The notes beneath the pieces are model-generated. The model saw nothing but the letters and a program-made list of their open reading frames with translations. It searched no databases and was not told the origin of the DNA. Positions 1 to 64,000 of a stretch of 64,000 bases of DNA are shown in pieces (the first letter of the stretch is position 1; every line of letters begins with the position of its first letter). The DNA is from Longibacter salinarum (lineage in GTDB: Bacteria > Bacteroidota > Rhodothermia > Rhodothermales > Salinibacteraceae). Where the stretch lies: contig NZ_PDEQ01000001.1 in the NCBI RefSeq assembly GCF_002554795.1, forward strand, positions 1 to 64,000, given 5' to 3'. Position numbers and translations under genes: made by a program.

Positions 1-1
1 C

Positions 2-61
2 GCGATTCGCGAAGGCGGCCACACGGTCGGCGCCGGCGTCGTCACGGAAATCCTCGACTAA
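2..61 (+). CDS. tuf: Elongation factor Tu, C-terminal end (partial)
   Basis: Only the last 19 codons and a TAA stop are in the window. They read AIREGGHTVGAGVVTEILD, the highly conserved C-terminus of EF-Tu, the GTPase that delivers aminoacyl-tRNA to the ribosome. The rest lies upstream of base 1. In many bacteria tuf is followed directly by tRNA-Trp, secE and nusG. Here the same genes follow, but only after about 4.9 kb of other DNA. Confidence 0.93.
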   Translation, partial: AIREGGHTVGAGVVTEILD

Positions 62-116
62 GCGTACCGAACCAGATCGTAGAGTATTCTCGATACGAGA
101 TACTCAGAGGTACGAG

Positions 117-154
117 ACGCCTCCTTCCGCATCACGCGGGAGGAGGCGTTTTTT
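117..154 (+). terminator. Intrinsic terminator after tuf
   Basis: ACGCCTCC (117-124) pairs with GGAGGCGT in 141-149, with a short loop and a run of six T. It lies 55 bases after the tuf stop, so the tuf transcript probably ends here and does not continue to tRNA-Trp. Confidence 0.88.
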
Positions 155-515
155 AATGTAGGTGACATCCCACATATCACAGGTCGTCGTTTTCCTTATT
201 CCACCATAGACAGGGCGATTGGCTCGTCTCATGGAGTTCGTGGTAGCTGCGGAAGCATGTGGGTGCCCCGTCTAAGGTCGCATCAAACGCATCGAGAGCT
301 CAGTAACAAAGTCCAGCTTTTACGCTCTCTATTTGATCAAATCTGAGGCTACTGCCGTCGATATAAAGATGTGAACCTGGTGTTGAGTTCAGGCATGCGA
401 AATGTTCGGATATGCATATTTATAGAGCCAAGACTATATTTAGCTGTCTTGGCCCTCAAGCGATGATGGAAAAAAGGGCGAGGCCAGCGGCATCGAATGG
501 AATTCTCGGGAGTGA
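155..515. other. Intergenic stretch without a recognised gene
   Basis: Base composition is less GC-rich than the flanking tuf/ribosomal genes. The short frames that cross it have no plausible start or recognisable content. It probably holds the promoter of the lipoprotein gene starting at 516, but no clear -35/-10 pair was found. Confidence 0.5.
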
Positions 516-1241
516 ATGAACGTGACAACTGGTATGTCGGATACAGATGCCCTGCCAATAGTGGTTAAACTGGCTGTTAGCGTTCTAGCAGGGGGATTCC
601 TGGCGGGGTGCGTTATGGGGTCTCCTGCGTATCCGACCGAGTACAAGCCCATCATCGAAATGCATGTCAGAGGGGTAGCGGTTACCTGCTGGCCGACGTA
701 CAGGGAAATCAAGGCTGGTATCTCTCTGTGGGTTCACAATCGGAGCCAAGACACGCTGTATGTGGATCTTAAGCCGTTTCGTGCGCACTCATCCACGCGC
801 TCTGAACGGGAATGGCAGTTTCGCCCCTACAGCACGTCAGGGAGCGTGGAGCACTGCCTGTCCTTCTCGGGGCCTAGCGACGAAGTCCGGCTGTGTGGCG
901 GCTTCTCGCGGTCCTGGGCTGGGGTAAATGAGCGGTTTGACCTGGATCTAGATATGGACACCTTGGCTAAAGCCGATTCCCCGGACTCCGTGCAGGTGGC
1001 TCGGTTTTTTCCCATCGCTCCCGGTATGCGCAGACGTGTTTCTCATCAGATGGGCTTTCGATACGGCGACGTAGTGCCCCATCACGTGAGGTCGGCCGAT
1101 CTTCTTGATCGCGATGAATGCACCGAGCGGTTCGGCATTCAGCAAGATACGCTCCTCGTAACGACACCTCCGGTCTTGCAGAACGGGGAAACGGTGATCC
1201 CCAGTCGGGAGATGCGTTTTACGCACCCGGAAGACGAGTAA
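516..1241 (+). CDS. Hypothetical lipoprotein
   Basis: A 241-residue protein of unknown function. The start is ATG 516, preceded by GGGAG at 508-512. Residues about 17-32 form a hydrophobic segment ending in the lipobox LAGC, so it is probably lipid-anchored after signal peptidase II cleavage. An in-frame ATG six codons later is also possible. The mature part is rich in aromatic and charged residues, has several cysteines and no motif I can name. It is the first of three lipoprotein-like genes in the tuf to tRNA-Trp interval; they are not obviously paralogous. Confidence 0.6.
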   Translation: MNVTTGMSDTDALPIVVKLAVSVLAGGFLAGCVMGSPAYPTEYKPIIEMHVRGVAVTCWPTYREIKAGISLWVHNRSQDTLYVDLKPFRAHSSTRSEREWQFRPYSTSGSVEHCLSFSGPSDEVRLCGGFSRSWAGVNERFDLDLDMDTLAKADSPDSVQVARFFPIAPGMRRRVSHQMGFRYGDVVPHHVRSADLLDRDECTERFGIQQDTLLVTTPPVLQNGETVIPSREMRFTHPEDE

Positions 1242-1428
1242 ACAAGCAGTCGTTAACGCCGGAAACTTCTCAGCGTTCATCCTTCCCATTGGCATTCAAG
1301 AGGGTCTCAGAGGTACCAACACCGACGCAGGAAAGACACGAGCAGAGGCTATCGGGGGAGCACTTTTTGGGGATTCGTCGCTCCGACCGCGGAAATTGCA
1401 AACGACACCGAAGATACGTAGGGGTGAT

Positions 1429-1831
1429 ATGATTCGGGTATTACCGGAAGCCATCAACAAACCAATCATTCCAGGGCATTCGATTTCCGGCATTAACGTG
1501 ACGTTCAAAGGTAGAACAATCGAGATAGAGGGAGCCTCGATCGAGTTGGAGTATCGGATTCACGAAGCTCACCGCGTCAGTGATGATCTCGTCATCGTTT
1601 TATTTGATCCGGATGCTGACATGAGGGCACCGAGCGGTTTTAGAAACTTAGTCGGAATCAATCGGCGAGGAGTCGTTCAGTGGCGGGCAGAGACTCCGGA
1701 GGCGATGAACGGTGATCGCTACTATCGCGTGCATTCACTTGACCCACTGACGGCGCGCTCCGCATCGTCGTTATTTATGTCATATCGACGAGGAGAATGG
1801 CAAAATCATTTCCTCTCGGTTCACAAAGTGA
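1429..1831 (+). pseudogene. Frameshifted small protein, immunity-like C-terminus
   Basis: The open frame from ATG 1429 reads normally to about 1770, including NLVGINRRGVVQWRAETPE and a DRYYRVHS stretch, then degrades into YRRGEWQNHF and a stop at 1857. Shifting by one base near 1771-1777 gives CHIDEENGKIISSRFTK and a TGA at 1829-1831. This is a much more protein-like ending (a cysteine, then I-D-x-x-x-G-K-I, then F-T-K). I infer a one-base insertion, or a sequencing error, around 1771-1777. This kind of small protein is often found beside secreted toxins, but no intact toxin is present here. The frame is also open upstream to about 1240, which may be remnant coding sequence. Confidence 0.5.
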
Positions 1832-1931
1832 CGCTGCAAACATGGATGGCACTCTAGCTGGCACCGGGAGCACGTCCGTCGTTTGGGGGCCGATCGAATC
1901 GAAAGGAGCGTAATCGTACCGGGCGGGTCCT

Positions 1932-2135
1932 GTGTACCTTCGCATTCAGCGTGGCGCAAATGTATATCGCTTCGGGGCGATCTCGGAGTACGTGCTGGCG
2001 GCGATCCAGAACAACTTCCCCGACTTAATCGACAATGTGGGCAATCATCCCATCCGCAAAAAACTTCCCTTTCGTCATGATCTGCGGAAGCAACGCCCCT
2101 CATTTCGAGAATATGGGGGAGGCGTTCATCCCTGA
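1932..2135 (+). CDS. Short hypothetical ORF, possible gene fragment
   Basis: Sixty-seven codons starting at GTG 1932, in the frame that begins just after a TAA near 1911. The translation has a plausible folded-protein composition (VYRFGAISEYVLAAIQNNF, then a basic KLPFRHDLRKQ segment), unlike the low-complexity shadow frames around it. No ribosome binding site or family is clear. It may be a C-terminal remnant of a larger gene in a decaying region. Confidence 0.25.
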   Translation: MYLRIQRGANVYRFGAISEYVLAAIQNNFPDLIDNVGNHPIRKKLPFRHDLRKQRPSFREYGGGVHP

Positions 2136-2223
2136 TTCTCGGTAGGGGCGGATGATCCGTACTCGATTTACTGATCGCTGCAGCCTGTGGTATTTATACC
2201 CTGTATCCAAACCGGCTAAGACG

Positions 2224-2829
2224 ATGCGGCAAATGCTGAGTATTGTTGTGCTCTCGCTTCTTGCGTCGGGATGCCTCTGGCGTCTGGGGGTGAACGGGAA
2301 GTACTTTACCCAGCCGGGGGGCGCGACGACAATCGAGACCACGGCGCTGCGGCTGGATGGGTATTACTGGCGGCCTGTAGATTACCCAGACTCATCTCGT
2401 TCTGCAGTCCCGCTCCTTCTCTGGGAGGATGGCACTGCAGCCCTTTCATACGCACGATACGGACGTTCGCATTGGTTCCGTTTACCACATTCACAAATCG
2501 TCAATGCGTTGCGTGGAAAAACCGGTGAGCGTCGGTCTCCGATCAACCTGCAGTGGGGCGGCTTCCGAGTTTTTGGTGACTCGATCTCGATCCAGGTGAT
2601 GGAGCGCCTCGGTTACAAGGGCATCTGGGACGCCTATGAGTACAACGGCAGGATCCGCGATGACACCACCTTCGCGATCACGGAGCGCATCCGACCGCGC
2701 CAGCCTCTGGCGGATGGGCAGGTCACCGAGCTGGTGGATCCGCCTTGGGTCTTCCACTTCCAGCCGCTCGCGCCGGGTGAGAAGCCGATGTCTGACAATT
2801 GGACGCAGACGCATGAGGATTTACAGTAG
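2224..2829 (+). CDS. Hypothetical lipoprotein
   Basis: A 201-residue product if translated from ATG 2224. This start places a clean signal peptide at the N-terminus (MRQMLSIVVLSLLASGC), with lipobox LASGC and the modified cysteine at residue 17. The frame is open back to 2152, but the extension does not look like a leader. The mature protein has many aromatic residues (DGYYWRP, SHWFRLP, VFHFQPL) and mixed charge, suggesting a beta-rich envelope-anchored protein. I do not recognise the family. Confidence 0.6.
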   Translation: MRQMLSIVVLSLLASGCLWRLGVNGKYFTQPGGATTIETTALRLDGYYWRPVDYPDSSRSAVPLLLWEDGTAALSYARYGRSHWFRLPHSQIVNALRGKTGERRSPINLQWGGFRVFGDSISIQVMERLGYKGIWDAYEYNGRIRDDTTFAITERIRPRQPLADGQVTELVDPPWVFHFQPLAPGEKPMSDNWTQTHEDLQ

Positions 2830-3533
2830 GGTCTTCTCTCCGGACACTCCGTTCTCGTTACACTTTCCATCTCATTTCATTCCAAATGAGGCGCACCGGC
2901 GAGCGTTTTCTTTATACACCTCGGCGCAATAAGCAGAATCGAGCACGTGCTTTCCCTGTGTGTTGGGTTCGATGGCGATTGGAGCGCGGTGGGACAGGGT
3001 CTGCGTACTGACACGGCGCTTCCTTGCGCGGTTGGAACGCTCGACTGGGCGCTATCGGAACACGTCTTTTCGGGGGCGAAGCCAGTTTCGACTGGAGCAC
3101 GCAGCAGTTCTCGTACGACGGGACGTACGCGGGACGTTTGCAACGAGTGTTCGGTGGTTTGTTTGGGGAAGATCATCCTGTCGCGCCGGGGAATATTGTT
3201 GGTCGAGACCCCGTAGTTGGGGGCGGAGTCCGCAATATTTTCAGAGCATAGAGGACATAGCTCGTATCACGCTTCGGCGCGCGAGTTCGTTCGTTTCTAA
3301 ACAAGCAGGAGCTGGTTACAAGCATTTGCCTTCGACCGGACAATATTTCTTTGGGACAACAGGGATTGCGATCTACCTTCGCCTCCACGACCCCCGTTCA
3401 GGTCGCCGATTGCGATGTTATTCTAGATTTTTAATCTGCAATGAGGTTGCACAAACCGTGACTGAAAAGTTGTTCCGATCCAGTGCTAAACCATTCTATA
3501 TCATAGATTTGTCTTCTCGTGTTCCAAACGCAG
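2830..3533. other. About 700 bp without a confident gene
   Basis: Several overlapping short frames exist, none with a convincing start. The most protein-like is +3024..3251, which contains FGGEASFDWSTQQFSYDG and a glycine-rich end; it could be a fragment of a larger secreted protein. A second frame at about 3290-3530 is also open. Together with the frameshifted gene at 1429 this suggests decaying accessory DNA. Confidence 0.4.
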
Positions 3534-4184
3534 ATGCAGTTTTCGCTTAAGAGAATCTCAGATGTCAGACTGCATAGGTGCGCTTGGGTGAAAGCACTAA
3601 TTCTCGGTCTCGCGTTCTTCGCTCTCGGGGCCTGCAGTGACCCCTATCCACTTTTATATAATGTCAGGTCTCCTGATTCCGGAGACGTGGAAGGGGAAAA
3701 CCACATTTTCACTGGCCGGGTGGTCGACTCTCACAGCAACGAGCCAATCGAAGGTGCGACAATCCGCTTAGAACTCCTTCGCTTGACGATGAAAACCCGA
3801 GATGACATGTGGGATACCTTCAAGGGCCCCAGTAAGATCACAGAGATCGAAACGAGTTGCCACTGGGTGGATCGTCTGGGATCGACCGAGGCCTACCCGG
3901 TCATAAATTATTTGTACCGGAAGAACGAAGAAGAGCGGTTCCGCTTTCTGCGCGATGAGGCGATCACGGACTCAACGGGCCGGTTTGCATTGGAAAGCAC
4001 GGAGCGCCGTTACTCCACCCCAACTATATATGAGGCGAGTATTCAGCGCGTCGTCGTAAAGGCAGAGGGCTACCAGGTATTGTCGCAGGGCGTTTTGTCG
4101 AACTGCGGGCCACATCTCCGGGCCATAAAGCCAGTACGTCTCGTCTCTGAAATCTCCTTTGAAAAAGAGAGGGACGTCAGATGA
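3534..4184 (+). CDS. Lipoprotein with carboxypeptidase-regulatory-like fold
   Basis: Start ATG 3534 (a GTG 15 bases upstream is also in frame). The product has about 216 residues with a lipobox (FALGAC) after a hydrophobic segment. Residues about 45-70 (FTGRVVDSHSNEPIEGATI) and the later DSTGRFALES and VVVKAEGYQ segments match the pattern of the carboxypeptidase-regulatory-like/CNA-B beta-sandwich: G-x-V-x-D, P-x-x-G-A, then G-x-F. These domains are common in Bacteroidota surface proteins. The long insertion between the two halves is unassigned. No partner gene is evident nearby. Confidence 0.6.
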   Translation: MQFSLKRISDVRLHRCAWVKALILGLAFFALGACSDPYPLLYNVRSPDSGDVEGENHIFTGRVVDSHSNEPIEGATIRLELLRLTMKTRDDMWDTFKGPSKITEIETSCHWVDRLGSTEAYPVINYLYRKNEEERFRFLRDEAITDSTGRFALESTERRYSTPTIYEASIQRVVVKAEGYQVLSQGVLSNCGPHLRAIKPVRLVSEISFEKERDVR

Positions 4185-5098
<914 letters not shown>

Positions 5099-5193
5099 CT
5101 ATCGCAGCCGGATGCCTTAGGCTGCTATTCATCGCGATTGATTCTGGTAGAGTGCTTCCTGAACCGCGCGCCAGGGGCATGAACCATCACCTT

Positions 5194-5228
5194 CGCCCCG
5201 TGGCGGGCCTCAAGGCCGTCACGGGGCG
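5194..5228 (+). terminator. Strong hairpin between tRNA-Trp and secE
   Basis: CGCCCCGTG (5194-5202) pairs with CACGGGGCG (5220-5228), and an inner GGCC/GGCC pairing lies in the loop. The following ACTTTG is a weak T-tract. It could end or attenuate the tRNA transcript, or be a processing site. Confidence 0.45.
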
Positions 5229-5249
5229 ACTTTGACCGACTGAACTTGT

Positions 5250-5432
5250 ATGGGCTGGATTGTAGAATACCTTCAGAACGTCATCACCGAGATGAAGAAG
5301 GTGAACTGGCCGACGACGGAGGAGCTGATCAACTCGACGCTCGTCACGCTCGTCGCCACGATCATCATCTCGGGCTTCATCTTTATCGCCGATCAGGCGA
5401 TCAGCACGGCGCTTGAGGTCATCTATCAGTAG
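5250..5432 (+). CDS. secE: Preprotein translocase subunit SecE
   Basis: A 60-residue single-span SecE of the short bacterial type. SecE clamps the SecY channel of the Sec translocon. The amphipathic N-terminal helix contains the conserved MKKVNWPTTEEL, followed by one hydrophobic span (VTLVATIIISGFIFIADQA). The length fits short SecE proteins. It sits in its conserved place between tRNA-Trp and nusG, with a 74-base gap to nusG. Confidence 0.95.
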   Translation: MGWIVEYLQNVITEMKKVNWPTTEELINSTLVTLVATIIISGFIFIADQAISTALEVIYQ

Positions 5433-5506
5433 CTCCCGGAGCCTCGCGCGCTCAGCGTGCATTCTCCGACTCACGACCTCTCCGACTGATTCACTGAACC
5501 GACGGT

Positions 5507-6055
5507 ATGGCCCCAATCAAGAAGTGGTACGTTCTCCGGACGTTTTCCGGCCATGAGAAAAAAGTGCGCCGGTATCTGGAAAGCGAAATTGATCGGCTGA
5601 ATCTCGACGACGACATCAACGAGATTCTGATTCCGACAGAAACCGTTTTTGAGATGCGGGGCGGGAAGAAGAAAACGAAGGAGAAGACCTTCTTCCCCGG
5701 TTATATCATGCTGCACTGTGATCTGACGCCGCGCCTCCGCGAGATGGCCGAAGGTCTTCCGTCTGTGATCGGCTTCCTCACCGCCGGTACGGGAGACGAT
5801 CCGACGCCGCTTCGCCCCGACGAGGTTCAGCGCATTCTCGGCAAGATGGACCGCGCCGAGGAGATGGGCGAGCAGCCGGAGATTCCGTTCAAGGTCGGCG
5901 ACCCCGTGCAGGTCGTGGATGGACCGTTCGACAGCTTCAACGGCTTCGTCGAAGAGGTCTACCCCGAGAAGATGAAGGTCAAGGTGATGGTGTCCATCTT
6001 TGGACGGAAGACACCGGTTGAACTCGACTACCTACAGGTCGAACACGAGGAGTAG
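5507..6055 (+). CDS. nusG: Transcription termination/antitermination factor NusG
   Basis: A 182-residue protein of normal length. The N-terminal NGN domain starts with KKWYVLRTFSGHEKKV and contains FFPGYIMLH. The C-terminal KOW domain (about residues 125-180) begins FKVGDPVQVVDGPF and ends in MVSIFGRKTPVELDY. NusG binds the RNA polymerase clamp and couples transcription to Rho or to ribosomes through S10. It is followed by rplK after 168 bases. Confidence 0.96.
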   Translation: MAPIKKWYVLRTFSGHEKKVRRYLESEIDRLNLDDDINEILIPTETVFEMRGGKKKTKEKTFFPGYIMLHCDLTPRLREMAEGLPSVIGFLTAGTGDDPTPLRPDEVQRILGKMDRAEEMGEQPEIPFKVGDPVQVVDGPFDSFNGFVEEVYPEKMKVKVMVSIFGRKTPVELDYLQVEHEE

Positions 6056-6085
6056 CGTACGGCGCCTCCTCGTCTCAGATTGCTC

Positions 6086-6119
6086 AGCCCCCGTGGGTGA
6101 TGCACGCCACGCGGGCTTT
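6086..6119 (+). terminator. Imperfect hairpin in the nusG-rplK spacer
   Basis: AGCCCCCGTG (6086-6095) pairs with CACGCGGGCT (6108-6117) with one central mismatch, followed by only three T. This is a possible attenuator or partial terminator between nusG and the ribosomal protein genes. Confidence 0.35.
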
Positions 6120-6223
6120 GCTGTGTGTGCCCGGCCCCTTGCCGGCATACCACGATTCACTACATTACGACATTAGAAAACGCGGGAGTGGCCCCCGGTC
6201 ACGTCGGCACCGCGAGAGTCTAC

Positions 6224-6661
6224 ATGGCAAAACAAGTTGAAACCGTAATTAAGCTCCAGATCAAAGCGGGCCAGGCGAACCCTGCGCCGCCGATTGGACC
6301 GGCCCTCGGTCAGCACGGGCTGAACATCATGGAGTTCTGCAAGAAGTTTAACGCTGCGACGCAGGACCAGATGGGCACGCTGCTGCCGGTCGAAATTACG
6401 GTCTACGCTGATCGCTCCTTCGACTTCATCGTCAAGAGCCCGCCGGCCTCGATTCTGCTCAAGCAGACGGCAGGTATCGAAAGTGGTGCGGGTGACCCGC
6501 TTCGCGAGAAGGTCGCCACGGTGACGTGGGAAGACTGCATCGACATTGCGAAGCAGAAGATGGAGGACCTCAATGCCCACACGCCCGAGCAGGGCGCACG
6601 GATGATCGCCGGTACGGCGCGTTCGATGGGCATCACGGTGAAAGGCAAGCCCGAAGCGTAA
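6224..6661 (+). CDS. rplK: 50S ribosomal protein L11
   Basis: A 145-residue protein. ATG 6224 was chosen because it gives the canonical [20 protein letters not shown]; the frame is open about 100 bases further upstream but that extension is not L11-like. The conserved [19 protein letters not shown] segment is present. The C-terminal RNA-binding domain ends with [17 protein letters not shown]11 binds the GTPase-associated region of 23S rRNA next to the L10-L12 stalk, whose genes lie downstream in the same operon. Confidence 0.97.
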
Positions 6662-6797
6662 CTGCGGGTGCCCTCGGCCACGCCGCGGGGCCCGGCGCTG
6701 AATACGTCAGCGTCTATTCGCAAGATATGATCACGCGGGAGTCCTCGTGCCGCTCCACTGGCGCAGGGACGCTCGAACCGCAAAACCCCAGACTCAC

Positions 6798-7508
6798 ATG
6801 GCTAAGAAAGGAAAACGGTATCGCCAGGCTCAGGATCTCGTCGATCAGCAGGACGAGCCGCTCACGCTGCGCCAGGCGACGGACGTCGTCAAGAAGACGG
6901 CCACAGCGAACTTTGATGAATCGGTTGATCTCGACCTCCGCCTCGGCGTCGACCCACGTCACGCCGACCAGATGGTGCGTGGTTCCGTCGCGCTGCCGCA
7001 CGGCACGGGGCGGGACGTAACGGTTCTCGTGCTCGCCAACGAAGCGAAGCAGGACGAAGCGGAAGAGGCGGGCGCCGATTACGTCGGCCTCGACGAGTAC
7101 GTTCAGAAGATTCAGGACGACAACTGGCTCGACTTCGACGTGGTGATCGCCACGCCGGACGTCATGGGGCAGGTCGGTCGCCTCGGACGCGTCCTCGGTC
7201 CTCGCGGCCTGATGCCGAACCCGAAAAGCGGCACGGTCACGATGGACATTGCCGAGACGGTCAAGGAAGTGAAGGCCGGTAAGATTGAGTTCCGCGTCGA
7301 CAAGCACGGCAACCTTCATACGTCGATTGGCAAAGCGTCTTTCCCGGTCGAGGAGATCTACGAGAACGCTCGCGCCTTCCTCAAAGAGGTGCTGCATCTC
7401 CGTCCGGCCTCGTCGAAAGGTCTGTACTTCCGGTCGATCACGCTTTCGACCACGATGGGCCCGCCCATCCGCGTTGACCGCAGCTCGGTGCTCTCCGACG
7501 CACGGTAA
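6798..7508 (+). CDS. rplA: 50S ribosomal protein L1
   Basis: A 236-residue protein from ATG 6798 ([12 protein letters not shown]). Upstream in-frame starts add a non-conserved leader. Typical L1 signatures are present: [37 protein letters not shown] and [18 protein letters not shown]1 forms the mobile stalk near the ribosomal E site and in many bacteria represses its own rplK-rplA mRNA. The 136-base spacer before this gene and the 81-base spacer after it are longer than in many bacteria. Confidence 0.97.
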
Positions 7509-7589
7509 CAGCACGGGTCGCTCGAAATTGAGCCGCCCGGCCAACGGACCGCATTCGACCGAATCTCCTGAACCACACGATACACTCCG

Positions 7590-8129
7590 ATGCCTCTTAC
7601 GAGAGCACAAAAAGCTGACATCATCGAGCAGATCGGTGCCAAGCTCGATGAAAGCCCGATCATCTACCTGACGAACTTTTCCGGCCTGACGGTCGACCAG
7701 ACCAACGAGCTTCGTGGACGCTTTCGCGAAGCCGGGGTCGACTACATGGTCACGAAGAACACCCTTGCCCAGATCGCCCTGGACAAGATTGAGGGCATGG
7801 ACGCCCTGTCAGAGCACTTTGCCGGCCCGACGGCCGTCGCATTCAGCGATGACCCGTCCAAGCCAGCGCGCGTCCTCAAGGATTTCCTCGAAGATGAGGA
7901 CCTGGAGCGCCCGGAACTGAAGGTCGCCTTCATCGAAGGTGAACTGTACGAAGGCCACGAAGCGCTCGAGGAGCTCTCCAAGCTCAAATCGCGCGAAGAG
8001 CTTATCGGCGACGTGGTGGGTCTCCTGCTTGGTCCGGCACAAACGATTGCTGGAAGCCTTCAGGGGCCGGCCAGCACACTCGCCGGTGCGATCAAGGCGA
8101 TTGCGGACGGCGAAGGAGAGGAAGAGTAA
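7590..8129 (+). CDS. rplJ: 50S ribosomal protein L10
   Basis: A 179-residue protein beginning MPLTRAQKADIIEQIGAKL. The conserved region includes TNFSGLTVDQTNELR and YMVTKNTLAQIAL, then the FAGPTAVAF segment. The C-terminal helix that carries L12 dimers is the alanine- and glycine-containing tail before the EGEEE end. L10 forms the base of the ribosomal stalk. It is followed by rplL after a 219-base spacer. Confidence 0.96.
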   Translation: MPLTRAQKADIIEQIGAKLDESPIIYLTNFSGLTVDQTNELRGRFREAGVDYMVTKNTLAQIALDKIEGMDALSEHFAGPTAVAFSDDPSKPARVLKDFLEDEDLERPELKVAFIEGELYEGHEALEELSKLKSREELIGDVVGLLLGPAQTIAGSLQGPASTLAGAIKAIADGEGEEE

Positions 8130-8348
8130 GTCTCCGTCGCAACCGCATCCAACATGCGCCTGCCCGCGCGATGCAGCGCTACATTGCATCGTAGCAACAG
8201 GGTGGGCGATGGAAGTACCCGTAGCATCTGCATTCGGGATTGAACCCGGATGCGACCTCGCATTCTTTCAACGAATACCTTAAAGTGCGACGCAGTCTCG
8301 CGAGCCCGTATGGGCGGAGACGTAGACCGTCGCAGGTCAATAACGACT

Positions 8349-8732
8349 ATGGCAGACATTCAGGAACTGGCAGAACAGCTCGTCAACCTCACCATCAAAG
8401 AAGCCAGCGAGTTGGCCGACGTCCTCGAAGAGGAGTACGGCATCAAGCCCGCTTCCGCAGGCGTTGCAGTTGCAGCAGGCGGCGCAGCAGGCGGCGACGG
8501 CGCTGGCGGTGGTGAAGAGAAGACCGAGTTCGACGTGATCCTCACGGGCGTCTCCGGCAACAAGATTGCCGTGATTAAGGAGGTCCGTTCGATCACCGGC
8601 CTCGGACTCAAAGAAGCGAAAGCTCTCGTCGACGAAGCACCGAGCCCGATCAAGGAAGGTGTCGATCGCGAAGAAGCCGACGAGCTCAAGTCCCAGATCG
8701 AAGACGCCGGCGGCGACGTGGAGCTTAAGTAA
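8349..8732 (+). CDS. rplL: 50S ribosomal protein L7/L12
   Basis: A 127-residue protein from ATG 8349 ([15 protein letters not shown]). The N-terminal dimerisation domain is followed by an Ala/Gly-rich hinge (about residues 38-57) and the conserved C-terminal factor-binding domain ([34 protein letters not shown]). An in-frame extension to 8250 is not conserved. L12 dimers recruit translation factors to the ribosome. Confidence 0.96.
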
Positions 8733-9836
8733 TCCGCCTCAGCCTCCGGTTGTGCCCGGCGCGCCGAACGCGCATTCGAGGGCACACCGATTGCGACGCA
8801 ACGGGCCGACCTTCCACTTTGGGGGGTTGGCCCGACGCGTATAGGAGGATTGCCTCCGTGCACGAACCGTAACGTCCGTCTCTTTTCGTGAAGTGTCTGT
8901 GACGACCATGAAACCGGCGTACGCAGCCGCTATGAGCAGGTTATCGAATAAAATCTGGCATGGGAACATCTGCTAGATCTGAAACAACCCACGGGACGGG
9001 GCGTTGGTGCATTGCTAAATAATCTACAAGTCTGACGTGCGGAGTCGGGCTGTCCACTTTGCATTAGAGTCTTCTGGAAGTACGACCAGGGACGGTCGAG
9101 GCGAGATACAGTGGCCTCGTGCGTGACCCCCGCAGTCACCGGCGGCGTCCCGATTCCGGATCTCAATGCAGCGAGACCCTTAGCGTATGTCTCAGAGCAT
9201 ATCGCGTCGCGATTCCAAAATGGAAGCGCACACTTCGTATCGCCCGCTGGCATGTAGGCCAGGTCCCTGCCAGAGACTCGGGGCGGACGGAAAGAAGAGC
9301 GCCCGGGTGAAGAGGGGAGGCTTCGGTCGAGCGACACATTCGAGCACCATGCTGGCGCGATCGAGTCCGCCGCTTTGGCTCCGGTAACGTACGCTGGCAG
9401 CGACGGTTATTGGGTCCTCCGGGATGCTCCCGAACCATCAATCTGGATGGCCGTCACCTCGTCTTGTTACGGCGCTGAGAGTGCGTCGGCATCGAACAGA
9501 GGAAAGGCCCACCACGCGATCTCGCTTGTTTTCACCGGCGCAGTCGCTGCAGCCATGGTCGTGTCCCGATTATCTAACGGCTCGAGCAGATAGTATTCAT
9601 TCTGACGACCTGTCCCCCGCGTACATGATCTGCTCTACAGCTTTCTTTCGCAAGCCGGGAAGTACTTGTGTGCCCCGATGCACCGCTTGGCCCGCTTTAC
9701 AACCGCCGGGAGCGGTCTAGCACCTAGAAGAGACTTGCCACCCTTTTGCCCACGAGTTTATCGTTGCGCGACTCCCGCTGGTCGCCGATGACGACTCGTT
9801 CGGACTGAACGTACAACCACGCTCACACCACAGCTT
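8733..9836. other. 1.1 kb gap between rplL and rpoB
   Basis: No frame here has a convincing start, composition or family. A stable hairpin at 8802-8834 pairs CGGGCCGACC with GGTTGGCCCG (one G-T pair) and has no T-run, so it may be an RNA processing site or a factor-dependent attenuator between the ribosomal and polymerase genes. The remainder may hold an rpoB promoter, but none was clearly identified. Confidence 0.55.
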
Positions 9837-12800
9837 ATGCCCACCCTTCTTAACGGCCAAATTGCAACCACCGGACATTTGGAGGATGCGCCGCCGCGCA
9901 AGACGTTTGCGGACATCCCCACGGTGTGGGATTACCCCGACTTTCTGGACGTTCAGATCAGAGCGTACCATGACTTCGTCCAGGACAACGTCCCGCCGGA
10001 AGATCGGTCGGACGACGAAGGCCTTCAAGCGGTCTTCCACGAACACTTTCCAATCAAGGACAGTCGCGAGCGCTATACGCTGGAGTTCATCTCGTATGAA
10101 CTCGATGCGCCGAAGCACACCATTGAGGAGTGCATCGCGCAGGGACTGACCTATTCCGTCCCGCTGAAGGCGACGCTTCGCCTTTCCAGCAAAGAAGAGG
10201 ACGGGGAAGACGAGGCCATTGAGGCCATCGAGCAGGAAGTGTACCTCGGTACGCTTCCGTATATGACGGAGCGAGGCACGTTCATCGTGAACGGGGCCGA
10301 GCGCGTCATCGTCTCCCAGCTCCACCGGAGCCCGGGCGTCTTCTTTAGCAAGGACATTCACTCGAACGGCACGGAGCTCTTCAGCGCTCGTGTCATTCCG
10401 TTCCGTGGCTCCTGGATGGAGTTCTCGACGGACGTTCGGGACGTTCTGTGGTCGTACGTCGACCGCAAAAAGAAGGTGCCGGTTACGACGCTTCTCCGCG
10501 CTCTCGGCTTCTCCGAGAATGAGGAGATTATCCGCATGTTCGATCTCGCGGATGCCGTTGACATTCCGGACGAAGATACGTTCGAGAAGTACCTCGACCG
10601 CGAGCTCGCCACCAGCGTCACGATCGAGAAAACGATCGAGATCGTCGATGAGGATACCGGCGAAGTTGTTGACGAGGAAACCGAGCGGGAAGTGATCCTT
10701 CCGGCGGAGCACGAGCTCGAAGAAGGCGACTTTGAGAAGCTCGACGAGCACGGCATCACGCGCGTCTACCTGATCAAGGAAGACGTGGACGATGAGGCGC
10801 TCGACAAGTCGACGCTCGTTTCGACGCTCAAGAAGGACCCGACGCATAACGAAGAGGAGGCTCTTCGCGAGATTTACCAGCAGCTGCGAGGGAGCGAGGC
10901 ACCCGACCTTGATACCGCCCGCAACGCGCTGGAGCGCCTGTTCTTCTCCGATAAGCGGTATGATCTCGGTGAAGTTGGGAGGTACCGCATCAACTCGCGC
11001 CTTGAGCTCGATGTCGACCCCGGCACGCAGGTGCTCACGAAGGAAGACATCGTCGGCATTGTGCGCGAACTCGTCAAGCTGCAGAACGGCGAGAGCACGG
11101 CGGACGACATTGACCACCTTGGCAACCGTCGCGTCAAGACAGTGGGCGAGCAGCTCGGTTCGCAGTTCTCCCTTGGTCTTGCGCGTATGGCGCGTACCAT
11201 CAAGGAGCGTATGAATCTGCGGGACGCTGACAAGTTTACTCCGCAGGATCTGGTGAACGCACGGACGATCTCGAGCGTGATCAACACGTTCTTCGGGACG
11301 AACCAGCTGAGCCAGTTCATGGACCAGACCAACCCGCTCGCGGAGCTGACGCATAAGCGTCGGATGTCCGCGCTTGGTCCGGGTGGACTGACGCGTGAGC
11401 GCGCCGGGTTTGAGGTGCGTGACGTCCACTATACGCACTACGGGCGCCTTTGCCCGATTGAGACGCCGGAGGGACCGAACATTGGTCTGATTTCCTCCTT
11501 GTGCGTCCACGGCGTGATCAACGACTTTGGCTTCATCGAGACGCCGTACCGCGTCGTGAAAGATGGTCGGGTCACGGAAGAGGTCGAGTACCTCTCAGCC
11601 GAGCAGGAAGACCGGGCCATCATCGCGCAGGCCAACGCGCCAATCGATGAGGACGGTAACTTCCAGACCGACCAGGTCAAGTGCCGTTTCCGAGGTGACT
11701 TCCCGATCGTGGAGCCGGACGAGGTCCAGTATATGGATGTCGCGCCGAACCAGATTGTGTCGCCCGCGGCCAGCCTGATCCCATTCATCTCGCACGATGA
11801 TGCAAACCGTGCGCTGATGGGGGCGAACATGCAGCGTCAGGCCGTTCCGCTCCTTCGCGCCGACAGCCCGATCGTGGGTACCGGCCTCGAGGGGCGTGCA
11901 GCCAAAGATTCGCGCGCTGTCGTCGTTGCGGAAGGTCCGGGTGAAGTCAAGTACGTCGATGCTGAGCGCATCGTTGTGCAGTACGACGAAGACCAGGACG
12001 AAACCGACCTTACGTTCGGCGAACCGGTTCGCGAGTACAAGCTGACCAAGTTCCGCCGTACGAACCAGGACACGGCGATGAACCAGAAGCCGATTGTTCG
12101 CGTCGGTCAGCGTGTCGAAGATGGCACGGTGATGACCGACGGGTTCGGTACCGAGAAAGGCGAGCTCGCGCTCGGTAAGAATGTGCTCTGCGCGTTCATG
12201 CCGTGGCACGGGTACAACTTCGAGGATGCCATCGTAATCAGCGAGCGCCTCGTTGCCGATGACGTCTACACCTCGGTTCACGTCGAAGAGTTCGAGCACG
12301 AAGTTCGTGACACGAAACGCGGCGAGGAGGAGTTGACTCGCGAGATTCCGAACGTCTCTGAGGAGGCCACGAAAGATCTCGACGAACGCGGCATCATCCG
12401 CGTCGGTGCAGAGGTCAATCCGGGTGACATCATCGTCGGTAAGATTACGCCGAAGGGCGAAACCGATCCGACGCCGGAAGAGAAGCTGCTTCGCGCCATC
12501 TTTGGTGACAAAGCGGGCGATGTGAAGGATGCCTCACTGAAGGCGAAGCCCGGCATGGACGGTGTCGTGATCGACACGAAACTGTTTAGCCGTCGGCAGC
12601 TCGATCCGGCCTCCAAGAAGATGGAGGAGCGGCGCCTCGAAAACATCGAAAACAACCTCGAGCGGGAGCGCGCCGATCTCAACGATCGCTTCTGGGGTAA
12701 ATTCTTTAAGCTCGTCGGTGACGTCGAGAGCGCTGGCATCGAGGATCGGGACGGAAACGTCATCCTGTCCGAAGGCGCCACGTTCAAAGAAGAAGCCTTC

Positions 12801-13700
12801 GACCAGGTCGATCCGCAGAGTCTGTCCACCCGCCTCAAGTTCACCGAGGACGAAGACCTTAACGAGCAGATCGCCACGCTGCTGCGCAACTACAAGTCGC
12901 GCCGCCGCGACATCGAAGGCAAGGCCAAGCGTGAGAAGCACCAGGTGCAGATGGGCGACGAACTGCCCGCTGGCATCGTTCAGATGGCGAAGGTCTACGT
13001 TGCACGTAAGCGGAAAATCTCCGTGGGCGACAAGATGGCCGGACGCCACGGCAACAAGGGTGTCATTGCGAAGGTCGTGCCCCAGGAGGACATGCCGTTC
13101 CTCGAAGATGGTACGCCCGTCGACATCTGCCTTAACCCGCTCGGTGTGCCGTCACGTATGAACCTCGGGCAGATCTACGAAACGCTGCTCGGATGGGCTG
13201 GTGACCAGCTCGGTGTCAAGTACGCGACGCCGATCTTCGACGGTGCATCCATGGATGACATTGCCGAAGAGCTCGAGAAAGCCGGTCTACCGCGCGACGG
13301 TAAGGCCCAGCTTTACAACGGTCGCACCGGTGACCCATTCGACGAGAAAACGACGGTTGGGCACATCTACATGATGAAGCTCAGCCACCTCATCGAAGAC
13401 AAGATGCACGCCCGGTCGATCGGACCGTACAGCCTCATTACGCAGCAACCGCTGGGTGGTAAGGCGCAGTTCGGTGGTCAGCGTCTCGGTGAGATGGAGG
13501 TCTGGGCCCTCTACGCTTATGGAGCGTCGCACACGCTTCAAGAGATGCTCACCTACAAGTCGGACGATGTCTCGGGTCGCTCCCGGGCCTATGAGTCGAT
13601 CGTTAAAGGCAAGAACATGCCCTCGTCGGGTGTCCCGGAAAGCTTTAACGTCCTCGTCCGCGAGCTGCAGGGGCTCGGCCTCGAAGTCACGCTCGATTGA
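9837..13700 (+). CDS. rpoB: DNA-directed RNA polymerase subunit beta
   Basis: A 1287-residue beta subunit. Landmarks in order are the lobe region with VNGAERVIVSQLHRSPGVFF, the rifampicin-pocket region (NQLSQFMDQTNPLAELTHKR, then RRMSALGPGGLTRERAGFEV), CPIETPEGPNIGLI, the GHNG-type MAGRHGNKGVIAKV, and the C-terminal MEVWALYAYGASHTLQEM. Acidic insertions near residues 270-330 fit a salt-adapted lineage. rpoC follows after 110 bases on the same strand. Confidence 0.98.
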   Translation: MPTLLNGQIATTGHLEDAPPRKTFADIPTVWDYPDFLDVQIRAYHDFVQDNVPPEDRSDDEGLQAVFHEHFPIKDSRERYTLEFISYELDAPKHTIEECIAQGLTYSVPLKATLRLSSKEEDGEDEAIEAIEQEVYLGTLPYMTERGTFIVNGAERVIVSQLHRSPGVFFSKDIHSNGTELFSARVIPFRGSWMEFSTDVRDVLWSYVDRKKKVPVTTLLRALGFSENEEIIRMFDLADAVDIPDEDTFEKYLDRELATSVTIEKTIEIVDEDTGEVVDEETEREVILPAEHELEEGDFEKLDEHGITRVYLIKEDVDDEALDKSTLVSTLKKDPTHNEEEALREIYQQLRGSEAPDLDTARNALERLFFSDKRYDLGEVGRYRINSRLELDVDPGTQVLTKEDIVGIVRELVKLQNGESTADDIDHLGNRRVKTVGEQLGSQFSLGLARMARTIKERMNLRDADKFTPQDLVNARTISSVINTFFGTNQLSQFMDQTNPLAELTHKRRMSALGPGGLTRERAGFEVRDVHYTHYGRLCPIETPEGPNIGLISSLCVHGVINDFGFIETPYRVVKDGRVTEEVEYLSAEQEDRAIIAQANAPIDEDGNFQTDQVKCRFRGDFPIVEPDEVQYMDVAPNQIVSPAASLIPFISHDDANRALMGANMQRQAVPLLRADSPIVGTGLEGRAAKDSRAVVVAEGPGEVKYVDAERIVVQYDEDQDETDLTFGEPVREYKLTKFRRTNQDTAMNQKPIVRVGQRVEDGTVMTDGFGTEKGELALGKNVLCAFMPWHGYNFEDAIVISERLVADDVYTSVHVEEFEHEVRDTKRGEEELTREIPNVSEEATKDLDERGIIRVGAEVNPGDIIVGKITPKGETDPTPEEKLLRAIFGDKAGDVKDASLKAKPGMDGVVIDTKLFSRRQLDPASKKMEERRLENIENNLERERADLNDRFWGKFFKLVGDVESAGIEDRDGNVILSEGATFKEEAFDQVDPQSLSTRLKFTEDEDLNEQIATLLRNYKSRRRDIEGKAKREKHQVQMGDELPAGIVQMAKVYVARKRKISVGDKMAGRHGNKGVIAKVVPQEDMPFLEDGTPVDICLNPLGVPSRMNLGQIYETLLGWAGDQLGVKYATPIFDGASMDDIAEELEKAGLPRDGKAQLYNGRTGDPFDEKTTVGHIYMMKLSHLIEDKMHARSIGPYSLITQQPLGGKAQFGGQRLGEMEVWALYAYGASHTLQEMLTYKSDDVSGRSRAYESIVKGKNMPSSGVPESFNVLVRELQGLGLEVTLD

Positions 13701-13810
13701 TTGCGGAGTGCTGTGCCGGGTAAGGGAAAGGGGGGCGGCCCCGCCCGATCCCGGCACGGTTCCTCTCTGCGTCAACTCCGCATTCCGAATTTCACATTCC
13801 GCAATCGAAT

Positions 13811-18124
<4,314 letters not shown>

Positions 18125-18171
18125 ACCCATGGCGTTGACCTTCTCGGTCGCGCTCAGAAGCAAACACACAG

Positions 18172-18211
18172 CCGTCCCGGTCTCCATCGTGAGGCCGGGA
18201 CGGTTTTTTTT
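18172..18211 (+). terminator. Intrinsic terminator after rpoC
   Basis: CCGTCCCGG (18172-18180) pairs with CCGGGACGG (18195-18203), followed by eight T. This is a textbook rho-independent terminator for the polymerase operon. Confidence 0.93.
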
Positions 18212-18483
18212 ATTACAACACCCTTTTTGATCGTGGTATCTGTACGCGGTACGTTATCACCAAGATTAGACATGTGTGTGCAGTAATTAGCACGATTATT
18301 GAAGAGATAAATTTAGTGGTTTGGAGGCGTTCGTCTCGCGGAAAGCACCGATACCCTGGGCCCGTCTTTGTCTGCCACGTATCCGGACCGCAGGACGCTT
18401 TGGTAGGAGACGTACCCATAATCGACGGTAGTCGATGACCGCTCACTCACGTTCGACATCCCCGTAGTCCTTCAAAATTACCT

Positions 18484-20835
18484 ATGAGATCAAGAGTTAC
18501 GACCGCTTCGACTCTTTTCACATTACTCAGTCTCCTGATAACCTTCGGTTCTGCGGGTTCAGCGCACGCCCAACGCGGGGATGTCGTCGTCGACGATGAT
18601 GGCGCAGCTTCTGTCGGAAACCCGGTCAACTGCGATGGCAGTGGAACCACCGACGTGTATGCCTCGGTCACGGACGCGGTGAACGCCGTGAATGGCGACG
18701 GGAACCTGGAATCGATTTATATTTGCCCGGGCACCTACGGTGCGGATGAGAACGTGTTAATCGAATCGAACCTGACGATTACCGGGGCGGGTGTGGATCT
18801 CGTTACCCTGGAATCATCCGCTTCGGATGCCCAGGAAGAAGCAATGACCGTTGCGAGCGGATTCGGCCTCTCCGGGATCGAATTGGGCAACTTCACCATC
18901 GTGCATAATAGTTCTGGCATTGCGAATGCCTCCACGATCGTGATTGGAGATGATGTCGATGGCGTTGAAATCGCCGACATCAGACTTCAACGACAGGGAG
19001 ATCTCAGCAATACGTCGTCTGCCATGCAGTTGAACGGGACAAACATCGAAGTCAAGAACTCCGAGGTCTCTGGAGGTCCCATTGGCTTTTATGGTGACCC
19101 GCAGCACAACTACACGATTCAAAATAACACCGTCCGTGGGGCCGGCGATGAAGCGATTTGGATCGTCGACGGCGACAACATCGCCATTGTTGATAATGTG
19201 ATCGAGGCGACGGCAGACGGAGATGCCGGTGATGACTACATCGGCATCGCCGTGTACAATGCCGAGACGTCCCTGCGGCTCACAGGAAATGATGTTCGGG
19301 AAATCACCCGTTCAGCAGTGCTCCTGGGTGCGGGTATTCCTATCGAGAACCCCGTCGACGCTTCGGTGGTGCCGTTGGCAGACGCCGGGCAGATGCGCAG
19401 CCTTGTTCTTGCGAATAATACTCTCGGTCCCGTCGCCTTCCTCACGGAGTCCGATGCGTCTACGCTTCGAAGCGAGTCAGGCAACGCCTCCAGCAATGCT
19501 ACGGGTGTGCATGTTCTCCGCCGGACGATCACCCTTGCGCCATCGACAGGTGGATCGGCCGCTTATGGCAACTCTGCACTTGATGCCGCCTCTAGTGGGG
19601 ACGTCATACAGCTTACCAATAACGCGACGTACTCTGAGTCTGTCACGCTTGGTAAGAATCTGGGATTCGCCGTTCCCAACGCGGCCGAGATCGACGAAAT
19701 TACGCTTTCCGACAATGTCGTAGTGACTACCCCGTCAGGTACACTGACCATCGTATCGGCTCTTAACGTTGGTCTGAATACAGAGATTGACGGGAACGCG
19801 GTCGTGCTCGAATCTCAGGCGTCGTTGTCTGATGGGGGCCTCCTCTCAGGCCGCCTTCAGGTGACACGGACCGTCGGTTCGGGGCAAAGCTCTTCGTTTG
19901 GCAACATCGGGCTGTCGCTAACCTCGAACGGTACCACCGGGCCGGGGGAGGTTACGGTAACACGCATTGACGGAGAGCCGGTCACGGATGGCGTCGGCTC
20001 CATTAATCGTTTATACGATGTGACCGCGGCGACGAACACCGGCCTCAATCTCGACGTTGACGTGGAATACGATGATGGATCGAACGGTGGGGATGATGAG
20101 CTGTCGACAGCATCCGTCAACGATGCAAGTCTGCTCGGCCTTTTTCACTCAGCAGACGGTGGACAGACCTGGCTGGAGGAGCCAGGTGTCTCCAGAGATC
20201 TTGCGAACAACACGTTCTCGGTTTCTGGGCTGTCGGCTCTTGGGCGTTATACACTGGCAGAAGCCGGTGGTGCACTTCCCGTCGAGTTAGCATCGTTTTC
20301 GGCGCATCTGGAAGGCCAGGACGTTGTTCTTACGTGGGCGACCACGTCCGAGACGAACAACGCGGGATTCCGAGTACAGCAAAAATCAGCCGGTGCGTTT
20401 GACGATGTTGGATTTGTTGATGGTGTCGTCAACTCGGTGGACAAACGAACGTACGTCTATCGGGTGAATGACCTGGACGTGGGACCGCATACGTTTCGGC
20501 TGGAACAGGTTGATCTTGATGGTAGCACTTCGTTGAGCGATGAGGTGACGGTCTCGGTTGGTCTGAAAGGGGCGTACGAGGTGTCGCCGGTGTCTCCGAA
20601 TCCCGTATCCGATCGGGCGGAATTCAAGGTTGCTGTCAAGTCGCAACAGCGTGTTGTCGTCGAGCTGTTCGATGCGCTCGGTCGACGCGTACGCACCCTT
20701 TATGACGGGGAAATGCGTCCAGGAACGGCTCATCCCGTCACGGTTCAGCGTGCCTCACTTACGAGTGGTCATTACTTCATCCGAGTTCAGGGAGAAGGAT
20801 TCGCTACCACTCGCAGGATGGTGATCGTGCAGTAA
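18484..20835 (+). CDS. Secreted beta-helix protein with type IX sorting domain
   Basis: A 783-residue secreted protein. Residues 1-30 are a Sec signal peptide ending AHAQ. Residues about 35-290 carry repeated N-x-I/V, D-N-x-I and N-N-x-V turns (TIQNNTVRGAGDEAIWIVDG, NIAIVDNVIEA), typical of right-handed parallel beta-helix pectate-lyase-like domains. Residues about 590-690 form a fibronectin-like segment starting LPVELASFSA. The last about 85 residues (SPVSPNPVSDRAEF, LFDALGRRVRTLYDG, LTSGHYFIRVQ) match the Por-secretion/T9SS C-terminal sorting domain. The substrate is unknown. A T9SS plug-like gene at 43816 supports this export route. Confidence 0.85.
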   Translation: MRSRVTTASTLFTLLSLLITFGSAGSAHAQRGDVVVDDDGAASVGNPVNCDGSGTTDVYASVTDAVNAVNGDGNLESIYICPGTYGADENVLIESNLTITGAGVDLVTLESSASDAQEEAMTVASGFGLSGIELGNFTIVHNSSGIANASTIVIGDDVDGVEIADIRLQRQGDLSNTSSAMQLNGTNIEVKNSEVSGGPIGFYGDPQHNYTIQNNTVRGAGDEAIWIVDGDNIAIVDNVIEATADGDAGDDYIGIAVYNAETSLRLTGNDVREITRSAVLLGAGIPIENPVDASVVPLADAGQMRSLVLANNTLGPVAFLTESDASTLRSESGNASSNATGVHVLRRTITLAPSTGGSAAYGNSALDAASSGDVIQLTNNATYSESVTLGKNLGFAVPNAAEIDEITLSDNVVVTTPSGTLTIVSALNVGLNTEIDGNAVVLESQASLSDGGLLSGRLQVTRTVGSGQSSSFGNIGLSLTSNGTTGPGEVTVTRIDGEPVTDGVGSINRLYDVTAATNTGLNLDVDVEYDDGSNGGDDELSTASVNDASLLGLFHSADGGQTWLEEPGVSRDLANNTFSVSGLSALGRYTLAEAGGALPVELASFSAHLEGQDVVLTWATTSETNNAGFRVQQKSAGAFDDVGFVDGVVNSVDKRTYVYRVNDLDVGPHTFRLEQVDLDGSTSLSDEVTVSVGLKGAYEVSPVSPNPVSDRAEFKVAVKSQQRVVVELFDALGRRVRTLYDGEMRPGTAHPVTVQRASLTSGHYFIRVQGEGFATTRRMVIVQ

Positions 20836-20872
20836 CGTGGACGCGCTGGCATTCCGAACCGCCTGAAAGACG

Positions 20873-20907
20873 AGAAGGGGCGCGTTTTTTACGACAGCGT
20901 CCCTTCT
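20873..20907. terminator. Hairpin downstream of the beta-helix gene
   Basis: AGAAGGGGCGC (20873-20883) pairs with GCGTCCCTTCT (20897-20907) through 11 pairs with one G-T. The T-run lies inside the loop rather than after the stem. It probably acts as the end of the transcript from 18484. Confidence 0.5.
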
Positions 20908-21050
20908 GGTGTGTCAGCGAGTATCGATCATATGTGTGCGCAGCGCCCTAATACTGAATCCAAATGACGCTGTACGGATACCGTGTCTCGGCCGCTGGGG
21001 ATGGTGCCTTGTAGTAGGTCGAGGGGAAGGAGATCAGGTATGCAAACAGA

Positions 21051-21086
21051 AGCGCCCCGGCTCGTCATGAGCGGGGCGCTTTGTCT
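21051..21086. terminator. Bidirectional terminator-like hairpin
   Basis: AGCGCCCCG (21051-21059) pairs perfectly with CGGGGCGCT (21072-21080), flanked by TTTGTCT on the plus side and TTCTGTTTG on the minus side. It lies 115 bases past the end of the minus-strand immunity gene (21195), so it can terminate the toxin/immunity transcript. Confidence 0.65.
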
Positions 21087-21194
21087 GTAAAATAGCGGCG
21101 TGTCGTTAGAAATCCCCGGACTCGATCTCAGGAAGAATGCGATTTAGTCTCGGGGGTGCTAGTTTCACATAACTACGGGTATCGGTATACTGCC

Positions 21195-21572
21195 TTACGG
21201 TGAGGACATCTGTTGAAGAAGCCGATCAAAGCTCAAAAGCACATTAACCGCATCTCCGAACTCGCGACCCGTAAGCGCGACATACTCATCAGGTCCTGCT
21301 TCTTCCAGTGCAATACCCAGTGCGTTTCTCAGCGACCAGAATATATCCGTGGGGTACGTAATCGTCACTGAGTCAGTTGTGTCCACTTGCTTTAGACGTT
21401 CTAGTAGAGCACGTGCCTCTGTCTCCGTGAGGTTCGTATGAGACTGGTAACTCGGTACCCCAATTCCATTGATGCACTCGATGAGACCACGCCGAATGGT
21501 TGTGAACTCGTAAGGTGTCATGGAGAGGGTTGCCTCGCATCTGCCGGACCGATCTACTCGTACTATATCCAT
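21195..21572 (-). CDS. Putative immunity protein, second copy
   Basis: A 125-residue cytosolic protein with no signal peptide. Residues about 48-122 align colinearly with the C-terminal half of the protein encoded at 22672-23076. Shared features are an A-[RK]-A-L-x-x-R-L-[RK]-Q helix, an R-N-x-L helix, E-Y, then A-x-N-V-L and F-x-R-[IL]-L. It starts 9 bases after the stop of a toxin-like C-terminal fragment, as the first immunity gene follows its intact toxin. The family is not one I can name; the immunity role is inferred from position and paralogy. Confidence 0.65.
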   Translation of the reverse strand: MDIVRVDRSGRCEATLSMTPYEFTTIRRGLIECINGIGVPSYQSHTNLTETEARALLERLKQVDTTDSVTITYPTDIFWSLRNALGIALEEAGPDEYVALTGREFGDAVNVLLSFDRLLQQMSSP

Positions 21573-21581
21573 AGCTAACTA

Positions 21582-21731
21582 TTACTTCCACTCATGGTTA
21601 CAATAGTCTCGTTCGTTCCTGGGCGAGAACGCAGTCCCTCCGACGCTGCTTGAGGGTCGGTAAATTACAATTGTGCCACGGACACCGTGATAATCACTCC
21701 AAAGGGCGTAGCCTGGATGCGTATTAGAGTA
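21582..21731 (-). pseudogene. Second toxin C-terminus, orphaned beside the IS
   Basis: The 49 codons after the IS terminus read WSDYHGVRGTIVIYRP and GGTAFSP. They match the end of the 376-residue toxin at 23082-24212 (WSHDYGSRGTIVIWRP, GGTVFSP). No signal peptide, linker or start belongs to this copy. Its frame is continuous with the transposase frame across the IS end, so it could be translated only as a tail on the transposase. It is followed 9 bases later by a homologous immunity gene. Confidence 0.8.
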
Positions 21732-22313
21732 GGCAGTGTTTGAAAACTCGAGTGTCCGGAAGCAGCGCCGGATAAACGCTAGTTTGACCATCGTCAGATA
21801 GCACCGGGCGTACTTCTCGTACCGGGTCGCCAGCCGACGACATTCCTTCAGCCAGCCGATCAACCGTTCAATCACATTCCGTTTTGCATAAACCGCGTTG
21901 TCACATACCGGAGGTCGTCCTCTGCGGCGACGCTTCCGCCCCGTCCCGACGCGGCGTTCGGGAATCATCGCCCGAATCCCTCGCCGTCGCAGGTACCGGC
22001 GAACGTTTCGCGCATCGTAGCTTCGATCGGCCACCAGTACGTTGGGCCCCGTGCGAGGTCGACCCGGCCCTTGGTGTGGAACGCGCACGGCGTCCATCAG
22101 CGGCTCCAGTTGAGTCACGTCGTGGCGCTGGCCCGCTGAAAGACAGGCCGCGAGCGGCACGCCTCCGGCATCGCAAACCACGTGAATCTTAGTGGTCAAA
22201 CCGCCCCGGGAGCGTCCGAGGGCCTGATCCGGGGACGCGCCGAGCCCCCTTTTTTCACCGGCGCCCCTGCAGCGGCTCGGCTGGCGCGAACGCTGGTCGA
22301 ATCGATCATCCAC
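21582..22313 (-). CDS. IS5-family transposase, downstream frame (fused to toxin tail)
   Basis: The second half of an IS5-type (IS427-like) DDE transposase. It has the second catalytic Asp in LVADRSYDARNVRRYL and the catalytic Glu in KRNVIERLIGWLKECRRLATRYEK. The frame overlaps the upstream transposase frame and is reached by a -1 slip on A6 (22250-22255). The IS-encoded part ends about 21732 with FSNTA. There is no stop in the element, so translation runs 49 codons into the flanking toxin fragment and stops at 21582. The independent start of this frame is only nominal. Confidence 0.85.
   Translation of the reverse strand: MDDRFDQRSRQPSRCRGAGEKRGLGASPDQALGRSRGGLTTKIHVVCDAGGVPLAACLSAGQRHDVTQLEPLMDAVRVPHQGPGRPRTGPNVLVADRSYDARNVRRYLRRRGIRAMIPERRVGTGRKRRRRGRPPVCDNAVYAKRNVIERLIGWLKECRRLATRYEKYARCYLTMVKLAFIRRCFRTLEFSNTAYSNTHPGYALWSDYHGVRGTIVIYRPSSSVGGTAFSPRNERDYCNHEWK
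21732..21749. repeat. IS terminal inverted repeat, left
   Basis: GGCAGTGTTTGAAAACTC. Compared with the complement of the right end it shares an uninterrupted TGTTTGAAAA core and TC after one mismatch. Confidence 0.7.
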
Positions 22314-22594
22314 GTCGCGTAGTCAATAAGACCCCGTTGGTCGAGTTCAGCCTGAAGCCGTTTTAGAATACGATCAAACAGGCCGCTTGCTTCCCAGCGG
22401 CGAAAGCGCGAGTAGACGGTTTGCCACCCGCCGTAGCGTTCAGGCATGTCGCGACAAGCCGCGCCGGAGCAGAGAATCCACAGGATGCCGTTGAGCACCC
22501 GACGGTCACTGAGGCGAGGCCGGCCCATGATCTGCTCGGGAAACAGGTCTTCGATCCGTTCCCACTGCACGTCTGTCAGCTCGTAGCGGTGCAT
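22196..22594 (-). CDS. IS5-family transposase, upstream frame
   Basis: A 132-residue N-terminal half. It begins MHRYELTDVQWERIEDLFP and contains RRVLNGILWILCSGAACRDM and the first catalytic Asp in WMIDSTSVRA, all typical of the IS5/IS427 DUF4096-type N-terminus. The zero frame reaches GTG-AAA-AAA at 22258-22250. A -1 slip there joins it to the second frame, giving a complete DDE enzyme. Without the slip it ends at 22196 with a nonsense tail. Confidence 0.88.
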   Translation of the reverse strand: MHRYELTDVQWERIEDLFPEQIMGRPRLSDRRVLNGILWILCSGAACRDMPERYGGWQTVYSRFRRWEASGLFDRILKRLQAELDQRGLIDYATWMIDSTSVRASRAAAGAPVKKGGSARPRIRPSDAPGAV

Positions 22595-22654
22595 CGGACA
22601 AGAAACGTTAGTGGTTGCAATCTCAAGGAGCGGTCGTCAAGATACTCACTGCCG

Positions 22655-22672
22655 GACTTTTCAAACAGAGCT
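22655..22672. repeat. IS terminal inverted repeat, right
   Basis: GACTTTTCAAACAGAGCT, matching the left end in inverted orientation with a 10-base perfect core. Its last base supplies the third base of the stop codon of the adjacent immunity gene. Confidence 0.7.
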
Positions 22673-23076
22673 TAGAACTTACCGGTCTCAATCTCGGCCA
22701 GAATACGGCTGAATTCGGCGAGCACGTTCTCCGCAACCTGATACTTCTGACCGGAACGGTAGAGGTACTCTTTCTCACCAAGCTCCTTCAGCGTCAGTTC
22801 TAGACAGTTTCGAACCGTCCTAAACTCGTCAAGGCTAAGGGTGATCTCGCCATCCGCCTCTGTGTTCTCGAAGGACTCTTCAAACTGTCTAAGGCGTCCA
22901 TGAAGTGCTTTTGCATCTTCTCTAGACATCCCAAGTTGCTTTTTTCGATCTTCAACCGCAAAACCCATCGAGGCCTCCAAAACTCCGTTACGGGCTGCAC
23001 GCCTCTCGATTCTGTTCAACGCAAGAGTTGCAAATCGCTCTCCTGATGAGTTTCTGTCTGATTTGATGTGTCTCAT
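22672..23076 (-). CDS. Putative immunity protein for the upstream toxin
   Basis: A 134-residue charged, helical cytosolic protein with no signal peptide. It starts 5 bases after the toxin stop at 23082, a spacing typical of toxin/immunity pairs. Residues about 50-130 are homologous to the second small protein at 21195-21572. The N-terminal 45 residues (basic, NRIERRAARNG) are absent from that copy. Its TAA stop spans the IS boundary: TA from the flank and A from the IS. In the uninterrupted sequence the frame would continue. The function is inferred from context. Confidence 0.68.
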   Translation of the reverse strand: MRHIKSDRNSSGERFATLALNRIERRAARNGVLEASMGFAVEDRKKQLGMSREDAKALHGRLRQFEESFENTEADGEITLSLDEFRTVRNCLELTLKELGEKEYLYRSGQKYQVAENVLAEFSRILAEIETGKF

Positions 23077-23081
23077 GAGTT

Positions 23082-24212
23082 TCAGTTACTGTAGTTTGTT
23101 CTCCATCTTCCTTCGTTGAAATACTCGTACCCGTCATCGGGCGAAAAGACGGTCCCTCCGCCAGACCCCGGTCGCCAGATCACGATGGTGCCACGCGAGC
23201 CATAATCATGACTCCAGAACCCAATCCCGTAGTTGTTCGGTGTCGTATCGATCCTCACTTCGTCTGGATTGCGAATGATATCTTCGGTCATCGCTCTGAA
23301 GTCAGCGCGTGTGGGTCCGTCTGGATACTCATCTGGATTCTGACCGTGGTTCTCCCATGCGTGATCAACAACGACATCTACCGCATGTTTGACCTCTTCG
23401 TTGGAGCCGAGTAGCGCGGTACCCATATCCTCTGTCGGATATGTAGGAACGCACAGTGCGCATGGCAAAGTCTGACCCGGGCCTGGTTCAGTCCCGCTAC
23501 CACTACCGCCACCGCCGCCACCACCGCCGGTGTATCCATCTGAGGGCCAGCCGCCGCCTGCCCCCCCACCACCAAAGTCGCCACCTCCGACGGAGCCTCC
23601 ATCGGATGCGCCACTTCCAGAGCCACCGCCACCGGAGCCGTCCTCTGCATCAGACTCACATACAACCGTCTTGTATACTTGCCCTTCATGGATGATTATC
23701 TCCGTATAGGTCCGGTCACACTTTGGGAAGGAGCCTCGGGCGACCCTGAATTTGCCACGCTCTAACGCGGTAGAGTCGAGAGGAACATTGGGTGCTACCG
23801 TCTTGTGAACCGCGGCTATTGACGCAGTGTTTGAAGGAATCCGCCCGTGGAATACACGGTCAATCACACCTGCATCTGTCTTTCGAAAGTACGAGTAGGT
23901 CGTTCGCCTCTGACTTTTTGTCTGTACAGACTCGGAAAAGGACAGGGAAAAGCTCCGATACCGATAACTTGCACCGTTTTTCGCCGTGTCCGTCGCAACC
24001 CGATGGCTTGCGAAGGCTAACGAACGATCTACAAGCGCGGATGCAGATTTCTGCTTGTACCAGTCTGAGTTGTGAAATCCTACATCATCAAGTTGTTGAT
24101 ACGCGACCTCAAGGGGGGCTACGTCATCTTGGGCAGTCTTGACGCCGGTGGCGTCACAGGCGCCGAGAAAAAATGCCAAAAATAGAACTGCAATGATTTT
24201 GTATATATTCAT
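23082..24212 (-). CDS. Lipoprotein polymorphic-toxin-like protein
   Basis: A 376-residue protein. Residues 1-19 are a lipoprotein signal (MNIYKIIAVLFLAFFLGAC). Residues 20-190 are an unrecognised N-terminal region. Residues about 195-250 are a glycine/serine-rich linker. A CALC motif then precedes a compact C-terminal module of about 110 residues ending in YGSRGTIVIWRP, GGTVFSPDDGYEYF. Signal, flexible linker and a small terminal domain with an adjacent small gene is the architecture of polymorphic or contact-dependent toxins. The same terminal module recurs next to another immunity homologue at 21582. The enzymatic activity is unknown; an RNase is one possibility. Confidence 0.65.
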   Translation of the reverse strand: MNIYKIIAVLFLAFFLGACDATGVKTAQDDVAPLEVAYQQLDDVGFHNSDWYKQKSASALVDRSLAFASHRVATDTAKNGASYRYRSFSLSFSESVQTKSQRRTTYSYFRKTDAGVIDRVFHGRIPSNTASIAAVHKTVAPNVPLDSTALERGKFRVARGSFPKCDRTYTEIIIHEGQVYKTVVCESDAEDGSGGGGSGSGASDGGSVGGGDFGGGGAGGGWPSDGYTGGGGGGGGSGSGTEPGPGQTLPCALCVPTYPTEDMGTALLGSNEEVKHAVDVVVDHAWENHGQNPDEYPDGPTRADFRAMTEDIIRNPDEVRIDTTPNNYGIGFWSHDYGSRGTIVIWRPGSGGGTVFSPDDGYEYFNEGRWRTNYSN

Positions 24213-24353
24213 TATACCAGATTTGTGTGTTTTAGAGTTATTATATTTGTAATCATATAAATAAACTTATTGATGTTTGCAAATAATGTTTAATGCACGT
24301 AAAAAATTAACGCAGCCTTGATTTAATAAGTTGTAAGTCGATACGCCTATTCC
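24213..24353. promoter_or_regulatory. AT-rich divergent intergenic region
   Basis: A markedly AT-rich 141-bp spacer between the minus-strand toxin operon and the plus-strand kinase-like gene, so it must hold divergent promoters. No unambiguous promoter hexamers were assigned. The composition contrasts with both neighbours and fits an imported locus edge. Confidence 0.4.
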
Positions 24354-25814
24354 ATGAATATACACCACCTGCTCGGTAACGCATTGTGCATTGTAGTTGG
24401 CCTCTCCGTCCTCACCGGATGGGCGGTACTGGGGGACGTTCTGCGTCGCGCCGGCGTTCAGGCGACGAATGTGCGGCGTGTGGTGCACATGCTTGTTGGA
24501 CTCACCGTGGCAGCGGCGCCGCTCGTGCTCGGCACGCCACGTGTGCTGTATGTCCTGGCGATTGTATTTATCGCCGTGAACAGTGTAGCCTGGGCACGCG
24601 GATGGTTGCCGGGCATGCACGAAGCGAGACCGTCGAGTCTGGGAACGGTGTTGTTTCCTCTATCAGTGATCCCAGCGGTCGGACTCACGTGGATGGTGGA
24701 TCCGGTTCGCATCCCGGCATTTCAGATTGCGTACCTGGTCCTCGCTATCGCCGATCCCGTCGCTGCTTGGCGTGGGACAGAGGCCGGAGACAAGTCGCCG
24801 GCGGGCAGCCTTACCTTCGGGCTGACGGCGCTCGGGCTGACCGTAGTATCAATCCTCATCCTGGTGGAGACGCAATCCTTCGGGGTGGCTCTCACCGGGG
24901 CGATCGCCGTTGCGGCAGCGACGACTGCTGCCGAAGCGATTGGGCGAGACGGATGGGACAATCTATTCATCGTTCTGGCCGGTATTGGTGCGATGATTCC
25001 CTGGTTGGATGCTCCCGCATCTCCGATCGTGATGTACGCGGTTCTCTCCGGTGTTGTCTTCGCTGGACTTGCGTACGCGCTGCGTGCCTTAACGTGGGAC
25101 GGTGCTATTGCCGGGGGGCTTCTTGCAGCATCGTTTGTTGCCTGGGTGGATCCGATATGGGCGATTCCGGCCGTCGTTTTCTTCGTTGGATCCAGTGCGT
25201 TGTCGCTCTTCGGGCGATCGCGAAAGGCCGAAACCCGGAAGCGAGTCGAGAAGGTTGGCGCGCGCGATTCCGCGCAGGTCGCCGCGAATGGCGGCGTCGG
25301 TTGGCTGATGCTCGGTCTGTCTCTGGCGATATCGGACCCGCTCGTTCTGTACGGCATGCTCGGTGCGTTCGCTGCCGCGGCTGCGGACACATGGGCGACT
25401 GAACTCGGAAGCTTGTCTCGACACCGGCCGATCTCGCTCCGTACGTGGACGCGGGTTCCGCGGGGAGCGAGCGGTGCCGTCTCCCCGACGGGCACGGTCG
25501 CCTCTGCGCTTGGGGCAGCAACCGTCGCTTTGAGTGCCTGGGCGATCGGTCTCGGTGGCATCGGCACAACGGTGGCCGTGATCGTCGCTGGTATTGCCGG
25601 GTCCTGGACAGACAGCCTGGTCGGAGCAACCCTTCAGGCAAATTACCGTAATCCGATGACGGGAGAATGGACGGAGCGGCGCCCCGCGAACGTGACCCAA
25701 CCCATACACGGCTATACCCTGATCAACAACGATGTGGTGAACGCGATCGGGACGGCAACCGGCGCGTGCGTCGCGATTCTGCTCATTGAACTCGTTGTGC
25801 GCGGACTGGCATAA
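24354..25814 (+). CDS. Phytol kinase-like / DUF92 fusion membrane protein
   Basis: A 486-residue polytopic membrane protein with two halves. Residues about 1-225 resemble the dolichol/phytol kinase (VTE5-like, cytidylyltransferase-fold) family: RRVVHMLVGL, then IADPVAAWRG with the conserved D-P. Residues about 230-486 match DUF92 (VTE6-like): VGARDSAQVAANGGVGW, AADTWATELG, RGASGAVSPTGTVAS and DSLVGATLQ. In plants and cyanobacteria VTE5 makes phytyl phosphate and VTE6 converts it to the diphosphate for tocopherol or quinone side chains. A single protein could do both steps on an isoprenoid alcohol. The substrate here is inferred only. Confidence 0.8.
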   Translation: MNIHHLLGNALCIVVGLSVLTGWAVLGDVLRRAGVQATNVRRVVHMLVGLTVAAAPLVLGTPRVLYVLAIVFIAVNSVAWARGWLPGMHEARPSSLGTVLFPLSVIPAVGLTWMVDPVRIPAFQIAYLVLAIADPVAAWRGTEAGDKSPAGSLTFGLTALGLTVVSILILVETQSFGVALTGAIAVAAATTAAEAIGRDGWDNLFIVLAGIGAMIPWLDAPASPIVMYAVLSGVVFAGLAYALRALTWDGAIAGGLLAASFVAWVDPIWAIPAVVFFVGSSALSLFGRSRKAETRKRVEKVGARDSAQVAANGGVGWLMLGLSLAISDPLVLYGMLGAFAAAAADTWATELGSLSRHRPISLRTWTRVPRGASGAVSPTGTVASALGAATVALSAWAIGLGGIGTTVAVIVAGIAGSWTDSLVGATLQANYRNPMTGEWTERRPANVTQPIHGYTLINNDVVNAIGTATGACVAILLIELVVRGLA

Positions 25815-26025
25815 GCCGGATCATATTCGCACGTCGGGAGATGGATTCGGCGTGCGATGGTAGACAAATATGCGACAATGACGATGAACGCGGCTGCTAA
25901 ACCGTTCTGATATTTGTATTGAGGCGCAATTGACCGCAATTTTGGACAAATACGCTTGTGTGCCACCGGGCTGAACTGTTTCTTAATACACATCTGAATG
26001 GCCCTTTCCCGACTTGCCTCATTTT

Positions 26026-27378
26026 ATGGACTGGTTTAAAAAACTCCACTGGCAGATCATCATTGGCCTCGTCCTGGGCCTCATTTATGGTATTTATGCC
26101 GCATCGGCGGGGTTAGGGCAATTCACGACAGACTGGATCGCTCCGTTCGGGACGGTCTTTCTCAATCTGCTGAAATTTATCGCGGTGCCGCTGATTCTGG
26201 CGTCACTCGTGATGGGCGTCACCTCCCTCTCAGATACCTCAAAGCTGTCAAGGATTGGAGGGAAGACAATCGCCTTCTATGTCGGCACGACGGTCATCGC
26301 CCTCGTTGTCGGCTTGTTTCTCGTTAACATGGTTGAGCCGGGAGCATACGTCCCGGTCGAAGTACAGGAGGCGTTGACGGAGACGTACGGCGGAGACGCC
26401 CAGCAGCGACAGGAATTCGCACAGCAGGCCAAAGAGCGAGGCCCGCTCCAGCCGCTTGTGGACATGGTGCCGACGAACTTTTTCGCGTCGGCCAGCGACA
26501 ATGGTAGCATGCTGCAGATCGTTTTCGTGGCCATCCTGTTGGGCCTCGCATTGCTCCAGATTCCCAAGGACAAGGCCCAACCGCTCATCAATTTTTTCGA
26601 TGGGTTAAACTCGGTCGTCATTCGGATTGTGGAGATCACAATGCTTATGGCGCCGATCGGTGTATTCGGCTTGATGGCCGACGCCATTACAAGTATCGCG
26701 GGAGACAATCCCGATCAGGTCATCGATGTCGTCCAGGCGCTCGGTGTATACTGTCTCACGGTGGTGGCCGGGCTTGCCGTGATGGTCTTTATCGTCTACC
26801 CGACATTATTAAAGCTGTTTACGAAAAAGTCGGTGGTCGACTTCTTCCGGGGGATCGCGCCGGCACAGCTGGTCGCCTTCTCCACGTCGTCCAGTGGCGC
26901 TACTCTGCCGGTGACCATGGAGGTGGCGGAAAAGAATCTAGGTGTGTCGGAGGAGGTGTCGTCCTTCGTCCTTCCTCTCGGGGCCACCATTAACATGGAC
27001 GGGACGGCGCTTTATCAGGCCGTTGCCGCGGTGTTCATTGCGCAGGTCCTTGGAATTGATTTGACGATCCTGCAGCAGGCCAACATTGTCTTTATCGCGG
27101 TCCTGGCGTCCATCGGAACAGCCGCGGTCCCGAGCGCGGGAATCGTCATGCTCGTCGTGATCCTTGAGTCGGTCGGCGTACCCAGTGCGGGTATCGCGCT
27201 GATCCTCGGTGTGGATCGCCCGCTGGATATGCTCCGCACGACCAACAACATCACGGGCGACACGATGGTCGCGTCCGTGATTGCCGCCAGCGAGGGCGAA
27301 CTCGGTCCGGCCGACGGCGACGGAATTGCTGTTGGCGATCCGTCTGTCATGGTCGAGCAAGGCGCCGCGCAGAACTAG
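26026..27378 (+). CDS. Dicarboxylate/amino acid:cation symporter (DAACS family)
   Basis: About 450 residues from ATG 26026, which starts MDWFKKLHWQIIIGLVLG; a TTG four codons upstream is less likely. Family hallmarks are the serine-rich re-entrant loop STSSSGATLPVTM, LPLGATINMDGTALYQ, SIGTAAVPSAGIVML and the substrate-site DRPLDMLRTTNNITGD. These Na+ or H+ coupled transporters import glutamate, aspartate or C4-dicarboxylates through the inner membrane. The substrate cannot be fixed from sequence. The next gene starts 11 bases later on the same strand. Confidence 0.92.
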   Translation: MDWFKKLHWQIIIGLVLGLIYGIYAASAGLGQFTTDWIAPFGTVFLNLLKFIAVPLILASLVMGVTSLSDTSKLSRIGGKTIAFYVGTTVIALVVGLFLVNMVEPGAYVPVEVQEALTETYGGDAQQRQEFAQQAKERGPLQPLVDMVPTNFFASASDNGSMLQIVFVAILLGLALLQIPKDKAQPLINFFDGLNSVVIRIVEITMLMAPIGVFGLMADAITSIAGDNPDQVIDVVQALGVYCLTVVAGLAVMVFIVYPTLLKLFTKKSVVDFFRGIAPAQLVAFSTSSSGATLPVTMEVAEKNLGVSEEVSSFVLPLGATINMDGTALYQAVAAVFIAQVLGIDLTILQQANIVFIAVLASIGTAAVPSAGIVMLVVILESVGVPSAGIALILGVDRPLDMLRTTNNITGDTMVASVIAASEGELGPADGDGIAVGDPSVMVEQGAAQN

Positions 27379-27389
27379 ACGACGCGTTG

Positions 27390-29015
27390 ATGGCTGTTCG
27401 CTTTCGTAGAGAAGATCGCCGGGCGACCCGGGCGAGAACCGTGCAATCCCCCCGCGGGACGTGCGTCCTTCTCGTCTGGGTCGTTCTCTATCTTGCATGT
27501 ACGCCTCCAGCATCAGCCGTTGCGACGGACACAACGCAGGCAATGCGTCCGCTTGGCGTCTCCACAGATCGTTCAGCAGCACTCGTGGATGTGTCACGCC
27601 GTCTGATCTTCGACTACCGGCTGGTCGCGGCGGAAGATACGCTGGCCCTTCTGAGGCAGCGTGTGGACGGCGAGATGGCGGCCGAGCACGGTCAGTTGTG
27701 GGTAGAGATGCTCCGGTGCTTCGTCACGGAAGATCCAGCTGCATTCGAGCGATTCGACACGGCGTCAACAACACTCGAGACGGCGGTCGAATCGCACGAG
27801 GAACGCTGGGGCCGAGACCGGTGGACCCGTCACGTCGAGGCCGAACGCCGATGGATGGACGCGGTCATTGCCGGCCGACAGGGGAATTACCTCTCGGCTG
27901 CATGGAAGGCACGCTCCGCTCGCTCTCGATCGGCAGACCTCGAATCCGACTTCCCATCGTTCGAGGATCCGCTTCTGAGTCTCAGTCTTGCACGCGTCGC
28001 CGTCGCATCCGTCCCGCGAACGTTTCGCTTTCTGCTGCGCATTCTGGGCTTTCGCGGAGATACGGATGCAGGTCTCGAGCAAATGGAGCGTGTCGCGTCG
28101 CAGAGCAGAACCAATCGCTATCCTGCACGGGTATCTCGGGCCATCATCGATCTCGCCCTCTTCAATGAACGGGAAGCCACCACACGGAAACTGCGTTCCC
28201 TTCTCGAGGACACGCCAAACAGTCTCCTGTCGTCTTACCTGCTCACGTTCGCTCTGATTGAAGGGCGGCAGGTGGAGGAGGCAGACGCTGTGCTTGAACG
28301 GGCTCACGACCTGATGTCGCGCCGCGGGTATTCGCGGTTGGACTACCTCGACTATTTTCGCGGGTACATCCAGTTCGTGCAGGGAGACTTCGACGCAGCA
28401 CAGGGGGCATTCGCGGAGTATCTGGCACGCCATCCCGGGAATGCGCTGCGGGCTCAGGCAATGCTCTATCGTGGCCTGGCGACGGAGATGACGGCGGGAT
28501 GGGCGGAAGCAGCGTCGGTATACGCCGATGTCGAAGCATTCCGTGATTTTGACACAGACCGATGGGCGATGCGCTGGGCACAGCAGCGCGCGGAGCAACC
28601 CATGTCGGCAGGAGACCGAGAGCTGCTCCTGGCCCGTACAGCGTTTGATGCCGGCAGATACGATGAGGCCGAACGTCGTGCAACCTCTGTGTGGAACGGT
28701 GAGGTTGACATGGAAAATCAGGATGACCGCGCGGAAGCCGCCTACCGCCTCGGTCGCGTGTACGACATACGCGGCGAAGACGCTATGGCCGTAACGTTTT
28801 ACGATCGAGCTGTCGACATTCGTGGAGACGCACGGTCGAAGTGGGCACCGCACGCACTGTACTATGCCGGCCGGATTTTCTTGGACCGCGAAAATCGCAC
28901 GGCCGCGAGGCATCGTCTGGAGCGTGCGATCGACTGGCCCACGCCATACGACTTCTCAGACGGTTTGGAGCAGATGGCGTCGCGAGCGCTGGATCGGTTG
29001 GAATCCGGGGCATAA
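27390..29015 (+). CDS. Exported TPR-repeat protein
   Basis: About 541 residues from ATG 27390, 11 bases after the symporter, probably co-transcribed. A hydrophobic segment near residues 25-45 (VLLVWVVLYLACTPPASAVA) suggests export. The remainder is helical with TPR-like units: YLLTFALIEGRQVEEADAVL, YIQFVQGDFDAAQGAFAEYL, YRLGRVYDIRGEDAMAVTFY. TPR proteins act as interaction scaffolds; no enzymatic motif was seen. A role tied to the symporter would be speculative. Confidence 0.75.
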   Translation: MAVRFRREDRRATRARTVQSPRGTCVLLVWVVLYLACTPPASAVATDTTQAMRPLGVSTDRSAALVDVSRRLIFDYRLVAAEDTLALLRQRVDGEMAAEHGQLWVEMLRCFVTEDPAAFERFDTASTTLETAVESHEERWGRDRWTRHVEAERRWMDAVIAGRQGNYLSAAWKARSARSRSADLESDFPSFEDPLLSLSLARVAVASVPRTFRFLLRILGFRGDTDAGLEQMERVASQSRTNRYPARVSRAIIDLALFNEREATTRKLRSLLEDTPNSLLSSYLLTFALIEGRQVEEADAVLERAHDLMSRRGYSRLDYLDYFRGYIQFVQGDFDAAQGAFAEYLARHPGNALRAQAMLYRGLATEMTAGWAEAASVYADVEAFRDFDTDRWAMRWAQQRAEQPMSAGDRELLLARTAFDAGRYDEAERRATSVWNGEVDMENQDDRAEAAYRLGRVYDIRGEDAMAVTFYDRAVDIRGDARSKWAPHALYYAGRIFLDRENRTAARHRLERAIDWPTPYDFSDGLEQMASRALDRLESGA

Positions 29016-29069
29016 CCGTTCGCTACGGCGCTGGACCTGTCGCGTCCAGCCTCCGCGTGGGATTGCGTT

Positions 29070-29663
29070 CTAATACAGCGGACCTAGAACCTGGCGCGGA
29101 TCGGGATAGGTGTTGAGTGCGGCGTCTCGGTCCATGGGTGCAACAACGCCGGGCATGTCGCCATCGACCGGTTCTTTCCGGGAAAGCTGAAAATGAAGGT
29201 GGGGCGGCCAGCCGCCGTTCTCGTTCTCCTCGCCAAACCAGCCGATCACATCGCCGGACTCTACGGGCATGGCGGGACGGACGTGTTCGAGCGTCTCCTT
29301 CGACAGATGGCCATGAAGCGCCCAGAGCGTGGCCCCGTTGACCTCGTGTTCGGTAATGACAGTGGGTCCGTAGTTGCGGGGAGAGTTGTGGTGTTCTACC
29401 GCGTAGACATGTCCAGGTGCGAATGCATGTACGGGCGTTCCTGCAGGTCCCCAGATGTCGATGCCGATGTGAATGCAACGGGCCTCGTCGTATAGATCGG
29501 CGTTGTTATACATCGTCTGCACACGCCGCTCGTCGTACCGACCGATTCCCCAGCCCTGACGGTTGATCTCGTCCGGGTCAAATGCTTCTGTAAAGTCGAA
29601 TACGGGTAAAGGCTCCGGATGATGAACAACCGGGTGAAACGTTGAGCAGGGCTGTTTCGTCAT
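29070..29663 (-). CDS. M23-family (LytM-type) metallopeptidase
   Basis: A 197-residue protein from ATG 29663. The open frame extends upstream to 29867, but that part is cysteine/arginine-rich and not conserved in type. The zinc-binding signature is intact: HIGIDIWGPAGTPVHA gives H-x-x-x-D, and PHLHFQL gives H-x-H, with an upstream ALHGHLS. Such enzymes cut peptidoglycan cross-bridges or peptides. No signal peptide is visible, which is unusual if the target is the cell wall. It converges with the TPR gene (54-base gap). Confidence 0.85.
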   Translation of the reverse strand: MTKQPCSTFHPVVHHPEPLPVFDFTEAFDPDEINRQGWGIGRYDERRVQTMYNNADLYDEARCIHIGIDIWGPAGTPVHAFAPGHVYAVEHHNSPRNYGPTVITEHEVNGATLWALHGHLSKETLEHVRPAMPVESGDVIGWFGEENENGGWPPHLHFQLSRKEPVDGDMPGVVAPMDRDAALNTYPDPRQVLGPLY

Positions 29664-29729
29664 GTGGTCGAGATCGAAATGAGGAGGACGTGACCGAACG
29701 GCGCACCTCGCGTCAGGATTTCCGGACAA

Positions 29730-30557
29730 ATGAAGGGGGAGATGGAAACGGCGACATCCGTAGCACAGCCTGAAAATCGAGCAATGGTGTGCGGCGCCGA
29801 ACCCGAAGACGCCTGCTTGAATTGCGGTGTCGAAAGGGTGGGGCGGTTCTGTCCGGCGTGCGGTCAACGGTACGTGGACGAGCCGATGACGCTCCGCTCG
29901 CTTCTCCGTGCCTTCTCATCCCGCGTGTTCGACCTCGACCAGGGGCTCCTGTATACGATACGTCGCCTGGCCATCGACCCGGGCGGTGTGTCGCGCGAGT
30001 ACGTGAAAGGACGCCAGAAACCATACGTTCACCCGTTGGCCCTTCTTGTCGTGGCGTCTGCTGGAATTATGGGGATCGTCGGGATAACCGAGTCCACAAC
30101 GCGATCGATTCTCATGCAGGTTGGTGCCGACGCGCTCTTTCGAGACAACGAAGCCGTACTGACCTGGATGTACGGAATGTTGGAGGCTTACGTCACTCTT
30201 TTGTTCATCGCATCCGCTATCCCGATCGCGTATGCTTTTTATCGGGCGTTTCGACGCATCGCAACGTATACGTTCACGGAGACGCTCGTAATGGTCCTCT
30301 ACGCAACGGCTCAGGCAACGCTCTATACGGCTGTCTGTCAGTTCGTCGTACTGCTTTATCCTACGCTAGCCGGACTTCTCTTTGCCCAGGCGTCCTCCCT
30401 TCTTCTTTTTCCCGTACTCGCACACGCATCCTACGGGTTTTATCGACGAGAGAAACACGACGTCCTCATTGGTCTTTTCGCCTCGCTCGTTGCGTACGTC
30501 GTGCCCGTCGCGGTCGTCGGAGCGATTGCTTTTGCCGTTGGAACCATGATGCCCTGA
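29730..30557 (+). CDS. DUF3667 membrane protein
   Basis: A 275-residue protein, divergent from the M23 gene. The N-terminal zinc-ribbon CLNCGVERVGRFCPACGQRY followed by DEPMTLRSLLRAF is the signature of Bacteroidota DUF3667 proteins. It is followed by about five hydrophobic spans (PLALLVVASAGIMGIVGI and others). The family has no established function. The zinc ribbon is probably cytosolic. Confidence 0.85.
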   Translation: MKGEMETATSVAQPENRAMVCGAEPEDACLNCGVERVGRFCPACGQRYVDEPMTLRSLLRAFSSRVFDLDQGLLYTIRRLAIDPGGVSREYVKGRQKPYVHPLALLVVASAGIMGIVGITESTTRSILMQVGADALFRDNEAVLTWMYGMLEAYVTLLFIASAIPIAYAFYRAFRRIATYTFTETLVMVLYATAQATLYTAVCQFVVLLYPTLAGLLFAQASSLLLFPVLAHASYGFYRREKHDVLIGLFASLVAYVVPVAVVGAIAFAVGTMMP

Positions 30558-30567
30558 CGAGTCGGCG

Positions 30568-31500
30568 CTACGTGTTTCGAGGTGGCAGGTGGACATTGAG
30601 CGCGGACGGGACGATATCAATGGTTGCGGGTAAGCAGCCCACGCTCTCACCGTCGAGTTCAAGGAAGACAGGGGAGGATTGCTGCGGGAGAAGAGTGACG
30701 GAGCGAACACGGGTGGAGTGGATGTACGGGAGATCGGAATGATGGCCCGCGTAGATGTTGCGCACGTCGCGCAGGAGGCGTCGAAAGGGCACGTCGTCGA
30801 GGATCACCACGTCCAGGCATCCATCGTCCAGGGCCGCAGACGGGGCGATCTGCAGGCCTCCAGCGAAGTAGCGAGCGTTTGCTACGGCAATATTGCGAAT
30901 CCGGTGCACACCGAGGTCTCGTCCATCGGCCACGATGCGAACGTCGTCGTGGTCATATGTCTGGAGACACCGGATGATCGTCGCGAAGTAGGAGAGGGGG
31001 CCGTGAACCAGGTTCGAGCGTGAGGCTTGCAGGTTGCGCACAACAATCCCCCCCAAACCTGCCGAGGCGATGTTGACCGCATATCTAGCTTCACGCCGCC
31101 CGTCCATCGTCGTGTATGATACGCGCATGACGTCGATCGCGCACCGCTCCATCCCGGTTCCTACATCTTTTTCGTCACCGCATTTTCGGAGCGTGCGAAC
31201 GAAGTCTGATCCGGTTCCGCCGCCGAGCGGGAGAAGGGTTGCATCCGGCGCGATGCGTCCCTCCTCATCGAAAAAGCCGTTCACTACCTCATTCAAGGTG
31301 CCGTCGCCTCCGACAACGACGATCAGGCGTGCCCCGTTACGGAGTGCATACCGGGTGAGTGCTGTTGCGTCTCCGGGCCCCCGTGTCCACGAAATAAGTG
31401 CAGGACCCCGACCGAGTTGACGCACGATATGCTGGAAGCGTCGGCGCTCGTTTCGAGACCCGGCGACCGGATTAGCGATGACGTGTGTGGGGGTGAGCAC
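30568..31500 (-). CDS. Diacylglycerol kinase-family lipid kinase
   Basis: A 310-residue soluble lipid kinase of the YegS/DagK type. The nucleotide-binding motif VVVGGDGTLNEVVNGF and the following LPLGGGTGSDFVRTL are intact. Later segments (IAVANARYFAGGLQIAPSA, DDGCLDVVIL) are typical of the C-terminal beta domain. It would phosphorylate diacylglycerol or a related lipid at the membrane. It starts 11 bases after the amidotransferase gene on the same strand, so the two may form an operon. Confidence 0.9.
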   Translation of the reverse strand: MLTPTHVIANPVAGSRNERRRFQHIVRQLGRGPALISWTRGPGDATALTRYALRNGARLIVVVGGDGTLNEVVNGFFDEEGRIAPDATLLPLGGGTGSDFVRTLRKCGDEKDVGTGMERCAIDVMRVSYTTMDGRREARYAVNIASAGLGGIVVRNLQASRSNLVHGPLSYFATIIRCLQTYDHDDVRIVADGRDLGVHRIRNIAVANARYFAGGLQIAPSAALDDGCLDVVILDDVPFRRLLRDVRNIYAGHHSDLPYIHSTRVRSVTLLPQQSSPVFLELDGESVGCLPATIDIVPSALNVHLPPRNT

Positions 31501-31511
31501 GCGGGCGTGGT

Positions 31512-32273
31512 TCAGGAAGTAGCCGTCGGATTCGTCGTATTTGCCTCGCTCGAAAGAGGCGTTCGGTCGGCATGCTCAGCGACGTACGACAGGAAGTTGT
31601 CGAAGACCTTCTTCACATCCTGCGCAGCCTGTACGTTTTCATTTGTGCAGCTATCGAGAGCTTGTTGGACGGTCGACATCGGCAGGTCTTTTGACTCGAT
31701 CATCGACTCTGCCGTCCGCAGATCGTACTCCGGGTGGAATTGCGTGGTGAAGACGGATCCGTGACGAAACGACTGAATACTCGCGTCATTTTTCGCCAGA
31801 ACGGTCGCCTCCGCCGGCATTTCGACGACGTGATCCGAGTGCGTCGCAAACACGGTGCAGGGGGAGTCGACGCCTTCGAAAAACCGGTCGTCGTGCAGGA
31901 GGTCGACGGTTGTGTAGCCGAGCTCGTATTCACCGCCCTCAACGCGTCCGCCCAGGACTTCGGCCAGAAGCTGGTGTCCCCAGCAAACACCGAGAATCGG
32001 CAGGTCGGCAGCAACAGCGCTCCGGACCCACGTCGAGAGATGCGCGATCCATTCTTCGTCATGATACACGGAGGACTGTGATCCGGTAATCACGGCGGCG
32101 TCGAATGGTCTACGGATGCCGGCCTGACGGAGCGCGTCTTCATCCTTGAGTGGGGGAGGGACGTCGCCTTCGTTGACGTCGAAGACCGTCAGGGTCGCGC
32201 TAAGTTCGCGTTCGAAGTTGCGCTTGGCATACGGCGTTCCGAGCGACGCATCGAGGAGGGCGATGTGGAGCAT
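31512..32273 (-). CDS. Class I glutamine amidotransferase-like protein
   Basis: A 253-residue protein from ATG 32273 (MLHIALLDASLG); a longer in-frame start at 32354 adds a non-conserved leader. The nucleophile elbow is LGVCWGHQLLAEVLGG, with the catalytic Cys in G-V-C-W-G. The catalytic His-x-Glu is in TTQFHPEYDL. The fold matches GMP-synthase-type amidotransferase domains that stand alone. The acceptor reaction is unknown. The protein keeps the full Cys-His-Glu triad, so it is probably an active glutaminase or gamma-glutamyl hydrolase. Confidence 0.87.
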   Translation of the reverse strand: MLHIALLDASLGTPYAKRNFERELSATLTVFDVNEGDVPPPLKDEDALRQAGIRRPFDAAVITGSQSSVYHDEEWIAHLSTWVRSAVAADLPILGVCWGHQLLAEVLGGRVEGGEYELGYTTVDLLHDDRFFEGVDSPCTVFATHSDHVVEMPAEATVLAKNDASIQSFRHGSVFTTQFHPEYDLRTAESMIESKDLPMSTVQQALDSCTNENVQAAQDVKKVFDNFLSYVAEHADRTPLSSEANTTNPTATS

Positions 32274-32419
32274 CCGTGTGGGTTGATTTCCAGAAGAGCG
32301 TTGGTGTTCATTCGGACAGATGCCGATATTCTCCGTTCCGGTAGACACGCCCATCCAAACGAAATCGTCAGACGGCGGACGTGATTGCGCACGCCGAGCG
32401 CGAGCAAACCGTCTCGACG

Positions 32420-33421
32420 TTAGAACCGCACGCGCAAACCGAGCTGGTTGCTTCCGACGATTGGGTCGTACGACACGGACCCGTCCTTCGCAGGTTTGTT
32501 ATCGGAAACGGTTCGCCCAATCAGGTATCCGAGTGCGCCCCCGAGGACGACATCGGAAAGCCAGTGGTTGCCGCTGCGAATGCGTTGCACACCGACGGAT
32601 GTTGCGACCCCGTACGCTGGAATCTGGACCCACCAGTGGTCATAATCATGGGCAATGACGGAGGCGATGGCGAACGCACGCGATGTGTGACCGGATGGCA
32701 TGGACTTCGTCGCGTGAGCACTGCCGAATTTGGCGACGTTCAACTCCCATGGACTGCTGTCTGCGTAGGGGCGTGTGCGTCCGGCCAGACCTTTAAACAG
32801 CCCCGTCGTCACCTTCGTGAGCGCGAGCGCCTCCACGAGGTTGAAGGAGGTCCGTGTAAACTGCTTCTCCTGCAGCGCGATTCCGGTGACGGCGAACGTA
32901 CCGATGGCACCGAGAACGAAGCGATCAGGACCAATTTGATCGTACAGACGCCCCGGTGCCGACGCCGGTGTGGCAACCGATGACAGCGTTGTTTCTGTCT
33001 CCGACGGGACACGTCGTGCCGCCGGTCGATCCAGGCCGGCCATGATGCCGACGACGAGACCCGATGCGCCGATCACTTGCAGCGTCTGATCGCGATCGAG
33101 CGAAAATGGGGCGCGAACGATGGAGAAAACGTCCTGTTGCACGTTTCGCCAGGACGGTATCCACCGATCCGTATGACTCGATGATTGGGAGGTGGACAAC
33201 GAACTGAGGGCGCCGCTCAATGAAGTTGAAAACGGCTGCGATCGAATCGCGCCTCGGGAGGAAAATGATGTCGTCGGACTCCGGCGATTGAATCCCTCGC
33301 TCCGAGTTGTCGAGGCGTCGAGATCGTTCAACCGCGCTTCTCCGACTGTTATTTCACCCCGAAGTTGCGCGCATGCGTCCTTCGGTGCTGACCCTGCACA
33401 GATCAACAGCATCGCCAGCAT
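32420..33421 (-). CDS. PAP2-superfamily phosphatase
   Basis: About 333 residues. ATG 33421 is the only ATG near the hydrophobic leader (MLAMLLICAGSAPKDACAQ); the frame is open to 33589 from a GTG. The three PAP2 motifs are intact: KGLAGRTRPY, SMPSGHTSRAF and RIRSGNHWLSDVVLG. The family dephosphorylates lipid phosphates such as undecaprenyl or phosphatidic acid derivatives, at the membrane or periplasm. Residues between the leader and about 110 are low-complexity. It reads in the same direction as the upstream dnaE. Confidence 0.87.
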   Translation of the reverse strand: MLAMLLICAGSAPKDACAQLRGEITVGEARLNDLDASTTRSEGFNRRSPTTSFSSRGAIRSQPFSTSLSGALSSLSTSQSSSHTDRWIPSWRNVQQDVFSIVRAPFSLDRDQTLQVIGASGLVVGIMAGLDRPAARRVPSETETTLSSVATPASAPGRLYDQIGPDRFVLGAIGTFAVTGIALQEKQFTRTSFNLVEALALTKVTTGLFKGLAGRTRPYADSSPWELNVAKFGSAHATKSMPSGHTSRAFAIASVIAHDYDHWWVQIPAYGVATSVGVQRIRSGNHWLSDVVLGGALGYLIGRTVSDNKPAKDGSVSYDPIVGSNQLGLRVRF

Positions 33422-33712
33422 GCAAAGGAGGCAGGTCTGCGGAGCCGAACCGTGTCTGACCGAGAGGTTACAGACATACTGGATATAGGGGCACTTCGAC
33501 TGTGACGGGACCAAGGTGCTGCGACATTTTCGGGAGGATGGTCGGACGACAGGTATGTAACATACAAAGCCATTACCGTACCTGTCCACCGTCTCTTCAC
33601 AAAAAATGTTAATCTACGGGATTTTTAACCGTTCGCTTTTCATCCGGTCTACTCTTCGCCGTTGATCGCAGCGTCGATCGATGTTATCAGACGCCGTTTC
33701 TGCGACTCTGAT

Positions 33713-37207
<3,495 letters not shown>

Positions 37208-37493
37208 TCGGAGACGTCAGGATCGGGTCGGGCAGGACGGATCAAACGAGCGGGGGCCAGACGGCCAGGAAAAGGCGGTAGTACCCACTCGGGAACGTTC
37301 AACCAAATCATCTGGCCGGGCGAACGCAAGTGAATTGTGATTGCGGTGCGGAGCAATCGTTGCCCCGGGGCGGCAGGGCAGAGATACAAGCTGGAAACCA
37401 TTCATTGACGCTGGGCATGCGTTCTTGATGTAGGACGAGGTTGAGGCTACGTTATTTGAGCCAAACCGTATCTCCGTAACGCCTCAATCGCGT

Positions 37494-38771
37494 ATGCCTA
37501 CCCATTCGAACGAAGCCGTGTCGGCGTCTCTGGACTTAATCCGAAGCGTGACGACGTCAGACGGTATTCTCGCGAGTCCGACGAAGATAACGAATTACCG
37601 CCGCGTCTGGGCACGCGATAGTGTCATCTGCGGAATGGCAGGGTTGGTGGCGGACGACGATACGATCACACAGGGGTTGCGCGATACGCTCGAAACGCTG
37701 GCCTCTGCCATTGGGCCGGATGGGCAGATTCCGTCGAACGTTGCCATTCAGGATGGGCAACCAACGGACGTGAGCTACGGCGGACTCAGCGGCCGCGTCG
37801 ATGCGATCTCCTGGTTCGTCGTCGGCCTCGGACAGTACGTACTCGCGACCGGAGACGTGGCTTTTGGTGCGCGTTATGCTGCCGAGGTGCAGCGCGGACT
37901 GCAGTTGCTGACGGCGTGGGAGTACAATCGGCGCGAACTCGTGTACGTCCCGCTCGGCGGCGATTGGGCGGACGAGTACGTCTTGCACGGCTACGTGCTC
38001 TTCGACCAATTAATGCGTATCTGGGCGCTTCGTGCTGCTCAATGGCTCGGTCTCGGGGACGCTGCCGAGCGGCGAGAGGCGATCGAGCGGCGGGTTACCG
38101 CCACCTTCCGGCTCGACATTGGCGGAAGTTCGGGAGACGGGACGTATCATCCGTATGCCGCAGAGCAAATCATCGAACACGACCGCGTACCACCGTACTG
38201 GCTTCCCGCCCTGAGTCCAGGAGGATACCAGACCCCGTTCGATGGATGGAGCAACGCGCTCGCCGTCTTGCTCAACCTCGGGACGGAGGCGTCCACACGA
38301 CGAACGATCGATGCGGGAGAGGCGATTCGCAGGGACCGTATCGGTTCCCTGGTACCCGCCTTTTGGCCGCCGATCGAGGAAGGCGATCCGGACTGGCATC
38401 TTCTCCAGGGTAATCACCGAGGCACGTTTCACAATCACCCCGGTCACTACCACAACGGTGGTCTCTGGCCGGTCGTAAACGGCTGGTGGGGCTGTGCGCT
38501 GGATGCCGCCGGCCAAACAGATGATGCGCGGTCTGTTCTCAGCGCGATCCATGAGGCCAATCGGCATCAGGAGGGGGATCCCGAGTCGGAGGAGAGCACG
38601 ACACCGCCTTCCTCGGATTGGATCTTTCCGGAGTACCGCGATGCTGAGACGGCCACGCCGGGCGGGACGCGGCCACTTGCATGGAGCGCGGCCGGTGCTG
38701 TACTACTCGATTGCCATCTTGCGGGATTAAAACTCGCCTTCGCGGTCGATCCTACATCGCCCGACAAATAG
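37494..38771 (+). CDS. Six-hairpin glycosidase-like protein (amylo-1,6-glucosidase or invertase type)
   Basis: A 425-residue cytosolic protein with no signal peptide. The conserved core includes YRRVWARDSVICGMAGL (W-x-R-D), GQIPSNVAIQDGQPTDVSYG, and GGDWADEYVLHGYVLFDQLM with an acidic pair suitable as a catalytic acid. Later FHNHPGHYHNGGLWPVVNGW is typical of alpha/alpha-barrel glycosidases of the GH100/GH63/debranching type. It could act on sucrose, glycogen or a compatible-solute glycoside. The exact substrate is not decidable from sequence. It is divergent from dnaE. Confidence 0.75.
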   Translation: MPTHSNEAVSASLDLIRSVTTSDGILASPTKITNYRRVWARDSVICGMAGLVADDDTITQGLRDTLETLASAIGPDGQIPSNVAIQDGQPTDVSYGGLSGRVDAISWFVVGLGQYVLATGDVAFGARYAAEVQRGLQLLTAWEYNRRELVYVPLGGDWADEYVLHGYVLFDQLMRIWALRAAQWLGLGDAAERREAIERRVTATFRLDIGGSSGDGTYHPYAAEQIIEHDRVPPYWLPALSPGGYQTPFDGWSNALAVLLNLGTEASTRRTIDAGEAIRRDRIGSLVPAFWPPIEEGDPDWHLLQGNHRGTFHNHPGHYHNGGLWPVVNGWWGCALDAAGQTDDARSVLSAIHEANRHQEGDPESEESTTPPSSDWIFPEYRDAETATPGGTRPLAWSAAGAVLLDCHLAGLKLAFAVDPTSPDK

Positions 38772-39062
38772 ATTGGAAGGATCGGGAGGGAAGGTTGGCA
38801 AACATGGACCGGCCGAAAGGTTTTCTCGCGGTTCGTTGGACGTAGCCTGGACCGTCGGTACGGCGGGGCCATCTACAAAAACCGTCGATTCTTTTGCCTC
38901 TGTAGCTTATTGCAGGTTTGTCGCTCTTCTGGAAAAATCGGACAACAGGAATCGGTCGCTCTGCACGCAAGTTGAGCAGACAGCACTATTCAGGTGGTTT
39001 TATAAATCTTCTGTGCGTCGGCAATCTCCGCGTGACGTCTCATTTGACTCTCTTCGTCTCTC

Positions 39063-39788
39063 ATGCGTGACCTCTACATTATCTATCTGGACCGCTATCA
39101 TCTCGGCGATCCTCTTTTCGTTAAGAAGATGGCCAAGCAAATTACGCAGGGACCGCAGCGGGACTGTCTCATTATTCATGGAAGCGGCGAAAAAGTGGAG
39201 CGCACGCTTGAGGCCCAGGGGATTTTCCCGGAGCGCCGCCGTGGTGTTCTGGATGTCGATTCGAAGGAGCACAAGCGCCTGGTCGAGCGGGCGGTGCGCG
39301 AGGCGAACAAAGAGATTGTCGGATCGCTCACAGATGAAGTTGTGAGTACCGTCGGCATTCAGGGAACGGACCGTGGTCTGCTACGGGTCGCACAGCACGA
39401 CGGCGAGGAGGGCGATGAGGTATCTACAGGTAAAACCGGTTGGCTCGAGGCCCTGCTCAAGCAACATGTCGTCGGCGTGGTCTCCAGTTTGGCGAAGTCC
39501 GACGGTGGTGGCGTCCGCGAAGTGTGGACTGCCGATGCCGTGACCGCGATTGCCTCCGCCCTGAAGGAATCTCTCGATCCTACTGTCGTTTTTCTCTCGA
39601 AAACCGGTCAGGCTGGTGTTAGAGACGCTACGGGGACGAAGGAGGATGTGGCTATTGACGACGCAAATGATGCTATCGTCGAGCCCGAAGCGGCCCGACA
39701 CGTTGTCGCCGCGGGATGGCCGGCGATTCTTACGTCACCGGACGGATTATGGAGCGACCCGGTACGCGCGACACGCTTGCATGCTTGA
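39063..39788 (+). CDS. Divergent acetylglutamate kinase-like protein
   Basis: A 241-residue protein that resembles amino-acid kinases. LIIHGSGEKVERTLEAQGI parallels the HGGG...LE..GI region of acetylglutamate kinase. VERAVREANKEIVGSL and VSTVGIQGTDRGLLRV parallel its V..NK.LV and G.SG.D..L segments. VREVWTADAVTAIASAL occupies the position of the catalytic-domain helices. The N-terminal K-x-G-G phosphate loop is missing (YIIYLDRYHLGDPLF instead), as is the usual N-acetyl site spacing. It may be a kinase-fold protein with a changed role, or a LysW-type variant. It is not next to arginine genes. Confidence 0.6.
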   Translation: MRDLYIIYLDRYHLGDPLFVKKMAKQITQGPQRDCLIIHGSGEKVERTLEAQGIFPERRRGVLDVDSKEHKRLVERAVREANKEIVGSLTDEVVSTVGIQGTDRGLLRVAQHDGEEGDEVSTGKTGWLEALLKQHVVGVVSSLAKSDGGGVREVWTADAVTAIASALKESLDPTVVFLSKTGQAGVRDATGTKEDVAIDDANDAIVEPEAARHVVAAGWPAILTSPDGLWSDPVRATRLHA

Positions 39789-39847
39789 ACGTTTCGGTAA
39801 AACGGCGTTTAAGTCGCGCTAAGGGGGGTTTCTCCAGCAAAACCGGC

Positions 39848-39876
39848 TTGACAGGGGCTCAAGGGGACCTTATGTT
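39848..39876 (+). promoter_or_regulatory. Sigma-70-like promoter of the histone H1-like gene
   Basis: TTGACA (39848-39853) and TATGTT (39871-39876) are separated by 17 bases. This is a near-consensus promoter about 75 bases upstream of the start at 39950. A GGAGG (39935-39939) lies 10 bases before the ATG. Confidence 0.7.
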
Positions 39877-39949
39877 CGGGTCATAGTAATCGAGACGTAC
39901 CGTCTGTGAAGACGTACACCACGCAAACTTTAACGGAGGCGACTCAAAT

Positions 39950-40141
39950 ATGAGTAAGTTCGAAGAACGCTACGAAGAGCTCACGAACACCGTCAAGGAA
40001 GCCGAGGAGGACCTCATGAAGTTCTATGAGAAGGGCAACAAGGCGGCTGGTACCCGGGCTCGGAAGAGCATGATGGAGCTGAAGAAGCTCGCCCACGAAA
40101 TCCGCCAGGAGATCCAGGAGATCAAGAACGAAGAGCTGTAA
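39950..40141 (+). CDS. Histone H1-like protein
   Basis: A 63-residue basic/acidic helical protein. EKGNKAAGTRARKSMMELK followed by KLAHEIRQEIQEIK is the signature of Bacteroidota histone H1-like proteins, related to chlamydial Hc1. Such proteins bind DNA and are proposed nucleoid components. It is a single-gene unit with its own strong promoter, good ribosome-binding site (GGAGG) and terminator, as expected for an abundant protein. The family's lysine-rich C-terminal tail is very short here, so DNA affinity may be weak. Confidence 0.85.
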   Translation: MSKFEERYEELTNTVKEAEEDLMKFYEKGNKAAGTRARKSMMELKKLAHEIRQEIQEIKNEEL

Positions 40142-40177
40142 ATCTCCTCTTCGGATTTCAGTGCCTCTGGCACGAAG

Positions 40178-40210
40178 GGCTATGTCGTAATGGCGGCATA
40201 GCCTTTTTCT
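40178..40210 (+). terminator. Terminator of the histone H1-like gene
   Basis: GGCTATG (40178-40184) pairs with CATAGCC (40197-40203), followed by TTTTTCT. It lies 37 bases after the stop codon. Confidence 0.85.
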
Positions 40211-40364
40211 GTATGTAACCGGTGTGTCCTCCGTTGGTCACACGGGCAAATTTCTTCCATTTTGATAGTACCCGCTTTCGTCACGCGTTATCATACGAGC
40301 GTGGGCGGTCCAACCTTTCGCCTACAGTATAGGCTATTTCACTCACTCGAAACGCGCAACCTGA

Positions 40365-41336
40365 ATGACTGGCTCTCATCCTGCGCAGCTCCGGTTTTCT
40401 CATCTCCCTGTCGTCGCCCTGCTCGTTGGTCTCATTGCACTGCTCGTTAGTGTAGCGCCGGTGCAGGCACAGGAAGACACCTCCTCCGACTCGCTCGGTG
40501 TCTGGACCACCGATTTAAGTGGCAAATTATCTGGCTCTCAGGCCGCCTACAGCAACTGGCAGGAAGGGGGCGTCAACTCTCTCGCCTTTACAACGTCACT
40601 TGATGGCACGTTCGAGCGGAGGGGGCGGCACTGGATTCAACGGCACCAGGCGCGTTTTGGCTTCGGGATCCTGCGCCAGGACTTCGATCAGGACGACAAG
40701 AGTGAGGTGCGGAAGGCCGATGACCTGATTCGGCTGGAGTCAACGCTCCGATATCAAGGAAATGGCTTCTTCCGTATCTTCAATCCCACGATCGCTGGTA
40801 ACGTCCGCACGCAGTTCGCCAAAGGATTTGCATTCGCCGGTCAGGACAACCCGTATCCGGATAGCAATCCGCTCGGGGGCGAAATACCAGACGGCGAGCG
40901 GCGGCTCGTATCGAAATTTCTGGCTCCAGCGTTCATTACGGAGTCGATCGGTCTGACGTACGAGCCGGCAACGTGGGTACAGATGCGCTTTGCGTTCGCC
41001 TCCAAGCAAACCGTTGTCGTCGAGGACCAGCTGAAGGTGCTCTACGATGTCGATATCGACAAGGCAGCGCGCGTCGAGGCAGGTGCAGAGTATGCGGTAG
41101 ATGTCAATCGAAAGCTGTCGGACGACATCCGGTACAAGTCGAATCTGAACACCTTCTTTTCTTTCAACCAGACGGAAGACCCGCCGGATGTGCTTTGGGG
41201 CAACGTTCTTCAACTGAAGGTTAACGACTACATCAGTACGGAGCTTGAGGTGACGTTGCTGTTCGACAAAAACGTCGATGATCGTGTTCAACTGAAAGAG
41301 GTTCTTTCCGTCGGTGTCTCCTTCAATGTGCTGTAG
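40365..41336 (+). CDS. DUF3078 outer-membrane-type protein
   Basis: A 323-residue protein with a signal peptide (LLVGLIALLVSVAPVQAQ). The region after it, SGSQAAYSNWQEGGVNSLAF, and the alternating aromatic beta-strands to the C-terminus match DUF3078, a Bacteroidota family predicted to form outer-membrane beta-barrels. The C-terminal strand ends in VSFNVL. No known substrate. The next gene begins 63 bases later on the same strand. Confidence 0.82.
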   Translation: MTGSHPAQLRFSHLPVVALLVGLIALLVSVAPVQAQEDTSSDSLGVWTTDLSGKLSGSQAAYSNWQEGGVNSLAFTTSLDGTFERRGRHWIQRHQARFGFGILRQDFDQDDKSEVRKADDLIRLESTLRYQGNGFFRIFNPTIAGNVRTQFAKGFAFAGQDNPYPDSNPLGGEIPDGERRLVSKFLAPAFITESIGLTYEPATWVQMRFAFASKQTVVVEDQLKVLYDVDIDKAARVEAGAEYAVDVNRKLSDDIRYKSNLNTFFSFNQTEDPPDVLWGNVLQLKVNDYISTELEVTLLFDKNVDDRVQLKEVLSVGVSFNVL

Positions 41337-41399
41337 GTGACGCTCAGGTTGCTAGACCCAAGGCAGACGTCAGACACGTAACGCCACGCAGCATTTTCC

Positions 41400-43733
41400 G
41401 TGAAACGAGACCGCTGGATATACATCGCGTACGTGGTCTCAGGCGTCTGCCTCTGGCCGATTCCTCTGCTAAATGTGCTCCACGCGGAGTCATCGGCGGT
41501 CGTCGCGACGATAGCGTTTTTTGTGTCCGGCTGGGTCGCGTCGGCTCGCTTCGACTCATCAACGTCTCTCCGATCTGCCGTTCGGGTCGGCCGTCGCCTT
41601 CTCCTTCCGGCATTCATTCCGGCCGGTCTGCTTACGGCTTCCATGTTGTGGGCGCCCAATTGTGGCTATCTCCTTGGAGCCGGATTGTACCTTCTCTTTG
41701 TACCGGTCAGTGTCGTCTTCGCGACGGGTCTCGCTTATTTTCTGACAGGGACCGGTCTGCGTCGCCCTTCCCACTGGTTTGTCATGGTTGGCGTGGTTCT
41801 CCTCGTAGCAGGGCCCGCCTACGATCTTGGGTTTCATCCCCAGTTTTTCACGTACAACCACGTGTTCGGGGGAATCCTGGGGCCGATCTATGACGAGCAA
41901 CTGGCAATCCGCCCAGGTCTATTCTGGTTTCGCGGTGTGACTCTTCTTTGGACGCTCGGCGCAGTTCTCGTCGGAATGCGTCTGCGAGGCGAAGGCGGTC
42001 GCTGGATTACGGGCGCGGTGATGGGGGCGGCGCTTCTGATTGGGATCAGCTACCTCTTTTCCGCGCGACTCGGATTTAATGTCACGGAAGCATATCTCAA
42101 GCAAGCGCTGCCCGGCACGCGCACGACGACGCATTTCGAAATTCACTACGATCCCGGCGCACATTCGGATGCGGAAGTGAGGTCGTGGGCACGGATGCAG
42201 GAATTCGGGTACGCCGAACTGGCCGACCGGTTGAGCGCTGATCCTGCGGCGGATGAACGTATCCTCACGTTCGTCTATCCATCGCCGCGAGTGAAAGCTC
42301 GTTTGACCGGGGCACGAACGACGTCTGTGGCGCCTGTCTGGTTATCCCGCGCGCAATCGCATGTACTCGTCGGTCGGCTTGAGTCTAGTTTCCAGCATGA
42401 ACTCGCTCACCTTTTCGCTCGGCCGTATGGTTTGCCCGGGCTGAATGCTTCCTGGTCCGTCGGCCTCGTCGAGGGATGGGCGGTTGCGCTGGAGCCACCG
42501 ACGCTGGCACCGTCCTCCGACGATCTGGTGCGCGCGGCCCGCGGACGAACCGGTCTGAGCGACGATCTGCCCTCGGCCGTCGCCTCCCGTCTATCACCGT
42601 TTGGATTCTGGACGGATCGGGGAGCGGTCTCATACACGACGATGGGATCCTTCGTGCGGTATCTGCTCGAGCGGTACGGACCCGAGCCGCTGAAATCGGT
42701 TTATGCCACGGCAGCGTTCGAGTCCGTCTACGGAAAACCCGTTCGCGAGCTCGCGGAGGAATGGAGCGCCTCTCTGGAGAAAGCGAGCACGATCGATGCG
42801 GAGGCAGGTGGAACGGCGGCCCGCTGGTTTTCGCGGCCGTCGTTGTTTGAAACGGAGTGTCCGCATTATGTGCCCCCTTATCGGCGGCGCATTCAGCAGG
42901 CCCAGCGAGAACTCGCCGCGGAGGATTCGGTCGATGCCCGACGTTTCCTGCAGGAGGCGGTAAGCCTAGAGCCCCGATCGGCAAATGCCCACGTCCGTCT
43001 CGCGCGTCTTCTGCTCGCAATGGATTCGTCGCCTGCATCGGTTTTGGAAAAGGTGAACAGCCTGGATCCAGAATGGCACACGCCATCAGTCACGCTTCTG
43101 CGTGCCGATCTGACTGCTCTCACAGGCGATCTGGAAGAGGCTCGTCGGCTCTATGCGAAGACGACAATCGCGATTCCGTCCTATGAAACAGATGCGCGAG
43201 CGAACGTGATGCTGCGCTCGCTTTCCGCGTCGTCTCCCTCGCTCACCCGACTTCTGACGATCGGGGGGACAGCGGAGGAGAAGGCGAGACGGTTCGCACA
43301 TCACGCGAGCACTGCGTCGGGGCGAGAGGCAATTCTCGGTCACATCTGGGCTGCTTGGATGTATCGGGCGGCTCACGATGCGCGTCGCGTCGCGGAGATG
43401 TGGGGACGAATCCTTCCCGACCGCCCGAGGCATACGCGACAACGTGTACAAGACGTGACGAATGAGGTCGTAGGGGACCGGTTGCCGCGTGCGTGGCAGG
43501 TTGCCCTGTCAGATGAATTGCTTCGGTCGGTCCTCCATGCCGACATGCGTACTGGACGTGCAGAACGCGTTGGTCGTGAGGCCAAGCAAATGGCCGCGAT
43601 GATGCAAGAGGCAGGTGCGAAACAGGAGGCGCGTGTTTGGCTCCATCTCGCGGCTCAAGCCGAATGGGTCGAGCAGGGGGAAGGGCGTACGCAGAAGCGT
43701 GACGATGTGGGGGAGTCGCTGGCCGGCGGTTGA
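41400..43733 (+). CDS. Membrane-anchored gluzincin-type metalloprotease with TPR-like tail
   Basis: A 777-residue protein from GTG 41400. Residues 1-220 contain about seven hydrophobic spans. Residues about 235-330 (THFEIHYDPGAHSDAEVRSW, then FVYPSP) precede SFQHELAHLFARPYGLPG, where H-E-L-A-H is a complete HExxH zinc motif. WSVGLVEGWAVALEPP downstream supplies a candidate third ligand Glu. This resembles the peptidase-MA-like domain. Residues about 490-770 form helical repeats (RRFLQEAVSLEPRSANAHVRL), probably TPR. It is likely an inner-membrane protease with an extracytoplasmic or cytosolic catalytic domain; the topology is undecided. Confidence 0.75.
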   Translation: MKRDRWIYIAYVVSGVCLWPIPLLNVLHAESSAVVATIAFFVSGWVASARFDSSTSLRSAVRVGRRLLLPAFIPAGLLTASMLWAPNCGYLLGAGLYLLFVPVSVVFATGLAYFLTGTGLRRPSHWFVMVGVVLLVAGPAYDLGFHPQFFTYNHVFGGILGPIYDEQLAIRPGLFWFRGVTLLWTLGAVLVGMRLRGEGGRWITGAVMGAALLIGISYLFSARLGFNVTEAYLKQALPGTRTTTHFEIHYDPGAHSDAEVRSWARMQEFGYAELADRLSADPAADERILTFVYPSPRVKARLTGARTTSVAPVWLSRAQSHVLVGRLESSFQHELAHLFARPYGLPGLNASWSVGLVEGWAVALEPPTLAPSSDDLVRAARGRTGLSDDLPSAVASRLSPFGFWTDRGAVSYTTMGSFVRYLLERYGPEPLKSVYATAAFESVYGKPVRELAEEWSASLEKASTIDAEAGGTAARWFSRPSLFETECPHYVPPYRRRIQQAQRELAAEDSVDARRFLQEAVSLEPRSANAHVRLARLLLAMDSSPASVLEKVNSLDPEWHTPSVTLLRADLTALTGDLEEARRLYAKTTIAIPSYETDARANVMLRSLSASSPSLTRLLTIGGTAEEKARRFAHHASTASGREAILGHIWAAWMYRAAHDARRVAEMWGRILPDRPRHTRQRVQDVTNEVVGDRLPRAWQVALSDELLRSVLHADMRTGRAERVGREAKQMAAMMQEAGAKQEARVWLHLAAQAEWVEQGEGRTQKRDDVGESLAGG

Positions 43734-43815
43734 GCGCCACGATCAAAGGGGCTATACTTCCGTAGCAGTACCGTCCCGATCACATTCGGCTGCATTTTCC
43801 TCGACTCGGTTCGAC

Positions 43816-45141
43816 ATGACTGTTTGTTCTTCCTGGACGTTTTCGCCGGCCGCCTGTCGTCGAGGCCTCGCGTTCATTCTGTTCTGTTTTGTGCTTACTG
43901 GATGCGCGACGACGGAGTCGACCAACAACGGCGAATCGTCGACTCCTGCGCGGTCGTCGGGGCTCCGCCTCGCCCCTCAGGTTGACCGAGCGAAGACCGT
44001 TCAACTTTTCCGGGGAACGAACGAGGCCGCACCGCCGATTTTACGCCTCAATGGCTCGCAAACGTTGACACTGGCCTTTGACCTGCTGGGCGAGTCCGAC
44101 GGACCGGTTTCCGTGTACTTCTACCACGCCAATCGTGAGTGGGAGCGGGATCCGTCTTCATCGCGTTTCTTAGCCAGTTTTCAGTCGGACAATGTCCTCG
44201 ATTATTCGCCATCGCAGGGGACGGAGGTTCGGTACACGCATTACCGCTACTCCTTTCCGAACGATGACATCCAGTTCGAGGCGAGTGGTAACTACATCGT
44301 TCGGGTGACGGAGCAGGGGAGAGAAGATGCCGTTCTGTTCGAGCGACCGTTTTTTATTACGGAGGATGCCGGATCCCTGAATCTTGGAGTCGAGGGGATC
44401 ATCGTCACCGGGCAGCAGGTGCCGTCGGATCGGCCTATCGCGCAGTACGTTCCGCCAGCGGCCCTCGGGAGTAGCACGTACGACTACGCCGTATGCTTCG
44501 TCCGAAATGCTGACTACTCGACGTCACGATGCGCTGACCGGTCGCGTCTCATGCCGTCCGATGGAGTAGAATTCGAGTTATCTCGAGACCGTGCGTTCGA
44601 TCCCATCCGATCACGGCATGCACTGGACCTCAGCCAGCTCCGTGTCGGGCCTCGTATCGAACGCGTCGATCGGTCGGTTTCGCCGTTCCAAGTCATGCTT
44701 GAGCCAGACGTTGCACGGTTTGCCGGGACGCCATTCCGAGATCCCCTCGGTTCACAGATCGTCGTGTCGGATGCCGTTACGGCACTTTCTCGACCGGAGA
44801 CGGCTGCCGAGTATGTTCAGGCAACCTTTGCTTTCGTGCCACCGGATGAGCAGCCGGTCAGTGGTGATGTTGTTATTGCCGGTGGATTTACCGGAGGACA
44901 GGTTCGTCCCGAAAACGCGATGCGATGGGTGATGAACCGCGGACGGTACGAAGTTGACGTGTTGCTGAAACAGGGGCGCTACGAATATTTCTATGCCTCG
45001 GACGATCCGCAGTTAGAGGCGGCGATGAATCGCAACATCACCCCGGCACCGGATCGGTACGTCGCGTTCGTTTACTACCGGGACATTACGCTTAGTTCGG
45101 ATCGGCTGGTCAATGTCGGGACCGTGGAGGGAGTACGTTGA
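43816..45141 (+). CDS. T9SS plug-like lipoprotein (DUF5103)
   Basis: A 441-residue protein from ATG 43816, chosen because it gives the signal peptide ending in lipobox LTGC; the frame is open to 43615 but overlaps the previous gene. The order of motifs LRLNGSQTLTLAFDLLG, VSVYFYHANREW, EASGNYIVRVTE and FVYYRD matches DUF5103, named the type IX secretion plug protein after its role sealing the SprA translocon in Flavobacterium. It fits the T9SS substrate at 18484. No other T9SS core genes are in the window. Confidence 0.78.
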   Translation: MTVCSSWTFSPAACRRGLAFILFCFVLTGCATTESTNNGESSTPARSSGLRLAPQVDRAKTVQLFRGTNEAAPPILRLNGSQTLTLAFDLLGESDGPVSVYFYHANREWERDPSSSRFLASFQSDNVLDYSPSQGTEVRYTHYRYSFPNDDIQFEASGNYIVRVTEQGREDAVLFERPFFITEDAGSLNLGVEGIIVTGQQVPSDRPIAQYVPPAALGSSTYDYAVCFVRNADYSTSRCADRSRLMPSDGVEFELSRDRAFDPIRSRHALDLSQLRVGPRIERVDRSVSPFQVMLEPDVARFAGTPFRDPLGSQIVVSDAVTALSRPETAAEYVQATFAFVPPDEQPVSGDVVIAGGFTGGQVRPENAMRWVMNRGRYEVDVLLKQGRYEYFYASDDPQLEAAMNRNITPAPDRYVAFVYYRDITLSSDRLVNVGTVEGVR

Positions 45142-45192
45142 CGGGATCGTCCCGCAGCGTGCGCGGAAGGGAAGCAACAGGGCACAACAGAA

Positions 45193-45225
45193 AACGCCCC
45201 GGCTGCCAGAAGCAACCGGGGCGTT
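45193..45225. terminator. Shared terminator between convergent genes
   Basis: AACGCCCCGG (45193-45202) pairs with CCGGGGCGTT (45216-45225). On the minus strand it is followed by TTCTG, which suits the cold-shock gene 25 bases upstream. On the plus strand it follows the plug gene by about 50 bases. Confidence 0.85.
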
Positions 45226-45249
45226 CGCACATCGTGACGTCAGAGGTGG

Positions 45250-45465
45250 TTAGCCGATCACGTCAACGTCCTGCGCATTCGGGCCTTTGTCTGTATGGCC
45301 GACCGTAAATTCTACGCGGTCGTTCTCATTCAGAGTTTTGAACCCATCAGTGTTGATTTCACTGTAGTGCACGAAAAGGTCCTCACCTCCCTCTTCAGGC
45401 ACGATGAAACCAAATCCTTTCTCGTTGCTGAACCATTTGACGGTTCCGACTTTGCGCTCTTCCAT
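45250..45465 (-). CDS. Cold-shock domain protein
   Basis: A 71-residue single cold-shock domain from ATG 45465 ([17 protein letters not shown]); a start 17 codons upstream is not conserved. RNP1 (KGFGFI) and RNP2-like (DLFVHYS) motifs are intact, and the protein ends in [11 protein letters not shown]. It binds single-stranded RNA or DNA as a chaperone. The 350-base upstream region contains inverted repeats, as expected for a structured cold-shock leader. Confidence 0.96.
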
Positions 45466-45819
45466 GATGCTGCGTTGAATCCAATGAATGCATGAAGTAA
45501 TGCAGGACTCCTCCACCCTGCTGGGTATCGAAGAGGATAAATCCGTCTTCGAATCAGAAGGACATGAGGACCTGGGTACGCTGGCGAAGTTAGGGGACGA
45601 GTATGCGGATTGTCAACCGCTACCTTCATATTTTTGAAGGTGGACTCGTCTAGCCCGAATTACGCGCGGCCCTTGGTGAGCATCCTGCAGGCTCCCACAA
45701 CCCAGCGTAGTGGTTGAGGGTCCATGATGGACGAGCGTATTATTGAAACCTCCGTATTCACGCAGCATCTTCATCTTGCATCCTTGTTGTAGATCTTTTC
45801 TATCATCCTCTGGCAAATT
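45466..45819 (-). promoter_or_regulatory. Upstream region of the cold-shock gene with an inverted repeat
   Basis: No gene is seen in this 354-base divergent spacer. ACCTTCA (45622-45628) and TGAAGGT (45635-45641) form a 7-bp stem with loop TATTTT, a possible operator or transcript-end hairpin. The remainder may be a long cold-shock 5' leader. Confidence 0.4.
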
Positions 45820-46911
45820 ATGCCCGGCACTGCTTGTACCCGTTTCGATCTCACTTCCTGCGCGACCACATCGCCTACATTTCGTACGAGCGATGCCGTG
45901 CGCTCGAAACTAGAGGAGGCGTGCGAAGCACGGCCAAGCATCGCGCAATTCGAAACGATTGGCACCAGCGAAGAGGGGCGTCCGATTGCGGGCGTTGTGC
46001 TCGGAAAAGGGCCGCAGACGGTCAGTATCGTCGCTGGAAACCACGCTGACGAGCCGGTAGGCCCGGAAACGCTACGGTCATTGGTGGTCTCGGTTCTGGA
46101 GAACCCGGATGCGTTCGAAGGTCTTCTGGAGCAGTTTACGTTCCGAATCGTTCCGCACACGAACCCGGATGGAGAGGCCCGCAACCGTCCGTGGATTGAG
46201 GCCTGGCCTGACATGCAAGCGTACCTTCGACATGTCGAGCGGGACCTGCCGGGCCGGGACCTTGAGTTTGGTTTTCCATCCATGCGCCCAGAGAATGAAG
46301 CCGTCGCCTCGTTCCTCGAACTGCACGCTCCATTCGCCCTGCACGCGAGCCTACATGGGATGTCTGTCAGTGAAGGAGCACTCCTTCTTATCAACCGGCC
46401 CTGGGCATATCGGAGTGAGAAGCTACAGAAAGAGTATCGAAAAGCGGCGATCGATGCGGGGCTGAGGATGCACGATCACAATCGAAAAGGAGAAAAAGGC
46501 TTCTTCTGGATCGCCCCGGGATATCAAACCACCCCTCGCGGGGAGGCCATGCGTTCCTACTTCCGGTCGATCGGCGATCCCGATATGGCCGATCGATTCC
46601 ATGACAGCTCGATGGAAATGGTCATGGGCTGGGGCGGCGATCCGCTGTGCCTGGTCACGGAGCTCCCGTTATGGGTGCTTGTTGACGGGCCGGCCGAGGA
46701 GCCGCCGCCCACCAATCCGCACCGCCCGATGCGCTATGAAGCCTTCCGCGAGCAATTTGCCGACCTGAGGCATCAGGATCTGACCCAGTCGGACGCGTCC
46801 CCCTCCGACCTGCTCGGCGACTTTGAGCTTGAGCCTCTGGATCCGGCCGTCGCGATGCGCCTGCAACTGACAGTTCTGTCCCTGGCGCTTGAAACGGTGG
46901 CGGAGGATTGA
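45820..46911 (+). CDS. M14-family zinc carboxypeptidase
   Basis: A 363-residue protein without a signal peptide. VSIVAGNHADEPVGPETLR supplies the H-x-x-E zinc site. IVPHTNPDGEARNRPW matches the family region following it, ALHASLHGMSVSEGALLLI provides the third histidine, and LVTELPLWV contains a candidate catalytic Glu. M14 enzymes remove C-terminal residues or cleave peptidoglycan-type gamma-bonds; the cytosolic location suggests peptide or cofactor processing. It converges with the SpmB-like gene, leaving only 17 bases. Confidence 0.85.
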   Translation: MPGTACTRFDLTSCATTSPTFRTSDAVRSKLEEACEARPSIAQFETIGTSEEGRPIAGVVLGKGPQTVSIVAGNHADEPVGPETLRSLVVSVLENPDAFEGLLEQFTFRIVPHTNPDGEARNRPWIEAWPDMQAYLRHVERDLPGRDLEFGFPSMRPENEAVASFLELHAPFALHASLHGMSVSEGALLLINRPWAYRSEKLQKEYRKAAIDAGLRMHDHNRKGEKGFFWIAPGYQTTPRGEAMRSYFRSIGDPDMADRFHDSSMEMVMGWGGDPLCLVTELPLWVLVDGPAEEPPPTNPHRPMRYEAFREQFADLRHQDLTQSDASPSDLLGDFELEPLDPAVAMRLQLTVLSLALETVAED

Positions 46912-46928
46912 GTCTGATCGCCGTCGCC

Positions 46929-47474
46929 TTACCCGAAGAGAAGCTGAACGACGTACACCGAGGCGAGAAATCCGATGAAGTCAGCAAACAGACCCGCCGG
47001 AACGGCGTGTCGGGTCTCGCGCACGTTCACGGCGCCGAAGTAGACGGCGATGACGTAGAATGTTGTTTCGGTCGAGCCGAACATCGTGGCCACCATCTTG
47101 ACGACGAGTGAGTCTTCGCCGTACTGCTGGATCATGTCCGCAACCAGACCAGCGGATCCTGAGCCGGTAAGGGGACGAATCACGCCCATAGGGACGACTT
47201 CCGCAGGAACGCCGATCATCGCGAGCACGGGGTCGAGCATATCGACGAGGAAGTCCATCGCCCCGGAGGCGCGAAACATGCCGATCGCAAACAGGATCGC
47301 GATCAGGTAGGGAATAATGGTGACGGCGACGTTGAATCCTTCCTTTGCGCCTTCAACGAATACCTCGTAGACGCGAACGCCTTTGTATAGGCCGTAGAGC
47401 GGGAAGCCCACGAGGAGGGCGGGAAGAACGAAGTAGGAGAGGACGGAGACGAGGTCGCGTAGAATCTCAAGCAT
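46929..47474 (-). CDS. spmB: SpmB-like nucleoside-recognition-domain membrane protein
   Basis: A 181-residue integral membrane protein. VVPMGVIRPLTGSGSAGLV and VVKMVATMFGSTETTFYVIAVYFGAV are conserved in spore maturation protein B and related gate-domain proteins. It lies 57 bases after the SpmA-like gene on the same strand. In Bacillus, spmA-spmB affect spore core dehydration. Homologues are widespread in non-sporing bacteria and their role there is unknown. Confidence 0.85.
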   Translation of the reverse strand: MLEILRDLVSVLSYFVLPALLVGFPLYGLYKGVRVYEVFVEGAKEGFNVAVTIIPYLIAILFAIGMFRASGAMDFLVDMLDPVLAMIGVPAEVVPMGVIRPLTGSGSAGLVADMIQQYGEDSLVVKMVATMFGSTETTFYVIAVYFGAVNVRETRHAVPAGLFADFIGFLASVYVVQLLFG

Positions 47475-47531
47475 AATAATCGTCGGAGCAAGAAGGTATA
47501 GAGGACAACAGGGCGGTTAGCGGGGCGCGAG

Positions 47532-48515
47532 TTACGCCTCATCCGATTGCAGCATCGGATTCGACTCGCGGAACCGCCGTAATCGGCTGAGCCCGTACGC
47601 TCCGAGTATGCCTGCGATTGTAGAGAAGAGGGTGGCGAGAGTAATAGAAAAGAAGAGTTGGTTGATCTGAAGCCCCATGATCGCGACCAGGAGGGAGGGC
47701 GGGACGAGTTGAACGCTCGACGTATTCAGTGCGAGAAGCATCACCATGTCATCCGTGGCGGTATCCTTCTTGGGATTCAGCTCCTGAAGGTCCTCCATCG
47801 CTTTGATGCCAAGCGGCGTGGCGGCATTCCCCAGGCCGAACACGTTTGCAAGGAGATTGAGCGTCACGTTCGCGAGGGCCGGATGGTCTTTGGGCACGCT
47901 CGGGAATAGCGGGGAGAGCACGGGTTGGACGAACCGGGCCAGCGCCTGGACGAGACCGGCTTCTTCGCCGATTTTCACCAGTCCGAGCATCAGACCGAGA
48001 ATGCCGATAAATCCGAGAGCCAGCGAGGCCGCCGTTTCGGCGAAGTTCAGAGCTGCCTGCGCGATGTCGTTCATTTTGCGAAACCGCACCGGCTCGAACC
48101 GGAGATCCACCGCTACGGGACCGACGCCCAGTTGCGTGTCCCCCTGAAGTGTCGCGCGCAACGGATCACCGTCGTCGTCCGCCTGAGATGAGCGGATCGT
48201 CGCCAACGGCTCCGGGAGCGAACCCGCGTCGAGACGAATCTGGCGCCCGTCCCGCGTCTGTACAAGCGTGCCGTCGTATGCCGCCGCGAGCGAGTCCGGC
48301 GCATCGTCGGCAAATCGATCCCGGTACATGTCGCTATCGAACGAAACGCGAACCGGCTGGCGCCGGGCGTCTGTATCGTACCCCTCTGGAAAGGTGACCG
48401 AGGCTGGAACGGGAGCGTCGTTTGGAAACCGATCGTGGACGAGTTCCGAGACGTCGGTTACAAGGGCAAAAGCGAGACTGAAGACGATCAGTCCCGCCCA
48501 GATGTAGTTGAGCAT
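47532..48515 (-). CDS. spmA: SpmA-like membrane protein with an extra domain
   Basis: A 327-residue protein. MLNYIWAGLIVFSLAFAL and, from about residue 150, FAETAASLALGFIGILGLML then NVFGLGNAATPLGIKAM match spore maturation protein A. Residues about 25-145 are an inserted hydrophilic segment not found in the ~200-residue SpmA of Bacillus. It lies between the first and second hydrophobic spans, so it is probably exposed on one side of the membrane. It is co-oriented with and just upstream of spmB. Confidence 0.83.
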   Translation of the reverse strand: MLNYIWAGLIVFSLAFALVTDVSELVHDRFPNDAPVPASVTFPEGYDTDARRQPVRVSFDSDMYRDRFADDAPDSLAAAYDGTLVQTRDGRQIRLDAGSLPEPLATIRSSQADDDGDPLRATLQGDTQLGVGPVAVDLRFEPVRFRKMNDIAQAALNFAETAASLALGFIGILGLMLGLVKIGEEAGLVQALARFVQPVLSPLFPSVPKDHPALANVTLNLLANVFGLGNAATPLGIKAMEDLQELNPKKDTATDDMVMLLALNTSSVQLVPPSLLVAIMGLQINQLFFSITLATLFSTIAGILGAYGLSRLRRFRESNPMLQSDEA

Positions 48516-48791
48516 GGAGTGGAGGGCAGGCGAGTCGGACGGGCAGCGAGGGATGTGTCACAATGGTACGGACCCGGCGGGAGAAGCGAAATGCCGACCG
48601 TAGCGACGACGCACGTATGCTCCGCCGAAAAGCGACAGCGAATCGCGGGGAAAGGAGGGGCGGCGAATGGAAGAGGCGAAGTATCTAGTCGCATGGTGCG
48701 AGGTCATAGACTCGCAATGCGCATCCACACCGACCTAATTATTTTTGGGATGAGCCTGTCCGCGCGACGGGGCTTGTCCCGCCGAAATGAT

Positions 48792-49244
48792 ATGTCCAGA
48801 CCGTTTGCGGTGCCCGTTTCCCCCGTTTGGGTCCTTTTGTGCCTCTTCTCCGTCGGGATGCTGACCTCCGGCTGCTACCATCAGCAGGTCGTGACGGGGA
48901 AGGAGGAAGGATCGAACGTCATCGAAAATGAGTGGGCGAATAGCTTTGTCTTCGGCATCGTGCCGCCCCCAGTGGTCGAAACGATGGAGGAGTGCCCCGA
49001 CGGCGTGGCGCGTGTCGAGACCAAGTTGACGTTCCTGAACGGCGTGGTCAGCGCCCTGACAATGAGCATCTACACGCCGATGTACGTGAAGGTGACCTGC
49101 GCGTCTGGAACGATGTCATCAATGAATGCCCCGGCGATACGCATCGATTCGAACGCTCCGGCCGATGAAAAGGCTGTGGCCGTGCGTCACGCACTGGAAG
49201 AATCGCGGACGTCCGATCGCGCGGTTCTGGTGCAGTTCGAATGA
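48792..49244 (+). CDS. Bor-like lipoprotein
   Basis: A 150-residue protein from ATG 48792. The signal ends in lipobox LTSGC. The mature part CYHQQVVTGKEEGSNVIENE, WANSFVFGIVPPPVVE and the VARVETKLTFLNGVV, MSIYTPMYVKVTCA sequence match the lambda Bor/Iss lipoprotein family. In lambda, Bor is a small outer-membrane lipoprotein linked to serum resistance. Here an extra C-terminal 40 or so residues are present. The frame is open upstream to 48435, but this is antisense to the SpmA start region. Confidence 0.8.
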   Translation: MSRPFAVPVSPVWVLLCLFSVGMLTSGCYHQQVVTGKEEGSNVIENEWANSFVFGIVPPPVVETMEECPDGVARVETKLTFLNGVVSALTMSIYTPMYVKVTCASGTMSSMNAPAIRIDSNAPADEKAVAVRHALEESRTSDRAVLVQFE

Positions 49245-49339
49245 GCCCGACTCGTGATAGGGCGGAGAGACGATTCCCAATGGGGTCACCTCGCGGCGAT
49301 GAGCGCGGGCATGGGACGGCGTCGTAGGGCGGCTCTCCG

Positions 49340-51229
49340 TCAGGTCGACTCTGCGGCTTCTTTGTCAAAATACGAGCGCACGGTCTCCGCCTTTGCGGGA
49401 CCGACGACCTCGGCGATCTCTTCTTCGGGGGCGTCCTTCACTTTCGCGACGGAGCCAAACCGGCTCAGCAGGTCGCGCGCTGTTTTCGGGCCGATGCCGT
49501 GGATGTCGAGGAGCTCGGAGTGCAGCGTTTTCTTCTTGCGCCGTTTGCGCTGGTACGTGACTGCAAACCGGTGCGCTTCGTTGCGCACTTTCTGCAGCAA
49601 CTGAAGGGCAACATCGTCCTTCGCGATCAGAACGGGATCGGTATCCTCCGGCATGAAGACCTCCTCCAGCCGCTTGGCGATACCGATCACCTGAAACTTT
49701 CCGTACGCCTCTACCTCTTTCAGAACCTGAACGGCGCTCGATAGCTGGCCCTTGCCTCCATCCACGACCAGTAGATCCGGCCACGGGCCGTTTTCTTCGA
49801 CGATCTTGCTGTAGCGTCGCTGAATGACCTCACGCATCGCCTTGAAGTCGTCCGGGCGCCCTTCCTCGGTCGTTCGAATCTTGTACGTTCGGTATTCGCT
49901 CTTGCGCGGCGTGCCGTCCGTAAATACGACGCAGGATGCCACGGTCTCCGTGCCGCCGAGATGGGAGATATCGATGCCGTCGATGCGGCGCGGGAGTGCC
50001 TCCATCTGAAGGTTCTTCTTGAGGGACTTCACCGCCTCTGGAATGCGATCGCGTTCTCGCTTCATCTGCTGCGTTTTCCACTCTCCAACCAGCAGCTTCG
50101 CGTTCGACTTGGCCATGCGGATCAGGCTGGCTTTGTCCCCGCGCTGCGGGACTTTCACGACAACCTGTTTGCCCTTTTCGCGCTGTAGCAACTGCTCCAG
50201 AGCGTGCGTGTCCTGCGCCGGGTGGTCGTTCGGGTCGACGGAGAGGAGCACTTCATCGGGGAAGAAGTTAGCCTCGGTGTAGTACTTCTCGACGAAGGAC
50301 AGCAGGATTTCTTCTTCGGAGCGCCCTTCGATGCGCCGGACGTACGTGTGGCGACGCCCGATCATTTTTCCCTCGCGGACCGTGAACTTAACGGCACATC
50401 CGACGCCTTCCTCGCGATCGACGTGCAGCGCGAAGACATCGCGGTCGGCATTGTCCTGGCTGACGATTTTTTGGCGCTGGGAATACTTCTCCAGGGCTGA
50501 GATCTGGTCACGGAGGCGCGCCGCTTCCTCGAAGTTGAGTTTGCTCGATTGCTTTTCCATTTCATCGTCGAGCAGGTCGATCAACTCCTGCGTGTGCCCG
50601 TTAAGTAGCTTTTCGACCTGGTCGATGGTTTGCATGTAGTCCTCGTGCGACTGCTCGCCCACGCATGGACCTTTGCAGTTGTCGATGTGATACTGCAGGC
50701 AAACGTCGTACTTGCCGGCCTCGATGGGTTCGGGGTCGAGTTTCAGCGAACAGGTCCGCAGTTGAAACACCGATCGGATGGCGTCCATCATCTTGTTCAT
50801 CTGCCCGACGTCCGTGTACGGGCCGAAGTACTTGGAGCCGTCCTGCTTCCGCTTCCGCGTTTTGAAGACGCGCGGGAAGCGTTCATTTTTGATGCAGATG
50901 TACGGATACGTCTTGTCGTCCCGCAAATTGACGTTGTAGCGGGGCTGGTGCTCCTTGATGAGGTTGTTTTCAAGGATGAGCGCCTCGACCTCCGTGTCAG
51001 TCACAATGACCTCAACGTCGACCGCCTTTCTGACCATCACGTCGATTCGACGCGAGTGGTTGCGGCTATTCTGGTAGTACGATCGGACCCGACTGCGTAA
51101 ATTCTTGGCCTTCCCGACGTAGAGCACGGTCCCGCTGCCGTCTACGTGCTTGTAGACACCGGTCTGGGTGGGAAGGTTGTCGAGTTTCTCGCGCAGCGAT
51201 TCCGGTTTGGATGCCAGCAGTTCGTTCAT
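49340..51229 (-). CDS. uvrC: Excinuclease ABC subunit C
   Basis: A 629-residue nucleotide excision repair endonuclease. The N-terminal GIY-YIG domain contains QTGVYKHVDGSGTVLYVGKA. The UvrB-binding UVR motif is in QSSKLNFEEAARLRDQISAL. The RNase H-like second nuclease includes DGIDISHLGGTETVASCVVF and LLVVDGGKGQL, and the C-terminal helix-hairpin-helix has DIHGIGPKTARDLLSRFG. Start ATG 51229 is the canonical one. It cuts on both sides of bulky lesions with UvrAB. Confidence 0.97.
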   Translation of the reverse strand: MNELLASKPESLREKLDNLPTQTGVYKHVDGSGTVLYVGKAKNLRSRVRSYYQNSRNHSRRIDVMVRKAVDVEVIVTDTEVEALILENNLIKEHQPRYNVNLRDDKTYPYICIKNERFPRVFKTRKRKQDGSKYFGPYTDVGQMNKMMDAIRSVFQLRTCSLKLDPEPIEAGKYDVCLQYHIDNCKGPCVGEQSHEDYMQTIDQVEKLLNGHTQELIDLLDDEMEKQSSKLNFEEAARLRDQISALEKYSQRQKIVSQDNADRDVFALHVDREEGVGCAVKFTVREGKMIGRRHTYVRRIEGRSEEEILLSFVEKYYTEANFFPDEVLLSVDPNDHPAQDTHALEQLLQREKGKQVVVKVPQRGDKASLIRMAKSNAKLLVGEWKTQQMKRERDRIPEAVKSLKKNLQMEALPRRIDGIDISHLGGTETVASCVVFTDGTPRKSEYRTYKIRTTEEGRPDDFKAMREVIQRRYSKIVEENGPWPDLLVVDGGKGQLSSAVQVLKEVEAYGKFQVIGIAKRLEEVFMPEDTDPVLIAKDDVALQLLQKVRNEAHRFAVTYQRKRRKKKTLHSELLDIHGIGPKTARDLLSRFGSVAKVKDAPEEEIAEVVGPAKAETVRSYFDKEAAEST

Positions 51230-51897
51230 TCAGCAATCACGACGTACAACGGAGGGTTCGATAATACGGAAACGCCCCGTGCACGCGTCGTGATTCGAAG
51301 GGATCAAGAAGGCAAAGCAATTTTTCGGTCGCGCACCTCTCGGGCAAGTTGGAGTGTGCGACCTTGCGCGTGCAGACAGACGAACCGACGTAAATCAAAG
51401 CGAACGTAATACATTGATAATCGGAGGGACGCTGTCCGAAAGTCAGGTCAATCATCGCGTTTTGTGATACAGATCAGATGTTGGTTCGAGTCCTGTATCA
51501 GACCGCGTTTCAGTCGCGTCTCACCTTTGCCAGGGATGACACTCGCGGATCAGCGGGTTTACACGTGGATGTGGGCTGAGCGGACGGAAAGGGCATTCTT
51601 TCTGCGTCGCTCAGGTCTGGTACAAGCTTTGGCCTATCTGTAAGACGCATGTGATGACAACGGAAGATGATCCATTTTGCACGCTGATTTCTGTGTCGAA
51701 GCAGGTTTTGTTAGTCAGGACGATAAGAGGATCCGTGGATATGGCTCGATTCGTTGTAATCCCTGCGTAAGAGGGATTTTGAGGATTAATATCTGCTGTT
51801 TATGACGTGCGAGTGTAGCCGTGGCCATGTGCTAGCGTGATCCGATCCGACGTGGCTACGGTATGGATGGGATACCATCCGCGCACGAGTTTCTACT
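51230..51897. other. 668-bp intergenic region with no recognised gene
   Basis: Both strands are broken by stops and no family is recognised. It contains the divergent promoters of uvrC and the ATP-grasp gene. A TTCGAGTCC at 51485-51493 resembles a tRNA T-loop but no cloverleaf can be built around it. Confidence 0.5.
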
Positions 51898-52830
51898 ATG
51901 GTAAACGAGAGTCATCCCATGAGACTGTTTAAGCGCCTGAAGGACGTAGCGAGTTCGACACGGGATGTAGTTCACCCTGCACGCTGGTCGGCAGCTGGCG
52001 GAAACCGATCGGAGCGTAACGCGGAGTCCGATCGTCAACACAAACACGATAAGCGGATGAACGAGAACTTGCTTTCGAAGGCGCGTCTTGCTGAAAACGG
52101 TCTTCCCGTTCCCACCACATATGTTCGCGTCGCCTCCGAAAAGGAGATTCGCGATGCGTGGTCGACGATTCAGGACCTGCGGTCGTTCGTCCTGAAGAGG
52201 GTGGACGGCAGGGGGGAAAGTAAGACGCTCGTTCTCGAACGGGAGGAAATGGGAACCTCGACGGTCTGGCGTTCGGCTACGGGTCAGGTGCTGACGGCGC
52301 AGGACGTCCAGCGATACATGGCTCACCTTGTCACGGGTGGGAGTCGGGACGCTGAAGACGGACAGGTCGTAGTGGAGTACCGAGTGACCGTCGACGACAT
52401 GTTTTACCAGATCTATCCTCGCGGCCTGTCGTATATCAGCGTTATCACGTACCAGGGAGAGCCTAAATTCGCCATGGTCGTGGTTCCAACGGATGCATCG
52501 AAGGGTCGAGCGGATATCGATCAAGGTGCACTTGGAGTTGGCGTTGACATCGCTACCGGCAAGATGCATCCTGCGTATGATAGCGAAGGGTTTCTCGCCG
52601 AACACCCAGACACGTATTCGTCGATCGAGGGTGTGCGGATCTGGCGGTGGGAGCAGCTTCTGGATCTCGCCAAAAAGACGGCCTCGGCGTTGCCATTCGA
52701 CTATTTGAGCATGGACCTTGTCGTTGACGCGCACCGTGGGCCGCTTGTCATGAATGTTGACTCGCGGCCGCCCGTTGACGTTCAGGGTCTCAGTGCACGC
52801 GGGTTGCACGAGCTGTTGTCGGAAATCTAG
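51898..52830 (+). CDS. ATP-grasp protein (alpha-L-glutamate-ligase-like)
   Basis: A 310-residue protein from ATG 51898 (ATG 51919 is also possible). The order of segments is that of RimK-related alpha-L-glutamate-ligase-like or sugar-transfer-associated ATP-grasp proteins: NENLLSKARLAENGLPVPTT, SFVLKRVDGRGESKT with an ATP-contacting lysine, DDMFYQIYPRGLSYISVI, and MDLVVDAHRGPLVMNVDSRP with the metal-binding acidic residue and N-x-x-x-R. Such ligases couple ATP to carboxylate-amine bond formation. The substrate is unknown. A flavin monooxygenase follows in the same direction after 184 bases. Confidence 0.75.
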   Translation: MVNESHPMRLFKRLKDVASSTRDVVHPARWSAAGGNRSERNAESDRQHKHDKRMNENLLSKARLAENGLPVPTTYVRVASEKEIRDAWSTIQDLRSFVLKRVDGRGESKTLVLEREEMGTSTVWRSATGQVLTAQDVQRYMAHLVTGGSRDAEDGQVVVEYRVTVDDMFYQIYPRGLSYISVITYQGEPKFAMVVVPTDASKGRADIDQGALGVGVDIATGKMHPAYDSEGFLAEHPDTYSSIEGVRIWRWEQLLDLAKKTASALPFDYLSMDLVVDAHRGPLVMNVDSRPPVDVQGLSARGLHELLSEI

Positions 52831-53014
52831 ACTGCCATACTGTTATCGTAGGCGCAGCACCTCTACCGTCGTCCTGCCGGGCAATCCCGGGTGCGTATCA
52901 GTCTCCAGCCGCTCTTCTTCCGGACGCATTTGTCAATGGGAGGTGTCGACAAACCTGCATGCGGATGGAGCGTACGAAGTTGTCCGTGCGCATTCCATAT
53001 CAATGTCGGTTTGT

Positions 53015-54406
53015 ATGAACGCCAGTGTTTCTGACGCTTTGGCCCGCCGTTGCCTTCTCAAGGGACAGAAGGCGTGCATCATTGGAGCTGGCATCTCCGG
53101 TCTTACCGCGGCGAAGGCATTGTCGGACCGCGGGCTCCTGTACGACCATTTCGAGTTGGGATCCGATATCGGAGGACTCTGGCGATTCGAAAACGACAAC
53201 CGTCGGTCCGCAGCATACCGGACGCTGCATATCAACTCCAGCAAGCACAACATGGAGCTGGATGACTTTCCGATGCCCGACGACTTTCCGGTGTTTGGGC
53301 ATCACGCCGATGTGTTGCAGTACTTCGAGGATTACGCTGACTCCTTCGACCTGCGGGAGTCCATCACGTTCAACACGGGCGTTGAGCAGGTCGAGCGCGA
53401 CGGGCGAAACCGGTGGACGGTGACGCTCACGACAGGGGAGCGGCGAACATACGGAGCTGTTATCGTCGCGACGGGTCATCATTGGAATCCGCGATGGCCG
53501 GACTTCCCGGGCTCATTCGCTGGCGAAGAACTCCACTCCCACGATTACACGGAGCCACGCGACTTCCTGGGCAAGCGCGTCCTCGTCGTCGGAATTGGTA
53601 ACAGCGCGTGCGACATTGTGGTCGATCTGAGTCGGATGGCCGATCACGTGACGTTGTCGACGCGGTCTAGCGCCTGGATCCTTCCGAAGTACATCCTCGG
53701 CCAGCCGCTGGATCAGTGGACGAATCCGTATATGGAGCGCCTGCCGGTGTCGGTGCGACGGCTGCTGTTCAAGTTGCTTGTCTGGATATCGGTTGGCGAC
53801 CAGGAGACGTACGGTTTGCCCAAGCCCGATCACGATTTGATGGAGGAGCACCCCACGATCTCACAGGAGTTGCTGTCCCAGATTGGACATGGCCGCGTGG
53901 AGGTAAAGCCCAATATCGATCGTCTCGACGGAGACAGTGTGTCGTTCGAAGACGGTACGTCGGAAGCGTACGATGCGGTGATCTATGCAACCGGATATGA
54001 CATCACGTTTCCGTTTCTGCCGGACGACCTGTTTTCCGTGGAGGAGAATCAGGTTCGGCTATTCCGGTACATCGTACCGCCGAACACGCCAGGCCTCTAC
54101 TTTCTGGGATTGATCCAGCCCCTTGGCGCCCTCATGCCTCTGGTAGAAAAGCAGTCAAAATGGGTGGCCATGTTGCTCGATGGTGCTGCGATTCTTCCGG
54201 AGCCTGACGCGATGGAGGAAGCGATTGACGATGAACTGAAGGCGATGCGGAAACGCTACACGGGATCGCCCCGACATACGATACAGGTGGACTTCTGGAA
54301 TTACATGCGGCAGATCGAGCGCGAAATGCGTCGAGGGAAAAAGCGAGCCCAGCGTGAGGGTCCGGCGCACACAATGAATCGTGGAGAGCCGGTTGAGGCC
54401 TCTTGA
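53015..54406 (+). CDS. Flavin-containing monooxygenase
   Basis: About 463 residues from ATG 53015; an in-frame start is possible four codons upstream, and the open frame reaching 52754 overlaps the previous gene and is not conserved in type. FAD-binding IIGAGISGLTAA is near the N-terminus. The FMO/Baeyer-Villiger identifying motif FPGSFAGEELHSHDYTE and the NADPH-binding VVGIGNSACDIVVDL are intact. YDAVIYATGYDITFP is the conserved ATG-type segment. It would oxygenate an amine, sulfide or ketone using NADPH and O2. Confidence 0.88.
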   Translation: MNASVSDALARRCLLKGQKACIIGAGISGLTAAKALSDRGLLYDHFELGSDIGGLWRFENDNRRSAAYRTLHINSSKHNMELDDFPMPDDFPVFGHHADVLQYFEDYADSFDLRESITFNTGVEQVERDGRNRWTVTLTTGERRTYGAVIVATGHHWNPRWPDFPGSFAGEELHSHDYTEPRDFLGKRVLVVGIGNSACDIVVDLSRMADHVTLSTRSSAWILPKYILGQPLDQWTNPYMERLPVSVRRLLFKLLVWISVGDQETYGLPKPDHDLMEEHPTISQELLSQIGHGRVEVKPNIDRLDGDSVSFEDGTSEAYDAVIYATGYDITFPFLPDDLFSVEENQVRLFRYIVPPNTPGLYFLGLIQPLGALMPLVEKQSKWVAMLLDGAAILPEPDAMEEAIDDELKAMRKRYTGSPRHTIQVDFWNYMRQIEREMRRGKKRAQREGPAHTMNRGEPVEAS

Positions 54407-54508
54407 TTCTGCAGTCCGGTGACGAAAGAAAGGAAACCTTGACGTAAGGAGACGCCCGCCGTAGATTTTGGGCGACATCAACTTCCGTATCCAGCACCGA
54501 CCGTTACG

Positions 54509-56548
54509 ATGAAGCGCTTACTGATAGGATTACTCGTTTTCGCGTGGGTGACCGCGGCGCCGACGGCAGTCACCGCACAACAGGCTGCTTCCTTGCCCGA
54601 TCAGGCCGTTTCGGCCGAGGCGTACGAGGGAGAGGACAGCGTTCTGTCGCCCAAGGACATTGCCAAAATCAAACAGGTTGGCGACGCCGTGCTATCTCCG
54701 GATGGAAAGCATGTCGCATACACGCTGTCTGTGCCAGCGGACCCGACGAAAGCCAACGAGCCGGCCAAGAGCCAACTCTGGGTCGCAAATGTAGAGACCG
54801 GCGAGACCACGCCATTCGCGACACGGGGAAACGTCCGGGACCTCGCTGTGCGACCTGGACACCGGTCACTCACGTTTATTGACCAGCTCGGCGACGCAGA
54901 GACGTCTCGTCTCTACGAGATTCCGCTGGGAGGCGGCGAAGCGACAGAGTTGTACTCGTTCGAGACATCGATCTCGGGCTACGACTGGGGGCCGGATGGG
55001 GAACGAATTGCCTTTTATGCATCGGACCCCGACGCGGAGGACGTGGAGTCCGAATTGCCGTATCAGCCAGAGATTTACGAGGAAGACCTGACGTTTTCTC
55101 GTGGATACATCGGCACGGTCTCGGACACGTCCACGATGCGCATCGATACGGATCGGAGTGTATCCGGCGTGACGTGGAGTCCCGACGGCTCCCGGCTCGC
55201 TATTCTGTCGGCCCCGACGCCGCGCGTCGACGACTACTACATGAGCCGCGAGATTGGCATTGTCGACCCGTCAAGCGGAGAGGTTGTCGGGACGGTAGAG
55301 CACGATGCGAAGCTCGGAGGTCTTTCGTTCAGCCCCGACGGATCTCGACTCGCATTCATCGCCGGTGGGGACATTCACGATCCCATTGACGGCCGCCTCT
55401 TCGTCGTATCGAGCGAGGGGGGGACACCAACCGCGCTGATGGACGAGTTCGAGGGCAAAGTCGAGAGCGTCCGATGGGCGGATGCACAGACGATCGAATT
55501 TCTCGCGAGCGAAGGTGTGCATGCCACGCTGGGTCGGATTCAGCACGACGGTTCTGGCATGGAGCGCGTGATCTCCGGGGATGGACCCGTTCTCCACAGT
55601 CTCGATGCTGCGAACGGTATACACGCCTTCGTGGCCGATACACCGACGCACCCGCGCGAGGTGTACGTGATGATGGACGGTACGCCAGAGCGTCTCACGA
55701 ACCACAACGCATGGCTCGACGACGAGCGCATGGCGCCGCAGGAGGTCGTCACGTACACGGCAGAGGATGGACAAGAGCTACAGGGATTACTTATCCACCC
55801 GCTCGACCGGGAGGAAGGCAAAACCTATCCGCTTATTACCGTCGTGCACGGCGGGCCGGAGGCTCACTACGACGACGGCTGGTTGACCGGGTACAGCATG
55901 CCAGGTCAGATGGGCGCAGCGCGCGGATATGCCGTGTTCTATCCCAACTATCGAGGAAGCACCGGTCGGGGCGAAGCCTTTGCCAAAAGCAGTCAGGGTG
56001 ACCTGGCAGGGAAGGAGTTCGACGACATCGTGGACGGTGTTGATGCCCTCATCGAGCGTGGACTCGTGGACGTCGATCGCGTGGGGGTAACCGGCGGCTC
56101 GTACGGCGGATACGCGACGGGATGGATGTCAACGCGCTACACCGATCGGTTTGCGGCCGGAGTCATGTTTGTGGGGGTGTCGAATAACATCTCGAAGTGG
56201 GGAGAAAGTGATATCCCCGAGGAGCTATATCTCGTTCATGCACGGAAGCGTATCTGGGACGACTACATGGGCTACCTCGAACGGAGCCCGATTTACCATG
56301 CGGGCGATGCAGATACGCCGCTCTTGATATTGCATGGCAAGGAGGACCCGCGGGTGCACCCGAGCCAATCGCTCGAATTGTATCGGCACATCAAAACACG
56401 GACGGATACGCCGGTTCGCCTCGTTTACTATCCCGGAGAGGGTCACGGTAACCGGTCCGCGACGGCTCGGTTTGACTACAATATCCGGATGTTGCGGTGG
56501 TTCGACCGCTTCCTGACACCGGACGCTGGCGCTATCGGTGCGCGGTGA
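54509..56548 (+). CDS. S9-family (prolyl oligopeptidase-type) serine peptidase
   Basis: A 679-residue protein. An N-terminal signal peptide (MKRLLIGLLVFAWVTA) is followed by a beta-propeller made of WD40-like strands (residues about 40-400, e.g. SPDGSRLAILSAP, SPDGSRLAFIAGG). The catalytic domain has nucleophile GVTGGSYGGYATGW, acid HGKEDPRVHPSQS and base YPGEGHGN. The acylaminoacyl-peptidase branch is the best fit. It is probably periplasmic and degrades short peptides. Confidence 0.92.
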   Translation: MKRLLIGLLVFAWVTAAPTAVTAQQAASLPDQAVSAEAYEGEDSVLSPKDIAKIKQVGDAVLSPDGKHVAYTLSVPADPTKANEPAKSQLWVANVETGETTPFATRGNVRDLAVRPGHRSLTFIDQLGDAETSRLYEIPLGGGEATELYSFETSISGYDWGPDGERIAFYASDPDAEDVESELPYQPEIYEEDLTFSRGYIGTVSDTSTMRIDTDRSVSGVTWSPDGSRLAILSAPTPRVDDYYMSREIGIVDPSSGEVVGTVEHDAKLGGLSFSPDGSRLAFIAGGDIHDPIDGRLFVVSSEGGTPTALMDEFEGKVESVRWADAQTIEFLASEGVHATLGRIQHDGSGMERVISGDGPVLHSLDAANGIHAFVADTPTHPREVYVMMDGTPERLTNHNAWLDDERMAPQEVVTYTAEDGQELQGLLIHPLDREEGKTYPLITVVHGGPEAHYDDGWLTGYSMPGQMGAARGYAVFYPNYRGSTGRGEAFAKSSQGDLAGKEFDDIVDGVDALIERGLVDVDRVGVTGGSYGGYATGWMSTRYTDRFAAGVMFVGVSNNISKWGESDIPEELYLVHARKRIWDDYMGYLERSPIYHAGDADTPLLILHGKEDPRVHPSQSLELYRHIKTRTDTPVRLVYYPGEGHGNRSATARFDYNIRMLRWFDRFLTPDAGAIGAR

Positions 56549-56610
56549 TTCGAGCAGGACCGTTTCGTTCTGCCGTCGTCAATTCGAGACGGAACCGGCT
56601 GTGATATAAT

Positions 56611-56647
56611 GGGTGCCTTCCGTGCCATGCGTGTATGGAAGGCACCC
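56611..56647 (+). terminator. Hairpin after the S9 peptidase gene
   Basis: GGGTGCCTTCC (56611-56621) pairs perfectly with GGAAGGCACCC (56637-56647). The following GACGTTTATA is only weakly T-rich, so it may need a factor. It lies about 60 bases after the peptidase stop. Confidence 0.6.
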
Positions 56648-56680
56648 GACGTTTATACAAATTAATGCAGACGCTTGCCC

Positions 56681-57451
56681 ATGAAGCAACCCACAATGTT
56701 CGTAACCGGGGCTGCCTCAGGAATCGGAGAGACGGTCGCACGCCGGTTTGCTGAAAAGGGCTGGTTCATTGGACTGTATGATCGAAATCGAGACGGTCTC
56801 GAGCGTGTACATCGCGATCTCGGCCCCGAGAACTCCTGCTTTCGGCCGGTCGATGTCACAGACCGGGAAGAGGTTGAGCAGGCTGTCGAGCACTTCTCCG
56901 AAGCCACAGGGGGAAGAATGGACACTCTGTTTAACTGTGCCGGCGTGCTGAAAATCGGGCGTTTCGAGACGATGGATCCGGACGACCTCCGGCACGTGAT
57001 CGACGTGAATCTGACGGGGATGATGCTCGTGACTCGCCTCAGTTTTCCCATGCTCGAGGCAACCGACGGCGCGCGTGTGATCTCAATGGCGTCTGCATCA
57101 GCCGTCTACGGTACGCCGGAACTAGCAACCTATTCCGCAACGAAGGCCGGTGTGCGGACGCTCACGCAGGCGCTGAATCTCGAGTGGGCCCACCACGATA
57201 TCTACGTCTGCGACATCGTGCCGCCGTACGTGGACTCTCCCATGACGCGACAGGCGGTTCGAGCATCCAGCATGGATCGAATGGGGGTAGACCTCACACC
57301 GACAGACGTTGCTAATGTCGTCGAGCAAGCCGTGAACGAGAATCGCATTCATTGGCCGGTCGGAAAGCAGTTCACCTGGCTGTATCGTGCGTCGGAGGTT
57401 CTGCCATCGAATGTCGTTCGCCTCATCATGCGTTACACGTCGGGCTTTTAG
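56681..57451 (+). CDS. Short-chain dehydrogenase/reductase
   Basis: A 256-residue protein from ATG 56681. The nucleotide-binding TGAASGIG, the NCAG motif, the catalytic serine in ISMASASAVYG and YSATK (Tyr-x-x-x-Lys) are intact. The acidic residue in the first Rossmann strand (GLYDRNRDG) suggests NAD(H). The substrate is unknown. It is convergent with dnaA and has its own strand-specific hairpin upstream. Confidence 0.92.
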   Translation: MKQPTMFVTGAASGIGETVARRFAEKGWFIGLYDRNRDGLERVHRDLGPENSCFRPVDVTDREEVEQAVEHFSEATGGRMDTLFNCAGVLKIGRFETMDPDDLRHVIDVNLTGMMLVTRLSFPMLEATDGARVISMASASAVYGTPELATYSATKAGVRTLTQALNLEWAHHDIYVCDIVPPYVDSPMTRQAVRASSMDRMGVDLTPTDVANVVEQAVNENRIHWPVGKQFTWLYRASEVLPSNVVRLIMRYTSGF

Positions 57452-57512
57452 ACGCAGACGACATGTGCCGCTTTCTCATCGATTGAGTGCTGGTGCGAAT
57501 GCGCCTCCATGC

Positions 57513-57542
57513 AAAAAGCCGCCGGGGCAAACCCGCGGCGGC
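57513..57542 (-). terminator. dnaA terminator
   Basis: GCCGCCGGGG (57518-57527) and CCCGCGGCGGC (57532-57542) form a GC-rich stem with one unpaired base and a CAAA loop. On the minus strand it is followed by TTTTT (57517-57513). It lies about 50 bases past the dnaA stop. Confidence 0.85.
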
Positions 57543-57591
57543 GTTGACAGCACGTGTGGTCGTCGGGGGAGCAACCCGCAGCATGATCTCA

Positions 57592-59304
57592 TCACATGCC
57601 GGGTCCGCCGATCGATCGTTTCAGTTCGTCAATCTCTTGGCGGAAGTTCGATTCTACGTCCAGTCGGTCCGACACCTTCTTGTTGGCATGGATCACCGTG
57701 GAGTGATCCCGACCGCCGAATCGTGAACCGATGCTCGCGTACGACTCGCTCGTGAGCTCGCGGCAGAGGTACATTGCTGTCTGACGGGCGGCTGCGATCT
57801 CTCGCTTCCGGGAGCGGGAGAGGAGGTCGTCAACCGAGAGACGATAGTAATCGGCAACCGTTTCGATGATGGAGCCGCACTCGACTCGCGACGACGACGT
57901 ATCGTCAATCTGATCGTGCAGAAGCTGTCGCGCCGTCTGCATACTCAGCGTTTCATTATCGAGCTGAGCAATTGCCGCAAGCCGGTTGAGCGCCCCTTCA
58001 AGTTTACGGATGTTACTGTCAATCCGGTGGGCGAGAAGCTCGACCACCTGCGGGTCGACATCGATATTCCGCCGACTCGCCTTCCGTTGCAGGATCGCAA
58101 TACGGGTTTCCAGGTCCGGCCGTTGGATATCGGCTGAGAGTCCCCACTGGAAGCGGGAGAGAAGTCGCTCCTCGATCCCATCGATCTCCGACGGAGGACG
58201 GTCAGCGCACAGGACGATCTGCCGTCCGTGCTGATGCAGGTCGTTGAAGATATGGAAGAACTCTTCCTGCGTCTTCTCCTTGCCACCAAAGAATTGGACA
58301 TCGTCGACGATGAGTAGCTCGGCCTGACGGTAGTATGCCGAAAAGTCCGCAATGGAATTGTTCTTCACTGCACGGACGAACTGACTCGTAAAGCGGTCGC
58401 TCGACACATACAGGACGGATTCCGTCGTTTGCTTCTTCAGTGCGTGGTTGGCGATCGCCTGTGCAAGATGCGTTTTGCCAAGGCCAACCCCACCGTAGAT
58501 GAGAAGCGGGTTATAGTTCGTCTCGCCTGGTGACTCGGCGACAGCGACAGCAGCGCTTCGTGCCAGCCGGTTTCCGTCTCCCTCGATAAACTCGTCGAAC
58601 GTGTACGACGCCTTGAGGTGGGAGGGAGGGGTCGAAACTGTCCGGCTGGATGAACTTGAACCACTTCGTGACGAGCGCTGCCGATCCGGTCGATTGACCT
58701 TTTTGTGCGCTGGTGGGCGTCGGTTTTCAGCACTGCGTCCACGACTGCCCGAGCCTCGCTGAGTACGCGAGGGACGTGTCCGTGGATCGCCCGTTGGGGA
58801 GCCGTCGCCGGCGAGAGCTCCTGGGTGCGCGGCTGCTCGGGCCAGATCCCTCGAGTCTCCCGGAGACTCTGACACCCTTCCTGATGACGACGGTGACTCG
58901 CTAGCTGAAGTCCGAGTCGGCATGCCCGTTCCAGCACCGCTCGTTTCAGAACGGGGTGACGTGCCGGACCGGTCGCGGCGGGACGAACGCTGCTGCGCTC
59001 CGTCCGACGACGCTCGTCCGTTCTTCGTCTTCTGGGAGGACGGCTCGGCAACGCGGAACTCGATCGCTGTCTTTTGACCGACTGCTTTCGAGACCGCCTG
59101 CTGAAGGTTGTTGTTGAACCGGCTTTGCAGATACTGCGCGTTGAATGCCGTCGGTACCTCAAGGATGAGATACACGCCGTCATCCTCGTCTTTCAAAGAG
59201 ACGGGATCGATCGGCACCAGCCAGTTCTCCACTGTTTGGCTCGGGATCTCCTCACGGAGGTGCTTGAGCGTAGCGGTCCAGGCATCTGTAGCTGAAGGTA
59301 CCAT
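57592..59304 (-). CDS. dnaA: Chromosomal replication initiator DnaA
   Basis: A 570-residue protein from ATG 59304 (MVPSATDAWTATLKHL); the open frame continues to 59361. Domain I occupies about residues 1-85. Domain II is an unusually long Ser/Arg/Pro-rich linker of about 140 residues. Domain III has Walker A LIYGGVGLGKTHLAQAIANH, Walker B LLIVDDVQFFGGK and the arginine finger region. Domain IV ends with the DnaA box-binding GGRDHSTVIHA. DnaA melts oriC and also acts as a transcription regulator. It reads away from two DnaA boxes that lie just upstream. Confidence 0.96.
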   Translation of the reverse strand: MVPSATDAWTATLKHLREEIPSQTVENWLVPIDPVSLKDEDDGVYLILEVPTAFNAQYLQSRFNNNLQQAVSKAVGQKTAIEFRVAEPSSQKTKNGRASSDGAQQRSSRRDRSGTSPRSETSGAGTGMPTRTSASESPSSSGRVSESPGDSRDLARAAAHPGALAGDGSPTGDPRTRPSRTQRGSGSRGRSAENRRPPAHKKVNRPDRQRSSRSGSSSSSRTVSTPPSHLKASYTFDEFIEGDGNRLARSAAVAVAESPGETNYNPLLIYGGVGLGKTHLAQAIANHALKKQTTESVLYVSSDRFTSQFVRAVKNNSIADFSAYYRQAELLIVDDVQFFGGKEKTQEEFFHIFNDLHQHGRQIVLCADRPPSEIDGIEERLLSRFQWGLSADIQRPDLETRIAILQRKASRRNIDVDPQVVELLAHRIDSNIRKLEGALNRLAAIAQLDNETLSMQTARQLLHDQIDDTSSSRVECGSIIETVADYYRLSVDDLLSRSRKREIAAARQTAMYLCRELTSESYASIGSRFGGRDHSTVIHANKKVSDRLDVESNFRQEIDELKRSIGGPGM

Positions 59305-59442
59305 AGATGGAAAAGGGGCGAGCGAAATCGTTCTAAGACGGTCGAGTCCGCCGGACGACAACTATCGGGAGGGCCCGCGGTAATTAGCGGAATGAAAAGG
59401 TAGACGCGATGCGACGTGAACGCAAGTGAAAGTCACTGCCGA

Positions 59443-59482
59443 TTATCCACTGTTTTTCCCCAGGCAAGAAACGTTATCCACA
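59443..59482. promoter_or_regulatory. DnaA boxes upstream of dnaA (candidate oriC or control region)
   Basis: TTATCCACA (59474-59482) is a perfect DnaA box and TTATCCACT (59443-59451) differs by one base. Both have the same orientation and are about 140-170 bases upstream of the dnaA start. Only two clear boxes were seen, so this may be an autoregulatory site rather than a full origin. Confidence 0.65.
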
Positions 59483-59489
59483 ACCAATC

Positions 59490-59946
59490 CACATTGCCGC
59501 CTGGATCGGCTAGAAACGCGTATTTTCCGACGTGGGAACGTGTCGTTTCCGGGATGCTGCTCCTGAAGATGAGCAGCAGATTGACGCGAAGGGCATATTC
59601 GTTTCGCGACTTCTGCATACGAGCCGGGTAACCCGTATCCCTTGGTTGACCTCTGTATCTACGAAGTAGCGTCCGGGCGCGGGGGACGGGGTACCGTCCC
59701 GTTCGTCGAAGGAATCCGCGGGGCACTTTTGGCTCCCGCGGCGACAGGCATCAACTTTCTTTTCCCATCGGTGATTCTACCAACCAGACAATATCTGGCA
59801 TCTTCGCCCATTGCTCACTGGATGGGCTTTATCGCGTGCCTGTCCGTGATCCAAGAGATGATGGAGATGCCCCGGTGATGTGGATCTACATCGCCTTCGA
59901 ATCGACCTTCATCGTTGCCGGGCGGGGGCAAGATTATCAGTAACAC
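59490..59946. other. Intergenic region upstream of dnaA
   Basis: About 450 bases with only short unsupported frames. Its adjacency to dnaA and to DnaA boxes makes it a candidate part of the replication origin, but no clear AT-rich unwinding element or iteron array was found by eye. Confidence 0.4.
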
Positions 59947-59981
59947 AAAACGTCCCCTCCCAGAATGGAAGGGGACGTTTT
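59947..59981. terminator. Bidirectional terminator hairpin
   Basis: AAAACGTCCCCT (59947-59958) pairs with AGGGGACGTTTT (59970-59981), giving a T-run on each strand. It lies about 175 bases downstream of the small minus-strand gene 60156-60560, which it may terminate. Confidence 0.8.
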
Positions 59982-60155
59982 GGATAAACAGCTTCCGGTC
60001 GTCGCCGGGTGCACCGGCAGTAGATCCTCCAGCAAGAGATCTCGTGTCATAGAAGGTCATCGCCACGACCCACAAGGGGTCGCCGGTCAGCGATGCTTCG
60101 TTGTGTGCGACGCCACGGGACGGACCGGACAGCTTGTACGAAATCGGGCGTGGTA

Positions 60156-60560
60156 CTACATCTGCGCGACAGCACTGCGTACCGCTTTCTGTGGAGAAGA
60201 GCTGGGGGACGACTTCTGAACCACACCGTTGCTCGATCCAAGTGATTGGATGCCCGAACCTTCATCCGACGTATCTGGTGATCCCAGGTCGGAATCCAGG
60301 CCAGATGACGCCGAGGGGTCAGGTGTGACGAGACGAACCGCTTTAATAAGAAGACGGATTGCCGTCTGCTTCCGCGTCGAGGAGACCGGCATATCGTGGA
60401 GGAGACGAACGAACTCCCGAGCACACGTTTGCAGTCGCTCGACACGTTTCGACTCTTCAGCATCCAGACGACTCATTCCAGACTCGGTGGAAGGAGTGTC
60501 GTCGTTCTTGGTAGCGTGGGAAGACGCGGGGCCTTGGGATGCAGTCGAGGAGGTACTCAT
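60156..60560 (-). CDS. Small unrecognised protein
   Basis: A 134-residue protein from ATG 60560 (MSTSSTASQGPASSHATKND). The core at residues about 30-80 is a likely helical pair (ESKRVERLQTCAREFVRLLH, then KQTAIRLLIKAVRLVTP). Both ends are Ser/Pro/Asp-rich and probably disordered. A terminator follows downstream and an open intergenic region lies upstream, supporting a real gene. It sits between dnaA and the sigma-54 regulator. I do not recognise the family. Confidence 0.5.
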   Translation of the reverse strand: MSTSSTASQGPASSHATKNDDTPSTESGMSRLDAEESKRVERLQTCAREFVRLLHDMPVSSTRKQTAIRLLIKAVRLVTPDPSASSGLDSDLGSPDTSDEGSGIQSLGSSNGVVQKSSPSSSPQKAVRSAVAQM

Positions 60561-61118
60561 TACGGTGGGTCCGTCGGCAGTATCGTGTGGGGCCGGCGAC
60601 TCGCAACTAGATTCCCACCAGCGTGGGAGCATGGGTCCGGCTCCGAGCGCGTGTCGGGGTGCGCCCGAAGCCGGTGCGAGGACCGCATGGCCAGTCCATT
60701 TATATCCAATTGCAGTGCCAGAAATTACGTGGATGAATCTAAACCCCCACAGATCCGCTCAAAGACGGCAAAATAAGCTGTCAGTTCAGCATATCTTCAT
60801 CTAGTCCCGTATTCGTTGTTGCCTGTCAACGGTCAAGGATGTATCAGGGTTTGCGTGCATGTCTCACCCGAAATGTGCGATCTGTTCCTGGTGTGTCTCA
60901 CGTGACACACATTACGACACGAGTACCGTTTCGACCTTAAGGTGTCGGTGGCTCCAACGGCTTCGATTCAGCAGACGCACCACACCCTAGCAGAAGAATG
61001 TTTAAACGGTTCTCTTCCCAACGCGGAGCCGCTGCGAGGACACGGTTTGGGCGATCCCGACGATATCAATCGGAAAACGTATAAGAACGCCAGTACGGCG
61101 ATCACCCTTGTCGGCGTT
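60561..61118. other. Regulatory intergenic region with a dyad
   Basis: No gene is seen in these 558 bases. A near-palindrome TGTGTCTCACGTGACACACA (60894-60913) is centred on the perfect 8-mer TCACGTGA. A minus-strand sequence at 60705-60720 reads TGGCACTGCAATTGGA, matching the spacing of a sigma-54 promoter, but its -12 element is GG instead of GC. Confidence 0.35.
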
Positions 61119-62813
61119 CTACTCGATGCCGTATTCGTCCAGCCGTCGGTAGAGCGTTGCCCGGCTAATTCCCAGAAGTTGAGCCGCCTCCGTACGATTT
61201 CCATTGGTTTGCTCAAGGGCTGCTCGGACTCGCTCCGCCTCCGATTCCGGCTCCGAACGAGTTGAAGAGATTCTACCGTCGTGCTTGATCTCGGGAGGGA
61301 GGTCTTCCTTCTCCAACGTCGGGCCGCTTGCCCGGATAAGGGCCGATTCGACAGCGTTACGCAACTCGCGTACGTTGCCCGGCCATTCGTAGTCGAGAAG
61401 GTGTCGCATTGCATCGTCGCTCAGGCGTTCGACGTCCTTGCCCATCGTGGCTCGGCCGCGGCGGAGGAACGTTCGAACGAGAAGGGGAATGTCGGAGCGA
61501 CGGGCTCGAAGCGGGGGAAGCTCGACGCGCGCGATGCGGATCCGGTACAGAAGGTCCTGGCGGAAGTTGCCAGCGTCGACTTCTTCGAGCAGATCCCTGT
61601 GTGTTGCGGCGATAATGCGAACGTCAACGGGGCGGCTCGTCGTTTCACCGAGGCGCGTAATCTTCCGTTCTTCGAGCACGCGGAGCAGCTGGCGCTGAAC
61701 CTCCAGCGGCACGTCGCCAATCTCATCCAGGAACAGTGTGCCGCCGTCGGCGGCCTCGAAGTAGCCTTCGTGGTCGTCGACGGCCCCCGTGAATGCACCC
61801 TTTCGGTGACCAAAGAGCTGACTTGCAGCGAGGTCTTTGCTCATCGCCGCGCAGTTGACCGGGATGAACGGACCATCGTGACGTGAGCTGGCATCGTGGA
61901 TCGCGCGGGATACAAGCTCTTTCCCGGTTCCTGTTTCTCCGTGAATCAAGACCGTCGCATCGACGGACGCCACGGAACGAATCTCCTGGAAGACCTGCTG
62001 CATCGGCTCGCTCTTGCCGACGATGTCGTTAAACTCGGTCTTCTCGTCCAACATGCGCCGCATCTCGTGGACATCTGTGACGTCCGCGAAGGTGAATATA
62101 TGTCGGCTATCGTCGCGTGGATCGCGGCGAACGCTAACCTCAAGACGTACCTGCGTGTCGTCGTCATGCTCGATCGTGACCGGCACGACGGTCTGCGAGT
62201 CGTTGCTCATCCGGCGCTTTAATACCGCCAGCGTATCGTCGGGAAAGGGGAGCGCGGAGGTCCAGTCGCGGTCCGTGAGCGCGCTCGGTGGTTTGCCGAG
62301 CATATGAGAGGCTGACCGGCTCACAAACGTGAGCTTCCCGTCGGATTGCGTCATCGCGGTTCCCTCGTTCAGCCCGTCGAGAATCTGGCGGAGGTCGTCC
62401 CGGTAGCGGGCGACGCGGCGCTCCAGGGCATGGGTGCTCAGAGCGACTTCGATCGATGCGTATAGCTCGCGCTCCTCGAACGGCTTGATAACGTAGCCGA
62501 ACGGTGCCGTCTCTTTTGCTCGTTCGAGTGTCTCGTCGTCACTGTAGGCCGTGACGAAAACAACCGGTACGTGCAGCTTCGTACGAATCTGCTGGGCTGC
62601 ATCGATGCCGTCCATTCGGCCGTCGAGCCGAATATCCATCAGCACGAGATCGGGTTCGGTCTCTTCTGCTCGTTGAATGGCTTCGCGTCCGCGGAGCTCG
62701 TGTCCGACGACGTCATAGCCGAGATTCTCGAGTCGGTCCTCGAGCTCCATCGCAACGGCGAATTCGTCCTCGACAATCAGGATTCGTGCGGCGGCGTGCA
62801 TTGTATTTGACAT
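61119..62813 (-). CDS. Sigma-54-dependent response regulator with PAS domain
   Basis: A 564-residue protein from ATG 62813, which follows the kinase by 85 bases; the open frame to 62984 is not conserved in type. Residues 8-125 form a receiver with the phospho-acceptor in DLVLMDIRLDG and the FVTAYSDDET and GYVIKPFEERE segments. Residues about 140-250 are PAS-like. The AAA+ domain has Walker A HGETGTGKELVSRAIH, the sigma-54 contact loop HRKGAFTGAVD and GGTLFLDEIGDVP. The C-terminus is a Fis-type helix-turn-helix (NRTEAAQLLGISRATLYRRL). It activates transcription by remodelling sigma-54 polymerase. Confidence 0.94.
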   Translation of the reverse strand: MSNTMHAAARILIVEDEFAVAMELEDRLENLGYDVVGHELRGREAIQRAEETEPDLVLMDIRLDGRMDGIDAAQQIRTKLHVPVVFVTAYSDDETLERAKETAPFGYVIKPFEERELYASIEVALSTHALERRVARYRDDLRQILDGLNEGTAMTQSDGKLTFVSRSASHMLGKPPSALTDRDWTSALPFPDDTLAVLKRRMSNDSQTVVPVTIEHDDDTQVRLEVSVRRDPRDDSRHIFTFADVTDVHEMRRMLDEKTEFNDIVGKSEPMQQVFQEIRSVASVDATVLIHGETGTGKELVSRAIHDASSRHDGPFIPVNCAAMSKDLAASQLFGHRKGAFTGAVDDHEGYFEAADGGTLFLDEIGDVPLEVQRQLLRVLEERKITRLGETTSRPVDVRIIAATHRDLLEEVDAGNFRQDLLYRIRIARVELPPLRARRSDIPLLVRTFLRRGRATMGKDVERLSDDAMRHLLDYEWPGNVRELRNAVESALIRASGPTLEKEDLPPEIKHDGRISSTRSEPESEAERVRAALEQTNGNRTEAAQLLGISRATLYRRLDEYGIE

Positions 62814-62898
62814 GACAAAAGGTGGGTTCGGCAGGACGAAAACGGGCTGCCGGAGGCATGCACCGGCATGGGGCAGTTCGAGACGCGTGGATTCAGCC

Positions 62899-64000
62899 CT
62901 AGACGGTGGCGGGCTCTTCGTCGGTGAGGGGGAACGTGATGGTGTAGGTAAGTCCCTGCTCGCCGTCGATGTCCATTTCCCCACGAAGCTGGCGTACGAG
63001 TCCTTTCACGAGACGAATACCGAGCGTCTGATCTCGATACACCTCCTCAGGATTCTCGAGCCCCACCCCGTTGTCGGAGATACGGAGGCAGCCGGTATCG
63101 TCATCCGTCGTGAACGCCACGGTAATGGTGCCGCCGTGGTCGTCCGGGAACGCGTGCTCCAGAGCGTTCGAGACAAGCTCGTTCACGATGAGCCCGGCCG
63201 GGATTGCGCGATCGACCGCGAGTATAGCGTCCTCCGACTCGAGTTTGCACGTCACGTCGCGGAGAGCGACGCCGTGTGAGCGATAAAGGTGCTCGGTGAG
63301 CCGGTCGAGGTACGCACTGAAATTTACCTGCGAGAGATCTTCCGACTGGTACAGGCGCTCGTGAATGAACGCCATCGACCGAATCCGATCCTGACTTTCT
63401 TCGAACAACCGTTTCGCGTCTTCGTCTTCGACCTTCTTCGACTGTACGTGGAGAAGGCTCGCAATGACCTGAAGGTTATTCTTGACGCGATGATGGATTT
63501 CGCGGAGCAGCACCTCTTTCTCTCGCAGCGAATTTCGAAGCTGCTCCTCCGCACGTTTACGCGCGCTGATGTCCTGAGCGACGCAAACAATGTCGGGCGC
63601 GTTCGCCGGAGAACCGCGCAGGAGCGAGCGGGAGACAAGAACGGGAAGGTTGTCGCCATCCTCCGTCTGGATCTGTCGTTCAATCTGGGTCACAGAACCA
63701 GTGCGGCGAAAAACGGTGTCGTCGGGAGAAGGGAGAGGGTCGTCGCCGATAAGAAGGTCGTCGAGAAACCGGCCCTTTAGATCCGACGGAGAAAAGCCGA
63801 GACGCTCGACCGCTGCACGGTTGACGTGATCAATTCGGTTGGAATCGTCCACGACGAAGAGCATCTCAGCCATCGAGTCGAGGACGTCATCAAGGTAGCT
63901 GCGAGATACGGTACGCCGCTTAAGTGCATCCGACATCTCTCGAAGGTTGCGCGCCAGGTCCCCCAACTCATCCTGGCGGTGAATCTCCACATCCACATCC
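62899..64000 (-). CDS. HisKA_2-type sensor histidine kinase (partial)
   Basis: The 5' end lies beyond base 64000. At least 365 residues are visible. The N-terminal part (RQDELGDLARNLREMSDAL) is the end of a HAMP linker, so a membrane sensor is expected upstream. A PAS domain follows (VVDDSNRIDHVNRAAVERLG). LREIHHRVKNNLQVIASLLH is the phospho-acceptor of the HisKA_2 subfamily. The ATPase domain has LIVNELVSNALEHAF and ISDNGVGL. Its stop is 85 bases before the response regulator start, so they form a two-component pair. Confidence 0.93.
   Translation of the reverse strand, partial: DVDVEIHRQDELGDLARNLREMSDALKRRTVSRSYLDDVLDSMAEMLFVVDDSNRIDHVNRAAVERLGFSPSDLKGRFLDDLLIGDDPLPSPDDTVFRRTGSVTQIERQIQTEDGDNLPVLVSRSLLRGSPANAPDIVCVAQDISARKRAEEQLRNSLREKEVLLREIHHRVKNNLQVIASLLHVQSKKVEDEDAKRLFEESQDRIRSMAFIHERLYQSEDLSQVNFSAYLDRLTEHLYRSHGVALRDVTCKLESEDAILAVDRAIPAGLIVNELVSNALEHAFPDDHGGTITVAFTTDDDTGCLRISDNGVGLENPEEVYRDQTLGIRLVKGLVRQLRGEMDIDGEQGLTYTITFPLTDEEPATV

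Follow-up and report, generated by a model that had tools for sequence, protein, structure and literature searches.

The gene at positions 41400-43733 (forward strand) of the 64,000-nucleotide stretch of Longibacter salinarum DNA analyzed here, hereafter the window, raises the question of what kind of enzyme results when a metalloprotease motif is joined to a set of membrane helices, and whether this enzyme serves the secretion system whose plug gene lies next to it. Its reading frame is open throughout and specifies 777 amino acids from a GTG start, arranged as a seven-helix membrane domain (residues 1-225, 41400-42074), a zinc peptidase domain (residues 226-490, 42075-42869) and a TPR-like helical tail (residues 491-757, 42870-43670). 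A first-pass annotation had described a polytopic N-terminus, an intact HExxH motif with a downstream glutamate and a helical repeat region in this protein, next to a DUF3078 gene and a T9SS plug-like gene, and had suggested an envelope-stress or secretion-linked protease. We find the architecture and the intact site to be well supported. Seven hydropathy peaks occur in the first ~225 residues and recur in the average of 39 homologues, the motif HELAH is present at residues 333-337 (42396-42410), followed by EGWA at residues 358-361, and the tail matches the TPR_19 family with 25.3 bits (cut-off 25). The neighbors are likewise as described: the DUF3078 gene (40365-41336, forward strand; 64.9 bits, cut-off 25) lies 63 bases upstream, and the T9SS plug gene (43816-45141, forward strand; NF052315, 156.6 bits, cut-off 100) lies downstream. 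The ATG at 43816 is the most likely start of the plug gene and would provide its product with a lipoprotein-type signal (LTGC, assigned by eye).

We examined the conservation of the putative active site. All 180 homologous loci matched, and removal of 34 duplicate or contained copies left 146 distinct sequences. His-333, Glu-334, His-337, Glu-358, Gly-161, Gly-304, Gly-359, Phe-403 and Tyr-412 are identical in 146 of 146. HExxH and the downstream glutamate, two features expected of a gluzincin (Peptidase MA clan), are found in every sequence, and the loss of zinc ligands among homologues that would speak against a metalloprotease did not occur. An alignment of 39 members drawn from many families has Cys-88, Gly-93, Gly-161, Gly-304, Trp-314, His-333, Glu-334, His-337, Glu-358, Gly-359, Ala-361, Phe-403, Tyr-412 and Cys-487 as invariant positions. 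Going by the motif, the two histidines of HELAH would be zinc ligands and Glu-334 the catalytic glutamate, with Glu-358 (42471-42473) as the presumed third ligand in the pattern HExxH-x20-E and Tyr-412 (42633-42635) as a candidate transition-state residue. The spacing between the second histidine and the glutamate is 20 residues in 105 of the 146 sequences, 22 in 36, 19 in 4 and 18 in one.

The peptidase domain is a distant relative of Peptidase_MA_2 (PF13485), a family that is reportedly named in a Treponema genome paper. This family was matched by 12 of the 39 members at E <= 0.01, the best E-value being 2.2e-7. The window's protein scores 20.0 bits, under the cut-off of 32.4 bits, and among 11 members scanned singly the best reaches 30.0 bits and none the cut-off, whereby bit scores refer to these 11 and the member with an E-value of 2.2e-7 is known by that value alone. 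Five of the 11 do not match Peptidase_MA_2 at E <= 0.05. Two members matched BSP (PF04450), and one weakly matched the NCBIfam flagellinolysin model. Pfam scans of the window's protein and of the members returned no known wall peptidase family, and for the seven-helix domain no Pfam family was found in more than one of the 39 members (best E 0.0055). Profile searches of the PDB gave neither a relative of the peptidase nor a sequence match to the seven-helix domain, the one hit for the two domains being at chance level (E 1.9). A full-text search, covering mainly open-access papers and judged by title and the start of the abstract, returned no description of an architecture combining seven helices, a zinc peptidase and TPRs. 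Judged by its sequence, the protein belongs to a family that is absent from the curated libraries we searched but falls among the gluzincin metallopeptidases, a known kind, and its seven-helix domain is the family's own, uncurated membrane domain. The gene product is probably a zinc-dependent, protein-cutting enzyme; we infer zinc binding and proteolysis from the conserved residues.

Structure models were built from three sequences, the window's protein and two relatives. The full-length model has a mean pLDDT of 52.9, and most of its peptidase lies below 50; the peptidase modeled alone with the same three-sequence alignment reaches 42.9. The tail is the single confident part of these predictions: it is modeled as 15 helices, with residues 501-670 mostly at pLDDT 74-92. 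Some of the 39 members likewise match TPR families.

We next consider on which side of the membrane the active site is located. Hydropathy averaged over the 39 members has seven peaks in the first 220 residues and an additional two-residue peak (355-356) inside the peptidase. Loops assigned to the inside carry on average 2.92 (N-terminus), 2.44, 2.49 and 1.97 lysine and arginine residues in these members, and loops assigned to the outside 0, 0.03, 0.77 and 1.33, where the value of 1.33 belongs to the stretch that leads into the peptidase. This family-wide charge bias assigns Cys-88, the loop between TM5 and TM6, the peptidase and the tail to the periplasm. The protein is thus predicted to reside in the inner membrane with its N-terminus inside and its peptidase and tail in the periplasm. 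A signal for an exclusively cytosolic location, the other result that the first-pass annotation had named as contrary to its reading, was not encountered; the predicted topology and the paired cysteines described below argue against such a site.

Cys-88 (41661-41663), in the predicted periplasmic TM3-TM4 loop, and Cys-487 (42858-42860), at the junction of peptidase and TPR tail, form the sole conserved cysteine columns of the family. Each is present in 39 of 39 members, the next best column in 6. Among 145 full-length sequences (one of the 146, cut at a contig end, was left out of this test), Cys-88 is lost in three, and Cys-487 is lost in the same three (L050, L169 and L174). Under independence this joint loss has P = 2e-6, the strongest of 136 pairs among 17 near-invariant columns, with P = 0.004 for the next strongest. 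The three sequences belong to three families (f11, f44 and f26) on separate branches, and the five nearest neighbors of each retain both cysteines. L050 is entirely free of cysteine. In L169 and L174 cysteines occur at other positions; both sequences sit on long branches, which makes their alignment near Cys-88 less certain. Joint loss on separate branches makes a Cys-88-Cys-487 disulfide probable and also supports the periplasmic placement. Such a bond, proposed here from the pattern of loss, probably straps the peptidase to the membrane domain.

A second conserved element of the membrane domain is the loop between TM5 and TM6, predicted to be periplasmic, together with its flank (residues 145-178, 41832-41933, HPQFFTYNHVFGGILGPIYDE to Arg-178). 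Its mean entropy of 1.65 bits compares with 1.79 bits for the catalytic core (residues 301-365), 2.52 bits for the whole membrane domain and 3.15 bits for the tail. Pro-147, Asn-153, Gly-161, Tyr-164, Asp-165 and Arg-178 are unchanged in 139 to 146 of the 146 sequences. The loop may therefore form a functional surface beside the catalytic cleft. The paired loss of Cys-88 and Cys-487, the conserved TM5-TM6 loop and a seven-helix domain that has no PDB match and no Pfam family found in more than one of 39 members are the new features of this family.

How widely the protease occurs was assessed within the host's phylum, to which all distribution counts refer. Matches were found in 50 of 60 related genomes, and the family profile detects 153 of 394 phylum genomes at E <= 0.001 and 129 at E <= 1e-10. 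We counted the latter as protease genomes and left out the 24 weaker ones, in which the match, where its position was shown, lies mostly in the TPR part; one of them (G208) matches a piece of the peptidase. With these numbers and zinc ligands invariant in 146 of 146 sequences, the architecture is more than a chance association. A contig search with the single protein returned two relatives (47-48% identical), and no relatives were found among the viral contigs or plasmids searched. Within the window's genome, the match to the peptidase profile that ranks next has an E-value of 0.02, so that no clear second copy is seen. In a search sample of 148 genomes, the seven-helix part was matched in 63 at E <= 0.01, two of which (E 2.5e-4 and 0.007) were excluded as too weak. 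The 61 genomes with a clear match are all included in the 129 protease genomes; in 60 of them the domain is found once, inside a frame of 702-815 amino acids, and in the remaining one it is split across two contigs. The membrane domain was thus not seen apart from the peptidase in this sample.

We compared the gene neighborhoods in 41 regions. The protease was called in 39 of these, 13 in the window's order and 26 outside. The ORF caller missed it in two (L084 and L092) and chose an antisense frame downstream of it in L095, where a plug match is present, and perhaps in L083, so that all neighbor counts are lower bounds. Within the order, DUF3078 lies directly upstream in at least 11 of 13 loci and the plug gene directly downstream in at least 9, or 10 when G035 is included; a plug match is also present behind the protease in G033, which is not one of the called regions. 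Profiles built from this order's DUF3078 and plug copies found neither gene as a neighbor in the 26 outside loci. In 9 of these (L069, L070, L072, L077-L080, L098 and L099), from five families, a MurA-like gene of 420-451 amino acids is located directly upstream on the same strand, with gaps of -34 to 74 bases, and the one copy tested is MurA (NCBIfam murA, 545.6 bits, cut-off 392.7). No MurA was found beside the protease in the other 17 outside loci or in the 13 loci of the window's order. Further neighbors elsewhere include proline dehydrogenase, TPR and GWxTD proteins, and no single gene is a constant neighbor across the 39 loci. At most, DUF3078, the T9SS plug and MurA share the theme of the cell envelope.

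Some other genes around the window's locus may be recorded here. The 241-residue protein encoded at 39063-39788 (forward strand) has no Pfam match at E <= 1 and represents an orphan family. Its relatives are found repeatedly at loci of this order, 1.3-1.6 kb upstream of the protease; of the 10 hits, one is weak and another falls in a region without a called protease. An M14 zinc carboxypeptidase (45820-46911, forward strand; 63.4 bits) lies behind the plug gene, and a similar ORF is seen by eye at the same place in two other loci (L031 and L032). The gene at 37494-38771 (forward strand) encodes a protein resembling glycoside hydrolase family 100 (39.2 bits, cut-off 23.6).

The secretion-linked part of the first-pass reading can be judged from co-occurrence across the 394 genomes. 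A plug match (E <= 0.001) is found in 252 genomes; 107 have both plug and protease, 22 the protease without plug and 145 the plug without protease, giving an odds ratio of 4.0 (Fisher P 3e-8, with no adjustment for relatedness among the genomes). SprA exceeds its cut-off in 302 genomes, including 129 of 129 protease genomes, among them all 22 that are without a plug match (one genome with a weak SprA match, G307, was left out of this count). The window's genome itself encodes SprA (C5:311365-318930, 1714.7 bits) and PorV (C3:463077-464123, 325.3 bits). These observations, together with the adjoining plug gene, would fit an accessory protease dedicated to the T9SS that processes parts of the secretion machine or its cargo. 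However, 173 of the 302 SprA genomes are without the protease, 22 of the 129 protease genomes have no plug match, the plug is a neighbor in the window's order alone (13 versus 26 loci), outside it the upstream neighbor is MurA-like in 9 loci, and SprA and PorV are located on other contigs than the window. Ninety-two genomes have neither SprA nor protease, and among 20 SprA-negative genomes listed, 19 are from one family, so that the nesting of the protease in SprA genomes rests on few lineages. The protease is nested within T9SS-bearing lineages, and shared ancestry can explain this as well as function. Its absence from 173 SprA genomes led us to reject a role as core or obligate accessory component of the T9SS, and we regard a dedicated accessory protease as distinctly unlikely. 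Of the secretion link, the co-occurrence stands and the link itself is weak; a general envelope-maintenance protein is more likely than a part of the neighboring secretion system, and only a general envelope role fits. The MurA-like neighbors in five families and the very conserved loop at the membrane surface could instead indicate an enzyme with a role in the metabolism of peptidoglycan or of lipid-linked wall material. A lipid-linked precursor would then be bound by the loop, and the zinc site would cleave either a peptide stem or a protein attached to the wall. We hold this to be improbable, given that MurA is not found at 17 of 26 outside loci or at any of the 13 in the window's order and that no known wall peptidase family is matched.

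The fusion of a polytopic domain to a gluzincin-type site also brings to mind a sensor protease, whose membrane domain would sense a signal and whose protease would free a regulator in the manner of BlaR1/MecR1. This is very doubtful, as the catalytic domain is predicted to be periplasmic, whereas BlaR1 and MecR1 act on a cytoplasmic repressor, and no gene is a constant neighbor across the 39 loci. That the protein is a scaffold or chaperone, with a metal site kept for stability alone, is suggested by its TPR tail, which resembles scaffold proteins; with the site, including the presumed catalytic Glu-334, unchanged in 146 of 146 sequences, we consider this highly improbable. Unlikely, too, is a composite active site, in which the seven-helix domain, the near-invariant loop and the gluzincin domain, locked by Cys-88-Cys-487, would form a separate class of membrane-surface metallopeptidases whose substrates, be they protein tails, lipoproteins or lipid-linked wall precursors, would be drawn from the inner membrane's outer leaflet. 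The disulfide would perhaps also report on periplasmic oxidation.

A periplasmic protease of envelope proteins is the likely identity of the gene product, and we give moderate credence to the full form of this reading, an inner-membrane, periplasm-facing, disulfide-strapped zinc metallopeptidase of the gluzincin type that cuts envelope proteins. The seven helices, with the N-terminus inside, would anchor the enzyme in the inner membrane and present its active site to the periplasm. The disulfide between the TM3-TM4 loop and the peptidase/TPR junction would strap the catalytic domain onto the membrane domain and thereby hold the cleft at the membrane surface, beside the conserved TM5-TM6 loop. 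The TPR tail would extend into the periplasm and present substrate. His-333, His-337 and Glu-358 would hold a zinc ion that activates a water molecule, with Glu-334 acting as the base. Membrane-proximal segments of envelope proteins may thus be cut, either for quality control or for maturation; we infer both the position of the cleft and this class of substrate. Against this reading, the neighbors vary by lineage, with genes as unrelated as proline dehydrogenase among them, and the three homologues L050, L169 and L174 manage without the cysteine pair. In addition, the low-confidence models of the peptidase bear out neither a gluzincin fold nor proximity of Cys-88 and Cys-487, the 11 singly scanned members all stay below the Peptidase_MA_2 cut-off, and the PDB yielded no relative of the peptidase.

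What is known of envelope quality control in the host's phylum comes largely from analogy with E. coli. The family adds a membrane peptidase that occurs as a single copy in the genomes carrying it and is kept, with its site fully intact, across many of the phylum's families, and its model makes sharp predictions of one disulfide, one topology and one catalytic glutamate. We compared it to known zinc peptidases. For Peptidase_MA_2 of the Peptidase MA clan, the likeness lies in residues 332-459, where the HExxH region and the downstream glutamate map onto the profile's second half (positions 71-199 of 201); our family differs in scoring below the cut-off in 11 of 11 members scanned singly and in carrying a seven-helix domain that Pfam models cover in no more than one of 39 members. 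BlaR1 and MecR1 (M56) also combine membrane helices with a gluzincin domain, which in their case is located on the cytoplasmic side, and the present protein would lie on the opposite side of the membrane, with a TPR tail and no recognized sensor domain. Site-2 proteases have their HExxH motif inside a membrane helix, and membership in this group was rejected because residue 333 falls outside all seven hydrophobic segments. A functional parallel is BepA, an M48 enzyme of E. coli in which a periplasmic zinc metallopeptidase is followed by a TPR domain whose residues have a role in substrate targeting (PMC7950410). The parts of this source on which we draw describe BepA as periplasmic, mention no membrane helices in it, give the M48/BepA signature as HExxH-x(30,140)-HPx4R and list HtpX as an inner-membrane metalloprotease of quality control (PMC7950410). 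That signature is absent from 145 of our 146 sequences, including the window's, and present in L060 only. Pfam M48 has no match to the window's protein at E <= 1 and is not among the 18 families matched by the 39 members at E <= 0.01. Membership in M48 was rejected on these grounds, and the protein would be a membrane-anchored counterpart with a BepA-like layout outside M48. HtpX and Ste24, the membrane M48 enzymes, similarly are metalloproteases at the membrane; HtpX has its active site on the cytoplasmic side, whereas ours is predicted to face the periplasm and is without the M48 signature. If proteolytic, the enzyme would act at the membrane surface with a design that differs from those of M48, S2P and FtsH.
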